Assembly: GCA_006503535.1 (NCBI GenBank)
Contig: QYRS01000013.1
Location: forward strand, 806,001 to 870,000
Direction: 5' to 3'
Length of the DNA stretch: 64,000 bases
Source: Arthrinium phaeospermum
Taxonomy: Eukaryota > Ascomycota > Sordariomycetes > Amphisphaeriales > Apiosporaceae
Shown: piece after piece, positions 1-64,000 of the stretch
Position numbering within the stretch: the first letter of the stretch is position 1
How the letters are laid out: the number at the start of each line of letters is the position of its first letter
The notes under the pieces: model-generated
Seen by the model: only the letters and a program-made list of their open reading frames with translations
Database searches by the model: none
Told to the model about the DNA's origin: nothing
Made by a program: the position numbers and the translations under genes

Positions 1-1200
1 TAAAGATCGTAATTTAATATAATTCGATTAATTAAACGCAACGAAATTATCTTACGCGAATTTTACACAAAGCACTTTACTAATTTCCTTTGATTTGACT
101 CTATAATACAACGCGTCTTTTAAACCATCAACGATCACCTATTTTAACGCGATTTACAACTATTATAAAACATACTCCTTCCGATTTATAATATGTAGAA
201 ACAAAACGAATATAACACATTAAACCTCGGCTAAATAAATAATCAATAAAATAAAATAAAAAAGGATTAAAACTTATTCCAATTTAATACTATAACATAC
301 ATAATTATTAATTAAATAAAGCTGGAAATAATTATACGCCTACGGTAAAATAACTAAATTTAAAATCAACACTAGGTAATAAACGCTTTAAATCTAGCCA
401 AAACTATAATAGAAGCTTAATTAGCTTAAACTCCTTATATAGACACTAAAATAGCTTTATAACTTTAAAAGAAGTTAATTAATTAATTAATTAATACCTT
501 ATTTACCCTAAAAAGTAAATATTTTAATTTCCACTTAAAGGAGGGCATCTTTACTTTAATCGTAGGAATATATCGATATAATTTACCACTATATTAATTT
601 TAATAACGCGGTAAGTTAACTAATTTACCATTTACCGAACTCGTTTATAAATTATACTATATAATTATAAATAATATATTATTAAAACGCTTTTTTTTAG
701 CGATAAATTTTATTTACTATAATATTAAAGCAAGTTTCGTATAAAAAAAGGTTAATAAATTAATGTTTATTTATATAAATACACATGCATTAAAGCATAT
801 TAAAATAATTTAATTTAATTTAACTCCGTAAGAAAAAAAGGAGGTTAAAGATTTAATATTCTATTTAATAAAGCCTAATATTATATTTAATTCGGGATTA
901 AATTAAAAGATTCAATAATATTTAGTTTTATTTACACTTATATATTATAAAATCGTTTTAAAATACTACTTTTTAACTATATTAATTTATAATATCTAAC
1001 TTATATAAAATCTTTATAAATCAACTATTTTAACCTTAATTCGACCTTGGTTTACCCGGAAATTACACTTATTTCGATATAGAAAAAAGGATTTTCCAGG
1101 CTAATATAAGCCTAAGTACAGATTTAAATATAGACTTAGTTTCTACTTTAAAATACTATAGTTTTTTGCTAGTACTTTAAAGAAACCAAAAAACCGGTTT
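1..1200. repeat. AT-rich, RIP-like degenerate block
   Basis: The block is overwhelmingly A and T, dominated by TpA-rich words such as ttaattaa, and no open frame of useful length exists on either strand. Composition changes abruptly near 1200 to ordinary roughly 50% GC sequence. This is the signature left by repeat-induced point mutation on a transposon copy in Pezizomycotina. The original element can no longer be recognised by eye. The window start is inside the block, so its true length is unknown. Confidence 0.8.
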
Positions 1201-1523
1201 TTTAGTTTACCAGCCCTAGCCAGGCTACGAGCTGGAGGGGCTAAGCATCAGCCGCTTGACGATACTTTGCTGTTATATGCCTCTGGTGATATACGAGTAC
1301 CGTAGATCATGTTATCCATCTTCCAGATCCTCTTTGCCCGTGTGCCGAGCAAGTGGCTCCCGAAGTCCTACGAGACCAGAAGCAAGAATGCTGGCTGGCT
1401 GCATCACCGACCCTCTTCTGGCCTCTAACCTAGCGCCATGGGTCTCGAAGCGCTGCAAAGTACTGCAGACGGGCATCATATGATGCATTGATGGGTAACA
1501 ATTACGAATTAACAATTGGATGT

Positions 1524-3546
1524 TCACCAACCTACAAGCTGGGGATCGATCGGGCTAAAACCCATTATATCCTTAACGCCGCCACAAGACACGCCCGATC
1601 GACTCCTGTCCGCCCTCCATGTCGCTTCCTGCCACAGCGCCTTGACTTCGGCTTCTCCGTCAAAGTCATTCTGCCAGGCGAACAGCCTCAGTACCGACTT
1701 GCCCCCCTCCCATGTCTTGATCCCCAGCACCTGGTTTGCCAGAACAATCTTGGCCATATATACATCCTTGACCGCCTGCATCTGCTCACTCTCGAGGCTT
1801 GACACTACTCGGGCAACAGACACGGCACAGGCGCCGAACATGACCGTCCAGAACCATAGGGGTTGTGAATACTGGCCTTTCTGCATCATCTCCTCGGTAC
1901 GGCACACATCGGCTATCAGTTGTTCAATGAACCAGTTGAGAACAAACGAGTCAACCCGCTCCTCGCGAAGGATAATGTAGAGGTAGAAGTAGCAGGCAAT
2001 GAAGCCGGATCTGCTACAATCTACTGAGCGCAGTGGGGCAACCATCCCGCTGTCGATCGCTTCGGGGTGTGGTGAGCGCCGTCCTAGAATCTCTGATAAA
2101 GGCTCGGCGGTATCGTCTGCCCCGCTCAGTGTAGCGATGCTATATATCGGCCGTAGGGCGACTCGAAGCAACGATATAATCATCGATTGGTGGATGTAGT
2201 CGGTCCTGCTGATATCAAGGATGTCCCAGATAGGCCGGCTGGAGACGCAGCGGGCAGCCCTACAAGTTGTTAGTCAAGCCGACAAGTGACGTTGCGCATC
2301 GAACATACATCAGAATCATACGCTGGAGCAACCCCGTGGTCTGTGGCGCGCCAGATCTATCTCGTATCTCCTTTATCCTGGCGAGGCCCTGGAGATGTGA
2401 TGCTACGGCGTCGATTGTGCCCAGCGAATTCTACGTGCAGTCAGTATCATCCATACGCACAGCAATCATTTTCCCGGGTGAGGTGTACCTCTACTAGAGC
2501 AAGACTTGCCACGGCGGCAACGGTGCCATCGTTCACAGCCATCTCTGGGTCTGCTAACTGCTCCTTGACGAAACGCACAGCTTGGAGCTTATGGTACAAG
2601 TAAGGTATCCTGAACTGCTCTCCGTCGCCGGTGGTCCAAGCCCATTGTAAGGTTGTCATGAGCAGGGCTCCATGGAGAAAGCCAGGATGGGAGAGAGCCC
2701 TGTGGACACTAAGGTTCTATGTTAGTAACGCTGGAGATGTTGGTCCAGGGGTTGGAATGCGCTCACACAAACGAGTTTTGGTCTCTTTGTACGGGCGTGT
2801 TGTAATAAAATTTGGTGTTCATAACTTCAGGTGACCCGTGGTCAGTTTCGATTGATCAAAGTTGCAGGTTTCTCTTTCGCCGGCTCCATTGCTGGCAACT
2901 TACAAAGCTGGAACAAAGATCTCGACTTATACGGCATGTTGATGCCGGTACCGGCAAAGGGATCCTTAGGGGTAGCATCGTGCAAGCCAAGGTAGCTCAG
3001 AGCATCCTCAGGCTCTTGCGACCCATCATGAGAGCTGCTGCCGTTGCAAGAAGGCGTAGAAGTTGGGGTTTCCACGTAACCGCATTCACCACCGTGCCGT
3101 AGACAATATGTGCTGTGCCGCTGTTAGTAGGGAGGATCAGTCAAGGAAGTGGGCGATGGAGCGATTCTAGGGTGCCATGCCACCGGAACCGAGCATCGAT
3201 GGATCGGGCCCCAGATATGCATCCATCGTATGCGTATTTGCGTATACGCATGGGTGTATCACCAATTCCCAATGGACGGGAGTTGGGGAAACATAAATTG
3301 GACCACATACCATAACGGTTTTCTTTCGTCGCAACGAATATGTTTCTGTTTGCACACGAAACAGCCTACAAACGATGCGCGCATTGTGCCCGTCGCCACG
3401 GCGGGCGCCTCGAGCAACGCGCGACTCTGTCAGTGCCTATACCAAATACCCGCGGCGATCGGATGTAGGCACTACTCACCATTCCGGGACCTCCTATGGA
3501 ACTTGCGCTGCCTTTGCCGCTGCGAAGCAGTAGTCTGGTCGTACAT
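1524..3546 (-). CDS. Zn(II)2Cys6 transcription factor, fungal-specific TF family (seven exons)
   Basis: The model is complement(join(1524..2259, 2309..2430, 2489..2708, 2767..2824, 2904..3112, 3311..3365, 3480..3546)), 1467 nt, 488 aa. All six introns (49-198 bp) have GT-AG ends and phases agree throughout. Residues 24-51 form a textbook binuclear zinc cluster: C24-x2-C27-x6-C34-x6-C41-x2-C44-x6-C51, preceded by a basic N-terminus rich in Arg and Gln. The cluster is split over exons 1-3, as is common in such genes. The rest resembles the helical regulatory region of the fungal-specific TF domain (PF11951-like), with an ALSHPGFLHGALL-like stretch, an AVASLALVE helix, and a C-terminal RLFAWQNDFD motif. 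It should be a nuclear DNA-binding regulator; targets are unknown. It ends only about 320 bp from the RIP-like block yet has no disabling change. The ATG at 3546 is the first that keeps the basic region. Intron 2 (198 bp) is the least certain junction. Confidence 0.82.
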
Positions 3547-6500
3547 GGTGAGTAAGGATATCGGGAATTGCTTTTGCTATAGGATTGGCCTTTGCCCAGG
3601 AGACTGAAAAACTTCTGCTGGTATCTGCTTCGACCTCCCCGCTTCCATTATATCTCGAGTTGCCCCCTCAAGGCACCCGCATTTCTCAAGCAGCCAGGGC
3701 ATAAAATGAGATGCATCGAGCAGGTGTGGCAGCACCCAGAATGGAACCCAGAATGACCGGCCAAGGCTAGTAATCCTTCCCGCATCAACAAAAGAAGCAT
3801 CGCCACTTCGCGACGTCAGACTGGCGGGCACAGATAATATCCAAGACCCTAGCCTCAAAGTACCCTGCGTTGAATGTAGCCAATAACCAATGGAAAGGTA
3901 TGGCCCGGAACTCGCTACAGAAGGGAATCCGCGTGGAAATTCATGGTGAACTGCAACCTTGTACCCGCTTGTTCTTGTTCAGGGGTTACAGGTTGAGCAT
4001 TCTAGTCCCCCAATTTCGCTAGCAATTGCGGTAGAGATTGGGAGCGCCGAGCACCCGGATTTGGATTGGAGATGCGTGATTGGTCAGCTTTACGACGAAG
4101 ATGTCGATAATCAGCCCTATAAACATGCAGGAGACTTGGAGGGATTCCCATCTAGGTAAGGTGGACGAGGAACGATGAAACCAATTTACTTTATTTTCCA
4201 ATTATAGGCTCAGGAGTACAAATGCGCAGCGGGGATTATATGGAGAGAGCTGACATGGGAAAGGAGAATGATGAGCATCCAGACGTTGTTTTTGTGATAC
4301 AATTAGAAACACTGTGGCTTGCTGGGCCTCCAGGCAGCCGAATAAAATGGAAGCTAGCCAAACTCGCCCGGCAGCTGAGATGGTGTGCAAATTTGGGTAT
4401 GTATGTACATACTTACCTTCCCTTAGTAGGTGAAGGAAGCGGGTAAGAATCTGACAGGCATTTCTGTGCATCCACGTGGAAAGAAACGTTCGAGTCAGCT
4501 TCTTGAATTACTAATTATTATCCGATCGTGGGGAGACTCTCAACGTACATACACACATACATACTGTAGGTATGTATGTCCGGCTTGAGCCTCCTAGAGG
4601 CAGGCTCCTCCTGTTGCTCCCGGCTGACTCGAGGACTTTCATTGGCATGTGTTTACGACGAACCCGGCAATACGGTCCAAGTCCAGAGACTAGAGAGTTA
4701 CTGTATGAAGGTGGAAGTCAGCAAGTACTGCTTTGGGACGGGGATATTGTCAGAACTGTATGCAGTATATGGCCTGTCCTTTACTGCACGTCGAGGCGGG
4801 CTGGCGGGTCCGCCGGGCTTCGGCGCTCTCGGCGGCTTACTGCTCGCTTGTAGTTTGTAGCTCGTAGCTCGTACCTCTCGCTGGTAGCGGGCTGGCAAGC
4901 TGCACCCGAGGCATTGAGCTAATTCATACCTGGTGTTACCTAAGGTCGGCCGCCCAATTTCCGTTTACTGTCCTGACCAGCAATCCATCACACAGTGACG
5001 CGACCGGAGTTTACCAATGCATGCTATCTACTTACATATGCTCGACTCTGCCTGCGTCAGAGTGTTGTTTATATATTTTATCTCCAGTCAAACTCGCATG
5101 TTTCTTCTCCTTGATCATGAGAGTATTAGTTGACTTGCTTTCGCATCTTCTGTGTTATTCCGGTTGCTCGACCCCTCGTTTTCCGCTACATGCTCTTCGG
5201 GGGAGGTCCTACCAACCCACTAGGTTACCTTACCACTCACCACTCCTACCCCCTCACACTGGAACACTGTTCATATTGATTACTGTAATAGCAAAACTTG
5301 CCGGGCCTGGGATTTCCCCCTCTCTTTACTGTAGACGGACGGGACGATCTCTTCTGGCGAGGCTGCCGTCTACATACATCTCTCACATATGCTCTCTCAA
5401 GCTCACTGGGGGCGCGACCACTGAATGCATGCACCCGAAAACCTAAATATATGCCCTTCATCACCCCTCTTTCTTGGCCAGACCTGCTGTCTTCCTCTTC
5501 TCGACCCGCCCGGTTTCCTGGGTCTCTTTGTGCGAGCAAGATGCCGATGGTGAGATTGGCCCAAGTTGGGCGTGTGTCCTTGTGCAACCCCCCCTTGTTG
5601 GTGGTTTTTTTTTGTGCCCAACTGTTTTGTTTTGACACCGCTCATTCGCTGGCCAGGCTGTCCCTGCTCTTGCCGTGTCTAACCAACCCACTGCTGTATC
5701 GTGCCTTTTGGCCCAAACCGGCTCGGGGCTGCCCAATCGCTGCCTTATCGTCTTCGCAACATGGTGATGGGCGACAATTGTCTCCGCAAACTCGGGATGG
5801 CACAGTCCCCAAGCAGCATAGTTCCAGACTGATGTTGCAACACGTCCCGGGATACACCTGGTAATAATGCCAGCAACACTTTGTGGTCTGCATAGTCTTC
5901 CTTCTTTTCGGGGCGCATTGCCCAGCGTAGATTCGCTCCCATTCTAGGCGCGCTTCTGCTGCCAGATGCCTGCCAGCACTGAATCTTCTAGTCGCCGAGA
6001 CGCAATCGGGCTGCACGTCACCTGGCCAGAAGTCCCATTGCGCTCCAGTTCAGGGCAACGATCATCCTAGCCTGCGCTGCTCGCTTGCTCTGCTACTGAC
6101 CTGGATACGTCCAGTATCAGAGTGGCGAAATCATGGCATCCTCGGTGCATTGAATCCACGCTGCGGCCGCGAACATAAAGCGCCAGCGTCTCGAAGAAAT
6201 TTCTTTATAATATATCCGACCCCAGACCGAGCTTGTCCACTGCCGAAAAGGACACTCTGCTGGACCTGACTGTCGAGTAAAGTCTAGTGACGCTCAACGT
6301 TCATCTTCTTACAGCCCCCAAAGGACAACTTACCCGGAAGTGTGTTGGTGATATCCCCAAGGATTGTTCGTCCACCTGGAGTCACGATACCTCACCGCTA
6401 TAGGATCTATACCAGTATACCCCGGATAAAGGCACTATTCGACCGTGGATCCCCAGGTCTTCTGGACGTTCTAGCACGGTTTTTTTGTCCCATTGTTATT

Positions 6501-6686
6501 TTTTCTTCTCGTCAGAGGGAAGCTCCAGGACCTAGCTTCCCGTCCAAGAGGAGTACTTCTTCAGCCCATCTGTAGAGGTACATCTTGATGCCATTCTACC
6601 TCTCGGACTAGGTTTCGAGGTGGCACTTTTCTTGAATTACAGGACTCGTTAAAGGAATGGCCAGAGCAGACGTGCTGTACCAGACA
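3547..6686. other. Gene-poor interval upstream of the 6687 gene
   Basis: About 3.1 kb without a convincing gene. Open frames here are short, overlap on both strands and have unbiased composition. The stretch 5050-5740 is pyrimidine-rich on the + strand, which fits a promoter or leader for the gene at 6687. A 27-nt stretch near 4128-4154 (minus strand) could encode YLDGNPSKS, a motif also found in the surface protein at 33726-34674. Confidence 0.5.
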
Positions 6687-7864
6687 ATGTCGAACGGATT
6701 TCGAACGGATTTGTGGAATTCCTCCCGCAGGTGCGACCAGAAAGCATTGCCTATTGGAGTACATCACGTATCAAGACTAACCGGTTCAAGCGTTGTCTAT
6801 GATGACCCTTATATGAATGGTGGCTACCACAGATCGAGGTAAGGCTCTCGGCAGAGACAACCCTCCATCGCTACTTGGACTGCAGGAAGTAACCGTGCAT
6901 CTTGAAGTGTCTCTTATCCTCCCGGAACAGGCTCTTCGTATGGCGTACCTGCAGCTGTCAGTACAGCTGGCCCAATCGGACGCATCGAGCCTGCATATTC
7001 ATCGTCACCAACCTACAACCCGCGGCCGATATCCGCGACCTATAGTAACTCAACCGCAACCTTCGGATCGTATGGCGGCCCAAGCCCCCCAGGGTGGGAG
7101 GCCGGAGGCAGTTATTCGCCACACGACTCCCTTGACGATCTTGTTGTGTCTCCCAACGGCCTAGATGGCGACATGGGAAGCGCGGCGGTCGGCTCCTCGT
7201 CGAGGAACAGCGCAAAGGGGCGCCCCCAGCGGCGACCTTCGAACCGCGACGAGTTTGACGGGCCTCACCAATTCCTGAAGCGACCGCATCCCGAGTACAT
7301 CGCATCGCAGGAGCGAGAGCTGCCCCATCTCCCTACGCACCTCCTCGTGCAGGAGCAAGACCACATTCTTACCCAGGTCAACGATCGCCTGTCCCAGTGT
7401 GCTTTTGACTTTGTCGCAAAGTACCAGTTTCCTATCCCCTTGACACAGGATGTTCGGCCTGTGGAGCGACCTTCGGACCGTAAGTTGTGTGCTGTGGGTG
7501 CGCCGTGTTTGCTCAATTGTTGCAGAAGCTGACGGTAGACTGTGTAGGTGAATGGACCGAATGGGTCTATCTTCTGAAGAGACTGGCGACCAAGCGGAGA
7601 ATACCCGCCAGAGTTCTATACAACGGGCAAATCAAGCAGTTTGTGACCATTTTGGAAAACTCACTAGAGATGAGGCACGCAGCGAAGCACCAGTCGCGCC
7701 CTCTGAAAGACGACCGGAACATCTTGCAACTGATCAGCGCAGGCATCCAGGTCGCCAAGATCCTCAAAGACGCCGCGGCCATGGACTTTTTGGACCACCT
7801 TTACGTTTCTACCCAACGTCAGATTGACGAGCGAAGTGCCGCGGCTCACGCTCGGTTTCGCTAA
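6687..7864 (+). CDS. Conserved fungal protein of unknown function
   Basis: The model is join(6687..6730, 6791..6838, 6962..7479, 7548..7864), 927 nt, 308 aa. The N-terminal 150 residues are low-complexity and rich in Ser, Gly, Pro, Tyr and Asn, so probably disordered. The C-terminal half is compact and helical. It starts with a QFLKRPHPEYIASQEREL segment and continues through GEWTEWVYLLKRLATKRR-like and FVTILENSLEMRHAA segments. No catalytic or nucleic-acid-binding motif was recognised, and no function is proposed. The ATG at 6687 (acaATGtcg) was chosen for its Kozak context; an in-frame ATG at 6657 would add ten residues. Intron 1 ends at AAG after a strong actaac branch site. Intron 2 could use an earlier acceptor near 6929, but that joins only to a very short ATG exon at 6817. 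The last intron (7480-7547) has a perfect GTAAGT donor. The N-terminal exons are less certain than the C-terminal ones. Confidence 0.72.
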
Positions 7865-9155
7865 ACAAATAGGGCACATGGGCACCCAGAACCATGAGAG
7901 GTGCTTCTCATGACATCACAAACGTTACTACGATTCACGCATATGAAGAATTATGATATTATTCACGGACTTCACAGACACACACCCAACGCAACAGGGC
8001 GTGACGAATCATAGATGTGCGCAATGCATATCTGATGGATGGAAGGAGGGAAGGAGGGAGGGAGGGATGGGGTTGGGCGTTTGGGACGAAGCTTCGACGA
8101 CTTTTTTATTACACTGTTCTTGTTTTTCGCCCTCTCTTCGAGCGGTTGTTTTCGTTTGGTTGAATGGAGCGCTTATCCCAAGGACAGAAGCCAGGATTAG
8201 GACGGAACAGTATATGGAAACCAGCACAAGGAGTTGCCCAGGCGCAACTCGACGATTTGCTACGGCGTGGGCTGGAGGCGCAGCCAATTGCCCTCATCGA
8301 GTATCTCTCTTGGCTTTTATGACTACTTGCATAGCCAGCTGGAATGAGGTCACTATCAGGTAGTAAATGTATAACATCTTGTTTGTGAAACTGCGCACTC
8401 ACTATTCTCTTACCTGCTTGCTATATGCGATGCGGTGCTGCTATATAAGTATGTACCCAAAGTAGACCTGCATACAGGTTGGTAAAGTAAGGACATGTAC
8501 GTAGCCCAATCAGAACTCTTGGGAGTTAGGCCTATCATTGGGCCAGAAGGAGCACGTGCTTGACTCGGTCAACTCGCATGAGATGTCGGTAAAGAGATGA
8601 CGGCTCTGGTGACACTCATTGAATGGCAGGGCGGGACAGGTACAAAGTACCTTGGTGTTTGGACGATCGACCGAATCCCGAAGGGGCTTAGCTGGCACTG
8701 CCGCCCGCAACGTCGGTGATCTCTTCGAGTCAAGCGCATTCTGCTCTCAGGAACCCTTAAAGATGAACAGGCCCGCGTCCTCCCCATGCTCTGGAAAATC
8801 AGATTGTGTACAATAGAATGTTCTGAATATCAATTCAATGTTTTGTAGAGTTCTGATCGCGGCAGTCCAAATCATCTGGTATATTATATGCGACAACTCT
8901 GGCCTCGTTACGTGAAAGCTCTCAAATTGATTCGCCGCCGTCGCGCACAGCGATCCTCGCGAATCGAACAACACAGCCATAGATTGCGTCTACGCCAGCC
9001 GCTAGAACCTTCAAGCCCCCTCGCATCTGGTAAGAACAGAAAGAGGAAGAAGATTAGAAGACGACGGCAGACTTGTATTTGGATAACACATCCGTTTTGC
9101 GGAGAGCAAGGTTTCCTGTCTTCTTCTGCGCCCACTCCACCAGGCCAGCTGAATC
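7865..9155. other. Intergenic region
   Basis: About 1.3 kb holding the 3' end of the 6687 gene and the promoter of the zinc-cluster gene at 9156. No supported gene was seen. A run of closely spaced G-triplets lies at 8048-8077. The last 250 bp before 9156 is purine-rich and probably leader. Confidence 0.5.
8037..8077 (+). repeat. G-rich (GGGA) tract, G-quadruplex candidate
   Basis: G-runs of three or four lie at 8048-8050, 8056-8058, 8060-8062, 8064-8066, 8069-8072 and 8075-8077, with loops of one to five bases. This satisfies the simple G-quadruplex pattern on the + strand. It lies about 180 nt after the stop of the 6687 gene, so it would be in that gene's 3' UTR or just beyond. Confidence 0.6.
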
Positions 9156-9400
9156 ATGGCTTCGGTCGCATCTGCATCGCCGTCCGGGAGCAGCTTCCAG
9201 CACCCCGACTCGGCGGACGAAGCAGAATCATGGCAGTATATTGAGTCGAACCCTGGGTCCGTTGCTTTCTTCCCCAGCCCCGCCAGCGGTAGTCTGAACA
9301 GCTGGGGTCTGGTGGGCTACCCGGACCAGCTCGAGCACTCCTCGCCTGGGCCCGCCGCCGTCTCGCCGCTCCAGCTGAATGACCACCACCAGCAACCGCC

Positions 9401-9442
<42 letters not shown>

Positions 9443-11741
9443 AGTATATTCCGACTCATATACTGACCAGGCCAATGCTTCAATGTTAGCATCCGCAGGC
9501 ATGGAAGGGCAGTTCCTGACGGGCCTGCCGAGCGACGCTCAGCTGGCCGCGGCAGGCCAGGATTTCATGTTCAACGACCAGTACAACCCCGACTTCGATT
9601 TGGCGCCTCCCTTCTACAATGCCTTTCCGAGCAGCATGGGAAACATGGCGGAATTAAACTCGCTGGAAGACATGGGAGGCATGGAATTGTCTCAGCAGCA
9701 GCAGCAGCAGCAGCAACCAATCGACCTGGATATACCCCCGCAGTTTCGCAACAACAGTGATGTGCCGCCATGGGACCCGACCAACTTGAAGAACAACAAT
9801 GAGACCCCCTTCGCCATGTCTGGGCTCAACGCCTCGCCCGGAGCCTCGAGCTGCTCGCCCCAGACCTCGCCTGTTCCAAGCAGCAGTTCACAGCTATCAC
9901 TGAGCCCGCGTTGGACAGATGTCAAAGCAGAACCGGCCGGCAAAGCTCCGTTTCGAAGAATCAAAGGGGCCGGTAAGATCGAGAAGAAGAAGCCCGAGCC
10001 GGTGAACAAGTTCGTCATCATGACCCCTAATCTCATCCACGCCTCGGCCGGAAAGCCGAACCCCTATGAGTGTTTCGACGCCATGCGGACGACGGCGAGA
10101 GGGAGAAAGGGGCCGTTGGCAAACGACACAAAGGAGAGCGCTCTTCAAGTGAGGAGGCTAGGGGCCTGCTTCTGTTGTCACAGTCGAAAAGTGAAGGTAC
10201 GAACCCTCCGCCACGAGCCCTACACCACGATCCGTCCCGAGAAAGCTCTTGACGTCGCTAATCGGTTCCTCGTGTATGATAACAGTGCGACAAGGAACGG
10301 CCATGCAAGAACTGCAAGAAGCTCACGCACCAGCTACCCCAGATTGTATGCTGGCAATTCCAGGACTTCCTCCCGGTCCTGTTTCCCGACTTCATCCGCA
10401 GCCACTTCAAAAAGGACCAGATGGCCAAGTTCATCAGCGAAAACGTCGAGGGGTTCACCGTAGGCGGCGGGGAGAAGATGTGTACTGTCGAGCTCTTCTC
10501 CGGCCACCGCTTCCAGTCGACCCTCACCCTTCGGGCCTCGTTCTTTACGGCAAAGAGCCCCGAGGTCCTGCAGCATTGGCACATGAACGCCGGCGTGAAC
10601 TCGCTCGAGCTGGAGTCGAGGGGCGCCGTGCCGATCGGGATAGATCTCGACAACACAGCGGTCCGCGAGGATGTCAGGCGGAAAGCAAGAGACTACGTCC
10701 AGTCTCTCATCTTCGACCCCCAATACGCCGAGCAGGTCACCGACTCGGTCCGCCACACGGAACTGCCGCGAAAGATCCTCAGGGCCGTCCAGATATACGG
10801 TCAGCGATCCGATGTGAGTAGCTTCCGGACAGCGCAACCCACAGTTTTTGTTTATGGTGACACTGACGCGAAGTTTATAGTCCCCCATCGTCAAGAAGGC
10901 ACTGTCCATCTACGCCATGCACTACGTCCTGACACGGCATCTCTGCATTACGCACGCCTCGCTGGCAGCGCTCCAAAGCACCAACCTGGTGCCCCGCAAC
11001 ATCCCCTGGGTGACGCCGCGGCTGCTCAACCGGCAGGTCAAGGCGATGCTGGACGAGCACTTGCTCAAGGAGGTGACGGCGCTGTTCGAGGGCTTCTCCA
11101 AGTCGCTCAAGCCCAAGTCGCGGGTCGGGTGGGCGCCGTGCCTGGCGGCGTTCCTGGTGCTCTGCCTCTTCATGGAGTCGGTCGAGACGGCGGCCGACGT
11201 CTTCGTCGTGTCGCAGAACGAGGTCGACCTGCGCAACCGCGCCGTGCCGGGCACGCCGCTGTCCTTCCAGCGCGCCTTTGCCCGCGCCATCTGCCGCGAG
11301 ATCGACAACATGCCCTTCAAGCAGTTCGCCTACCAGTTCCACCAGATCTACCAGACGCACTCGCGCGACGCGTCCACCAAGCCCTTCAACCCGCTGCTGG
11401 ACGACAGCTTCGCCGAGCTGGGCGAGCTGGACGCCGCGTCGCTGGAGCTGGTGACGACCTTGAGGGAGTTGCTTCAGGGTGATTCATGTGAGTTGGCTTA
11501 CCTTCCCTTTTCTGGTGCTTGTATAAACGATATACACACACATATATATGCAGGGCTGACTGGTTCTATTCAAACCACCACAGACTACGAGCTGGACTTC
11601 CTTGTGGCAGACCCCGACTTGCCAAACGTGGAGAGCCATCCGTACCCCCGCAACGTGTCGATTAATTACACGGGGCGACTGGTGTCGAGGTTTCTGCTCT
11701 CCTTCCTGGATGAGAAGTACCTGTTCGATGGGCAGTACTAG
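9156..11741 (+). CDS. Zn(II)2Cys6 zinc-cluster transcription factor with poly-Gln tracts
   Basis: The model is join(9156..10196, 10286..10813, 10881..11487, 11584..11741), 2334 nt, 777 aa. The N-terminal third is Ser/Pro/Gln-rich, with runs of 14 and 8 Gln, and is probably an activation region. The zinc cluster spans residues 338-369: C338-x2-C341-x6-C348-x5-C354-x2-C357, with the sixth Cys most likely C369 after 11 residues instead of the usual 6-8. The first intron interrupts the cluster exactly between Lys347 and C348, a classic position in fungal C6 genes. The region after it (FQDFLPVLFPDF onwards) is well-ordered coding sequence with strong GC3 bias and no stop, but no ligand domain is recognised. 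The start at 9156 is the first ATG in the long exon. The last intron (11488-11583) is 96 nt with no in-frame stop, so its retention would still be translatable. Confidence 0.87.
9402..9443 (+). repeat. (CAG)12(CAA)2 poly-Gln tract
   Basis: Twelve uninterrupted CAG codons followed by two CAA codons encode 14 glutamines within the N-terminal region of the zinc-cluster regulator. A pure CAG run of this length is prone to replication slippage. Confidence 0.97.
9693..9716 (+). repeat. (CAG)7CAA poly-Gln tract
   Basis: Seven CAG codons and one CAA encode eight glutamines in the same regulator, about 250 nt after the first tract. Confidence 0.97.
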
Positions 11742-13783
11742 GTTAGGTAGTGGCGAACACCATGCTGTACCGATGTCTTATGAGTGAATGTGCATTTATA
11801 TAAGCGGATGATTTGTATGTTACGAGGCATGACGAGAAACCAACAGCTTTTGGCCTGGCCAGATGAGACATGTATGTAGCTATGCACAATGGCGCAAGGC
11901 ACAGACACCGGAGCAGGATCAATCTTTGTAATGACATTATATGAATTGATTTCACGGCATTGCTAACGTTCTAACTATGTATTGAGATGTATGTCCGAGA
12001 TTAGTCCCGTTACCGCACTTTGATATCTACGGCAGCAGGGTGGAATGGACCGGCTGTCTAGGCCGTGGTGTTTTTCTTCCACTTGAACGATAACCTGTAA
12101 AACAGAAGTTTTGACACTCCAGCGCACTAAGAGTCGCGGAGGTAGGCATTTTGTGGGTTTGGTTTGGTCTTGTGCAATCTCGTATCCAGACAAGGATACT
12201 CGATTAAAGCACGAGGAGCCATGGTATAGTAAATAATAAGAAAATAAAAAATATGTATACAACCAGATATTGGAAGCGTGCAGATACTTAGCCTTGGTAG
12301 AAACATACAAGAGCCATCCACGAGGTACCTTTCACCTGCACTCTTGACGCCGTCGAGGCATCGAGGAGGGTTGACCTGAGCTCTGCATGGGTTTTGGGTG
12401 TTGAGAGAAATAGGTTGGAGGGGAGAGGCTCCTGGCGGGAAAAAGTTTGTAGATAAAGAAAACCCAGCTGGATAAAGTCACATGACTTGGCAATCTGGCG
12501 GGGCTGGGGGTTTGCCAACCCAGACAAAACTCGGCAGCATGGCCGCGATGTCTCCTCTTCTTTTCCTTTTCTTCCTTACACTTTCCGCAAGATTAATCAA
12601 TCAGTCTCGAGATATTCACTCGATTCAGTTCATATTTGCTTGCCAGAAAATCTTCGCGATCGCCGCCACTTTTAACTCTTGCGCGACGTTCCCTCCTCGG
12701 AGGTGCTGCGCAATGGTGGGACCCGTACATCTTCTCTCATCCTCGTTTCTTGAATGCATATGTGCCATGAGATGCTCTGTAGATAGGTTTGCCCAATTAA
12801 GCGGGAGACCTGAGCCAAACGGCCAAGAGTCTCTTGGGGACCTCTTGGTGGCTTAAGCAGTTGTCTCGAGACTCTTGGACGCATTCTGTCTGTGGTCTTG
12901 TTCGTAACTGAGGGATGCCCAGGCATGAATTGATACTGCGCCGTACCCCCTACTCTGCCATCCAGGAGATGGGAATCTTCCGCCGAGCCCTCATACTACT
13001 TCAAGGGGCAGTCGAGTGTTTGGTCAAATCTGAATAAGGTTGGTATTTGCTGACTTGAGCCAGGCACCAGGGCTGGATAAAGTTCATACCACTAGTCAGG
13101 CTCTAAAGGTCGTAATTCATCAGATAGATGCAACGGTGGTCAGCTTTGCACAAGTAATTCCGCCATGGCGCACGCAGTCTTGGGCAAGAGCAAGAGGTAC
13201 CTACCTGAGCATTGGTGATCGTCAGGCTTTCAGGTGTGTAGGAGTGCAGGCACTTTAGCGCTGAGATGCTCAGCAGGCAATCATGCCAATAGCGAATAGC
13301 GAAGACTGTTACTAGGCCAGCTCTCCCCAATAGGCAAAAATGCAGAGCCTACTTACTTAGGTACGCTGAATATCGTCTGCCGCGTTCTAATCTCGGATGA
13401 GAGAGAGCCCGGACACAAACTGACGGGCGCAAAGAAGAACCCTTGTCTCACTACGGTTTCCTCCTAGCTACCCTGTCGTCAGAACGGCGCCCCCCGCATT
13501 CGCATGTCTGCCCACCTTCCTGCTGGGGCGGTTCGAATGTAACTGGAAGAGAGCTTCTTCGTCCTACTTCGAGCGAGTGGCAAGCGGGCGGCGCGTCGTC
13601 CTGTTCCTGGTTCATTTGGAGAATCGGTCTTCTTTCTCCTCTTTTCACACTTTCCTCGGCGTCTGCTTAATACATTGATTGCCTTTCGTCCTTGTTCTTC
13701 CACGTTTTGAACCAAAGCGTTCGGACCTCGAAATCCCGAGTTGCGCGCGCCCACCACCTAAAACTACATACTTAAACCGAACC
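11742..13783. other. Intergenic region
   Basis: About 2 kb with no supported gene. It carries the 3' end of the zinc-cluster gene and, from about 13600, the CT-rich leader of the membrane-protein gene at 13784. Confidence 0.5.
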
Positions 13784-14674
13784 ATGGTGACCACCCGCTC
13801 TGGCGCCGCCGCCGCTACACAACCATCTAGTGCCGCCTCCTCCTCCTCGACCATGGCGCCCTCTACGACCAACCCCGCCGGCGCCGCCGGCGTCCGCTGG
13901 CTGCACGCCCCGGACCGCACAACCATGTTCTGGTTCGCCGTGTCGCTGCCGCTCGTCATCTGGGACAGCGTGTACATACTGGGGCGCCCGCACACGATGG
14001 AGGGCGGCGCCCTCTTCTGGCCGCTCTACGTGCCCTACAAGCTGTACGGCGAGGTCGACCACGTCTACGGCTGGAAGTCGTACCACGCCCGCAACGGCTT
14101 CACCGCCGCCCAGGGCTCCCTCAACGTCCTCGAGACCGCCATGTACCTCGCCTACCTCTGGCTCTGGCTCACCCGCGCCCGCGACGTCACCGTCGCCGGC
14201 CGTGGCGCCACCAAGGCCCTGACCGGCCGCCCCGCCGCCATCGCCGTCCTGCTGGCCTTCACAGCCGCCGTCATGACCGTTAGCAAAACGGTGCTCTATT
14301 GTACGTTTTGCTGCTTTTGGTGTTTTTCCGCGGAAAAGGGGGTGCCAGGAAGAAAGGACAGGTCGTTGTGTGGTGCTTTTTTGCTGACTTTTGGCGCGTA
14401 GGGCTAAACGAGTACTATTCGGGCTTTGACAATATTGGCCACAACTCGATCCAAGACCTGATTCCTTTATGGATTATCCCCAAGTGAGTCCAATATTCTC
14501 CTATACCCCGTGACTGGGCGCGTCCATATTTTTTAAGACTAACAAGGGATTCTTCCGTTTTCCAGTGGCGCGTGGCTCATTTTCCCGTCGTACATGATCT
14601 ATGTGATGGGAAATGAAATCATTGACGGGCTAACGGCGGCGTCAACCGGAGGCGCTGGCATGAAGTCTGAATGA
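13784..14674 (+). CDS. Multi-pass membrane protein, EXPERA/emopamil-binding-like
   Basis: The model is join(13784..14300, 14402..14483, 14566..14674), 708 nt, 235 aa. After a Ser/Thr/Ala-rich N-terminus of about 45 residues come four or five hydrophobic segments (residues ~48-65, 75-90, 108-130, 147-165 and near the C-terminus). The stretch WDSVYILGRPHTMEGG, followed by PLYVPYKLYGEVDHVYG, resembles the conserved loops of EXPERA-domain proteins (emopamil-binding protein/sterol isomerase superfamily). I infer an ER or other internal membrane protein; catalytic activity is not established. The ATG at 13784 sits in a good context (aaccATGg); the frame is open upstream but has no ATG. Both introns have canonical GT-AG ends. 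The second exon is only 82 nt. The first exon has very strong GC3 bias. Confidence 0.78.
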
Positions 14675-15371
14675 GGATGCAGATGTTGGAAAAGGGATAC
14701 CCACGGACTGCATGGCATAGGTGTGCAATACCCTCTCATGCAGGCTTCCTGGGGGGCATTCATGTGTTATATTACTCCTATCACTGCACGATGATTCGAC
14801 GTTTCCGGCGAAAGTATATGAACGAAAGTCGTTTATTCTAAGCTTCTATCCAATCGTAGCCACGTCACTTTTAGCAATTGTTGGTACAATCTGAGGAAGC
14901 AGCCTCCGCGTGATCAGATCCGCATCGATGCTGAGCGAGAACACCCGCCAGGCATGAGATCCCCTGAAATCAGTGGATGCTGGTCTCGCTTCCCCCCGGC
15001 ATCAGTTCCTCTAGATGAGAACGCCCCGCCATAACGTGTAAAAAGAAAGAATGAGAAAAAGAGAGAAGAAGGAAAAGAGCACTCTAGGTGTATTAGTTAC
15101 TAAGCGAGTGAGGTTTGGGTATCAAGATATAGATGTGTAATAGGAATAGTAACTGTAGTGTATAAGTGTGTAAGTGTGTAAAGTGTGCAATATGGCCCAG
15201 CATACTTTCTTTCAATGGGCCTGCCTGATCTGTTTGCTGCCCCTTTCGACCTGGTGAAGGGGTTTATCTCCGTTTTTTTTTCCTTTGTTTGGTTTGGCTT
15301 TTATCGCCTTTGCAACCGAGAACGAGCGTCATGATCATGAAGGGTCAAACCCGATATGGCGGGCACAATCA
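14675..15371. other. Convergent intergenic region
   Basis: About 700 bp between two convergent genes. It is purine-rich around 15045-15080 and A/G/T-rich to 15190, consistent with 3' UTRs. No gene is seen. Confidence 0.5.
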
Positions 15372-18240
15372 TCAAGGCTTGGGTTCAGTCAGCCCGCCGA
15401 GGCCATACATGTCCCATTCCGGGAGGATGTCATCACCGGTGCCGCTCGGAAACCCAAGCCTCGAGGCACGCACTTCCATGAGGGCCTTGATGTCATCCCA
15501 CACCGTGGGGCTGGACGGTACAGGCGTCTGCAGGATGTCATCGTCACTGGAAGCAGCAGTGACGGTCGTGGAGGCAGTACCAGCGGCAACGGTGGTGATG
15601 GTAGCATCTGACTCCCCCGTGGTCTCCAGCAGAGGCCGCGGGCGCGAGGCACGAAGGATCGCATCGGCTTCCTCTCTGGACGTCTTCCGGATCTGGAGGG
15701 GTGGCGGCTCCATGGACTTGCGGTAGCCGTGGTGGACGCTTTGCGATCGCTGCTTCGGGAACCCGGACGGCCTCGCTGGCATCTGCAGATGGCGGCGCAG
15801 GCGCGGTGGCGACTTGGCGCATATGGTCGCGGATCGCGGCGGGGGGCTGACGGCGTCGAAGTTTTCTGCATCGATCCGTGACCGAGCCGGAACGCAAATG
15901 CTGCTTCGCCGGCTAGCCCACGAAAAGTGGCTGTCATTCGCTGGCGGCAAAGTAGGGGTCATGGGCATGGGGCTCTCCACACACGATGAGTCGGCGATCG
16001 AGGTGCCTTTTGTCGAGGTGGTCCCATGCTCCGAGTTGGTCCCGTCATTCGATCCGCCCGTCTCGGAGGCCGTGGATGACGTCCGCGTGGTATACGAGTC
16101 TGACCCAACTTCGACTGGGGTCACTGGCTGTGATGCAAATTCGACGTCGTTTGTACCATTGCCATAGCCGTGAACGACAATTTCATGGTACTGAGCCGAC
16201 TTTCGATTGGTTTGCGGTGATGCGGCCTCAGCCTGAGAACCTTTGAAAAGTCCCAGTGAACGACGTTTCTCTCGGAGGCTCTTCGTGAGGGATGATCTCT
16301 TTGTTGGCGTCCTGGGGTTGCTGGTAACAAGTTTGGTGTCTGAAGCATTTCGTTGCCGATTTAGGGTGAAGTAGTCAATGTCTGGCTTGATCTCCGCCCG
16401 CACATCCGGGCTTCCTGGAGTCGGAGGGGGCGTCTGATACCCCGAGAAAGCACTCCAGCGCAAGGTCGAGATGGATGGGTTGCGCGTGATCTCGGTCAGC
16501 TGCTTCTGGAAGTTGGGGTGTACTGGCAGCTCATCTTTCCAGGGCGGGATGTTGGTGGTCGAGATGCAGAGATGATACGGGGTATCAGCTGCGTCTTTGA
16601 CTTCCGGCGGCGGCTGCATCACCTGCCGGAGACACTGGTGGACGGTATACACCAATATCCATCGTACTTTCCGGGCGTCTACAGGACTCAGATTCTCCAA
16701 CCGGTCGGCCTTCAAGGGGTTGTATATCGAGTCTTCCTCGAATTTTCGATATGCTCGCACCAAGTCGTTCTCGAGCAAGCTCATCTTACCTTGATTGGTG
16801 GCCTTGAGCAGAGCAACGTGGGTGTTTGCCTTTTGGGTGGCCCCAGGCTTGGTATAAATGCCGAACCACGAAGTCCTCTTTGATATAGTGGTTGGTTGAA
16901 GCTGGGGCAAAAGAGGGAATGGCTTCGACAGGGTCGTGAACCGGTAGCGTGTATCGAATGCCTGCACGCTTTGTAAGGTACAGATCCCTCCTTGTGACAC
17001 GATAGGAACGCCCTGGGTAGAGTCTAGATCCTCGTTGACAAGGTATCGATAAAGTGCCCTGAAGTCGCGGCTCATGACGCGAAACACGTCCAGTTCAAAT
17101 ACCGTGGTCCGGGGGTCGATCGAAGGCGGCGGGTAGTACCCAAACTTGGTAGCATATACCCCTTGAAGAAGCGTTCGGAATCGTTCGAGATGTGCTCGTG
17201 CGCCCGGGTTCAGCCCGAGGTGGGCTTCGGAGAGCTCATCCTGGAGAAATGTCTTCAGCATGCTTCCCATCTGCCCAAGCCTCAACTCCATCTCCACCTT
17301 GGCACGTCTAATCAAACGCCGTGTGACTGACGACACGAGCTATAGTAGGTGTTAGTAGAGTTTCTTGCAGCTCGTAACGTATGTAGAGGCAGGGACTGAC
17401 CTGATACTCGGGCCCGAGAAATAACTGGTCGCTCATGCCACAGCAGTGGGCAAAGGCATTGATATACAAACCTCGGATCTGGAGGACCTCGGCGAGGTGT
17501 AATATGGCCAACGCGTGGGATGGCTGGCTCTTTAGATACAGATAGCCTTCTTCATCCATATAGCTCATGAGGTCCGAGAGATTGTCCACATCGGGGTTGC
17601 GGAACAGGTGCATCGTTTCAGCGAGGGTGATGAGTGCACTGCCCAAGTGCTCTCCGACCAGAGAGCGTCTGAAGAGGAAGGCAAAGAAGTTCCTCGTTGC
17701 GAGGTGGAACCGGTAGGCCTGTCTCTTGTCCAAACCCGGGGGAGCAGGGATGTAGAGCTCTGTCCGGTACTGCCTGTGCCGCGAATGCCGCGTGCTATAC
17801 TCACGACCTGACGAGGTGGAAGCCGATGGCTCGACCACATCTTGGCAGATGTACTTCTCAACCAGCGGATAGCAGTCGGCCTTGAGCAAAGTGGCGAATG
17901 GGATCTTGAATGCCGGCCCTCTCTGCGACTGGCCTCTGCCGTAGAGATGCACGTAGCAGTCGCCCTCCCGATACCACAGCTCCGGGTCCTAAGTTGTTTG
18001 TAAGTATATGTAGGTATATATGTGTATAGTGAGCCTGCCCAGAAACAGGCCGGCCGAGTAACTGCTTACCCTTCGAAGACTGTCCCAGGAGGAGCTCGAG
18101 CGTGCTGCACCATCCCATCTCATGACGGTTGGGTTGGTGGAGATGTGAGCCGTGGTATGCTTGTCCGACTTCTTCGACTTCCAGCCCCGTAGACGTTGAG
18201 AGACTCCATTGTATAGTGACGGATCTCGCTGCAACGACAT
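15372..18240 (-). CDS. Large fungal protein of unknown function (DUF8004-like)
   Basis: The model is complement(join(15372..17339, 17401..17988, 17989-18069 intron, 18070..18240)), 2727 nt, 908 aa, with introns at 17340-17400 and 17989-18069. Both introns fall between codons, so all exons are phase 0. Residues ~58-80 (DPELWYREGDCYVHLYGRGQ) and the following helical region (AYRFHLATRNFFAFLF, then LAILHLAEVLQIRGLYINAFAH) recall a family of Pezizomycotina proteins annotated DUF8004; that name is from memory. The middle (residues ~250-480) is well-folded in character, and the C-terminal 350 residues are Ser/Pro/Arg-rich and probably disordered. No signal peptide or membrane segment was seen. The ATG at 18240 was chosen; the frame stays open upstream without another ATG. 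A role in signalling or morphogenesis would be a guess. Confidence 0.8.
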
Positions 18241-21200
18241 GTCCTTTGATGGTTGTGATGCCCAAAGATGCCACAGCAAGAGTGAAGCAAGCGGCCGAGA
18301 GCGCGCGGTTGGCGGTTTTTCAGTGTTTATCTGACAGTGTAGATCTCAGCAGCCACCCCAAGGTTCAGTCCGAAAACAGTTGATCGAAGGTTAAGTCCCA
18401 AGGAATGCAGGTCGACGATGGTCCAATGGGCTCGGCCAACAGCACTCGACAGGGATTCTTTTTCAGCGGCGAGGTTCACTGCATCTGCCGGCCACCGACT
18501 GGCTAGAACAAGTTAACGAGCTGGGAGCCTCATTGGATTTGAGTTCTCCAGGAGTAAAAGGGTGAGTCAAAACAGATCAGATTAGACGTCAGGTCGCGAT
18601 TACAGAGACTCCACCCCCAAACTCTGGACGACGCAGTACCTGGTCTGTCGGCAGGGAGCCTGGGCCAGATATAACGAACCAGACGTCGGCAGCACTAACA
18701 ACAAATAACACAGGGACACTGATCCCCGCCGCGCTCGCTATGAAGGAGTTAGCAAAGCGAGGGCTGGGTCGTCTCGACTCTTCGACGACGGAGAACCATG
18801 GTGCCGGGCAGGCGCTCTCGCCAATGAGAGGGAGCAGGCAGTCGACGGTATCACCGATATTGAGCTGGGCTGGGACTAGGCGCGAGTTGCTGGCCAGGCG
18901 CCTCGCACGCCACGGACTCTAGCTGCAGGCGGCGATCCCTGTTAGACCCTGTACGGGTCTTCGAGATAGTTTCCCTCGAGCTCCAAAGGTCCATGGGCTG
19001 TCCAAGCTACGCAAAGAATCAGACGCATTAGTCTTTAGCGTGGTCGATAGTCCGGGCTTGCGCTGAAATCGCAGCTGAAAGCCCTGAGCCATCGTGCGGT
19101 AACCAAGACGTGTGTTCCAGGCCAGGAAACTCTATGCATTGTTGTTCAAATCTTCAGATACGGGCGAACTCGAACTCGCAAAAGAAAAAAAGAAAAAGGG
19201 ACCCCAGGGGCCCAGGACCCTCGAGAACCCCTGGTGCCTGATCCTGAGCCTTGAGGATTATCTGGCAGGTATGTTGTTTGTTTTTTCTTCTTCTTCTTCT
19301 TCTTTTCTTCCGATGGCACTTTTCTGGTGTGGCGGTGGGTGGAGAAAAGCGTATTGCTGTATAATGAGTGCAAGCAAGTGCGAGGTGCTATCTTCGGTTC
19401 CCGGAGTGATCAACATTCAATTAATGCAGTACGGTAATGTACATGGCCTTGCGATGCAGGCCTCGGCCGATTAAAAGCATGCTCGGCCAATCAGAACGTA
19501 GGGTCGTGTTCAAATCGAGAATCTCGCATGGTAAGCTTGGCACTTCCAATGGTTAGCACCTACCTACCCGACTACTTACATGTAGATAGTGGATTCCTGG
19601 CACCTGGTCTTTTTGGTTGTTGGAAGCCTGCCTGCCTGCTGCTCTGTGTCTGGCATAGCTTCCCTCACGTCATATTACAGTGCTATGATTCCTTGCTGCA
19701 ACTATCCCTTTCCACGGTACCTACCAAGCAGCCAAGTCGGCGACGGCATATTTAGCCTGCGCCATTGTAAGGAGTAGGACCGCCGCTTGGGATTGTCGTG
19801 TTTGCGATGCATGCCGGAACCATGCCAAGTAACAGAACAGGTGCGGTATGAGGACGCAGTGCTGCTGTGACACGCAATGGTGACCCAGCCACCGATCCCG
19901 TGCAGTCGTCAGCATCTTGTCTGATGTGGTGTGCAGAAAGGAAGGGGCCGCGAGGACTCGTCCAGCGATGGTGACGGTGGAGGAGGAGGAGGAGGAGGAA
20001 GCGGAAACCAGCCCTCTGGATCTAGGTGCACGTTTCATCTGTGAGGATTTTGGGGCATGTCATATATCATGGCTTGGACCACTTCTGGCAAACTCAGACT
20101 ACCTATGCACTCGCTACTTTGTAAACCACATTGCCCCAGATTCAGTTGGTCCTGACATATCTGAACGTGTATCAGTCAGAACGGAGTGTCGGCGTCGACA
20201 CGCCCCCCCTAAGTATTTCACTGGTAAGTGCCGTTGATCCAGCATGATCTCACCACCGAGCCACACCCACGCGGTGTCTTGTGATAGGATCGGCGGGTGC
20301 AGTGCCACCTGCTGGTTCAGAACGGAGATCCGGGCATTGGCCAACGACGACAGGAGTTGAGGACTTAAGGCTCATCATGAGCAGTGTACTTGTCGGTGGT
20401 GGGAGGAGAGAAAGATGATGTCTTTAATACCCTTTGGTCCCTGATGCTTCTCATGTGTAAGGCGATAAAACCGAAAAGGCCTTATGTAGGTTCGTTTGCT
20501 GAGAAGAAGAACTGTATTTTAACCGAGTAAGTACCTACCTACTCCGTACTTAATCCCACAACACCCAACGAAGGCACCCACAGACTGAGCACCAAGCTAA
20601 CCCTACCCACCTCCTTTCTTACCAACATCTTCAAGACAGTGTGCCTGGACATGTCGCGGAGGAGAAAACGCAGGAGAGACACCCGGAACCAGCCCTATGC
20701 TGTCTTGATTAGCGTACCGGCAGGTCGGATCTGGTTGGTGGTTGCTAGCGCTACGTAGAGCGGGACATCGCAATGTACTGCGCAGTAGTTGTGAAATTTG
20801 ATAGTGAAGGAACATGCTTCTCGACTGCCACTCTCGGGGATCAGTATCTCGTTTTGGACGTTCTAGGTCGCTTTGGGTTAATGGTAGATGAGGCTGTTGA
20901 AAGTTTCTTCTAGGGCGAACGCCCTTTTCAGTAGTGCCCTGGGTAAGTATGAAGGGATCTACTTCGCTACAGCACTTATTCATCTTAAATGGCGCGCTGG
21001 GTGTTTTGTTAGACCCCGCCGCCGCCGGGCCTTCGGGCCTTAGCCTGTAGTGGAGAATATTGATCTTGCAGCACGTCCCCGATTGCTAGGCACCTACTGT
21101 ACTGCCTACCTACAGTACTGTACCTACTGCCACTGTCACTGCCATAGCTCCTACGCCCGCACGTGATTTCTTAGCATGGGGCAACGCACATGCAATGCAA

Positions 21201-21632
21201 TTGGATGAGCCTCCAACATAAGCGACAATGATATCTTGCCCGGCGGAGCAAATGTTTGCAATAAGGAGCTCGAAATCAAGTTGACTCCAAGAATAAGGTG
21301 TGATTGTCGGCAAACAATACCTACGAGAAGCCGACAGTCCCTCCATGTTATCCAGCCGGGAAGGTAAGAAGGTAATGTAGGTAGGTAGGTAGCGGGAGCT
21401 GCGTGCTTTGGTGCTTTGCATGTACCTACATACATACCTAAGCTTCCAATTCCCAGTTCTGCCCGCCCGTAGCGTACATGAAGATCAACCTTCACTTTGC
21501 ATACCCTGAAGCCAGTCCGCAACCTTACGCCCGTTCCCGCCTCGCTGCCATGTAGCAGCATTAGTTTTGGCAAATCCGTCCATTGAAGCTCTCCATTGCC
21601 TTTGCTTGCTACATGACATGACATCAGATCCA
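18241..21632. other. Gene-poor interval
   Basis: About 3.4 kb without a supported gene. Simple repeats are present: (TTC)n at about 19285-19303, (GGA)n at about 19977-20000 and GTAG repeats at 21377-21392. Open frames are short, overlap in several frames and lack splice-compatible partners. The last few hundred bases should hold the dynactin p62 promoter. Confidence 0.5.
21377..21392 (+). repeat. (GTAG)4 microsatellite
   Basis: Four perfect copies of the tetramer GTAG, the complement of the TACC-type repeats scattered elsewhere in the window. Confidence 0.8.
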
Positions 21633-23492
21633 ATGGCGTCTTTTGCACCCTACACGTACATTCAGTGTCCCTGCTTCGACCTGTCCAACCAAACGCGCCA
21701 GTCCGACGGCTCGCCCTCCCCCACCTCGCAGAGCCAGTCCGACGATGACGACGAAGAGCGCGCCTTCGATCCGCGCTCCCCGCGCTCCAACTACAGCTTA
21801 TACCCCCTCGAATACCTGCTCTACTGTGTCGATTGCCACCAGATACGTTGTCCCCGCTGTGTCTCGGAGGAGCTCGTCACCATCTACTGCCCGAGCTGTC
21901 TCTTCGAAGTCGGCAGCAGCAGCGTCAAGACCGAGGGCAACAGGTGAGTCTGTCAACGTCCGCCATAAGCGCCTGCATGGCGCATTGCATTGTGCTTGAA
22001 GCCTAGTGACCACCGCGTCGCACTACACACCTACCTACCTACCTACCTCTTATGCCGTGCCAGTGTGCCCGATACTGACGCGTTTCCGAATCGCAGGTGT
22101 ACGCGCAGTTGTTTCCAATGCCCCATCTGCGTCGGCCCTCTGGCCGTCCAATCTCTCGAGTCCGCGCCCGAAGCCTCGCTGCTGTCGGCCGATAATTCAG
22201 CCGCTTCTGGTCCCACAGGTCCTTGGGCGCTGACTTGCTCATACTGCACCTGGAGTTCCACGGAAGTCGGTATCAAATTCGACAAGCCACAGGGCATCTT
22301 TGCTCAGCTGTCCAAGCTTCGCAATGGCAGCAACACCGGCGCAGATGTCTCTCTGACATCGGGCGACGTTTCTCCCACCAAGAGGGATATGAATTTTCCC
22401 GAACCAGAGTCTACGAGGGCGCGTTTTTCCGCCCTGCGGACCTTTTACCAATCACAGCTCGCTAGTTCGAGTACGGGCTCTTCCATGGCGGGAAGCATGG
22501 GGGATTACGGATTCGGTTCCCCAGCCGCCCTGACCCGCATAATGAGCATATATTCAGGCAGTTCGTCGAAGCCAAAGAACAAGGCGTCCGTCATGCGGGA
22601 GGCAGATGTCCCCAACGAAGGATTTCGTACGAGTGATCTCGACGAGTCGCAGTCAATATCGAAGCTTCGGGCTGGGGGGTATGATGGAACAGTGACAATG
22701 GAGCAGGCTGCTTCGCAAGTAGAGGGAGGCGCTCATTTTGCAGACGAGCTGTGGCCGGTGGCGTCCCTCCTCCGCACGAAACGAGCCAAGCGCTGTCCCG
22801 CCTGCCGTCACATTCTCAGTAAGCCCGAGGCCAAAGTGAGCAACACGAGATGGCGAATTCGGCTCGTGGCAGGCAACCACATCCCTTCTGTCACTATCAA
22901 GCCTCTGCCTACGCCCGGCGTGCCAACCCCGTCTGCGCTTGCACCGCTGAAGCCCGCGCAATTCCTCCTGACGTTCAAGAACCCCATGTTCGACAGCATC
23001 AAGGTCACGCTCGCCACGCCCTCCACGACGCCAGGCAGGTTCGCGTCCAAGGTGACCGTTCTGTGCCCGCAATTCACCGTCGGGGCCAACTCGGACGACT
23101 ACGACTTGAACGAGGTGCTCAAGGCCGAGGACCGGGACCAGCGGGACCGGCGGCGGGAGGACGACGGATCCCACCAGGTCGAGGCGGGCAAGGTCTTTGA
23201 GCGCGGCCGGAACTGGGTCAGCATCGTCGTCGAGGTGATCCCCGCCTCCCTCCAGATCCAGCCCACGCCGTCGCTGCTGCAGAAAGAAGGCGAGCCCGAA
23301 GCGGATCTGGCCCCGCTGAGAGAGGACGAGGATGTCCTCGAGATACCCATGTTTGTGAGGCTCGAGTGGGAGAGCGAGCCCTCGCAGGACCAGGTCGGCG
23401 TTGCGCCCAGCGGCAAGGAGAAGGACGCCAAGGAGAAGAGGGAGTTGGCTTACTGGAGTGTCCTTGGCATTGGTCGGATCAGCCGGGAGTAG
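21633..23492 (+). CDS. ro-2: Dynactin subunit p62 (dynactin 4)
   Basis: The model is join(21633..21943, 22097..23492), 1707 nt, 568 aa. It is the p62 subunit of the pointed-end complex of dynactin, the dynein activator for nuclear migration and retrograde transport. The N-terminus has the family's Cys-rich region: YIQCPC near residue 9, YCVDCHQIRCPRC near 65-77, YCPSCLFEV near 88, then CTRSCFQCPIC across the exon junction and LTCSYCTW about 40 residues later, together binding several zinc ions. A further CPAC pair lies at about residue 330, before a beta-rich C-terminal half. Length matches fungal p62. An in-frame ATG at 21618 would add five residues. The 153-bp intron carries a TACC microsatellite. 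The gene converges on eS7. Confidence 0.93.
22028..22050 (+). repeat. (ACCT)5 microsatellite inside the p62 intron
   Basis: Five tandem copies of ACCT lie in the single intron of the dynactin p62 gene, upstream of its branch region and not overlapping the splice sites. Confidence 0.85.
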
Positions 23493-23982
23493 GGCAGGGG
23501 AAGGAAAGTAATGTTACAAAGCCATTTTATGAGATACCCCTTATGAGAAAAGAACTTGGTCATAGATAACTATTGTAATTTGGATGTTGATCCTTTAAAC
23601 CTTACTTGCGAAGTTGGATAGCGCAGACTGACTGGTTGCAAGTGACCCCGGGTACTCAGAAGGATAACCCCTGAATTAGTAATGTGCAGGTCAACGCAAG
23701 TCGATACAATCATGTCACATTGACGAGTAAAGGAAAAGCAAGTAGTTGGTATGTCATCAAAGAACCGAGCTTGTCATTAACCTCATGTGGAATGTATCAA
23801 GCTATCTAGACGCCATAACCCTTTTTGTGTGATCCGAATGTGGCCTGCCAGGAGGGAATCCCAAACCTTTCCATCCATGCTTCTACCGGGAAAGCAAATG
23901 CAGGAAATTTCAGAACGACCACATTATCGTAATCATTGCATCCCTTCATCGTTCAACCCCATCTCCGGTCCTCCGTTTAACC
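23493..23982. other. Convergent intergenic region
   Basis: About 490 bp between the p62 and eS7 stop codons, holding the 3' UTRs of both. Nothing else is seen. Confidence 0.5.
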
Positions 23983-25037
23983 CTAGTACTCGGGGGCACC
24001 GGACTGGGGGAACTCGAAGGTGACACCACGGCCCGTAAGGCGGCGGTAGACCTCGGAGTAGGTGTCCAGGCGGTAGTCAACGCCACCACGCTCCTTCTCG
24101 TCAAGGACGACCTTGAGAACCTTGCTGCCGTCCTCCTTGGTGCGGAGACGCTTGCCAACAATCTCGACGGGGTAGACGAGATCGGTCAGGATGGCATCGT
24201 GGACAGCAGTCAGAGTTCGCGAACGGGGACGCTTCTGGGTCTGGGTGTTGCGAGAGCGGGCAGAGCGCTTGGGGCGGGGCAAGATGCGGCGCGAAGCGAG
24301 GATCAGGACGTGGCGGTCAGAGAACTTCTTCTCAAGCTCACGGGTGAGACTGAACAGCGAAAATTAGTACACCTGCCGACCAGAGAGCCAACGGTGGAGA
24401 GATGGTGGTGAACTTACCGCTGCTGGACGCGGTGGAAGCCCTGCAGAAGAGGAACGGGGACAAAGATGGCAATAGCCTTCTTGCCGTGGCCGACTTCGAT
24501 CTAATTTGAGACCCAAAGTCAGCAGGCGAGCTCCAGGATATACACGTAATGTGCTTCCTTGGACCGCTTCCCGTCCTATTCCCACTATTTTGCAAAACAG
24601 CTGCTGCGTGTATTGTACGTGTGTGGTCTACGAAGATTGCTTCCTCCCATCGTTCGGCTCGACTTTTCCTTCATTCAATCCGTCCATGATCGAGCGATGT
24701 CCAAGCGAGCCGATATCGACCAGAGTCGGCAAGAGCAGGAAGTGTGCGCGCGCAGAGGCCGGCAACAGATCATGCTCAGGCGTCGTTCGCACGTTTGTGG
24801 CAGGCAGTGTGTCGAGAAGGAATAGGTACAGATCGCGGTCTGAGTGAAGTAACATCGCAGGTCAATGGTTTATCTCACCTCACGGGCAGAGACGAACTGC
24901 AGAGGTCGGAGAGCGACCTTGAGGTCGGCAGTGTTTGTCTCGAGATCGTAGAGAGCGCCAGCAATGCTGGTCTCCAGCTCGGAGGGGTTTTGCCGCGAAG
25001 GGCTGTTGGGGGCGATCTTGTTCAGAGAGGCAGACAT
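23983..25037 (-). CDS. rps7: 40S ribosomal protein eS7
   Basis: The model is complement(join(23983..24349, 24418..24500, 24879..25037)), 609 nt, 202 aa. eS7 is a component of the small ribosomal subunit body. The sequence matches the family throughout: [17 protein letters not shown], the [12 protein letters not shown] segment, then ILPRPKR, and [18 protein letters not shown] near the C-terminus. Length is right for fungal eS7. The first intron (24501-24878) is 378 bp, the longest in the window, as is common for fungal ribosomal protein genes, where it often carries expression signals. No snoRNA box C/D pair is visible in it. The second intron is 68 bp. Confidence 0.96.
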
Positions 25038-25994
25038 GCTGGGCGACGGTGTGAAGGGGATTGTCGACAGGAATTCGGACTGTTTCTCGATGGGCGGCAC
25101 GAAGTAGAAAAGTCCTGGACTGGATCGCGAATTTTGGGGTACAAACCTGCGACTGCAATTCCACAAATTCTGGCAGGGCAAGCAAAAATTCCCAAAACGA
25201 AAGTGTGGGAGAGAGCGTTTGGGGGGAGGGTTTTGCCGTGGTTGAGCCTTAGAGCCCCACCTTTTTGCCCGCCTTCCCGATTCGGCAACTTTCCATTTAA
25301 CAAGAATGAGATGAGCCTCTTGGAAGACTGCAGGTGTCACCTACACCTTTAGGTACATGCTGAACAGCATTCAATATTCAATTGATAGGTAAACAGGAAT
25401 CTATTTGGCCTGATTTCTATCAAGCGAACCACTCGTACATCTGCAGTTACATGTATGTTCAATTGCAGGTGCTTGATCTGGTGTTATACTCCTGAAGCTG
25501 CCCCGTGGGGTCTGTCTCTACTTCAAAAAATAGGTGTAGACAAAATTCAAATCCCGCAAGGCCTAGTCCTCCTGTGTAATCAAGACGAGATCATTTCTTA
25601 CATACATTACTCGTTCAATGAAGTTCGGTTAGTATGTAGAACAAGGTGTAGAGTGTCTGCGAAGAGAATAAATGGTACCTAGACGCTCAATGGATAGACT
25701 GGCTGCTGATACAGGTGTGAGCGTTAGTTGGGGTCGTTACGGAGCAGTCTTGATGGGTCTGTCGCCATCCAATGAAATCACCGGCGACATCTCAAGACTC
25801 TCCCCGGCATCGATGTCCTAGCTGTTTTATCCAACAAACATCGGACGACCAGTCAAAAAGTACAACGACATAGCACGAACAAACTATTACAGTGAATCCT
25901 GCCTAGTGCCTACCTTACCTACATTTATTCTGTGATTACGGAGTAGGTACCTATCATTTCAAGTCTCCCTTGCAGCACACACTAGGTATACGCC
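25038..25994. other. Divergent promoter region
   Basis: About 950 bp between the divergent eS7 and small membrane-protein genes. No gene is supported. It should contain both promoters. Confidence 0.5.
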
Positions 25995-26498
25995 ATGGCG
26001 AGAACCAAGGCCACCGCGGCTGTCAAGCTCCCACTGCCATACCGGCTCTTCTTCATGGTGGTTGAGCCCATCTCAGCGCTCGTGGGCGCCTACTACGCAC
26101 ACTTCCGCCAAGCGGACTACCTGGCGCTGACGCACGCGCCCACGGCACCGCCAGGAGACGCCATCCCCGTCGGCACCTCGATCGTGCTGTCCCAGCTCGC
26201 CAACCTCTACCTGCTATTCGCCCTGAACGAGGCCCTGGTCCTGCGCGCCACCTCGGACCTGTTCGTCTGGAAGACGGTGCTCTTCGTCCTGCTGCTGGCC
26301 GACCTGGGCCATCTGTACTCGGTCTCCTCGCTGGGGCCCCGGATCTACTGGGACGTGGCGTCCTGGAACGCCATCGACTGGGGCAATGTCCCGTTCGTCT
26401 ACCTCGGGGCTTCGCTGCGCCTGGCCTTTCTGCTTGGCGTGGGCATTGGTGGTGGGCGCCCGGTGAAGACGGCCACGGCTGCCAAGAAGAGTGCTTGA
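25995..26498 (+). CDS. Small fungal membrane protein (DUF7704-like)
   Basis: A single exon of 167 aa starting at ATG 25995 (cgccATGgcg). There are four hydrophobic segments: residues ~14-35 (LPYRLFFMVVEPISALVGAYY), ~65-85, ~95-115 and ~132-150. The tail is rich in Lys, Ala and Thr. The size, the PYRLFFMVVEPISALVGAYYA opening and the four-helix layout resemble a widespread ascomycete family labelled DUF7704, a name given from memory. Function is unknown. GC3 is very high, as in other well-expressed genes here. Confidence 0.82.
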   Translation: MARTKATAAVKLPLPYRLFFMVVEPISALVGAYYAHFRQADYLALTHAPTAPPGDAIPVGTSIVLSQLANLYLLFALNEALVLRATSDLFVWKTVLFVLLLADLGHLYSVSSLGPRIYWDVASWNAIDWGNVPFVYLGASLRLAFLLGVGIGGGRPVKTATAAKKSA

Positions 26499-27358
26499 GC
26501 CTGCGCGCCCCCTAGAGTTTGGACTCATGCGCCACTCAAAACGGTGAAGCTGTGTACGGCAGAGGATGTAGCTTGAGCTTCTACGTTTCCTGGGGCCTTT
26601 TGCTGACAGAAGCTCTTTGGGGCTTAACAAAAGTGTTTTTTTTTTTATCAGCTTGAGGCATAGGCCAGGGCTAGACGCTTAACCTATATCAGAAGAGCTA
26701 CAACAAACACTCTGGGATTCTTAAAATGAGGCATACCTTTACGGATCGAGCCAAAGCTTGTAGATAAGGGTACAGAATGACATCCGGAATCCTCCCATTT
26801 AGAGGGACAACACTCCATGCCATCCATTTCATTCTTCTGTCTCTCCCGACTGCTGCATAATTAATCCGGTGAACGCCGAGACTTCGTGTGGGCAATGCCG
26901 ATGGAAGCGCTTGAGTGGTGGAATTATCGGCAGCATTTGTCCGACGTATCGTCTACCCGCGCCCGCAACCCAGCAGTCAGTCGGGTTATCTAAGATGTGT
27001 GGAGACTGGGGAAGTGAGTATGGAGTCATCCCGCATTTGCTGGGATCTGGGAGCCCATCCAAGGCCATTGGCTTTGCTCATTGGCCCGGCCGGTTGATAT
27101 CGCGACGGGGTGAAGTTGGAGAAACCCCTCGTGCCCCTCGTTTGCTTCGAGCAGCTCTGTAGGGGGCAAGAACACATGATGGCGGGGTTACTACTGTAGG
27201 ATCGCATAACTAATATCTAACCTGATGTTCCTCCTCCTCCTCCTCATAAGGTTGTTGTCATACCCGCATTCTCGCGTAATTTGTTCTCTGCAGCTTCCTT
27301 CCACTTCGACAAAGAAAAAGAGCATTGAGCAGTCTCAGACAGTCCCCTCGTTGTTACG
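26499..27358. other. Intergenic region
   Basis: About 860 bp. A T11 tract follows the upstream gene near 26636. A CCT-rich stretch at 27227-27246 lies about 115 bp before the dehydrogenase ATG and may be part of its core promoter. Confidence 0.5.
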
Positions 27359-28581
27359 ATGGCCAAGTACGACAAGTATGTTGGCTTCCAGGTCAACTCG
27401 CCCGACACTTATAAGTCATTCCACAAACAGGAGTTTGATGTGAAGCCGTTTGGAGACAACGATGTCGAGGTTAAGATCGAGGCATGTGGCGTGTGCAGTT
27501 CCGACGTCCACACCATCTCTGGCGGCTGGGGCGATCAAAAATTCCCCTTGGCTGTTGGCCACGGTAAGCAGTGTTCTTCTTGGTCTCCCTCTGGCTCTTA
27601 TATGCCACTAACATCACACTCCCCGTGGTAAAGAAATCGTGGGTCGGGTGCTTCGCGTCGGCCCCAAGGTGACGCTCGCCAAGGAGGGGATGAGGGTCGG
27701 CGTTGGTGCTCAGTCTTGGTCCTGCTTGGAGTGTAGACAGTGCAAGAACGACAACGAGACATACTGCCCCAAGCAGATGGACACTTACGGTGCCGTATGG
27801 CCCGATACGGGCATCGTCACCCAGGGTGGCTACTCGTCCCACGTCCGCACACACGAGTACTGGTACGCACACTAGACGAGCCTGGCCCCGCGTGGGACGA
27901 TATAAGTACTGACAGGGACTTGGTAACAGGACCTATCCCATCCCAGATGCGATCCCGAGCGCCAGCGCCGCGCCCATGCTCTGCGCCGGTATCACGACCT
28001 ACTCCCCGCTCGTGCGGAACGGCTGCGGGCCGGGCAAGAAGGTGGCCATCGTGGGCCTCGGCGGCCTGGGCCACTTCGGCGTGCTCTGGGCCAAGGCGCT
28101 GGGGGCCGAGACGTGGGTCATCTCGCGGTCGCACAGCAAGGAGGCCGACGCCAAGAAGATGGGGGCCGACGGGTTCCTCGCGACGCAGGACCCAGGCTGG
28201 AACGAGGCGCACAAGATGACGTTTGACCTCATCGTCAGCACGGCCAACAGCTTCGGCGACGGATTCGACATGGGCGCCTACCTGGCGCTGCTCGACGTCC
28301 ACGGCAAGTGGATCTCGGTCGGCCTGCCCGAGGAGGCCACGCTGCAGATCAAGCCCCAGGACTTCATGGCCAACGGCTGCCTCATCGGCGCCTCCCACCT
28401 CGGCAGCCGCCGCGAGATGCTCGACATGCTCAAGCTGGCCGCGGACAAGAAGATCGACTCTTGGGTCGAGGCCGTCCCCATCAGCGCCGAGAACCTGGCC
28501 AAGACTATCGAGAGGCTCGAGAAGAACGACGTTCGATACCGGTTCACAATGGTCGACTACGACAAGGAGTTTGGAGCCTAG
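27359..28581 (+). CDS. Zinc-dependent NADP(H) alcohol dehydrogenase, cinnamyl/ADH6 type
   Basis: The model is join(27359..27563, 27634..27862, 27930..28581), 1086 nt, 361 aa, the length of yeast Adh6. It should reduce aromatic and branched aldehydes with NADPH in the cytosol. Catalytic zinc ligands are visible: C46 in ACGVCSSDVH and H68-E69 in the GHE motif split by intron 1. Structural zinc ligands are C99, C102, C105 and C113 (CLECRQC...YC). The nucleotide-binding GLGGLGH loop follows, and ISRSHSKEADAKKMGAD is the coenzyme-specificity region; a Ser-Arg pair there favours NADP(H). Introns of 70 and 67 bp are canonical. ATG 27359 gives the typical N-terminus. No pathway genes adjoin it. Confidence 0.95.
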
Positions 28582-29397
28582 GTGTATCTACGTAGATAGA
28601 GACCAACTCAAGATCAGTCATCACCCACAATATCACACAAATCCGCTGTTGGAAATAGGAGACGTACCAAAACTTATCTGAATGGCACGTATAAGTACTT
28701 TTTGCCACTCGGGGGCCCTCCATGCTGGGCTGAGATGAGATGTAGTGATACCAAAAAGCATGTCACCAGCACCAATCAAGGCCCACGTAGCGAGGCAACC
28801 CCTTATTTGCTGTAATTACCAGTATAAAGTCTCTGGGGGAAAAAGCCCTATCGATGACTGAGCTGCCTGCCATAATAGTCTCATGCAGTATATCAATGGG
28901 ATGGATTGGCTCTCAGCTCTTCTGCAAGGATGAAGATGCAATACTATCGGGACTCGGTGACAACATGCTACTACACATCGCATTGCAGTAATTGGAACAT
29001 ATGTGACGTAAAGCGAATATGGACGAAAGTCTTGTCCTTTCATTGTCGCTACGACAGGTACAGCCTAGATGTAATAAATAGGGGAGCCATTCTGCGGGAA
29101 AATCTGTACTGGTCACTGATCAATTACCACCCGAAAGAAAAGAGACAACGATTATAATGAGTGTAGAGAAGTCAATATGAATTAGGAATATCCAAGTAGT
29201 TCCCGCCCTGGAAAACTGTTTCTCACCGAACCCACATCGTGGCAACGGCCTCCTGCCGCATTATCCCACAGCTCTCCTGGTATTGGCGGAGCTAGAGAAA
29301 TGCTAGCTGGCTGATGCTGCTGAAAATAAAGCATGATGTGGGCGCCGAATCTCTCTCTACCTTGGTCACCCCTTTGCCAGCACCTCTGACCTTAGAT
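28582..29397. other. Convergent intergenic region
   Basis: About 800 bp between the dehydrogenase and the orphan minus-strand gene. It is A/T-rich in patches; no gene is seen. Confidence 0.5.
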
Positions 29398-30234
29398 TTA
29401 GGCAGAAAAACGGTGTGGAGTCACTGGTTGTTCGTGCTTACTCGGGAGTCCAGGCCGAGGGCGTGGTTGGTTGGGCCAAGGCTGTGGATTCGGTGGCGGC
29501 GGACCAGCGTGCTCGTCCCAAGCGGGCATTTTGAAATGGTTGCCACAAAGCACACACTCGGCAGCAGAGCTCTGCTCCGCCGCTTGACCACCCTTGAGCT
29601 CCTCGCCCGGAGCGGATGCTGCAGCCACCACCCAGGCGGTTTCCGATGAGCATGCGCCAGATGATAAGGACGACGGGGCCGACCCGGCCTCAGGGGGGTT
29701 ATGTACCGACGAGGTGGGCTGCGGGGACGTGCTGCGGGGAGAACGAGGAGGCTCCGACGCATCGGTAGCAGGTGGGCAGTTGCCGGGCCCCCCGTCCTGC
29801 TCCTCCTGCTCCTCTGGCATCACGATGAGGACGTGGCCGTTGGAGTCTTTGGGGCAAGCGCAGGGCGAAGAGATGCTCTTGGGAAGCACCCCGGGCACCA
29901 TGACGACGACATGCCCTTTAGGAATGCAAGGGTCGGGCCTTGATGGAGGAGGCCCGCTCCTGGGAGGCCCCTTGAAGGTGTAGGTAAGACAAGGACCCTT
30001 ACAATCGGTCCGGTCGTGAGGGCAAGGCGAGTGGGAGCCTGGACTCGACTTGGGGTGATAGTCATCGGACTCAGTAAGCGACTCCTCCCGAGCCAGTGCA
30101 CGGCCATCGACTGGTTTCGTCGAGGGGTGTTTCCAGAGGCCGGTAAAGGCATCGCACATGCTCTCGAAGGACGCCTCCATATATTTAGGGACGACGGAGA
30201 TGTAGACGCCGGGGCTTATCTTACGAAGCGACAT
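29398..30234 (-). CDS. Orphan Pro/Ser-rich hypothetical protein
   Basis: A single-exon frame of 278 aa from ATG 30234 (MSLRKISPGVYISVVPKYME). I do not recognise it. The first 45 residues look ordered. The rest is Pro/Ser/Gly-rich with scattered Cys: a CPHDRTDCKGPCLTYTF patch near residue 80 and a C-terminal CVLCGNHFKMPAWDEHAG patch, where two Cys and later His residues could bind a metal. There is no signal peptide, membrane segment or known domain. Two segments in the middle (HVVVMVPGVLP and HVLIVMPEEQ) look like degenerate copies of one beta-strand unit. A chance open frame is possible, but a length of 279 codons without a stop and the internal repeat argue for a real gene. Confidence 0.55.
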   Translation of the reverse strand: MSLRKISPGVYISVVPKYMEASFESMCDAFTGLWKHPSTKPVDGRALAREESLTESDDYHPKSSPGSHSPCPHDRTDCKGPCLTYTFKGPPRSGPPPSRPDPCIPKGHVVVMVPGVLPKSISSPCACPKDSNGHVLIVMPEEQEEQDGGPGNCPPATDASEPPRSPRSTSPQPTSSVHNPPEAGSAPSSLSSGACSSETAWVVAAASAPGEELKGGQAAEQSSAAECVLCGNHFKMPAWDEHAGPPPPNPQPWPNQPRPRPGLPSKHEQPVTPHRFSA

Positions 30235-30857
30235 TTTTGTGATGGTTGGTAAAGTCAAGTTTGATATGGTACTTCTGTCTAGACCTTCTTGTCTGAAGAG
30301 CTGGGATGGCCTCCGAGAAAGAGGACGGGATGAAATGATTTATACCCCTTTACGTATGTGGAGAGGAGGGCTTTCGTACTGTCTTGTCACGAGGAGTCAT
30401 GGCCGCCAGAATGATTACCTCTGACTGTATGTGACTTGCACCGTGCCGGAACACTGCCAGCCCGTAAGCTTTCATCTACCCGGTTCAACAAACACAACGC
30501 CGGGAGCCAACGTGGTCTCCGGCTCTCCTCGCTTGCGAAACGGCATGTGGAGGGAAATGTTCAAATTGCACGCTATATTGGAGAAACACAGCACCGTTTT
30601 CAGCTATACCTTAAGTCTGTAGTGAAGCAGTTCTACATGGATATGAAAGTAACAGTTCGCCCAATATCCGGCCCAAACAAATAGCCAGTAACCGCATTCT
30701 CTAAACGCCAAACTCCAGTCGTATTACCCATAAGAGCTCCTGAATGCTTGCTGTATTGCATTAGACCCCATTTCAACCGAAGGACGTTGAGCGGGACCAG
30801 GAGACTGTTCGCCGAAGGATTCAGGTTCCCATCTAGTTGCAGGCTTGGGCGAACTCA
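30235..30857. other. Intergenic region
   Basis: About 620 bp, holding the promoter of the orphan gene and the 3' UTR of Arp8. Nothing else is recognised. Confidence 0.5.
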
Positions 30858-33217
30858 TCACCAAGCCCATAAGACCTTGTGGTGCAACACCCTTGCGCCT
30901 AACCTCTCATGCTCAAACGGCGTGATCCAGCTGTCGTTGGCCGGTAGCTTCGCAAATACACTGGCACCTTTCCAGGTGACGACTTGCTCGTCCATATCAC
31001 GGGCGCTGCGGGAGACCAGGATCCGATCAAACAGGTCCGGGCGGCGGGCCTTCAACTTGTCCTCGAGCGTTTGCGTGAAGGCGGGGGTCTTGGAACCACC
31101 ACCGATTACCATGATGGAGCCAAGGTAGTCACGCAGCTTCTTGTCATCGCCCTTGGCAGCATTCTGGATCGACGTGAGGATAGCAATGTCGAGAGGTGCA
31201 ACAGGCAGCACGGCATCACGCTCAATAGCCAGCGTCTTTGCACTGCGGGCTGTCGAGTCGACAAACATTCCCGGTGGCGGTGGGGCGGGCGACAGGCCGT
31301 TACGCGCGCCGTTGACACCGTTGGCAGCTGGGGCGCCACTGGGTGCCGGTGACGCCGTACCGTTGGTGTTGGCGGAGAAAAGGAACGGGGCGGGCGCAGG
31401 AGTCGAGGTGCCTTCCGGGCCTGGCGAGGGAGCGTTGGAGCCCATGGGCGTGCCGTTCTCGCGAGATAAGAAGTTAAAGGGTTGAGGCTTCTCTTTCATA
31501 GGAGTAGCAAGATTCGGGTCCGAGGCAGAGGCAGAGGCCTGCAGTCCATTGGCACTGGAAGCCACCGAGGGCTGAACCAAGGCCAGGATGGCGAGCTGAG
31601 CTGCTGATTGCGGGTCATCGGGCACATCGACATCGTAGGAGTTGTAGGAGCGGTCCATCAGCGTCCGGCGGCCACGCAGCTTGGTGCTGTTGTCGAAGAT
31701 GTTGGGCTCATAGAAACCCATGGGGGCGAGGATGACCTCGTCGTAGGTCTTGAACTGGAATTTATGGGTCGGCTGGTTCGGAGCCCGCAGGTGGAACTGG
31801 TACAGCTGGACGGATATGTCTGCTTGCTGCATGGTGCAGTGCTTGATCTTGAGCTCCTCGGCCAGAAGGAAGTCATACCGCCGGCGCAGGTTGATGTCCT
31901 GGTAGGGGAAGTTGTCGTAGAGCATCATCCTAATGAAGGTGTCCGTCACATCGAAACCGCCGTACTTCATGTTGATCCTCGAGTCCTCCACCATCAGCCC
32001 GTCTTCAACGCAGGCAATGGATGTCTTTTGCGCGCCGACATCCACGACACAAGCTTGTGTGTAGCCAGCACCAAATGCGGCAGCCATGCTCTCCTGGATG
32101 AAGCAGACCTTATTGAACTCGAACCAGGACATGCAGGACTTCAGTACCTGCTCCACATAACGCTTGTCGTAGAGGTCCGGAATGACGAAGACGCAGCTGT
32201 AATTTCTCCAGCTACTGCTCTTGGTCAATCCAAGCTCCTGTCGGATCGCCCGATCTAACAGGGTTTCGAAATCGTCGCAGAGATGCTCTGCCGTCGTGTA
32301 TTCATCCTCGTTGAGCCACCCGTAGTGCATGGGCCACCAGACCTTGAATTTGGGGTTGGAGTCGTCGGGCACTCGCAGCGCAGCCTGGCCGATGAAGCAG
32401 GACGCGGCCGAGTTGGGGTCTTCGAGGTTCTCGAGGTCGGTCCATTCGACCTGCAAGGGATCGTTGTGCGTTGGGATCTTCTCGGCCTCCGTTCTACGGT
32501 TGTAGTTTACCACCAGCTCCTTGGAGTTGGGTAGCACCTTGCGCTTGTTGGCGCGCATGTCCACCTTGAGCTCATTGCTCATCTTCTGGAACTTCTTGGA
32601 CCACTCTTCTCCGTATTGCTCCTCGGGGGTCTTCCCCTCGAACTTGCGACGCGGCAGGGCCTCGTACATCTCGGATTCGGTCTGCGGGAACTTGGTAGCA
32701 AGGGCTGTCGGTATGGTCTTGGGAAGCGCATCGCTGGCAAAGCCTATGCGCAGATTCTGGCTGCCCGGGTGTATGACGATGATCTTGGACGGGTCCAACT
32801 GGCCATCGGCGGTCGCGGTGGCGTCCTCGGCCCCTGGGAGATCAGGTATGGGCAACGGCACCTCAGCATGGCCGTTCCGGGCGAGCGCTCGATCGCGATC
32901 TTTCGCGGTCTGGACCAGACGGTCTCGTGTTGCTTCTGCCGTGGGACGCAGGGCTAGGATCTGGTCATCCCGCTTCATGTAGTCGGTATAGTAGTTCTTC
33001 TGGTTAATGGCAGGCACATCAGGCCAGTTGGTCTGTTTCATGCCATTATCGGTTCTTTCGAGCCCTGGACGGTAGGGAGACGCGTCAGCAGCCATTGCGC
33101 AGGAGGGCGGAAGCCTGTGACCATCGCGTAGCGACAGCGAAGATGGCGATGGACGGGATTTGATGAATGGGACTTACCTTCCCGAAGGAGGACGCGCTCG
33201 CTAACTTTGCCGACCAT
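30858..33217 (-). CDS. arp8: Actin-related protein 8, INO80 chromatin-remodelling complex
   Basis: The model is complement(join(30858..33064, 33178..33217)), 2247 nt, 748 aa. Arp8 binds actin, Arp4 and DNA in the INO80 complex, in the nucleus. The 40-nt first exon encodes MVGKVSERVLLREG, joining to LERTDNGMKQTNWPD. This is the expected fungal Arp8 N-terminus and was found by matching phase across the 113-bp intron; the ATG at 33095 gives a different, less likely start. Actin-fold signatures follow: IIVIHPGSQNLRIGFASD at ~115, CVFVIPDLYDKRYVE, QESMAAAFGAGYTQACVVDVGAQKTSIACVEDG and MVIGGGSKTPAF near the C-terminus. An insertion of about 130 residues rich in Pro, Ala and Ser (residues ~515-640) precedes the last subdomain. 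Confidence 0.94.
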
Positions 33218-33725
33218 GGTTGCAGAAGAATTCGATTGTGCGACGTCCACGGAGGAAAAATGGTTACAACATTACCACCCAAGGTTTTGAGCGACCTGAC
33301 GTTTATTTTCAGGTTGAGGCCACTCCAAACATTCCGCGCCTTGCATTGTTCGAGCTTCATCAGACTGCGCCAATCCACTTGCGCGCCCCAGACCGACCCA
33401 ATCGATAAGCGTAGCTGACTAGAAGGTTGGGGGGATGCACTGGCCCACCCTGCGATCCAACCGTCATTTGATTAATTGATTGCTTTGTCCGTTTTAGTCA
33501 CCTCACTTATCATGACTCTCTTCGTCAATCTTCGTTTTGTCAACCTCGGACTCACTTCAGGTTACGTACCCAAATCTGCAATGATAACTACATATACATA
33601 CGATGCATTCATTCTCGAAGAAGGAGTCCCAAATGCTTAGTTCTATACATTTACATACAAGTACCTATCCCACATTACTTCGCCAACTCATGCATTACAT
33701 CATCTTCGAGATGATCACCTCTTGC
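33218..33725. other. Arp8 upstream region
   Basis: About 510 bp containing the Arp8 promoter and the 3' end of the surface-protein gene, both transcribed leftward. No gene is seen. Confidence 0.5.
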
Positions 33726-34674
33726 TCATCTATTGAACCCGGCTGGAAGCTCTATGGGCGAGCGTCGTGGCTGGTCTGCCTGAAGCTCACTGGGTGAAAC
33801 CCAGCTGGCCATCTGCTTGTTTTCTGTCTCTACCCATCTTGGCTCAGGTATTGTGGCCACAGTTGGGGCGGATGGCCGTCTTCGACGCCTGTGTTTCAAT
33901 ATCAACCACAGCGCAGCTACTCCAGCTCCCACCAACAGCGCAAGCCCTCCCACAACGCCGCCTACTATGGCACCAGTGTTGTTGGTGCTTCTTGCACTGC
34001 TGCTGCTTCTGTCTGCTGTGTCTGCTGTGCTTTCTGCGCCCTGGGTCTCTGCCGTTGTCTGTGAGACTGATGTCGGAGATGTGTTAACCAGTAATGTAGA
34101 GCTCGGTAGCTGTGTTGCTGGAGTAGCCAAGCTTGCCACCGATGTTTCTAGACCTGTAGTTGATGTCGGGGAAGCTGAAGAGGTCGCGACGACTGCTTTG
34201 GGCGATATCATATAATGGGCCGTGTTGGCCTCGGGTCCGCAGTGGTAATACTCGTACGTTTGGTCCAGACCAACGGTGAGCATCGCCATGGAGCAGAACC
34301 GTGACTGGGGATCCGACGGTGTGCTATAAGATCCTCGTGTCAGACCGAGGCTCTTTTGGCAATATGAACCCTATAGTTCCTCTGGTTCACACATGAAAGG
34401 GGGCATACCATGTCCACGTGGTAATATCTGCGTTATTACTCAGGCTGCCACAGCCATCTGTGCATGTGTTCGTATCGAAGCAGTATCCCCCCAGGCCACA
34501 GTCCGACACTGCAATGACGGTGGATGGGCAAAACCCCCAAAGTCCATGGGATGCGTCGACTCGGCAACCATATCCTGACGGGGCTAACCAAGACTTGGAC
34601 GGATTCCCGTCGAGATAACCACATGTCGAAAGGACGCTTGTAGCCTCACGAGGAGCTACAGTGATGGCGGACAT
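33726..34674 (-). CDS. Single-pass cell-surface protein, Mid2/Wsc-like architecture
   Basis: The model is complement(join(33726..34323, 34409..34674)), 864 nt, 287 aa. A Cys-rich N-terminal domain (residues ~16-120; CGYLDGNPSKSW, GYGCRVD, LWGFCP, DCGLGGYC, CTDGCG) is followed by a Ser/Thr-rich stalk (~130-205). A transmembrane helix follows (~207-231: AIVGGVVGGLALLVGAGVAA), then a basic stop-transfer patch (KHRRRRR) and a 50-residue cytoplasmic tail. This is the layout of fungal plasma-membrane sensors or wall-associated proteins. The Cys-rich domain recalls a Sordariomycete-specific family without a named function. Oddly, the ATG at 34674 gives no signal peptide (MSAITVAPREATSV). Either a further 5' exon exists or the protein is inserted by its TM helix alone. 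The 85-bp intron is canonical. Confidence 0.75.
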
Positions 34675-35196
34675 GCTCGCAACCCGGTGGCAATTCGGAC
34701 AGGAGTAAATATGAATGTTCGCAGTATTACACCAAGTGGTCAGCCGCAAGAGGGCATTGAGCCGTTGCTACAGTGCATCACTCAAGGCTACATAAGGGGG
34801 ATTCGGCATCGTTTCGATCTCACTACTTACTTCCATCCATACTTGCTATATATAAGAAGAAAGCCCATCGCGGCTGATGCCTGATATCTTCCACTTAGCA
34901 AGGAGTAGAAGATGCAGGAGCCCCCAAAGATGTTGGTTCGAGGTTTCAATGATCTGACCAATAGCAGACTTTCGGGGGTTAAATTGGCCAATTGACGACA
35001 TGGGGCTCTGTGACAGAGGGTCGCAGGCGCCTATACCGGCTACCTGGGACCATGAAGAGTAAGCGCCGGCTCAAATGACTTTTATGAAGTAACCAACGTT
35101 TGTCAATGAATGGAAGCGTACTTAAGGCGCTTTTGACCGATTGATTCCATTCTTGAGCGACTATACACCCCAGAGTAGCGTACCCATTCATGAACG
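34675..35196. other. Divergent promoter region
   Basis: About 520 bp between the divergent surface-protein and GT69 genes, with a TATA-like element at 34847-34856. A missing signal-peptide exon of the surface protein could lie here, but none was identified. Confidence 0.45.
34847..34856 (-). promoter_or_regulatory. TATA-like element
   Basis: The sequence TATATATAAG lies 173 bp upstream of the surface-protein ATG on the minus strand and 340 bp upstream of the GT69 ATG on the plus strand. Its near symmetry leaves the direction open; distance favours the minus-strand gene. Confidence 0.35.
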
Positions 35197-36489
35197 ATGA
35201 CTGCTATGATGCGAAAGTCGTTGAACGTTGCCTGTGGCCTCACTTTCCTAGCCCTCGTGCTATACTTCTTGCATCGTCCACGAGGCGATTTTTCACCTTC
35301 TGTCCTCGATGATCCCAATATAAAAGTTGAAAACGCGGCAAGCACCGAATCAGCAGAACCAAAGGTGCTTTCGCAGGTTGAAACCACAGCCTATGTCTTG
35401 TCTATTCTTGACCCGAAAGACACGCACTTTCCTAGACTACAGTGCCCATCGCCAGATTCAAAGAGATATAAATACTTGAAGAGCAGCAGGCTTACTCGAA
35501 AACCAAGGGTTCACTATCACTTTGCTCTAGACTTACGGCAGTGCCTGAAACTGTTGCCTCAGCTTTTGGGAAGCGTGGTGGAGGCCATCCGGTTCTTGGG
35601 CCCGGCTCAATGCGCCTTGTCCATCGTCGAGGGAAACTCCCAAGATGGGACTCCGGAGGTACTAGCAGTCCTGCAGAGGGAGCTGGGGAAAGTCATGGGG
35701 GACCGTCTGCGTATCATTCTAGGCGACAACATCGACCCTATCTCTTTAGGTTCGCCAGGAGGGGCACGGTTTAGCCGGCTCGCGGAACTGCGCAATATGG
35801 CCCTCCAACCGCTGGTGCAGCACACAGAGCGGTATGCAGAGGATGCCACGGTCATCTTCCTTAACGACGTTGCCATCTGCACTGAGGATATCCTGGAGCT
35901 AGTGCACCAACGACGCTCCCTGCATGCCGACATGACGTGCGCGATGGATTGGATGCTGGGGGACGATGGCCGCTCCCTGTTCTACGACTCGTACATCGCC
36001 CGTGCCGCAAATGGCGACCTCTTCTTCGACATCCCGCCAGAGACCGGAAGCTTCAGTCACGGGGTGGACGGCTTGTTCTGGAACGAGCCAGTCGCCCGGG
36101 CCCGGCTCGAGGCGCACCTCCCGTTCCAGGTCTTCTCGTGCTGGAACGGCGCCGTGTCGTTCGCGGCCAAGCCGGTCATGGAGCGCAAGCTGGCTTTTCG
36201 CGTGTCACGCGAGGATCTGGGCGAGTGCTATGGGGGCGAGCCGCAGCACTTCTGCAAAGACATGGCGTTCCAGGGATACGGCAAGATCGCGGTGGTGCCC
36301 AGCGTCAACCTGGAATACTCGGTCGAAAAGGGGGAGATGCTAAAGAAAGCCAAAGGGTTCGCGTCTTCGCTAGTCGAAGCCAATAGCGCAAAGGAGAACA
36401 TCAGCTGGCAGCCGCCGCCTGATCAGGTCAAGTGCATGCCGACTTTCGACAACCAGTACTGGAGGCCCTGGAATGACACCTTGATGTGA
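35197..36489 (+). CDS. Alpha-1,3-mannosyltransferase, CAP59/CMT1 family (GT69)
   Basis: A single exon of 430 aa. It is a type II membrane protein with a short basic N-terminus, a signal anchor at residues ~11-25 (VACGLTFLALVLYFL), a stem, and then a luminal catalytic domain. Family marks of Cryptococcus CAP59/CMT1 (PF11735) are clear: CALSIVEGNSQDGTPEVL, ARFSRLAELRN, VIFLNDVAICTEDILEL, ADMTCAMDWM, YDSYIARAANGD, FQVFSCWNGAV, and ECYGGEPQHFCKDM. Members transfer mannose to glycans or glycolipids in the Golgi, building wall or capsule polymers. The exact acceptor in this organism is unknown. A second ATG three codons on (35206) could also start it. No intron was found. Confidence 0.92.
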   Translation: MTAMMRKSLNVACGLTFLALVLYFLHRPRGDFSPSVLDDPNIKVENAASTESAEPKVLSQVETTAYVLSILDPKDTHFPRLQCPSPDSKRYKYLKSSRLTRKPRVHYHFALDLRQCLKLLPQLLGSVVEAIRFLGPAQCALSIVEGNSQDGTPEVLAVLQRELGKVMGDRLRIILGDNIDPISLGSPGGARFSRLAELRNMALQPLVQHTERYAEDATVIFLNDVAICTEDILELVHQRRSLHADMTCAMDWMLGDDGRSLFYDSYIARAANGDLFFDIPPETGSFSHGVDGLFWNEPVARARLEAHLPFQVFSCWNGAVSFAAKPVMERKLAFRVSREDLGECYGGEPQHFCKDMAFQGYGKIAVVPSVNLEYSVEKGEMLKKAKGFASSLVEANSAKENISWQPPPDQVKCMPTFDNQYWRPWNDTLM

Positions 36490-36987
36490 TGCAGGTGATC
36501 TTATAGACAAGAAAAAGAAAAAGGCATTTCTACAAATAGTTGCTTCCATTTTGTAGCCCCCATAAGAACCATGTGTCTATCCTATGGCAAATGAAAACAT
36601 ATGCCGGAATAACCTTGGTGCTTTTCAACACCATCATCGCTACAGCATTCACTGTTGTAAGACCAACAAGCTGAACGGCGATGATGATTTGACCGTGTGT
36701 ATGCGTGACCCCGAGTGATAACGGGCGCCTGTCAGCAGTGTCATTAAGCAGAGGCTTGACCTACTTAATTGGGAAACCCGTTATAAATAGCATAGCGGTC
36801 TCTGGAGCGACCGGGTCACCCACCCACCAACCTCGAGTTGCTGTGTGCCAATTTGGTGATGCACTGACAAACTCATAAGTCGGTCGTGTGACGACGAACA
36901 ATGGCTGGAGCTTGAAGCTGGCGGTGCCCTTTTCTGACGCTAACTGATGCAATAGCCCAAAAGACAACGGCTGGCAATTAATATCGT

Positions 36988-37009
36988 GCCTGCCTGCCTG
37001 CCTGCCTGC
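36988..37009 (+). repeat. (GCCT)5 microsatellite
   Basis: Five tandem GCCT units in non-coding sequence. Confidence 0.85.
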
Positions 37010-38041
37010 TCGGATGTGCCTATGCAGTGGACAGGAGAACACGGCTGGTAAAGAAACGTCGAGCATGGAAGCATGCAAAGGCTCGAATGGCAGTATAAGT
37101 ATATGTATACTAGTAGTAATTCATATAAACGTTCGATCGCAAGGCAGGGATTGCTTGGACATGCAAAGGAAAACTCGGTAGACCTGCGATTGGATGGCTG
37201 GTGGAGATGGCGAGAATGCAGCCACCCAGCCAGTTGGATCCTGCGCTGGACCCCCTGTCTGGGCGCTGGGGCTGGCTCGCTGGGTACCTAACCTAGTGAC
37301 CTACGATTTGGCGGTGGTGGAATGCATCCGCCCGTATTGCGGTCTGCGGTTTGTAAGGGGGTTTAAAATGTCTTGCATGCAGCAGCCCACACAGAGCGCT
37401 GCAGGTGGTAGGGAGCGAATACGTATGTTGAACAGACCAGACATTCCTGCGAAGGCCGGAAAGGTTCCGAAAGCCTGAGAGGAATTGCATGAGGATCAGG
37501 GGTCCAGCCCAGCCAGCTGCCAGCCCTTCTGTCCTGCATACATTCGAGGTTTGAGCTTCTAACCTTACATGAGTCAGTACTACCGTACCTTTGCCTGGGG
37601 AGGTACTTACTGGTCCGGTTTTTGTCTGGCCGGAAGATCTTCTACCTAGTAGTATCACTTATCATTCATTAGTGGCGCCCGTAGCCTCGGCTCCCCTGGT
37701 CCTGATGGCTGGACTTTGCAACACGGTACCTGGTAGGGTGAAGAACGCATTTTTCTTTTGCCGCGCAAGTGTTCCCGGGGCAGTGCCCGGGGCCATTATG
37801 TATGGGACGAGCAACGAAAAGAATCTGCGGTGAGCCGGAGTATAAGAATGCACGGGACAGCTGACCGCAAGGTGTTTTGGGCCTATCAGATCGACAGGCC
37901 TGGTTGGGTTGGTTGGCGAGGGATGCGCCGGGATGGGTATGTTCTGTACAGGTATGAGATCATAACCGAGTTACCTAGGGAATGGCAGAATGGGGGCAAG
38001 CAGCAAGGGTGCTGGACAGGGGTTCCTGAATCGAACAGGGG

Positions 38042-38058
38042 TCTCTCTCTCTCTCTCT
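38042..38058 (+). repeat. (TC)n microsatellite
   Basis: Eight alternating TC units in the gene-poor interval. Confidence 0.85.
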
Positions 38059-39612
38059 TTCTCCTCCCCTTCGCGAAAGCAGCATTCCGCTTGCGGTGGT
38101 CGGGTGCCATCAATATTTACTTTATTTTTTGGATCGAAATCCTGGCCGCTGGGAATTGCACTACATGTCAGCAGTTGGGCCAGCCTGCCAGCGTCTCATT
38201 CATCAATTCATTCATTTACTCTCCCGTGTCTCGCTCCGCTCCACTGTGACTGCCACTCTTCTCTTGTCTTTCGTCTGCGATATTGCATGCCTCTAATGTA
38301 TGATTAATTGCTTGATCGATTTTTTTCTCTCTTTAATTCTCAGCATCCCGTTTAGGTCCATTCATTCCGTCCACTCATATGGCGCCCTGTCGCTTATCTG
38401 AAGCTGCTTGTTTCCGTCAGATCTAAAATCTTATCACAAAGACTTATTACTTACGAACGTCTTCTCCTACTTACTGTACGGGCCTCGGGCAACCCGCCGA
38501 TTCTTTTTGCTTGTCCGTTCCACAGTCATCCATCATTGCTAAATGCCTTGACTCAAGAGCCATACTTCTGTATCCTCTTGAATCGCACGTCTCTCGCTCT
38601 CTCCGTTACCACTTCTTCCCACTCTTCACCGCCTCGCCGACCAATCCCATTTGCCCAACTTCTTGCATGCAAGCCCTTCCCAACCTTCGGCGTTAAGTCA
38701 GTTTAGTGCAGGAACCAACCTTACTAGACGCCATAGCCGGAAACTCTGGCAGAGAGTCCACCAGCGGACCGCCCAATCCTCTCGCTGCTGTCCCTTTTCA
38801 AACCCCCTGCCTGGACCCTGAACCAGCGCGCAGGCGAGCCGAGTCGAGCGACCCTTCTGAGTCCATTGTTGTGTGGTTGGAGCGCCTTTTCGATTTCCTG
38901 TGGAACAGTGGAACTTCGTATACCCACCGCAGCACGATTGCATGTGCGAATCGTCCCCATTGTACTCCGTACTATACATGATATATTTCCCCAGTCCCCA
39001 ATTGTCCCTCTAGCCGGTGCCCCTGGTCTTTCTAGTCTTTCTAGTTCTTGCCCCTTGCTAATTGCACTGGCACATCTCGGTATGTACCTATCTCATATCT
39101 ACATATGTCCTCCCTTGCCGTTACCGGTCTCCCCAAGACGCCACCGGCGCCGTCGGGCTTGTCTGTGGAGAAAGGAAAAAGTGTTTTGATACACACGACT
39201 CGCTCTGTCAACGCCTGTTATAGAACTGCCAGTCACTGGCGTTTTGATGGGAGACCGAAGACGGTTGTGTAGATCCGCCTGTTCTTTTTTTGGGCGTTAC
39301 CCGTTCCTCACTCGCCCTTAGATACTAGATCCTGCGTTGCTGACTAGCTAGCCACAGCCACTGTTACAGATTCCACGCCTTGATCTTGCCATTGCTTTGT
39401 ATCGCAAAAGGGGTTTCGGTCGTTTATAAACCTCTCCGTCTCCCGATCACTACCCACGCTCACTACGCACCAGCGATTACAAGAGGCCGATCACTTGACC
39501 CCAACCCTGACCAGAACGTCACACTGAACACCCACCAGAGTCGATTCGCGGCCGAGCGCATAAGCAAGCTCTAGTGGCCATTGCGCCTTCAACGCGTCAA
39601 AACACCGGCGCA

Positions 39613-41859
39613 ATGCCGAGTACAACAACACCTGCGGAGCGGGCGTCCCCCTCTCCAACATCTGCCGCCGTCTATCTCCACGACGTGCCTTCTACATCAA
39701 GTGCCAGCGCCTTTTCTTACGACACAGGAGCAGACGGAATGGAGAAGGAAGGAGCGACGGACCACTGCCGACCGACCACGGCCAACCCTTTTCGCCGCAA
39801 GCAGAGTCTCTCCTCGGCTGTGACATGGCGTCGACGTCCGAAATCGTTAATGCTGAGCTTTGAGGGCGAGGGCGAGGGCGAAGACATAATCCCGAATGAT
39901 GTACGGATCCAGGCGATCCAAGAGGCGGGCCCAAGCATGGTGGATTTCGAACCGGGACACAAGCCAGGCACATCACTCAAGGGAAGGATACGTCGGGCGT
40001 CAATGAGCCTTGTCAAAGGTATCGTACAGCGCCGCGACCGCCGCTCGTCAGAACCCAGCAACGTCTTCCTCGATTTCCAGGACGAACAGCAAACACGCCC
40101 AACAACGTCTCACTCGGCGTGGCACAAGTTGCGTCAAGCTACCAGTTTCCGGCACCCGAGATCCAACAGCCGAGGAAACCTGGAGACCATCTATTCGCCT
40201 TTGGAGTCCCATTTCTCGAGTGTTCCCATACCTGGCCGCGGCCTTGAGCCCCCTATCATCCCTCGTCATACCGGTGCTGCTGCTAAGGCCTCTGCTGCCC
40301 TTCAAAACGAGTATTTGGCTTTTGCGCGCCAGCACGAGGATTCCTGGGGCGAACAGCCTCAGAATGACCGCGAAAGTGGCATCGGCATCAATATGGGCTC
40401 TTCCACCGAGCTTGGCCTGAGCCAAGAAACTGTGGCCCAGGATCCCTCCATCAGTAGGGTCGACTTCATTTCTCGACTGCCTTCAGAACTCGCCATCCAG
40501 ATTCTGTCGTATCTGGGCGCAACGCACCTCGCTGCCGCAACGAGGGTCTCTAGGACATGGAGCGGAATCGTCAACGACCAACAAATTTGGCGCGATTCTT
40601 TCCTGAGGGAGAAAACCACCACCTTTGCCACCGGTGCGCCAGTTCCGGCTGGTATGGGTTTGGGTGTGCCACGAGTCCAGCCGGGTAATGACTGGCAGAA
40701 GATCTATCGGGCCAAGCATGAGTTGGAGAAGAAGTGGAAGGAGGGTAACAAAGCCCGCCCCGTCTACCTCAATGGGCACTTCGACAGCATTTACTGCCTT
40801 CAGTTCGATGAGTAGGTTTTACAAAAGTACAGTACTGAGTTCCTTGACTAACACGTTGTTTGTAGATCCAAGATTATCACCGGCTCCCGGGACAAGACGA
40901 TTCGCATCTGGGACATGCGTACTTTTGAGTGCCGGCTCGTGATTGGGCCTCCGGAGGTGGTCAACGATACCTCGATTCTGTTTGATGCGAATGGCAGGCC
41001 AACTCATTATACATCCGGACCGGATGCCGAGAGGGCCCACGAGTCCTTTCCGGCAACTGTGTCGTTCCCAGTTCATCACAAGGCATCCATCCTGTGCATG
41101 CAGTACGATGATGGCATCCTAGTCACGGGCTCGTCTGACGGCACCTGCATTGTGTACAATATCAAGTCGGGCTACCGTCCGGTCCGCCGCCTTGAGCACC
41201 ATACAGCCGCTGTGCTGGATTTGGCGTTTGACGACAAGCATATTGTCACTTGTTCCAAGGACATTACTATTTGTGTCTGGGATCGTCACACTGGCGCGTT
41301 GCTGAAACAGCTCAAGGGCCATACTGGACCGGTCAACGCCGTACAACTGCGTGGCAACACGATAGTCTCGTGCTCCGGCGACTTCCGCGTCAAGATGTGG
41401 AACATTGACAGTGGTAAGGTGATCCGGGAGTTTTCGGGCCACACCAAGGGACTTGCATGCAGCCAGTTCTCGGAGGATGGGCGGTACATTGCGTCCGCCG
41501 GCAGCGACAAGGTCATCCGCATCTGGGATGCCAACACGGGAGAGTGCATCCGTGAGATGCAGGCGCACGAGAGCCTGGTCAGAAGCTTGCACATCGACAG
41601 CATCAGTGGTCGTCTGATCAGTGGCAGCTATGATACCGACATGAAGGTGTTTGACATGGAGTCTGGCGACCAGCTCTTGGACTTTCCACGCTGGCACGCA
41701 AGCTGGGTTCTGAGCGCCAAGAGTGACTACCGCCGCATCGTCAGCACGGGCCAGGACCCCAAGATCCTGATCATGGACTTTGGCGCGGATGTGAAAGATG
41801 TGAATCTTCTGGAAAGCGTGCCTACGGAGGATGTGGCGAAAGGGGCAGGCTTCATCTGA
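39613..41859 (+). CDS. F-box and WD40-repeat protein (SCF ubiquitin ligase adaptor)
   Basis: The model is join(39613..40811, 40866..41859), 2193 nt, 730 aa. An N-terminal region of about 280 residues is Ser/Thr/Pro/Arg-rich. The F-box follows at ~285-330 (FISRLPSELAIQILSYLG, then RTWSGIVNDQQIWRDSF). The beta-propeller spans ~385-720, with repeats ending in IRIWD, CIVYN, ICVWD, VKMWN, IRIWD and MKVFD. Such proteins bring phosphorylated substrates to Skp1-Cullin-F-box ligases. The arrangement resembles Met30/Pof1/beta-TrCP-type adaptors, but the substrate cannot be deduced. The 54-bp intron splits a codon at the start of the first repeat. The first in-frame ATG is 39613; the frame is open for 13 codons upstream without one. 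Confidence 0.92.
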
Positions 41860-44216
41860 GTAATGCTTCCTTTCGAGCTTCCCACTGCGTTGCTTTCGTT
41901 GGGCAGCTCTGCCCGTTGACTTCACCGTTTCGATTTTTCTTTCCAACTCATTTACATTTGACTTTTGGCTGCTCTGTCCTCCAACGGACTGGCAGGCTGG
42001 CAGCCCTTCGCATTGCATGGTATAGCGGGATTTGGAGCATGAAGGTTGAGGTTTCAACAAATCCGAGGGAGAGGGGCCTTCGCGCCCCTTAGTCCCGAGG
42101 ACGACTCGTACATCTGTTCTATGGCCGGACTGGCTATGGGCCATGGATAGAGGAGTTTGCGAAGTGCTGGGGCGTTCTTGTTCTTTGCATGGAGCATTGC
42201 CAAGCGTTTCTCTTTTTTCCCCCGGGAATCTGTAATATCGAATGCATATAGATCTATTGATGCACCATAGACTTCGGTTTTCCCGCGGAGCCATCGAGTT
42301 ACAATGTTGGATGGCCGGTGCATGCACTGATAGACCGACTCTTCGAGCCGCACCTGGGCAATGTCGCGAATCACATGTTAGGTATGGTGATGATAATACT
42401 GGATGCGATATGCCCCTGGAGGGCCTTGCCATATGCCAAGGCCAAGTGATCTTCGCGATCGATCATCTACCGCTGTGATAAGGCAAAATCTCAGGCCCAA
42501 GCCCTACTTACTCGGCATTGCAGTAGAGTCAGCATTGATATCGTCAGAGCAGAAAACGCTGGATTCCAGAAGACGGGAAAGACTGAAGTCTTATTTGCGA
42601 TATGATGCCATCTTCGATCCCCTGGATCGCGAGGTACGTTTTCAAGAGCGGGGCCAGCTTCTGGACAAATGAAAATATCAGATGTGCTCGGATGGGTGAA
42701 AGTCCACGCCGTCGGGAACATGTTACTCGCGGAGGCGATAATATAGACTGAGGTAACTATACGTTTTCCCCACTCTGAAAGGTGTAGTTCGCATTGAACC
42801 AAGGGGATATTAACCTTATAATTTGCCGCGAGTCGCAGAAACTTCTTATCAGTTCACAGTCCCAAGCGGCCGCTTATGAGAACCATTGCATTGCTTACAC
42901 AGACGCTGGCCGTCCGAATGGACCCTTGGTTTTGCAGCCGTGACAGCCTCCGTGCTAGGGTAAGCTTTTTTTGGCATTGCCAATAATAAAACCCTTCTTT
43001 GCCTATTGCAGGTGGTGGCCCCGAAAGAATATATGGCGCGTATTATGTTTTTCCACTTGGATAGGAGAGGTTCGGGCGGAGAAAGAGGCATTCTATTTCC
43101 GTCCAAGATACTGCGCTACTCATCTGATATTCCGCCCTGCTAGAGGCCGTCCTCTAATTCCCGACAGTGCCTTGGTATCTTCCCAATAGAGCCTCTAAAC
43201 CCGGTCGTTCCGGTGCGAGCACCACATGCCGAGACTGGTGATTACCCGTTCATTGAAGCGCGTGTAGACTCGATCTGCTTGTTTTTCTTTTCTTTCATCG
43301 GCTGTCGGCTCGAATGCGGCCCAAGATATGCCAGAACGGTTTCGAACTCGTCTTTTATTTTCTTCCACAGAAAAAAAGAAAAAACGGCGACGCCAAGGGG
43401 TAGTCATCCCTAAGATCCCGCTGCCAGGATGACCAATATCGGACGGGTCCAATATTACAGCAAATTTCAAGCCTGATGTAGCGGTAGGCCAGCCGTTAAA
43501 GCCTCGAACATCAGGGGCTCAGGCCTCAAGGTGAGCAACAAGTCATGAATGGGGATTTGAACGTCATCGACAATAGTAACCTGTGGACCGAGCTTGTCGA
43601 TAACATTTTTGAATTCGGCCAGCGTCCACCACGCACTCTTTGACGCCCCCGATCAGGAAATCACGTCCAGCCCGCAAGCGCTCAGACCGACCGCTTGTTG
43701 TTCCGGGCCCTAGATCAGTCGTCAGCATCCGCGTCAGATGGCAGAATTCTGGGGGGTGGAACATTCTCCGAAGGAATTCGTCCCGCCGTCTGGGCGAAAA
43801 GACAGGGCGAGAGCTCTGGGCATATCAATGATGGGACGGATTTGCTTGTCCGAGGGCGGATTTGGAGAACATTGAGACTTACTCGCTCAACACCATGGAC
43901 TGTGTCTTTGGACTTCTGTTGCTCTCTTCGGCGTGGGACGAGCCCGGGACCTCATGCAATCTACGATCATGCCAATGCTATCACAAGAGAATGGCGACTG
44001 AAGAAGCAATGCGTGATCGAAGATCTTGGTGGTAGCAAAAGCGAAGGGCCTTGGCGATGAAGACGAGGTCCCTACCTGCCGTTCACGAGTATATTAACCC
44101 AACGGAGTCCTCGTTTATTCGCCTTCTCCTTTGCTCTTGTTCATCATCAGCACAAGATCATATCCAGTGTAATCAACCTACCTTGTCCAGACTTCTCAGC
44201 CCCCTCAACCAACAAA
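41860..44216. other. Intergenic interval
   Basis: About 2.4 kb without a supported gene between the F-box gene and the secreted-peptide gene. Frames on the minus strand at 41860-42430 continue the antisense of the WD40 exon and are not genes. The final 130 bp has a TATA-like element and a CT-rich leader. Confidence 0.5.
44090..44216 (+). promoter_or_regulatory. Core promoter and leader of the secreted-peptide gene
   Basis: A TATATTAA box at 44090-44097 is followed by a CT-rich block (about 44112-44140) and a CAACAAA context directly before the ATG at 44217. TATA box plus CT block plus CAA-rich start context is typical of strongly expressed, regulated genes in filamentous ascomycetes. Transcription start is inferred to be near the CT block. 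Confidence 0.5.
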
Positions 44217-45416
44217 ATGCAGAACATTCTCGCAGTCATTCTTCTCACCATTGCCGCCCTAGAGGGCGCCCTTACCGCACCTCTCGCAGACGCCAATGCG
44301 GTTGACGTTAGCACCAACGAGAAGTTCCCAGAGTCCGCTGCCTTTGACGTCGCCGAGGAAGTCTATGGTGAGTACATTTAAACGACATAAATACACATAC
44401 TCCCTCTGGAAGACTGGCTAACTTTTGAGTCACAGCTCGGGATGTTGCCGAAGATGACGAGAACAAGAACTGTACGTCACTTTCTGATGAACCTTTTTGC
44501 CCACCCTCCCCTCTTCCACACTGACACAGCTCATTACCATGTGCGGCATCAACTAAACATGAGTAGTGAGCCCACGACAAGGCTCGGCTCCGGATGCCGG
44601 GTTCCCAGGTGAGCGGCACAGGAAGAGCTGCCCCTTCTCAGCCGCATTCGCCTGCACGGAACTTGACAATGATGGCTGACCCCAAACGCTTTCTATAGAT
44701 ATCGCGAACGCTCCGGGCCCCCTGGCCGACCCAACCCCCTTGGACACGGCTCCAGAAATGTCCGAGGAGCCATCCGCTGTAGGACCCAGATCCCTCGACA
44801 TCGAGGAGAGAGACCTCGCCGAAGAGGAGGACCAGTTGGAGGCCCGCGACCTTGACACGGAGGATACCGGTGGCCTCGAGAAGAGAGTAAGCAACCATGC
44901 CTATTCCATGCCACATTGATAATGTTCTCTGACACGATTCGAAATAGCAACGCCGCGGAGGTGAGTTTGCGACCTGAGGAGATGGTACGCTCCATGAGAA
45001 CAGAATACTGACGATGGGCGATGTAGGACGCAGGGGCGGCAATCGTCGAGGAGGTACGCTTCGCTTTGACCCGGGTTGCTTTGCATACAGAGGAATACTG
45101 ACAATGCATATTACAGGACGCCGCGGTGGTAACCGCCGAGGAGGTACGTTTATTCCCCCTGATAGGACCACTCCGTAACAGAAACATACTGATGCCGAAT
45201 ACCACTAGGTCGTCGTGGTGGTGAGTCAGCAGCTCAAGAAGGAGTTGTAAGGAGGAGTTGTATTATACTGACGTCGAGCTTCATAGGTCGCCGAGGTGGT
45301 CGCCGTGGTGGTAACCGCGGCGGTAAGATACTCCCATCACCCTTTGGACTTCAGGCTCTCTCCAGGAGTTCAGTACTAATGGCAAGCACCCCACAGGTCG
45401 CAACCGAAACTACTAA
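44217..45416 (+). CDS. Secreted Kex2-processed Arg/Gly peptide precursor, ten exons with micro-exons
   Basis: The model is join(44217..44367, 44436..44471, 44567..44608, 44699..44886, 44948..44960, 45027..45053, 45117..45143, 45209..45220, 45287..45322, 45397..45416), 552 nt, 183 aa. All nine introns are GT-AG and phases match. Residues 1-20 are a signal peptide (MQNILAVILLTIAALEGALTA). Residues 21-139 form an acidic pro-region that ends in LEKR, a Kex2 site. The remaining 44 residues comprise 19 Arg, 18 Gly, 5 Asn, one Gln and one Tyr, built from GRRG and GRRGGNRRG units. Exons 5-10 measure 13, 27, 27, 12, 36 and 20 nt. Acidic pro-peptide plus cationic mature peptide is the layout of many secreted antimicrobial or signalling peptides; function is unknown. 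No UstYa-type oxidase or other RiPP enzyme is adjacent. Exons 2-3 rest on branch sites alone and are less certain than exons 4-10. Confidence 0.78.
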
Positions 45417-45588
45417 GGCAACGCCGAGACAGGGGATGGCAGTGACAACGGGAACGACTGCCGAATTCAGGTGAGATATTCTTACAACATGATGATGTGC
45501 AGCATAGATCCAACTGACCGAGTACCAGGCGCGGCAGAGTTGTAATGGGTGGGCCATGCCTTCCTTGCGAGACCAGTCGCTTGTGGGC

Positions 45589-45620
45589 AAAAAAAAAAAA
45601 AAAACCGAAAAAAAAAAAAA
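45589..45620 (+). repeat. A16-CCG-A13 tract
   Basis: Two A runs separated by CCG lie 173 bp after the secreted-peptide stop codon. They could be a slippage product or the tail of an old retroposed copy; no element body is recognisable. Confidence 0.9.
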
Positions 45621-46292
45621 CGAAAGCGGAAGGCACTGGCTCGAACCCGAAAACGTGGGCGAATCGTTGGTGCTTGTCGTCTGTCCTTCATGTACGATAT
45701 TGGGAAACTTGAGTGATTGTGTGTTTCGTTTCAGTCGTTTGACCGGTGGACGGTATTTCAATTGTACGAATATGGATATGAACAGTTTGTCGCCTCTCTT
45801 CTTACAATACAAAACATTATTCGCCCAGTTTCATGAAGTCAGGATGCAACTACGGAAGCGCCTTACGAGAGTTCTTTCCTTTTCCTCTAGTGCTGATGCA
45901 CCGAAAGGAATACGATAAGCTCGGACTAGGCAGTCCCCCCCTAATCAACAAGACGAAGGTTCCAGCTTATGTGCGATGCTTTTGTATCAAAAAGGAAGCT
46001 TTGCTATGCCACAAACACCATGCCAGCCACGGCCCGCAGGTGTACCGTACGTAGATAGGTGAGTGGCTCGTGCTGCTCAGCTTTGAAATATTGCCCGTCT
46101 AAGGTTTGAGTTCGCCGAGGTGTTGCTGGGCGGCCACCGCCTCCGCCTAGTTTCAACTGTACGTAAAATTAGCAAGCGGCCGGGCCTGGATCCCTGGCTT
46201 GTCAGGAAATATCACCAACGTTTGGATGATCAGGCGTCCGAGTCTAGATCTAGGTAATCGGAAGCCATCACTTGCAGTTCCCACGCATATCG

Positions 46293-46300
46293 TATATATA
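46293..46300 (+). promoter_or_regulatory. TATA-like element
   Basis: TATATATA lies 88 bp upstream of the LtrA-type gene's ATG, a plausible TATA-box distance. Confidence 0.4.
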
Positions 46301-46387
46301 ACATGGTGGTCCCCTTTTCTCAGCCGGCGATGGCACCTACAAAGTGCACCGTTTACGCACCCTCCCATTTGCATCGTCATTGTCATC

Positions 46388-48774
46388 ATGACTGGTGATT
46401 CCGACCTCGACTATGCCGGCGAGCGCATCCGGCTCATTAGCACACGTATCCAGGATCACCGCAAGCCGCCCTCGGCCCACGCAACCGGTCATGACCACGA
46501 AGGTCACGCGGCTACAGTGAACACGGCGTCGGATCTGGACGTGCCCGCGTTCATCAAGGCAAGTGAAGCTCTAGAGGTTGCAGGTACTCTTGAAATGGGC
46601 ATTTGCTTACGATCGACTTACAGAGCCATGCTGCGTCCAACTTTGAGGTACGCAGGAGACTCAGTGACGTTCTTGGTCTCGGCTCTAACCCGATTCTAGC
46701 TATTCTACGACCTGTGGTTCGTCGCAAACCTCAACGTGTTTGCAAGTGTAAGTCAGACTAAGTCCCCTGCAACCGTGGCTCCAACCCGAGACTCACTAGG
46801 TCAGATCCATGGAATCATAGACGGCGCAACTTTGCGGTCCTTCATCGGTTTCATCTTGTAAGCCGCCGGCCTCTACTGCCCTTTATCGGGTGGCACAAAA
46901 TACAGAAACTGATTGGCCAACAGCCTGCTTTGGACGACCTGGCTCATGACCAGCATATACGATGTCCGGTTCACCTCGGAGAGCATCCTCGAGCGGTGCT
47001 GCAGGGGCGCCCACCTCGGCGTCATGACCGGATTCGCCGTCATCGCGACCAGCTTCAACCCGGAGAAGCAGATCGCGTCCGTCTACCGCGCCATGTCCTT
47101 CTTCCTCGCCGTCTCGCGCTTCGTGCTGGCCCTGCAGTACGCCCTGTCGGCCTGGCAGGTCCGCAAGTTCAAGCACGGCAGGCGCCCGCTGTTCGCCACC
47201 TCGGCCTTCCACTTGGCTGCCGCCATCGCCTACATCGTCATTGCCTTCCGCTACGAGGTGGGCAAGAACAGCCGGGGCTACATCGCGTGGTACGTCATCA
47301 GCTTGGTCGAGACGGCGCTGCATCTCGGCTGCTCGCAGTTCTCGCCCGTCCTGACCTTCATCGGGTCCCACTTCGGCGAGCGCTTCAACTTGCTCACCCT
47401 CATCGTCATGGGCGAAGGCGTCATCATCTTGGCCAAGAACATCACGCTGGTCGTGAAGGATACGTACTTGAAGGATGCCACTATGACCGTGTGGAGTAAG
47501 TTATCACTCCGTCCTCTTGCACCTCTGACATGGCACGGAAGCTGACGTGGGCCCCACAGGTCCTGCCCTGATTGGCATTGTGACCTCAGCGACGGCTCTG
47601 ATCTACATCATCTTCCAGCTGTACTTTGACTGGATGCACGGAGAGGATGAGTCCATGTCCACTAGACACCAGGTCTGGTGGGCGGGCCTACACCTCCCCT
47701 TCCACATTGCCATGCTTCTGCTAGTCGAGGGAACCAACCAGTTCATCAGTTGGTGGCGCATGTCCGAGTCCATCGACATAGCCTCCAAAAAGCTCTTGGA
47801 TCTTAGCGACGTGGATCCGACATCCGAGGCTGTCGCCAACGCTCTGAGCCAACGGGTTCTGGCCTGGTTCGACAAGTACCCGCCACTAGATATTCTCGAC
47901 TCGTATAAGGGGGTCAATACGACGCTGGCTAGTATACGGGCACTGCCCGACAGCTTCTGGGGCAACGATACCATAGCTGATACTGACCCCACCATGGTAG
48001 AATGGGTCAACGATGTTACCGAGCTATTCCTCACCATGGTCAGCGGTATTTTCAACAACTTCGACATCGAGGCGCCAGAGGAAACGAAAAGCGATGCCAA
48101 GGTCGCTGCTCGCGACTCCAGTGGCGTGCTACCCCAATCCGAAATGTTGGACGCCGTTGCTACACAATTCCGGCTTGTGGTAAGTCAGACATGCACGATT
48201 GTAGTTGCAATCAATCGATTTCGTATCTCCCACTGACGGCCATACATAGTTCATCTATGCATTTCTCAGCGCCGGCATCGTTCTCTTGTTCCTGACCATC
48301 ATGCACATCATCTCGAAGCAACGGGGATGGACGCCCTTTAACCTCTTCCGTACCGTCATCTGCATTGCCCTCGCCCTCGGCCTAGCCCTTACCACCCTCG
48401 TTGCCACCAACGAAGACGCCGTCGACAACTTCATGGGCAGCCCCTGGATGCTGCCGATCATCACCCTCAGCTACTTCACCGCGCTGGTTATCACCCACCT
48501 GCCGCACCCTCGCAGATTCGGCTTGGGTAACTTTGGGCGTGGCGCGTACAAGGAAGTCCTCGAGCGGCAGCATGCCAGCGACGAGGTGCCGCTCAAGCAC
48601 GTGACGACCCAGATCGTCATCACGCGTCCCAGCCGCGATTTCGATCCGTACGAAGGCAGGACTGGGGTCTTCATGTCCGCAGAGGCTGGCATGGCAAGCA
48701 CCGGCTACAATGCTCCTTCCGATACATATGAACTACAGAGTCCACCGAATGGTCCTGCACCGGGGTTCATATAG
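46388..48774 (+). CDS. LtrA-type multi-pass membrane protein
   Basis: The model is join(46388..46558, 46624..46647, 46700..46747, 46805..46857, 46924..47495, 47560..48179, 48250..48774), 2013 nt, 670 aa. It belongs to the fungal branch of the bacterial low-temperature-requirement-A family (PF06772). The family core is visible: SHAASNFELFYDLWFVANLNVF near residue 60, LLWTTWLMTSIYDVRF near 110, VIMGEGVIILAKN-like sequence near 265, then two late hydrophobic clusters. About nine to ten membrane segments are expected. The molecular activity of the family is not established. Exons 2-4 are only 24, 48 and 53 nt. The first intron (46559-46623) has a GC-AG boundary (AAG|GCAAGT), the only junction that keeps both frame and the conserved IK-SHAASNFE sequence. 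The exon 3-4 junction is the least certain. Confidence 0.86.
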
Positions 48775-49056
48775 GCCCCGGTGAGGGCTAGGACTCAGAG
48801 GTGTAGATGGCAAGGAGGAGAGTGGTGAACGATGGAAATCGGGAATTCCCAGCAAGTTTTGTAAAGCACCGTGCACGCATTAGGAGGCCGTAATCGTGTA
48901 ATAAGGAGGCGTAATGTAGAAATCTCCCATCTCTTAAACAACAGGGTGAATGTTACTGTAATACATTGGTGTGTGTCTTATATACAAGCTACCCCTATTC
49001 AAGCGCCATTTGAATACTTCAAGCAGGCAATACTTCCCAGAGCACGCCAGTACACC

Positions 49057-50724
49057 TCAGAAAGACTTCCAGTCGACCGCTTGCTCCCACGCATAGGCCA
49101 CCTTGAGTACGGTCATCTCATCCCAGAACCTCCCCACGATCTGCATGCTGGTTGGCACCATGACACTCGGATCCACCTCGGAAGGCACGAAACCAATCGG
49201 TACGGCCAAGGCCGGGTGGCCGGTCCCATTGAAGCTGGCCGTGTTCTCGGTCATGCCGCGTCCCGCGTCCATGTGCGCGACGGGCCCGGCGTCGACGGGC
49301 GGCAGCGGGAACGAGGCGCGCAGCGTCGTGGGCAGGAGCAGCACGTCGTAGCGCCCCAGCGCCGCGTCGTAGTCGTCCCGCAGGCGCCGGGTGAGGTTCA
49401 CGGCCTTGCCGTACGCGAGCGGGTACTGGGACCAGCCGAGCTCGCCCGCCAGCAGGCCCTCGTGGCTGAAGGCGCTCATCTTGCCCAGGGCCGCCTGCGT
49501 GTACGGCAGGTTCTTGCGCGCGGCCAGGTCCGTCAGCATCACCTGGCGCCGCCCCGTCGCCCGGCCCAGCATCCCCATGTGGTTGCCCATCTTGCTCAGG
49601 ACCGAGTAGATGAGGCGCGACGTGGCGTGCATGGGCACCGACACCTCCTCCACTGCCGCGGCGCCGAGTTTCTCCGCGAACACCTGGGCGGCCGCCAGGA
49701 ACTTGGCCTTGACGGCGGGGTTCATGGCGGCGCCTTCGAGGCCCTCCTTCAATACCCCTATGCGCAACCCCTTGGCACCGTCGGCTCCGCTGGTTCTTAG
49801 CTCATCCGCGTACCGGGGTACCTGGCCCGGGAAGGGGCACCCAGCACCCTGGCGGTCGTCGAGCCCGTCGGCGCCGGCCAGGACCTCGAGCAGCGTCGCG
49901 CACTCGAGGCAGGTGCGGGTCATGGGCCCCACGAAGTCGACGCTCGCGTCGTTGCTCGCAATACCGGTGTAGGGCACGAGGCCGAACGTGGGTTTGAAGC
50001 CGAACAGCCCGCACATAGCGGCGGGTATACGCACGCTGCCCCCCTGGTCGCAGCCGATTCCGAGGTCCACGGCGCCCGAGGCCACGAGCGCCGCCGTGCC
50101 CGAGCTGCTACCGCCCGCCGAGTAGCCCCGGGCGTAGGGGTTGTGGACGGGGCCCGTCGCCGCCGTCACCGACACGGCGCCGCGCGACAGGTTCTCGCAC
50201 ACAGCCTTGCCCGCGATCCGTCCCCCGGCCTCGAGCACGCGTGTCGCGACGGTGGCGTCCGTCTGCGGCGTCCAGCCCTGGAAGGACTCGGTCCCCAGCA
50301 GGCAGGGGACCTGGGCCAGCGCGATGTTGTCCTTGAGACACACCGTCTTGCCCTTCAGCGCAGTCGAGGACGGGCTGGTGTGTGCGCACTCGCACCGCCA
50401 CGCCCAAGCATTCAATGGATTGTTCGCTTCTTCTGGGAAGTGGACGTTGAGCCTGGGCGTGAGGCTGGAATCAGGTGATGGCTGGTAATCTTTCGGATAC
50501 GAGGCAATCATGTAGTTAGCCATAAAGAATTTTTTTTTTTTTTTTTAAAAAAAAAAGATCAAGGGAGATAGATGCTGGGCCAGAATACCATTCATTGCCG
50601 AGACCACCTCAAAGGTCTGTCGTGCTCTTTCGAGTAACACGGTAAAGTCATCTACATCTTGCTCGGGTATTTCATAGCCAACTGCAGTCGCGACTTCTTT
50701 TAGGACTTCTCTAGTTGCCGGCAT
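49057..50724 (-). CDS. Amidase (amidase-signature family)
   Basis: The model is complement(join(49057..50489, 50589..50724)), 1569 nt, 522 aa. It is a Ser-cisSer-Lys amidohydrolase. Lys98 lies in VCLKDN, the Ser cluster 173-175 in SAGGSSSGTA, and the nucleophile Ser197 in GCDQGGSVRIPA. The substrate is unknown; these enzymes hydrolyse amides such as acetamide, aryl amides or fatty amides. A long single-exon reading from ATG 50523 would give 488 aa, but it would replace a good N-terminus. Exon 1 (MPATREVLKEVATAVGYEIP onwards) splices through a 99-bp GT-AG intron to DYQPSPDSS, restoring the family's N-terminal helices. The intron holds a T17A10 run. It converges with the LtrA-type gene, 282 bp apart. 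Confidence 0.9.
50530..50556 (+). repeat. T17A10 homopolymer pair in the amidase intron
   Basis: Seventeen T (50530-50546) are followed directly by ten A (50547-50556). The pair can fold on itself in the pre-mRNA. It lies within the amidase intron, between donor and branch site. Confidence 0.9.
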
Positions 50725-51743
50725 GCTTCTAGCCGATGATCTTGCAGTCCGAAGCGGATGGAAATCAAGACGATAATGACCAGGTTGCTTACATCAACAT
50801 TTCAACGATTGCATCTGATCATCAACAAACAGCATGTCAATTGTCGGAGCTTTACCATGCACATCCGACTGCTATTGATCTTCGGAGTACATCCGATCCG
50901 ATCCTAAACACCCCACAAGGTACACACTACAGACAGCCATCTCCATCGCGGCACGCATCTTACCCTAACAGGCAACTCTTACAGCAAGCATCATCACTCC
51001 CGAGGAAACCAATATTTTTGTCTGTGCAAGTCTTCGCATTTTCTGACCCTGAGAAAGAGCTTCTAGTCACACCCCGGATCTTGTGTCTAAAGCAATGTCT
51101 ACCAGTCTTTGCTCGATTCACCAGACAACCAAGGTGTTGTCTTTGTGCTTGCTGTCGTGCTTCATTTCCGTCATCTGTATGTGAGCGAAAAGGCTTCACG
51201 GGTATCTCAAAAAACGCTCCTTTGCCGCCCTGTGAAGCAAACGCCAAACCAATGCAAAGTAGAAACCGAAAACATCATGCGCTCGCTGCATGACACGACC
51301 CTCATGCCTTCCACTTCCACTTGCCAACTTCCACAAGGAATCACCGAGCTGAGTCGTCACAACCTTTGTTGGCATGCATGCCCAACAGACACAAAGTCCG
51401 CAAAAGAAACCGAAAGACAAGGGAGGGATTGTGGCATCACTGAAAGGGGTTTTTGGCGTTACGCTTTCGGGGAGCCGAGGATGACCCATCTTTCTGGGAG
51501 CCTGTCACCGTCTTAGCCCACGACGGCAGTCTGCTGCTGCCCTGTCCCTTGATTTGCGCCCTGAACTCTTCGAGCGCGATCTGATCATTTTGCCGGTGTA
51601 TGTTTGCAGCTTGACTGCTGGGTGGGAAAGAAGGCCGCCCCTGCCCAGGATGGATCTAGTGATTGTGTGTCAGATTAGCAAGTGCCGAAACGAGTCGCTG
51701 CCTTCAGACTGTGTATATTGTAGACCCGTAATGCAGGTCCGAT
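50725..51743. other. Intergenic region
   Basis: About 1 kb holding the amidase promoter and the 3' UTR of the helicase. No supported gene. Confidence 0.5.
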
Positions 51744-54700
51744 TTACTTGGTCGTAGAAGTAGCAAACATGAAAGTTGAATGGGGGTTCCCTACTGTGCT
51801 GAAGTTATTGTGACGGTGAGTGGAAAGCTCATGCCCCCAAGAAGCCTGGGACAGGCTTTTCCAGGCATCTCGCTTAGCCACGATCTCACTGGCTTCCATC
51901 TGAGCGAGCTTGGTAGGTGTCAACAAGCCAGCAACTACGGCCTCGACGAATCTCGGCTCAGCTGACGAGTCCATAACCGCCCACTTTGCCTCGCGGACAC
52001 CCTGTATCTGTCTCTGGTGTTGTTGTTGTTCAAATGCCGCAGCAACTTCATGAGCTACTGCCCGACGTCTCTCGATATCGGCACCCGGACCTTTCGCTAA
52101 AAAGATTCTGCCAAGCTCGTTCTTAAAAGCCGGGAGATTGTCCCAATAGCTGTTTGCCTGCCTCAGCTGCGTGGTGGCACCGGGAACAGGCGCGACAGAA
52201 CCACCACCTGGCACTTGCTGCACAGTCGGTGTCGGTATATTGGGTGAAGCTGGCTGGTACATCGACTGACTGAGGGGGGCCATTGTCTGAGATGTTCCAT
52301 TCACTGTAAAGCTTCGGCTAGAGGTGGCAACTGCAGGAGCGGTGCTTCGTATACCACCACTAAGAGCCTGAGATGGGTTCGCCCCCAAAAAGCCCGATTG
52401 CGGAGTACCTGGAGCGGCAAACATGTTGATGTGCTGCGGCTGTGCAGTAGCTGCAGCTAAAGACTCTGCAACGCCGTTACTGGTGGGCAAAGGCTGGCCT
52501 CGTCGTGCGCGGAAGTCATTGATCAAACGTTGCACTTCCATTTCCTCTTCTTGCGCCAGGACCTCTTCTTCGAGGGCCTCTTCCTCGAAGGCATCCGTCA
52601 TCACGATCGATTTGACCTGCGAGCCCAGTTCCGAGTTAAGTATACCATCCAGTATGGCATCCTTGCCTAGATGCTCCATCACCTCTCCAGGTTCTGGGTC
52701 GCTTGGCATGTTGAACAGCTCGGCCAGCCGTTGTGCTTTGGGAATCGGCTTCTGGTCGTCAACAACGCGTTGAGCCAGTTGCATCTTGAAGATTTGCCTA
52801 TGATGCAGTTTCATGTCGACAGTCCCACCGCAAAGGAGGCGGTAAACGAAGACGGGCTTGGTCTGGCCGATTCGAAACGCTCTGCCTATTGCCTGCTGCT
52901 CTTGTTGCGGATTCCACTTTGAATCCATAATCACAACCCGATTTGCTCCTGTGATGTTCAGTCCCATCCCTCCTGCCGTTGTTGAGATTAGGAACACCTC
53001 GAAATTCGACTCCACTGCGTTGAAATCTCGCACCATACCCGGGCGTTTGCTGGTTTGCGTTTTCCCATCGAGCCGTAGATAATGACAGCGTCTGCTGTAT
53101 AACTTCTTCTCCAAATAGTCCATCGTTTTCATGGAATGGGAGAACACCAGAACTTTGTCGCCTTTACTCTTGCTCTCATCGAGAATTTTGTTGAAAAGCA
53201 GCATCTTTGACGAATAGGAAGCCTCGTTCAAGTCCCCATTAGGCATCGTCTGTAGCAACTCGCTGACCAGCACAGGGGGTAAGTTGACTTTTTCTGTACC
53301 GTCGTATTGTGGATAACCTTTGTCTTTCTGCTCCTTTAGTAAAGCCCTGAACGCACCTGGGTGGTTGCAAAGCACGGTCAGAGTAGTGGCACTAGCAAGC
53401 AGCGTTGAAGTACTGTTGTCACCTGTTCGGTTGAACTTAATATAAGTCTCGTAGAGTGCACGCTGGAGTGTGGTCAGCGGGACACTGATGACGAACTCCA
53501 TCTTCGGCGGGACGTCGTGATGCAAAACTGCGATGGTTCTTCGATGCACCTTTGGCGCAACCGTTTCCTTGAGGGCACGCAGTTTCGTCAGTGCCTTTCT
53601 CCTTTGGGCACGGGTGCTGTCCACAGATAGACCCTCTTCAATCGGTGTCGCATAGTCGTGGTCGAATTCTTTCTTGCTGGAAAGATAGCCAGGGCAGACC
53701 CAATTCAGCATTGAGTAGTAATCCTTGACCTTGTTCGCCAACGGTGAGCCGGTTAAAGCAAGGCGTGTCCTGGTTCTGAACTTGATGGCCGCGTGGTGTA
53801 ATTGAGAAGCCTCGTTCTTCATCATGTGAGCCTCATCAGCTATTACAATGTTGGCCTCGTCGAACAAGTGACCCGCCAGCTTAGGGCTTTGCGCGCAATT
53901 CTTGAACAGAGTATAACCTATGACCAGGATTCCGCCGTACTTCGCCCAGTCGACAATCTGGTCCTGTCGATCTTGAGGGGTTGTATCAGCATCAATCTTG
54001 TACAGATTCTCCGACTCATTCCCGAGTATCGGATGCCCATCTGGTATCCATATCAGAAGCTCGTCAGTCCAGTTGTTTACAAGTCCAGGCGGCGAAAGGA
54101 TCAGTGTTCTGGATTCTTTCAGCTCATCCGGAATCTGGTTGGAAATTGACGGATCGTCAGATGCGGCTGCATCTGCAATCGTGACCAACAGAGTGATGAT
54201 CTGCATCGTTTTGCCTAGGCCCATGGTGTGTGCTAGGAGACAGCCTTGGCGGCTCTGAGAGTCCGCCACCAACTGGTTCCACATGAAACGAACTCCTTCG
54301 ACCTGGTGCTTCTTAATACGGCTCGCAATATTATTAGGAACGTAGATGAAGCCCTGGTCGTCTTCCTTACTCTCATTGATGAGAAGGTGCGAGTTTTGAC
54401 TAGCCTCTGAGTGTCCTTGGGCGGCAAGTTTGGCACGGAGCAACTCTCGCCGTTTCGCTTGCTCCTTGACACGAACTTTATCGCTGTCTCGTAGATTCTG
54501 GGCAGCCCGATCCCTTTGAATCGGTTTACGCTTCTTGGTTGGAGACACATCGGGCTCCTCCTCGGGTTCCTCCTCGGTATCGGCATTGCCGTCTTCCGAA
54601 ATTACCTCTGGCTGCTCTAGCTGTTGGGTAGCAGGTGCTTCACCTTCTGGCTTTGTGCTTGCAGGGCGGTTAACCGGCGTGGACAATGGCGTACTGTTAC

Positions 54701-57320
54701 CGGCTGATCGTTTAAGTTGCGTGACCAGTTTGCAGTAAAAGTCCATGAATTCTCGGAAGTGCTGTGTTTTGAGGGACAAATAAAGTTTAGCTTCATCGGT
54801 CACTTGCCAGTACCCCCTCGGGTGAGGTGCGTGTCCGTCGGTGTATAGGTCGAATAGCATCGCCATGTAGCAGGACACAAAATAGTGTTTCTCGTTTTTG
54901 GATCGGCCGTTACCCTTCTTTTCGCCCTTGGAGTCGAATGGAGGACTAGTCCATTGATGACCAAGGTGAGGAATAATGTAATCTTTCCAGAGGTCCAGAC
55001 CACCATCTTGTGCTTCCTTATAGAGTTTACAGATGCCGAAAATCGATTCTCGGTATTCATGCGGAAGGTCAACCAGCTTGTTCTTTACCAGCTGACCGTA
55101 AGGGTTTCGAGGCGCAGGCGAGAATCCGGGAGATTCTTTAATGGATTTCCGGGCTAGAGACATCTGGAGGCTGGAAACCGGTTGGGACGATTGACTTTGG
55201 CGCTTGATACTTGGTGATTTCTTTTCTGGAGTAGTTAGATCCACATAACCCAGAGGGTATGAGGAACGTCGGGGCGTCGGTGTTTCAGGGGGGTTTGGTG
55301 CTGTTGGTCGCGAGGGTGCAGGTGAAAGGTTCACCTGAGTCAGGTCTGTGACTTCATCCAGAGCATGGCCGTTGCGAGTATGATTGCCCAGCACGTCAAA
55401 GAGGGACGGTGTCGAGCGGCTGGGTTCATCCACATGACCATCGCCTGCGACCTCTGCCATCAGGTCATCTTCAACTTCAGGCTCTTTGTCACCTCTTGGG
55501 GGAGTCGATCCTGGGTTGCCAGAGGTAACAAAACCGGCACCCACCGGCTCAGAACCTTGGACGCCTAGGTCGTTACCAACTCCTCCATCTTCACTGTCTA
55601 ACACCATCTCATCCGCTGAGGGCACCTCTTGCGAAAGAGGCGCGGGACTATGTTCGTCTTCAACAATGAAGTCATCGTCGGAGTCGCTCATGAGTAGGTC
55701 CCCTTCGTCTCCGTTGATTGTGGGTCGAGGCCGTTGTTCGCGTTTCTTGGCGGGCTTCCGAGTAACGTTGGAAACTCTCTTGGGTTCCGACGGTGACTTA
55801 ATGACCTGGAGTTTCCATTGCGCCGCTTGCAGATCTAGCACAGTGGGTTCAAAATTCCCCAGACAGGACTTGACATCAGTCTTATTGCGCCACTCCTGAT
55901 TGTTCACCTCCGCACGGAATTTGGCGAGGCGTTTTTGTAGATAGTCAACGTTTTGCTGAGCCATGTCGCGAGCCCATTTCAGACCATAGCGTCGGGCGAT
56001 GTTCCACTCAGTATTTGCACGACGCTCTAGCTTGGGCAGTTTGCGCTCAGTCCAGTTTGCGATATAATCGTTGATGCCTTCATCAAGAACCATGTTGACA
56101 TCATCTGATGACAGCGCCGTGCTCGATGCTGCCATGGCCTCGCGTTCTCTCTGCTCGGCCTCGATCTCTGCCCATGTGTCCGAGTCGTATTCCTCGTCGC
56201 TATCAGACTCGCCAAGAAGAGGTAGTACTTCGCCATGATCGGGGTCGTCAGCTCCAAAAACAGTATCAGTTTTCGCAGGTCGGCGGCTGGCTTTAGGGTC
56301 TGGCAGAGGGGAAAGGTTTTGGCGTCGACGTTCACGTTGGGCTTGTCGATGGGTCTTTTGTCGGACTTGTCGTTTGTAAAGTTGGTTGACTTGCCGGCGC
56401 CGACCGGCAGGGACCTGTGCCCGAAATGCAAACGTTGTATCCGCGTCGGTCAAGGGACCAGAGTCGAAGTCCACGACATCGACACGTGTAAGAGAATATT
56501 TACCAAGATACCAAGACTCATCGGAGGTACTTTGCCCACTTGCAGGTACGTTTATCGCAGTGGTATCAAGAATGGGTGCCTCAAGAAAAGGGTTATCCCG
56601 GAGCTTGCCTTTGCGCATCAACTGCTCGATGACAGTATCCGCCTGAGTAGGTATAGCTTGGCTGGCCAGCCCCAGGATTTGGCTGGAAACCTGTAAAGGC
56701 TCAATCCTTCTCTTCTTGCGACTCAATGCATCGTTGGCTGGTATGCTCTTAGGAAGACCGTTTTCTTTGGAACCATCATGATCTAGGATAGTAGTCGCTG
56801 CGGCTGTCGACTCTTCGGTCGCAAGAACTGGTGCTTGGACAGGCTCCACGTTCGACTTGGCATGATGTTCCAAAGCTTGCGACATCCGCTCTGCCTGAAG
56901 CTTTCGTTTTCTGATTTCAATGTCCTCAAGCTCGTCGTCGTTGTCCGACATGTCCACATCCGCATGTTTAATCTCGCCCTCACCCTCGTTCTCGTCGTCA
57001 TCTTGATCACGCTCGAGTAAATACTTCTTGTATTTACGACTGCGACGCCGAAATTGCGAAATGGCATCCCTCAAGGTGCTCTTGTGCTTGTTCGCTTTGA
57101 GCCCAAGATCCTTGAAGAAGCACTCGTCATCTGCGTCCTTGAGGAGACTGATACCATTTATCAGGTTGTCCCGTAGCGCATTCTCGAGACGGGTAGGGTC
57201 TGGCAAGATTGGAGGCTCCTCAAACGGTTTCCATGATCGTCCGCCAGTGCATAGTTCCTTCACAACTCGATCGGTGTCCCAATCCCAGGGATCAATGCCC
57301 TGGCCTGCTGAGGGCGCCAT
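51744..57320 (-). CDS. SNF2-family DNA translocase, Rad54/ATRX/ARIP4-like
   Basis: A single uninterrupted exon of 1858 aa, the largest gene in the window. An N-terminal SAM-like helical domain (residues ~10-95) is followed by about 800 residues of charged, mostly disordered sequence with acidic stretches. The ATPase core begins at about 1010. Walker A is LAHTMGLGKTMQ (~1030), Walker B/DEAH is IADEAHMM (~1160) and motif III is ALTGSPLANK (~1190). The C-terminal lobe has LVFSHSMKTMDYLEKKL (~1390) and, for motifs V-VI, GGMGLNITGANRVV with QAIGRAFRIGQTKPVFVYRL (~1450-1490). The order and sequences place it in the Rad54-like group near ATRX and ARIP4, nuclear enzymes that move nucleosomes or strip proteins from DNA. 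The C-terminal 300 residues are Gln/Ala/Pro-rich. ATG 57320 is the first in frame; the frame is open 21 codons upstream without ATG. Confidence 0.92.
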   Translation of the reverse strand: MAPSAGQGIDPWDWDTDRVVKELCTGGRSWKPFEEPPILPDPTRLENALRDNLINGISLLKDADDECFFKDLGLKANKHKSTLRDAISQFRRRSRKYKKYLLERDQDDDENEGEGEIKHADVDMSDNDDELEDIEIRKRKLQAERMSQALEHHAKSNVEPVQAPVLATEESTAAATTILDHDGSKENGLPKSIPANDALSRKKRRIEPLQVSSQILGLASQAIPTQADTVIEQLMRKGKLRDNPFLEAPILDTTAINVPASGQSTSDESWYLGKYSLTRVDVVDFDSGPLTDADTTFAFRAQVPAGRRRQVNQLYKRQVRQKTHRQAQRERRRQNLSPLPDPKASRRPAKTDTVFGADDPDHGEVLPLLGESDSDEEYDSDTWAEIEAEQREREAMAASSTALSSDDVNMVLDEGINDYIANWTERKLPKLERRANTEWNIARRYGLKWARDMAQQNVDYLQKRLAKFRAEVNNQEWRNKTDVKSCLGNFEPTVLDLQAAQWKLQVIKSPSEPKRVSNVTRKPAKKREQRPRPTINGDEGDLLMSDSDDDFIVEDEHSPAPLSQEVPSADEMVLDSEDGGVGNDLGVQGSEPVGAGFVTSGNPGSTPPRGDKEPEVEDDLMAEVAGDGHVDEPSRSTPSLFDVLGNHTRNGHALDEVTDLTQVNLSPAPSRPTAPNPPETPTPRRSSYPLGYVDLTTPEKKSPSIKRQSQSSQPVSSLQMSLARKSIKESPGFSPAPRNPYGQLVKNKLVDLPHEYRESIFGICKLYKEAQDGGLDLWKDYIIPHLGHQWTSPPFDSKGEKKGNGRSKNEKHYFVSCYMAMLFDLYTDGHAPHPRGYWQVTDEAKLYLSLKTQHFREFMDFYCKLVTQLKRSAGNSTPLSTPVNRPASTKPEGEAPATQQLEQPEVISEDGNADTEEEPEEEPDVSPTKKRKPIQRDRAAQNLRDSDKVRVKEQAKRRELLRAKLAAQGHSEASQNSHLLINESKEDDQGFIYVPNNIASRIKKHQVEGVRFMWNQLVADSQSRQGCLLAHTMGLGKTMQIITLLVTIADAAASDDPSISNQIPDELKESRTLILSPPGLVNNWTDELLIWIPDGHPILGNESENLYKIDADTTPQDRQDQIVDWAKYGGILVIGYTLFKNCAQSPKLAGHLFDEANIVIADEAHMMKNEASQLHHAAIKFRTRTRLALTGSPLANKVKDYYSMLNWVCPGYLSSKKEFDHDYATPIEEGLSVDSTRAQRRKALTKLRALKETVAPKVHRRTIAVLHHDVPPKMEFVISVPLTTLQRALYETYIKFNRTGDNSTSTLLASATTLTVLCNHPGAFRALLKEQKDKGYPQYDGTEKVNLPPVLVSELLQTMPNGDLNEASYSSKMLLFNKILDESKSKGDKVLVFSHSMKTMDYLEKKLYSRRCHYLRLDGKTQTSKRPGMVRDFNAVESNFEVFLISTTAGGMGLNITGANRVVIMDSKWNPQQEQQAIGRAFRIGQTKPVFVYRLLCGGTVDMKLHHRQIFKMQLAQRVVDDQKPIPKAQRLAELFNMPSDPEPGEVMEHLGKDAILDGILNSELGSQVKSIVMTDAFEEEALEEEVLAQEEEMEVQRLINDFRARRGQPLPTSNGVAESLAAATAQPQHINMFAAPGTPQSGFLGANPSQALSGGIRSTAPAVATSSRSFTVNGTSQTMAPLSQSMYQPASPNIPTPTVQQVPGGGSVAPVPGATTQLRQANSYWDNLPAFKNELGRIFLAKGPGADIERRRAVAHEVAAAFEQQQHQRQIQGVREAKWAVMDSSAEPRFVEAVVAGLLTPTKLAQMEASEIVAKRDAWKSLSQASWGHELSTHRHNNFSTVGNPHSTFMFATSTTK

Positions 57321-59749
57321 TGCTTCGATCCAACAGTGTGCAGTAGACACCTGCCAAACAGGTACTTGCGCCCAGCCTAACAAATATTCAGTTCAGTAAG
57401 CTCTGTATGTGTCAAATGTTGGTGCTGGAGGAAGGATGATGGCCAGCGTGACAGAGCAGCTGGAAAATAAGGAAGGTGGGGGGTATGTAGATTCCAGATG
57501 GGAGATCCGTACGGTGCTGTGAAGCGCAATGAAGTCCAGAATGCGCCCCTCCCATGCAGCGACTGTTTCCCACTCTCGAATGCTAGTAGATGGTGCCGCC
57601 TACCTTCTTTGGTAAAAAAATAAGTACGGCTGCCTGGGGCATCACATGCATACCCTGGGGCTCCAAGATCAGGACGATGCAGGTGAGAGTGGGCAGTGGC
57701 GGCCAGAACTATGGTGCTGAAGATGCTCAGATGGTGTCGGAAGTAGAACCCGATCCGAACGGCCTTGAACAAGTAGAGTCGGTACAAAGGCTTGGTAGAA
57801 ACGGGAAGCTTGTGTTATGCTGTGGTATCTGCCACCCGCTCTAGTCGTGGAAATGTTCTGTTCTAGAGGATGTAGGCATACAGAGGTGGAGAGGACGAAG
57901 GATTGCGTGAATGTTTCCCGGAACAAATGACAGGGAAATGGCAAAGAAGCAATCGTTGGGTTTTGGGAACAATCGCCGAGCAGGGGGGTTCGTGAATGCA
58001 GCGGTCGAATCGAATCGTTCGGATCGTGGGTGGTTGGAACAACAGAGATGAGGTCGTGATTTATCTGGGTGTGAATTTCGACAGGTTCATTGTGCGCGAA
58101 GGCGGACAATACATTGTAAGGCAGTGAATACAATTGTTGCTCCGACCCGATTGTAGCCCATTTTCGAAGTGAACAGTGGGTGAGGCCTCGAAACAAAATG
58201 AGTTCGGCAGACTGCGATAGGTAAACCACACGGGCTGATAGCTCAGTTCGTGGGATGTCAATTGGAGGATTGAAACCAACAATACACGCGCCTGCGAATA
58301 AGGTGAGGCGCGACTTCCTTAGGACCAAGACATGGACTTGGGGTCGAACCGCGCTAAGGATGTTGCAGTTAGCGCTTTCGTGGTGGGAAGAGCCTGAGCT
58401 GACCAGTCAATCAGCAGTGCTGAGAACCAGTACCGGTACCAGCCAGCAGGGATCTTAGCAGTGCGCCGAGCTTGGACGAAGTGGGGGTGGGGCAAGGCCG
58501 CTGCTTTTTGATTGTTTGATTCATCAATTCGCCGGCGGGTGGTAACTGACAACGCTGGGGTATATATGCAATAAGCAATATCTGCGTAGTCGTACATTCT
58601 GCATACCAGCGCATACTGCATATCCAACTATGCAATGCTTTGACCTGCTTTGACCCCTTTTTACATCATAATCGGTCTTTTCCAGGCCCGATTGGCTCGG
58701 GTGTTGAAATTGGTGCTGGATGTGACTTTATCCAGGTATAGGTCAACCGGTACCGTAGGAATCCAGCTTCGGACCTCATCTTCCAGCCTACTCAAGAACA
58801 TGGCCATTTCTAGTACTATTTGAGGCGTTTTTGAAGATGCTCGAGAAGCCTCGTTGGTCCTGACCTCGAACCAACCCCAAGCACCGTACCGGAGCCATCG
58901 CGCACCATCGTATCGGCTCTGTTAGCCTAGTCAACGGGAGGAGGCAGGAGGAGGCAGGAATTGGTGAGAGAAGGGGTTCAGATGGTGCGATGTACAATGA
59001 CTAATCAATATGTAATTATCCTTCTATCCCAACTTTTGTGTGGAATAAGCACTAATCGATTGGGATAATAGGATGTATGCACTATGCGCGTACATGCAAT
59101 TAATCCCCAGCGTTGTGGTAACTTCCTCCTCATCTACCGGCTTCCATGTGAGACAAGACAAGCACGAAACATGTGGTAAAACCAACAGGAAGCCGTTGGT
59201 GGCCGAGAACTCCTACATATGCACTTCTATTCAATGCCCAGTATTGCGAACGCTGCAACTGAAGATATTGATCTGCTTTACTGAGCTTGATTCCTTTCTT
59301 CCTGTCCACGTCCTGCACCACCACGAACCCCACATAGATTCTATCTAAAAGCACAGCTACTTAGGTTCAATGTGCATTGCACCGCATGCCGTGGAAACCT
59401 TCCGTCATCGCGGTAGTCAGGCGGGGTTACTAAAACAAATTCGCATTCATCTTATGAGAAATCCATCCCATTAATAAGCCACTCCGAAAACCACCGTAGT
59501 TCTTTCCTGGAGCTAGAAAATTATAGAGCGTGAATATTCTACGCCTGTGCTCTGAAATAGCAATTGCTTCACCTAAGGCCCCCGGTTTCTCTTTTTGAAA
59601 AATTTCATGTGGGCAAGTGCTAGTTAGGTGACATCATTCGCTGTTATCCCTACCGTCCTCAGAGGATAGGTAGATATTTGTGGCTAGCCCATTGATTTAT
59701 ATATCTACAAACTTGACACTTCTATAGTCTTGGGGCCCGTCTACTCAAG
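57321..59749. other. Gene-poor interval between divergent genes
   Basis: About 2.4 kb between the helicase and glutathione synthetase starts. A 219-codon minus-strand frame at 57669-58328 has no early ATG and no family-like sequence, and is not called. A short inverted repeat (GCGCTAA/TTAGCGC) occurs near 58350-58376. It should hold both promoters. Confidence 0.5.
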
Positions 59750-61550
59750 ATGCCTTCAACTATGCCTGCCGTTTACCCCCCTGATCTCACGACCTCCGAG
59801 GGTGAGAGGTTGGTCGAGGTGGTCAAGGACTGGGCCGCTGCCCACGGGCTTTCAGTTCGACCACCACCAACCGTCGTGTCGGCCGAGACCGACCCCGCCG
59901 GTATTCTGTCGACGGCGGTGCCGGTGACGCTCTTCCCAAGTCCCTTCCCGCAGGTCTGCTTCGACCAGGGCAAGGTGGCCCAGAAGGCCTACAACGAGCT
60001 GTATGCCGCAATCAGCCAGGACGAGGAGTTCCTGGCCCAGATCGTCAAAGAGTAGGCGCGCTGTATCCAGAGAAGCGGGTTTTGAAAACAACACTAACAG
60101 CGACGTTCAGTATCGGCGATAGCGATGACTTCATCACAGAGCTATGGAAGGTTCACCTGAGAGTCAACGAGGAGGGATATGTCCAGGCAAGCAGCATGAT
60201 ATGTTTCACCAGCCCGAATAGTCTATACTGACAGGATCCTAGCATATGTCGCTTGGTCTGTTCCGCTCGGATTACATGGTCCACCAAAGCACGCCTGAAG
60301 CAGATCCACAGGTTAAGCAAGTCGAGTTCAACACCATAGCCTCTTCGTTTGGAGGACTTTCTTCGCAAACCTCGGCGCTCCACAAGTATGAGACTCTACC
60401 TTCTTCACCCAGCGGGCAGCTGAAGTAACCGGATTCTAGGTATCTTGCTGTAAACGAGTACGCACTACTGGAGCAGCCGATCTCTCAGGGGCAACTGACT
60501 CTCCCGACCAACCTGTGCACACGAGGTCTTGCTGCCGGCATCAAGCAGGCCTTCATCGCTTATGGCCAGCCGGCCACCGCCCACTCCAAGTGCGTCATCT
60601 TCTTGGTCCAGGATGGTGAGCGCAACGTCTTCGACCAGCGCCACCTCGAGTACGAGGTCCAGTCGCCCCCTAGCACTATCCCCGTGTTCCGGCTGGCCTA
60701 CTCCGACATAAAACAACACACCCAACTTGCCGAGGGCGGCGGCCGGCAGCTTCTGTATAGCCCGCCCCAGCTCCCGAAGCACACCTTCGAGGTCGCCGTT
60801 GTATATATGCGCAGCGGCTACGGCCCCAGTGACTACCCAGACGCCTCGGCCTGGGATGCCCGCTACCACATCGAGCGGTCCGCCGCCATCAAGTGCCCCA
60901 GCGTCCTGACCCAGGTGGCCGGCACCAAAAAGGTCCAACAAGTTCTCGCGACGCCTGCGGACGAGTCCTCGACCGGGCCCTCAATCCTTAGCCGCTTCAT
61001 CAGCTCCGACGACGACCGCAACATCCGGCGCCCCCACCACACCGACGACACCATCGCCGCGCTCCAGCGCACCTTCACCAACATCTACCCGCTGGACTCT
61101 AGCGCCGCGGGCAAGAAGGCTCGCGCCATCGCCCTCGACGAGGAGCAATGCCAGTCGTACGTACTGAAGCCGCAGCGCGAGGGTGGCGGCAACAACATCT
61201 ACCGCTCGGCCATCCCGGGATTCCTCAAGTCCATCCCGGAGGCCCACTGGGATGCGTACATCCTCATGGAACTCATCACACCGCCCCCTGTGCGCAACAC
61301 GATCCTGCGCTTGGGTAAGCTGGAACAAGGCGGCGTTATCTGCGAACTCGGAATCTATGGTACTTGTCTCTGGGACCAGCGCGAAAAGCAGGGCCATGGC
61401 ATCATCATGAACGAGCAGGCTGGGTATTTATTAAGGACCAAGGGCGACAAGAGCGAGGAGGGTGGTGTCGCAGCGGGATTCGGTTGTATGGACAGCTGTG
61501 CGCTCGTGAGCACCGAGTTTGCTAAGAAAAGCGCCGAAAGACATGGATAG
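59750..61550 (+). CDS. gsh2: Glutathione synthetase (eukaryotic type)
   Basis: The model is join(59750..60051, 60111..60186, 60243..60385, 60440..61550), 1632 nt, 543 aa. It joins gamma-glutamylcysteine and glycine with ATP, the last step of glutathione synthesis, in the cytosol. Family motifs include SLGLFRSDYMVH (~128), QVEFNTIASSFGGLS (~150), the Gly-rich lid KPQREGGGNNIY (~408) and MELITPP (~440), and a C-terminal AAGFGCMDSCALV. Length matches fungal enzymes, slightly above the roughly 490 aa of yeast owing to a loop near 300-320. The second intron (60187-60242) is GC-AG (CAG|GCAAGC), required for phase and for the VQHMSLGLF junction; introns 1 and 3 are GT-AG. ATG 59750 has an alternative MPAV start four codons on. 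Confidence 0.95.
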
Positions 61551-62322
61551 GTAAATACCCGTGCTTGTAGAGTATTCACTGCGACCACAAGGGCTTGCAA
61601 TGTTGGGTTTATGCATAATTAGATAGGAATGGCAAGGCATAAATGACATACATGCTTCTCCACCAGAGTCCGAGTGTGGCAGTCACATGTAAAGGAAAAC
61701 CAAGGTTGCCTTGTGAAATAGTTTGTCTATTCGCTGAGTGGTGCAGGCAATGTTTTGCCCTTCAAGTTCTCCAAGGTGATATTCTCACGGAAAATGGAGA
61801 CGAGCAGGCTGTCTATCTACGTTCTTCATGATCAGAATGCATCTCTTTCCCTTAAACCGCAAAAACGCCGCTCAGATGGTCCAGTTCATGTCAAGGGGGT
61901 TGAAAGGAAAAAATTCATGCGAAGATGACGACGAATCGACCCTTGACTTCATTCGTTCGTCTCTTCCCTTCCGACCTTCACCGGTCTCTTGAATCCTGAA
62001 ACTCCCATTGTCCTCTTTACCAGACCGATGAGGATCCACGTATAATGCCCAAAACCCTTGTACAGCTGTACAGCACACCCAACAGCACGACCATGACACT
62101 TACAAGCTCACGCGGGAGGAGAACGACGGCAGCAACAAGAACGACGCCCCATCGACGTAGACGAGCAATGTGATGGTCGAAATTAGCATCGCGAGACCTC
62201 GTATCATCGGGTGCGCTCTTGTGTCCGTGTTCCCATTGACGATCACCTTCCCAGTCTGACGTTTCCCAGTCGTCAGACTGGCTTTCATCGGCAGTATCGT
62301 CATCTTCCTCGGGCTGGGGTTG
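61551..62322. other. Convergent intergenic region with in-frame DnaJ extension
   Basis: About 770 bp between glutathione synthetase and the DnaJ stop codon. The 62017-62322 part stays open on the minus strand in the DnaJ frame (see separate entry). A competing two-exon frame, 62303-62112 joined to 62065-61949, also fits. Nothing is seen in 61551-61948 beyond 3' UTR-like sequence. Confidence 0.5.
62017..62322 (-). other. In-frame 101-codon extension after the DnaJ stop codon
   Basis: Directly after the TGA at 62325-62323 the same frame continues for 101 sense codons to a TAA at 62019-62017. The predicted sequence begins QPQPEEDDDTADESQSDDW. It is acidic and Trp-rich for some 45 residues and ends in a hydrophobic stretch starting WGVVLVAAVVLLPREL and continuing SVMVVLLGVLY. 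It could be reached by stop-codon readthrough (UGA followed by C is a weak stop context) or belong to a separate small gene. It may also be a chance open frame. Confidence 0.35.
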
Positions 62323-64000
62323 TCAGCCAAATTGGAAGCCTCCGGGGAAGCCACCAGGTCGGCGACCACCACCAGCTGAGAAGCGGGCGCCTCCAAAGCC
62401 CTCTCCGCCTCCAAAGCCGCCTCCGCCGTTCATCATGCTGAAGAGGATCTCGGGGTCAATGCCACCCATGCCTCCGCCCATGCCTCCTCCCATGCCGCCG
62501 CCTCCGGAGAACATGTCGGAGGGGTCAACCAGATCTTCACCGCTATCATAGCGAGCACGTTTTCTAGACATACAGTTAGCACCCAATTCATCACATCTTG
62601 GTAGTTCTCGAGAACTTACTGAGGGTCGCTCAAGGTTTCGTAGGCTTCACCTATATCCTTGAAGCGCTCGGCTGCGGCGTCATCTCCGGGGTTCTTGTCA
62701 GGATGGTGGACAATAGCCAACTTGCGGTAAGCCTTCTTGATCTGGACATCGTCGGCACTCTTCTCAACATTGAGGATCTTGTAGTAGTCCTTGCGTTGGC
62801 TCTTCTTGAGCTCAAGCTCTGCCTTGCGGACCTCCTTGGGAATGGTTCTGTCCTCGGGATCCATCTCTTGAAGGGACTTCCACTCGCGGACAGCATCCTC
62901 CCAGCGTTCAGCTTGACCCAAAGCATTCGCCTTTGTCTTGCGTGCCTTCATGTATTGGGGATCGAGGCTGACGGCCCTGTCGCAGTCAGCGACGGCCTCG
63001 TTGTATTGCTTCAGCTTCAATCGGCAAAGCGCCCGGTTCTGCAGAAGCTTGGCATTTGTACCACGGTTGGTAGGGTCCACCTCCAAGGCTGACGAGTATT
63101 TGTCAAAGGCAGCCTGCCACCGGCCAGCCTTGTAATCGGTGTTGCCTTCTTCCTTCATGCGGTCAAGCTTCTGAACGGTCCGGAGCCACTTAACAGCATC
63201 ACGGAAGTCTGGGTCACAACTGAGAGCCTTGCGGAAATGTTGAATGGCCTTGTCATTGTCACCCTGGCAATACAAAGCACGTCCACGCAGTACCAATGCT
63301 TCGGGATCTTGGCTGTTGAACCTGAGGAGGGACATGGCTACGTTTTGAGCCTCGCCGAGGGAGTTGATGCCGCCGATCTTGAGATGGGCTGCACCTCTCA
63401 TCAGTTGCCACTTGCGCGGCTTCATCGATCCGACGCCTAACAGCTTTTCGGCTTGATCCAAGGCATGCAGCACCATGGAGCCAGAGGTGCCGTTGTGCAG
63501 AGCATCTTGGGCAGCCTTGACGTGCAACGACATTTCCTTAGCAGCGGCCATATCCTTAGCCGATGCAGGCGGTTGAATGCGGCTGAAAGTTGTCAAAGCC
63601 TCTTCAGGTCGTCCTAAGCTGGTATAGATGCGAGCAAGCCGAAGCAGGAACTTGGGGTTGTTTGGTTCACGGTCAACAGCCCGCAGACAATCATCGAGGG
63701 CAGCTTCATATTGCCCGTTGGACATGTAAGCCGCGGCACGGTTGCTCAAGAACGTTGCCGAATCGGGAATTAATTCCACGGCTACAAGAGGAAAATGTCA
63801 GTCAAAATTCTCTGTCTTGCAAGTGAAGGGGCAGGGCAGTGCTGAAAAATCTCAGCACGCTGTAGCATACCTCTGGAGTACTGTATGATGGCATTTCGAT
63901 AATCCCTCTCCTTGAAGAACTTGTTGCCCGCAACCTTGTACGACTCAGCCTCGTCCGCTGTGGTGGGCACAGGACTGGAGGGGTTGGAGCGATGAGGTGG
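62323..64000 (-). CDS. TPR-DnaJ co-chaperone (DNAJC7-like), 5' end beyond the window
   Basis: The model is complement(join(62323..62563, 62620..63781, 63871..>64000)), 510 codons visible plus stop. The start codon lies past the right edge; the visible N-terminus is [19 protein letters not shown]. Tandem TPR units run from [19 protein letters not shown] through repeats such as [20 protein letters not shown] and [20 protein letters not shown]. The J domain follows ([32 protein letters not shown] with the HPD triad). A Gly/Phe/Met-rich tail ends in FQFG, the same ending as human DNAJC7. Such proteins bind Hsp70 and Hsp90 through TPRs and stimulate Hsp70 through the J domain, in the cytosol. Introns of 89 and 56 bp are canonical. 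Confidence 0.93.

Follow-up and report, generated by a model that had tools for sequence, protein, structure and literature searches.

Several described systems share features with the gene reported here, which occupies positions 44217..45416 on the plus strand of a 64-kb stretch of Arthrinium phaeospermum contig QYRS01000013.1 (the window, to which all coordinates refer). Dikaritin-type fungal RiPPs (ustiloxin and its kin) are made, like the product predicted here, from a secreted precursor with a Kex2-type site, but no match to a UstYa-type enzyme gene lies in the window. Schistosome micro-exon genes, for which PMC11121469 cites DeMarco 2010, are reported to encode secreted products on runs of short, phase-symmetric exons and to yield variant products by exon skipping; the likeness lies in a predicted secreted product and in short exons, four of which (27, 27, 12 and 36 nt) run from phase 1 to phase 1 in silico, whereas our gene is fungal. 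Arg/Gly tails of the type found here usually belong to intracellular RNA-binding proteins, which counts against a secreted product. The RGG/GAR domains of such proteins share only the Arg/Gly repeats with our protein, which adds a secretory start, an acidic pro-region and a Kex2-type site, and the secretory start argues against an intracellular RNA-binding protein.

Among Kex2-dependent systems, the Kex2-processed pro-domain (K2PP) effectors and class 1 Kex2-released peptides (PMC8528282, accessible part) likewise combine a signal-like start, a pro-region, an LxKR site and a kexin-like gene in the genome. The search rule for K2PP effectors, as given in that part, requires the Kex2 site to come before the midpoint of the protein, whereas here it occupies residues 124-125 in a chain of 169. 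The predicted product also differs in being an Arg/Gly polycation that lacks Cys, and Pfam returned no family at E up to 1. The KEX2-processed repeat proteins (KEPs; PMC6339444, accessible part) are also secreted precursors with repeats in the mature part; cutting after KR/RR yields ten fragments here, where their rule asks for at least four of at least two residues, but similar cores make up 8.3% of the protein (the rule as we applied it, without FIMO) against at least three cores and at least 15%, and our precursor has a single conserved Kex2-type site. The words exon and intron do not occur in the accessible text of two KEP papers. The nearest fungal parallel for the exon structure is the Xlr2 microexon of the filamentous ascomycete Trichoderma virens (PMC11121469, accessible part), a short exon whose skipping alters the protein and which the gene model had missed; that case involves one 20-nt exon in a transcription factor, whereas here there are six short exons in a gene for a putative secreted peptide. 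The same 2024 paper states, in the part available, that functional microexons were previously undescribed in filamentous fungi and, judging by it, the six-micro-exon layout is unusual for such an organism.

In silico splicing of nine exons gives a protein of 169 residues, with the following elements.

44217..44367, plus strand: exon 1, 151 nt, with the ATG at 44217
44217-44279, plus strand: signal-peptide-like start MQNILAVILLTIAALEGALTA (codons 1-21, exon 1)
44368..44435, plus strand: intron 1, 68 nt, GTGAGT..CTAAC..CAG
44436..44471, plus strand: exon 2, 36 nt
44472..44698, plus strand: intron 2, 227 nt, CTGAC 18 nt before its end; includes 44530-44562
44699..44886, plus strand: exon 3 (exon 4 of the original prediction), 188 nt, acidic pro-region ending in LEKR
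44887..44947, plus strand: intron 3, 61 nt, CTGAC 14 nt before its end
44948..44960, plus strand: micro-exon of 13 nt (exon 5 of the original prediction), residues QRRG, sets the Arg/Gly frame
44961..45026, plus strand: intron 4, 66 nt, TACTGAC
45027..45053, plus strand: micro-exon of 27 nt, phase 1 to 1, RRGGNRRG unit
45054..45116, plus strand: intron 5, 63 nt, TACTGAC
45117..45143, plus strand: micro-exon of 27 nt, phase 1 to 1, the RRGGNRRG unit again with 6 synonymous differences
45144..45208, plus strand: intron 6, 65 nt, TACTGAT
45209..45220, plus strand: micro-exon of 12 nt, phase 1 to 1
45221..45286, plus strand: intron 7, 66 nt, TACTGAC; translated in frame, it begins VSQQLKKEL*
45287..45322, plus strand: micro-exon of 36 nt, phase 1 to 1
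45323..45396, plus strand: intron 8, 74 nt, TACTAAT
45397..45416, plus strand: last exon, 20 nt including the stop TAA (45414-45416)

Splicing the originally predicted exons in silico gives back the protein first proposed. Read directly from the sequence, the six late exons (13, 27, 27, 12, 36 and 20 nt) have GT-AG introns and matching phases, as had been proposed. Intron 3 is in phase 0 and introns 4 to 8 are all in phase 1, which makes the micro-exons of 27, 27, 12 and 36 nt symmetric modules. The ten exons of the original prediction are reduced to nine by the loss of its third (44530-44562): joining exon 2 directly to 44699 reads KNYIANAPG, matching KNYISNAPG in the related proteins P0001 and P0002 (introduced below), which leaves that exon unsupported, and the insert is likewise absent from P0005 and P0008. 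P0003 and P0006 are longer at this place, with different residues, and the downstream frame is the same with or without the discarded exon. Intron 2 stands out in length (227 nt, against 61-74 nt for the other seven), and the discarded exon would divide it into 58 + 136 nt.

The layout is more than chance would be expected to produce. A CTRAY branch signal with 13-18 nt left to the 3' end is present in 8/8 introns of the nine-exon model, compared to a mean of 1.14 of 8 in dinucleotide shuffles (0/2000 of which reach 8), and TACTRAY occurs in 5/8 introns against a shuffle mean of 0.10. The two 27-nt micro-exons (exons 6 and 7 in the original numbering) both encode GRRGGNRRG although 6/27 bases differ, all synonymously and including AGG vs CGC; random sets of 6 changes were all synonymous in only 80/200000 trials. 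When introns were compared for the similarity that tandem duplication of an intron-exon unit would leave, only pairs 4/6 and 4/8 stood out of 15, with 2/200 shuffles reaching each. Between species, using unit boundaries set by the analyst, position 2 vs 3 of the Arg/Gly codons differs at 3 vs 8 of 33 sites for the window and P0001 (P = 0.19) and at 1 vs 6 of 21 for the window and P0005 (P = 0.09), a test that leans to the Arg/Gly frame but is not significant. We hold with good confidence that the gene itself, and the Arg/Gly frame of its tail, are real.

Three protein searches recovered 13 distinct relatives (P0001-P0013), 9 from named Apiospora entries and 4 others. The named sources are Apiospora sp. 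TS-2023a, A. saccharicola, A. arundinis, A. phragmitis, A. kogelbergensis, A. hydei and A. rasikravindrae, together with two neighbouring models from A. aurea, so that the relatives span 8 other Apiospora species entries. Outside Apiospora, no named relative appeared at E up to 10 among the roughly 8000 candidates sharing most words that were scored per search; the gene thus appears, so far, only in Apiospora. The alignment used for comparison has 8 rows, without P0004 and P0009-P0012; P0001-P0003, P0005 and P0007 were trimmed after KR and P0006 at residue 103, and P0013 lies outside the comparison.

Only one of the 9 named models, P0003 from A. arundinis, carries the Arg/Gly tail, and 8/9 are without it. 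P0003 has the junction GLEKRQRRGG exactly as in the window, with QRRG after LEKR and then an Arg/Gly tail, while its pre-pro region is only 45-49% identical to that of the window. (The annotation of A. arundinis AAU 773 used RNA-seq, according to the accessible part of PMC10999098, and public RNA-seq of this strain is deposited as BioProject PRJNA891674; the annotation is not necessarily the annotation behind P0003, record PG990_005768.) P0007 seems to run into intron 3, and P0006, P0008 and P0011 stop earlier. P0001, P0002, P0005 and P0012 continue in a different frame after GLEKR, as would be expected if the 13-nt exon had been skipped. Back-decoding their tails gives leading runs compatible with Arg/Gly/Asn of 36, 13, 24 and 15 positions; such runs are no proof because Val, Ala, Asp, Glu, Gly, Ile, Thr and Met are all compatible. 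The stretches VSPQTRPEL (P0005) and VSPRSREEL (P0012) resemble the start of window intron 7 read in that frame, which suggests that the position of this intron is conserved.

These four models bear directly on whether the true product might instead have a Val/Ala/Glu-rich tail, the 13-nt stretch being no exon. They carry that frame, and it is open over 59 residues in the window, but within the tail it is open by composition, because Arg/Gly/Asn codons read one base later never begin with T. Moreover, the two 27-nt micro-exons differ in 5/8 residues in this frame and in 0 in the Arg/Gly frame, P0005 and P0012 terminate by reading into what resembles intron 7, and the A. arundinis model follows the Arg/Gly frame; we consider a Val/Ala/Glu-rich product highly improbable. 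Both frames could also be used, inclusion of the 13-nt exon giving the cationic tail and skipping an acidic one (-6). An exon of 13 nt shifts the frame, neither frame is interrupted by a stop, both forms occur among public models of different species, and a 20-nt microexon switch is described for T. virens Xlr2 in the available part of PMC11121469. Against this stand the same compositional openness within the tail and the stretch past the Arg/Gly stop, where the window and P0001 differ at 7/38 scored codon positions over 19 residues (4/19 first, 3/19 second), no clear sign of protein constraint on the second frame. We judge such a switch unlikely, and give equally little weight to its extension, in which the 13-nt exon would toggle between the +19 and acidic tails while the four phase-symmetric micro-exons, skipped singly, would tune polycation length as in schistosome micro-exon genes.

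The predicted Arg/Gly precursor is laid out as follows. Hydropathy peaks at 2.62 over residues 3-15 (best later value, 0.23), and a signal-like segment is present in 8/8 aligned rows, so the N-terminal secretion signal that had been proposed is upheld as a prediction by both the profile and its conservation. The pro-region, acidic as described, holds 31 acidic and 8 basic residues (net -23) with LEKR at its end, and the 44-residue tail comprises 19 Arg, 18 Gly, 5 Asn, 1 Gln and 1 Tyr with no acidic residue (net +19). In A. arundinis the corresponding charges are -19 and +17, and thus pro-region and tail nearly cancel in two species. Among PDB entries, a HABP4_PAI-RBP1 domain protein is a weak match (E 0.07).

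The boundary between pro-region and product is a conserved Kex2-type motif: GLEKR is found in 7/7 sequences that reach it (the window, P0001, P0002, P0003, P0005, P0007 and P0012). The genome also contains a gene (locus L040) that we take to be kexin-like. It has a 579-residue frame in which subtilase motifs were picked out by eye, with a second frame after it, and a P-domain match that spans positions 1-65 of the 86-position profile; the frame of this match is interrupted by two stops, presumably within an intron. According to the accessible part of PMC8528282, Kex2 favours an aliphatic residue such as Leu at P4, with Lys-Arg in positions P2-P1, and LEKR places Leu, Lys and Arg at these preferred positions. 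The tail contains further Arg-Arg pairs, eight in the window protein against four in that of A. arundinis, and the original prediction had suggested that they could be cut as well, a suggestion that now looks doubtful. Taken to its limit, it would make the gene a Kex2-processed repeat protein in which every Arg-Arg is cut to release many small peptides. The eight pairs, and a fragment number sufficient for the first step of the published pipeline, speak for this; yet the resulting cores would be Q, GG and GGN, at 8.3% (as applied) below the 15% motif share given in the accessible part of PMC6339444, and P4 is Gly in 7/8 of the internal sites (Arg in the first). With Gly at those positions and only 4 pairs in A. 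arundinis, a single cut is likelier than many, and we regard the repeat-protein reading as very improbable. P0003 and P0006 (A. kogelbergensis) carry an extra KR within their pro-regions (EKQKRGEDPGAF), which might serve Kex2 as a second site and which the window protein lacks.

We consider it reasonably probable that this is a nine-exon gene for a secreted pre-pro-peptide from which a kexin releases an Arg/Gly/Asn polycation that binds polyanions. What was originally proposed, a secreted, Kex2-type cationic Arg/Gly precursor on micro-exons, is thus the best-supported account in its main lines (the conserved signal-like start, GLEKR, the kexin-like gene and the charge balance all point to it), while its ten exons become nine and its internal Arg-Arg cuts look doubtful. 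In the scheme of splicing, secretion, cutting, masking and target that we infer, the signal peptide would direct the precursor into the secretory pathway, and the acidic pro-region (-23) would pair with the +19 tail, silencing it inside the cell. The kexin would then make one cut after LEKR, freeing a 44-residue disordered polycation of about 4874 Da whose N-terminal Gln may close to pyroglutamate, which would lower the mass by 17 Da. Once outside, the polycation would bind polyanions of rival microbes or the host plant, be they anionic membranes, wall polymers or nucleic acids.

Rather than being antimicrobial, the Arg/Gly tail might enter plant cells or nuclei and bind RNA there as a host-directed effector. 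Arg-rich tails can cross membranes and bind RNA, which counts for this idea, as does the fact that A. phaeospermum is a bamboo pathogen (PMC11821928; PMC8954856, accessible parts). We rate a host-directed role as a possibility on the low side.

Within the same genome, a protein search for paralogs returned 3 matches, two of them to this gene and one at E = 0.11. The Arg/Gly micro-exon pattern matched 47 times (3 in this gene) against 64 in the reversed control, and the Arg/Gly donor-intron-acceptor pattern 23 times (4 in this gene) against 25, so there is no genome-wide excess of such patterns; the 4 of 23 in this gene are, however, consecutive, and no other two listed matches adjoin. A chain detector applied to the window and to 25 loci, of which 20 came from the set of 47, reported a run only in this gene, which also accounts for loci L001-L003. 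Locus L039 has no Arg/Gly frame among its 4 ORFs of at least 100 aa. A minus-strand two-site pair at 50339/50538 (script's numbering; GT-AG-bounded Arg/Gly stretches only) was dismissed as a chance pair.

A Pfam scan took 19 of the 167 stop-to-stop frames of at least 110 aa in the window. It identified F-box, WD40, LtrA, amidase, CAP59-type, SNF2, actin-like, glutathione synthase, TPR/DnaJ and dynactin p62 families, with 9/19 frames without a family. The neighbours with a family are ordinary genes, including the following.

39511-41856: F-box and WD40 (Pfam)
46913: LtrA (Pfam)
49060-50544, minus strand: amidase (Pfam)
51747-57392, minus strand: SNF2 (Pfam)

No peptide-modifying enzyme was found among the 19 scanned frames, neither Rfam nor the tRNA scan gave a match in the window, and none of the 24 exon-level UstYa (PF11807) matches in the genome falls in the window, the nearest (C13:968491) being ~117 kb off on the same contig. 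Judged by these searches, the gene is solitary and not part of a RiPP cluster; the 24 UstYa matches raise the possibility of several RiPP-type clusters elsewhere in the genome.

Searched by title and abstract start, with subscription journals mostly outside coverage, the literature yielded no report of such a peptide or gene or of a secreted fungal Arg/Gly peptide. A gene built in this way tends to escape gene finders. It has relatives in as many as 8 other Apiospora species entries, and 8/9 named public models are without the Arg/Gly tail, which suggests that catalogues of fungal secretomes and effectors may lack a class of secreted cationic peptides.

Two minor observations concern the surrounding sequence and the same genome. 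Positions 1-2000 of the window are AT-rich, with 34% GC against 50-61% in the other 2-kb steps. Elsewhere, locus L038 (C12:52000-55500) contains a GAR1-like frame, and an apparent intron inside the RGG tail of this GAR1-like gene matches the Arg/Gly donor-acceptor pattern.
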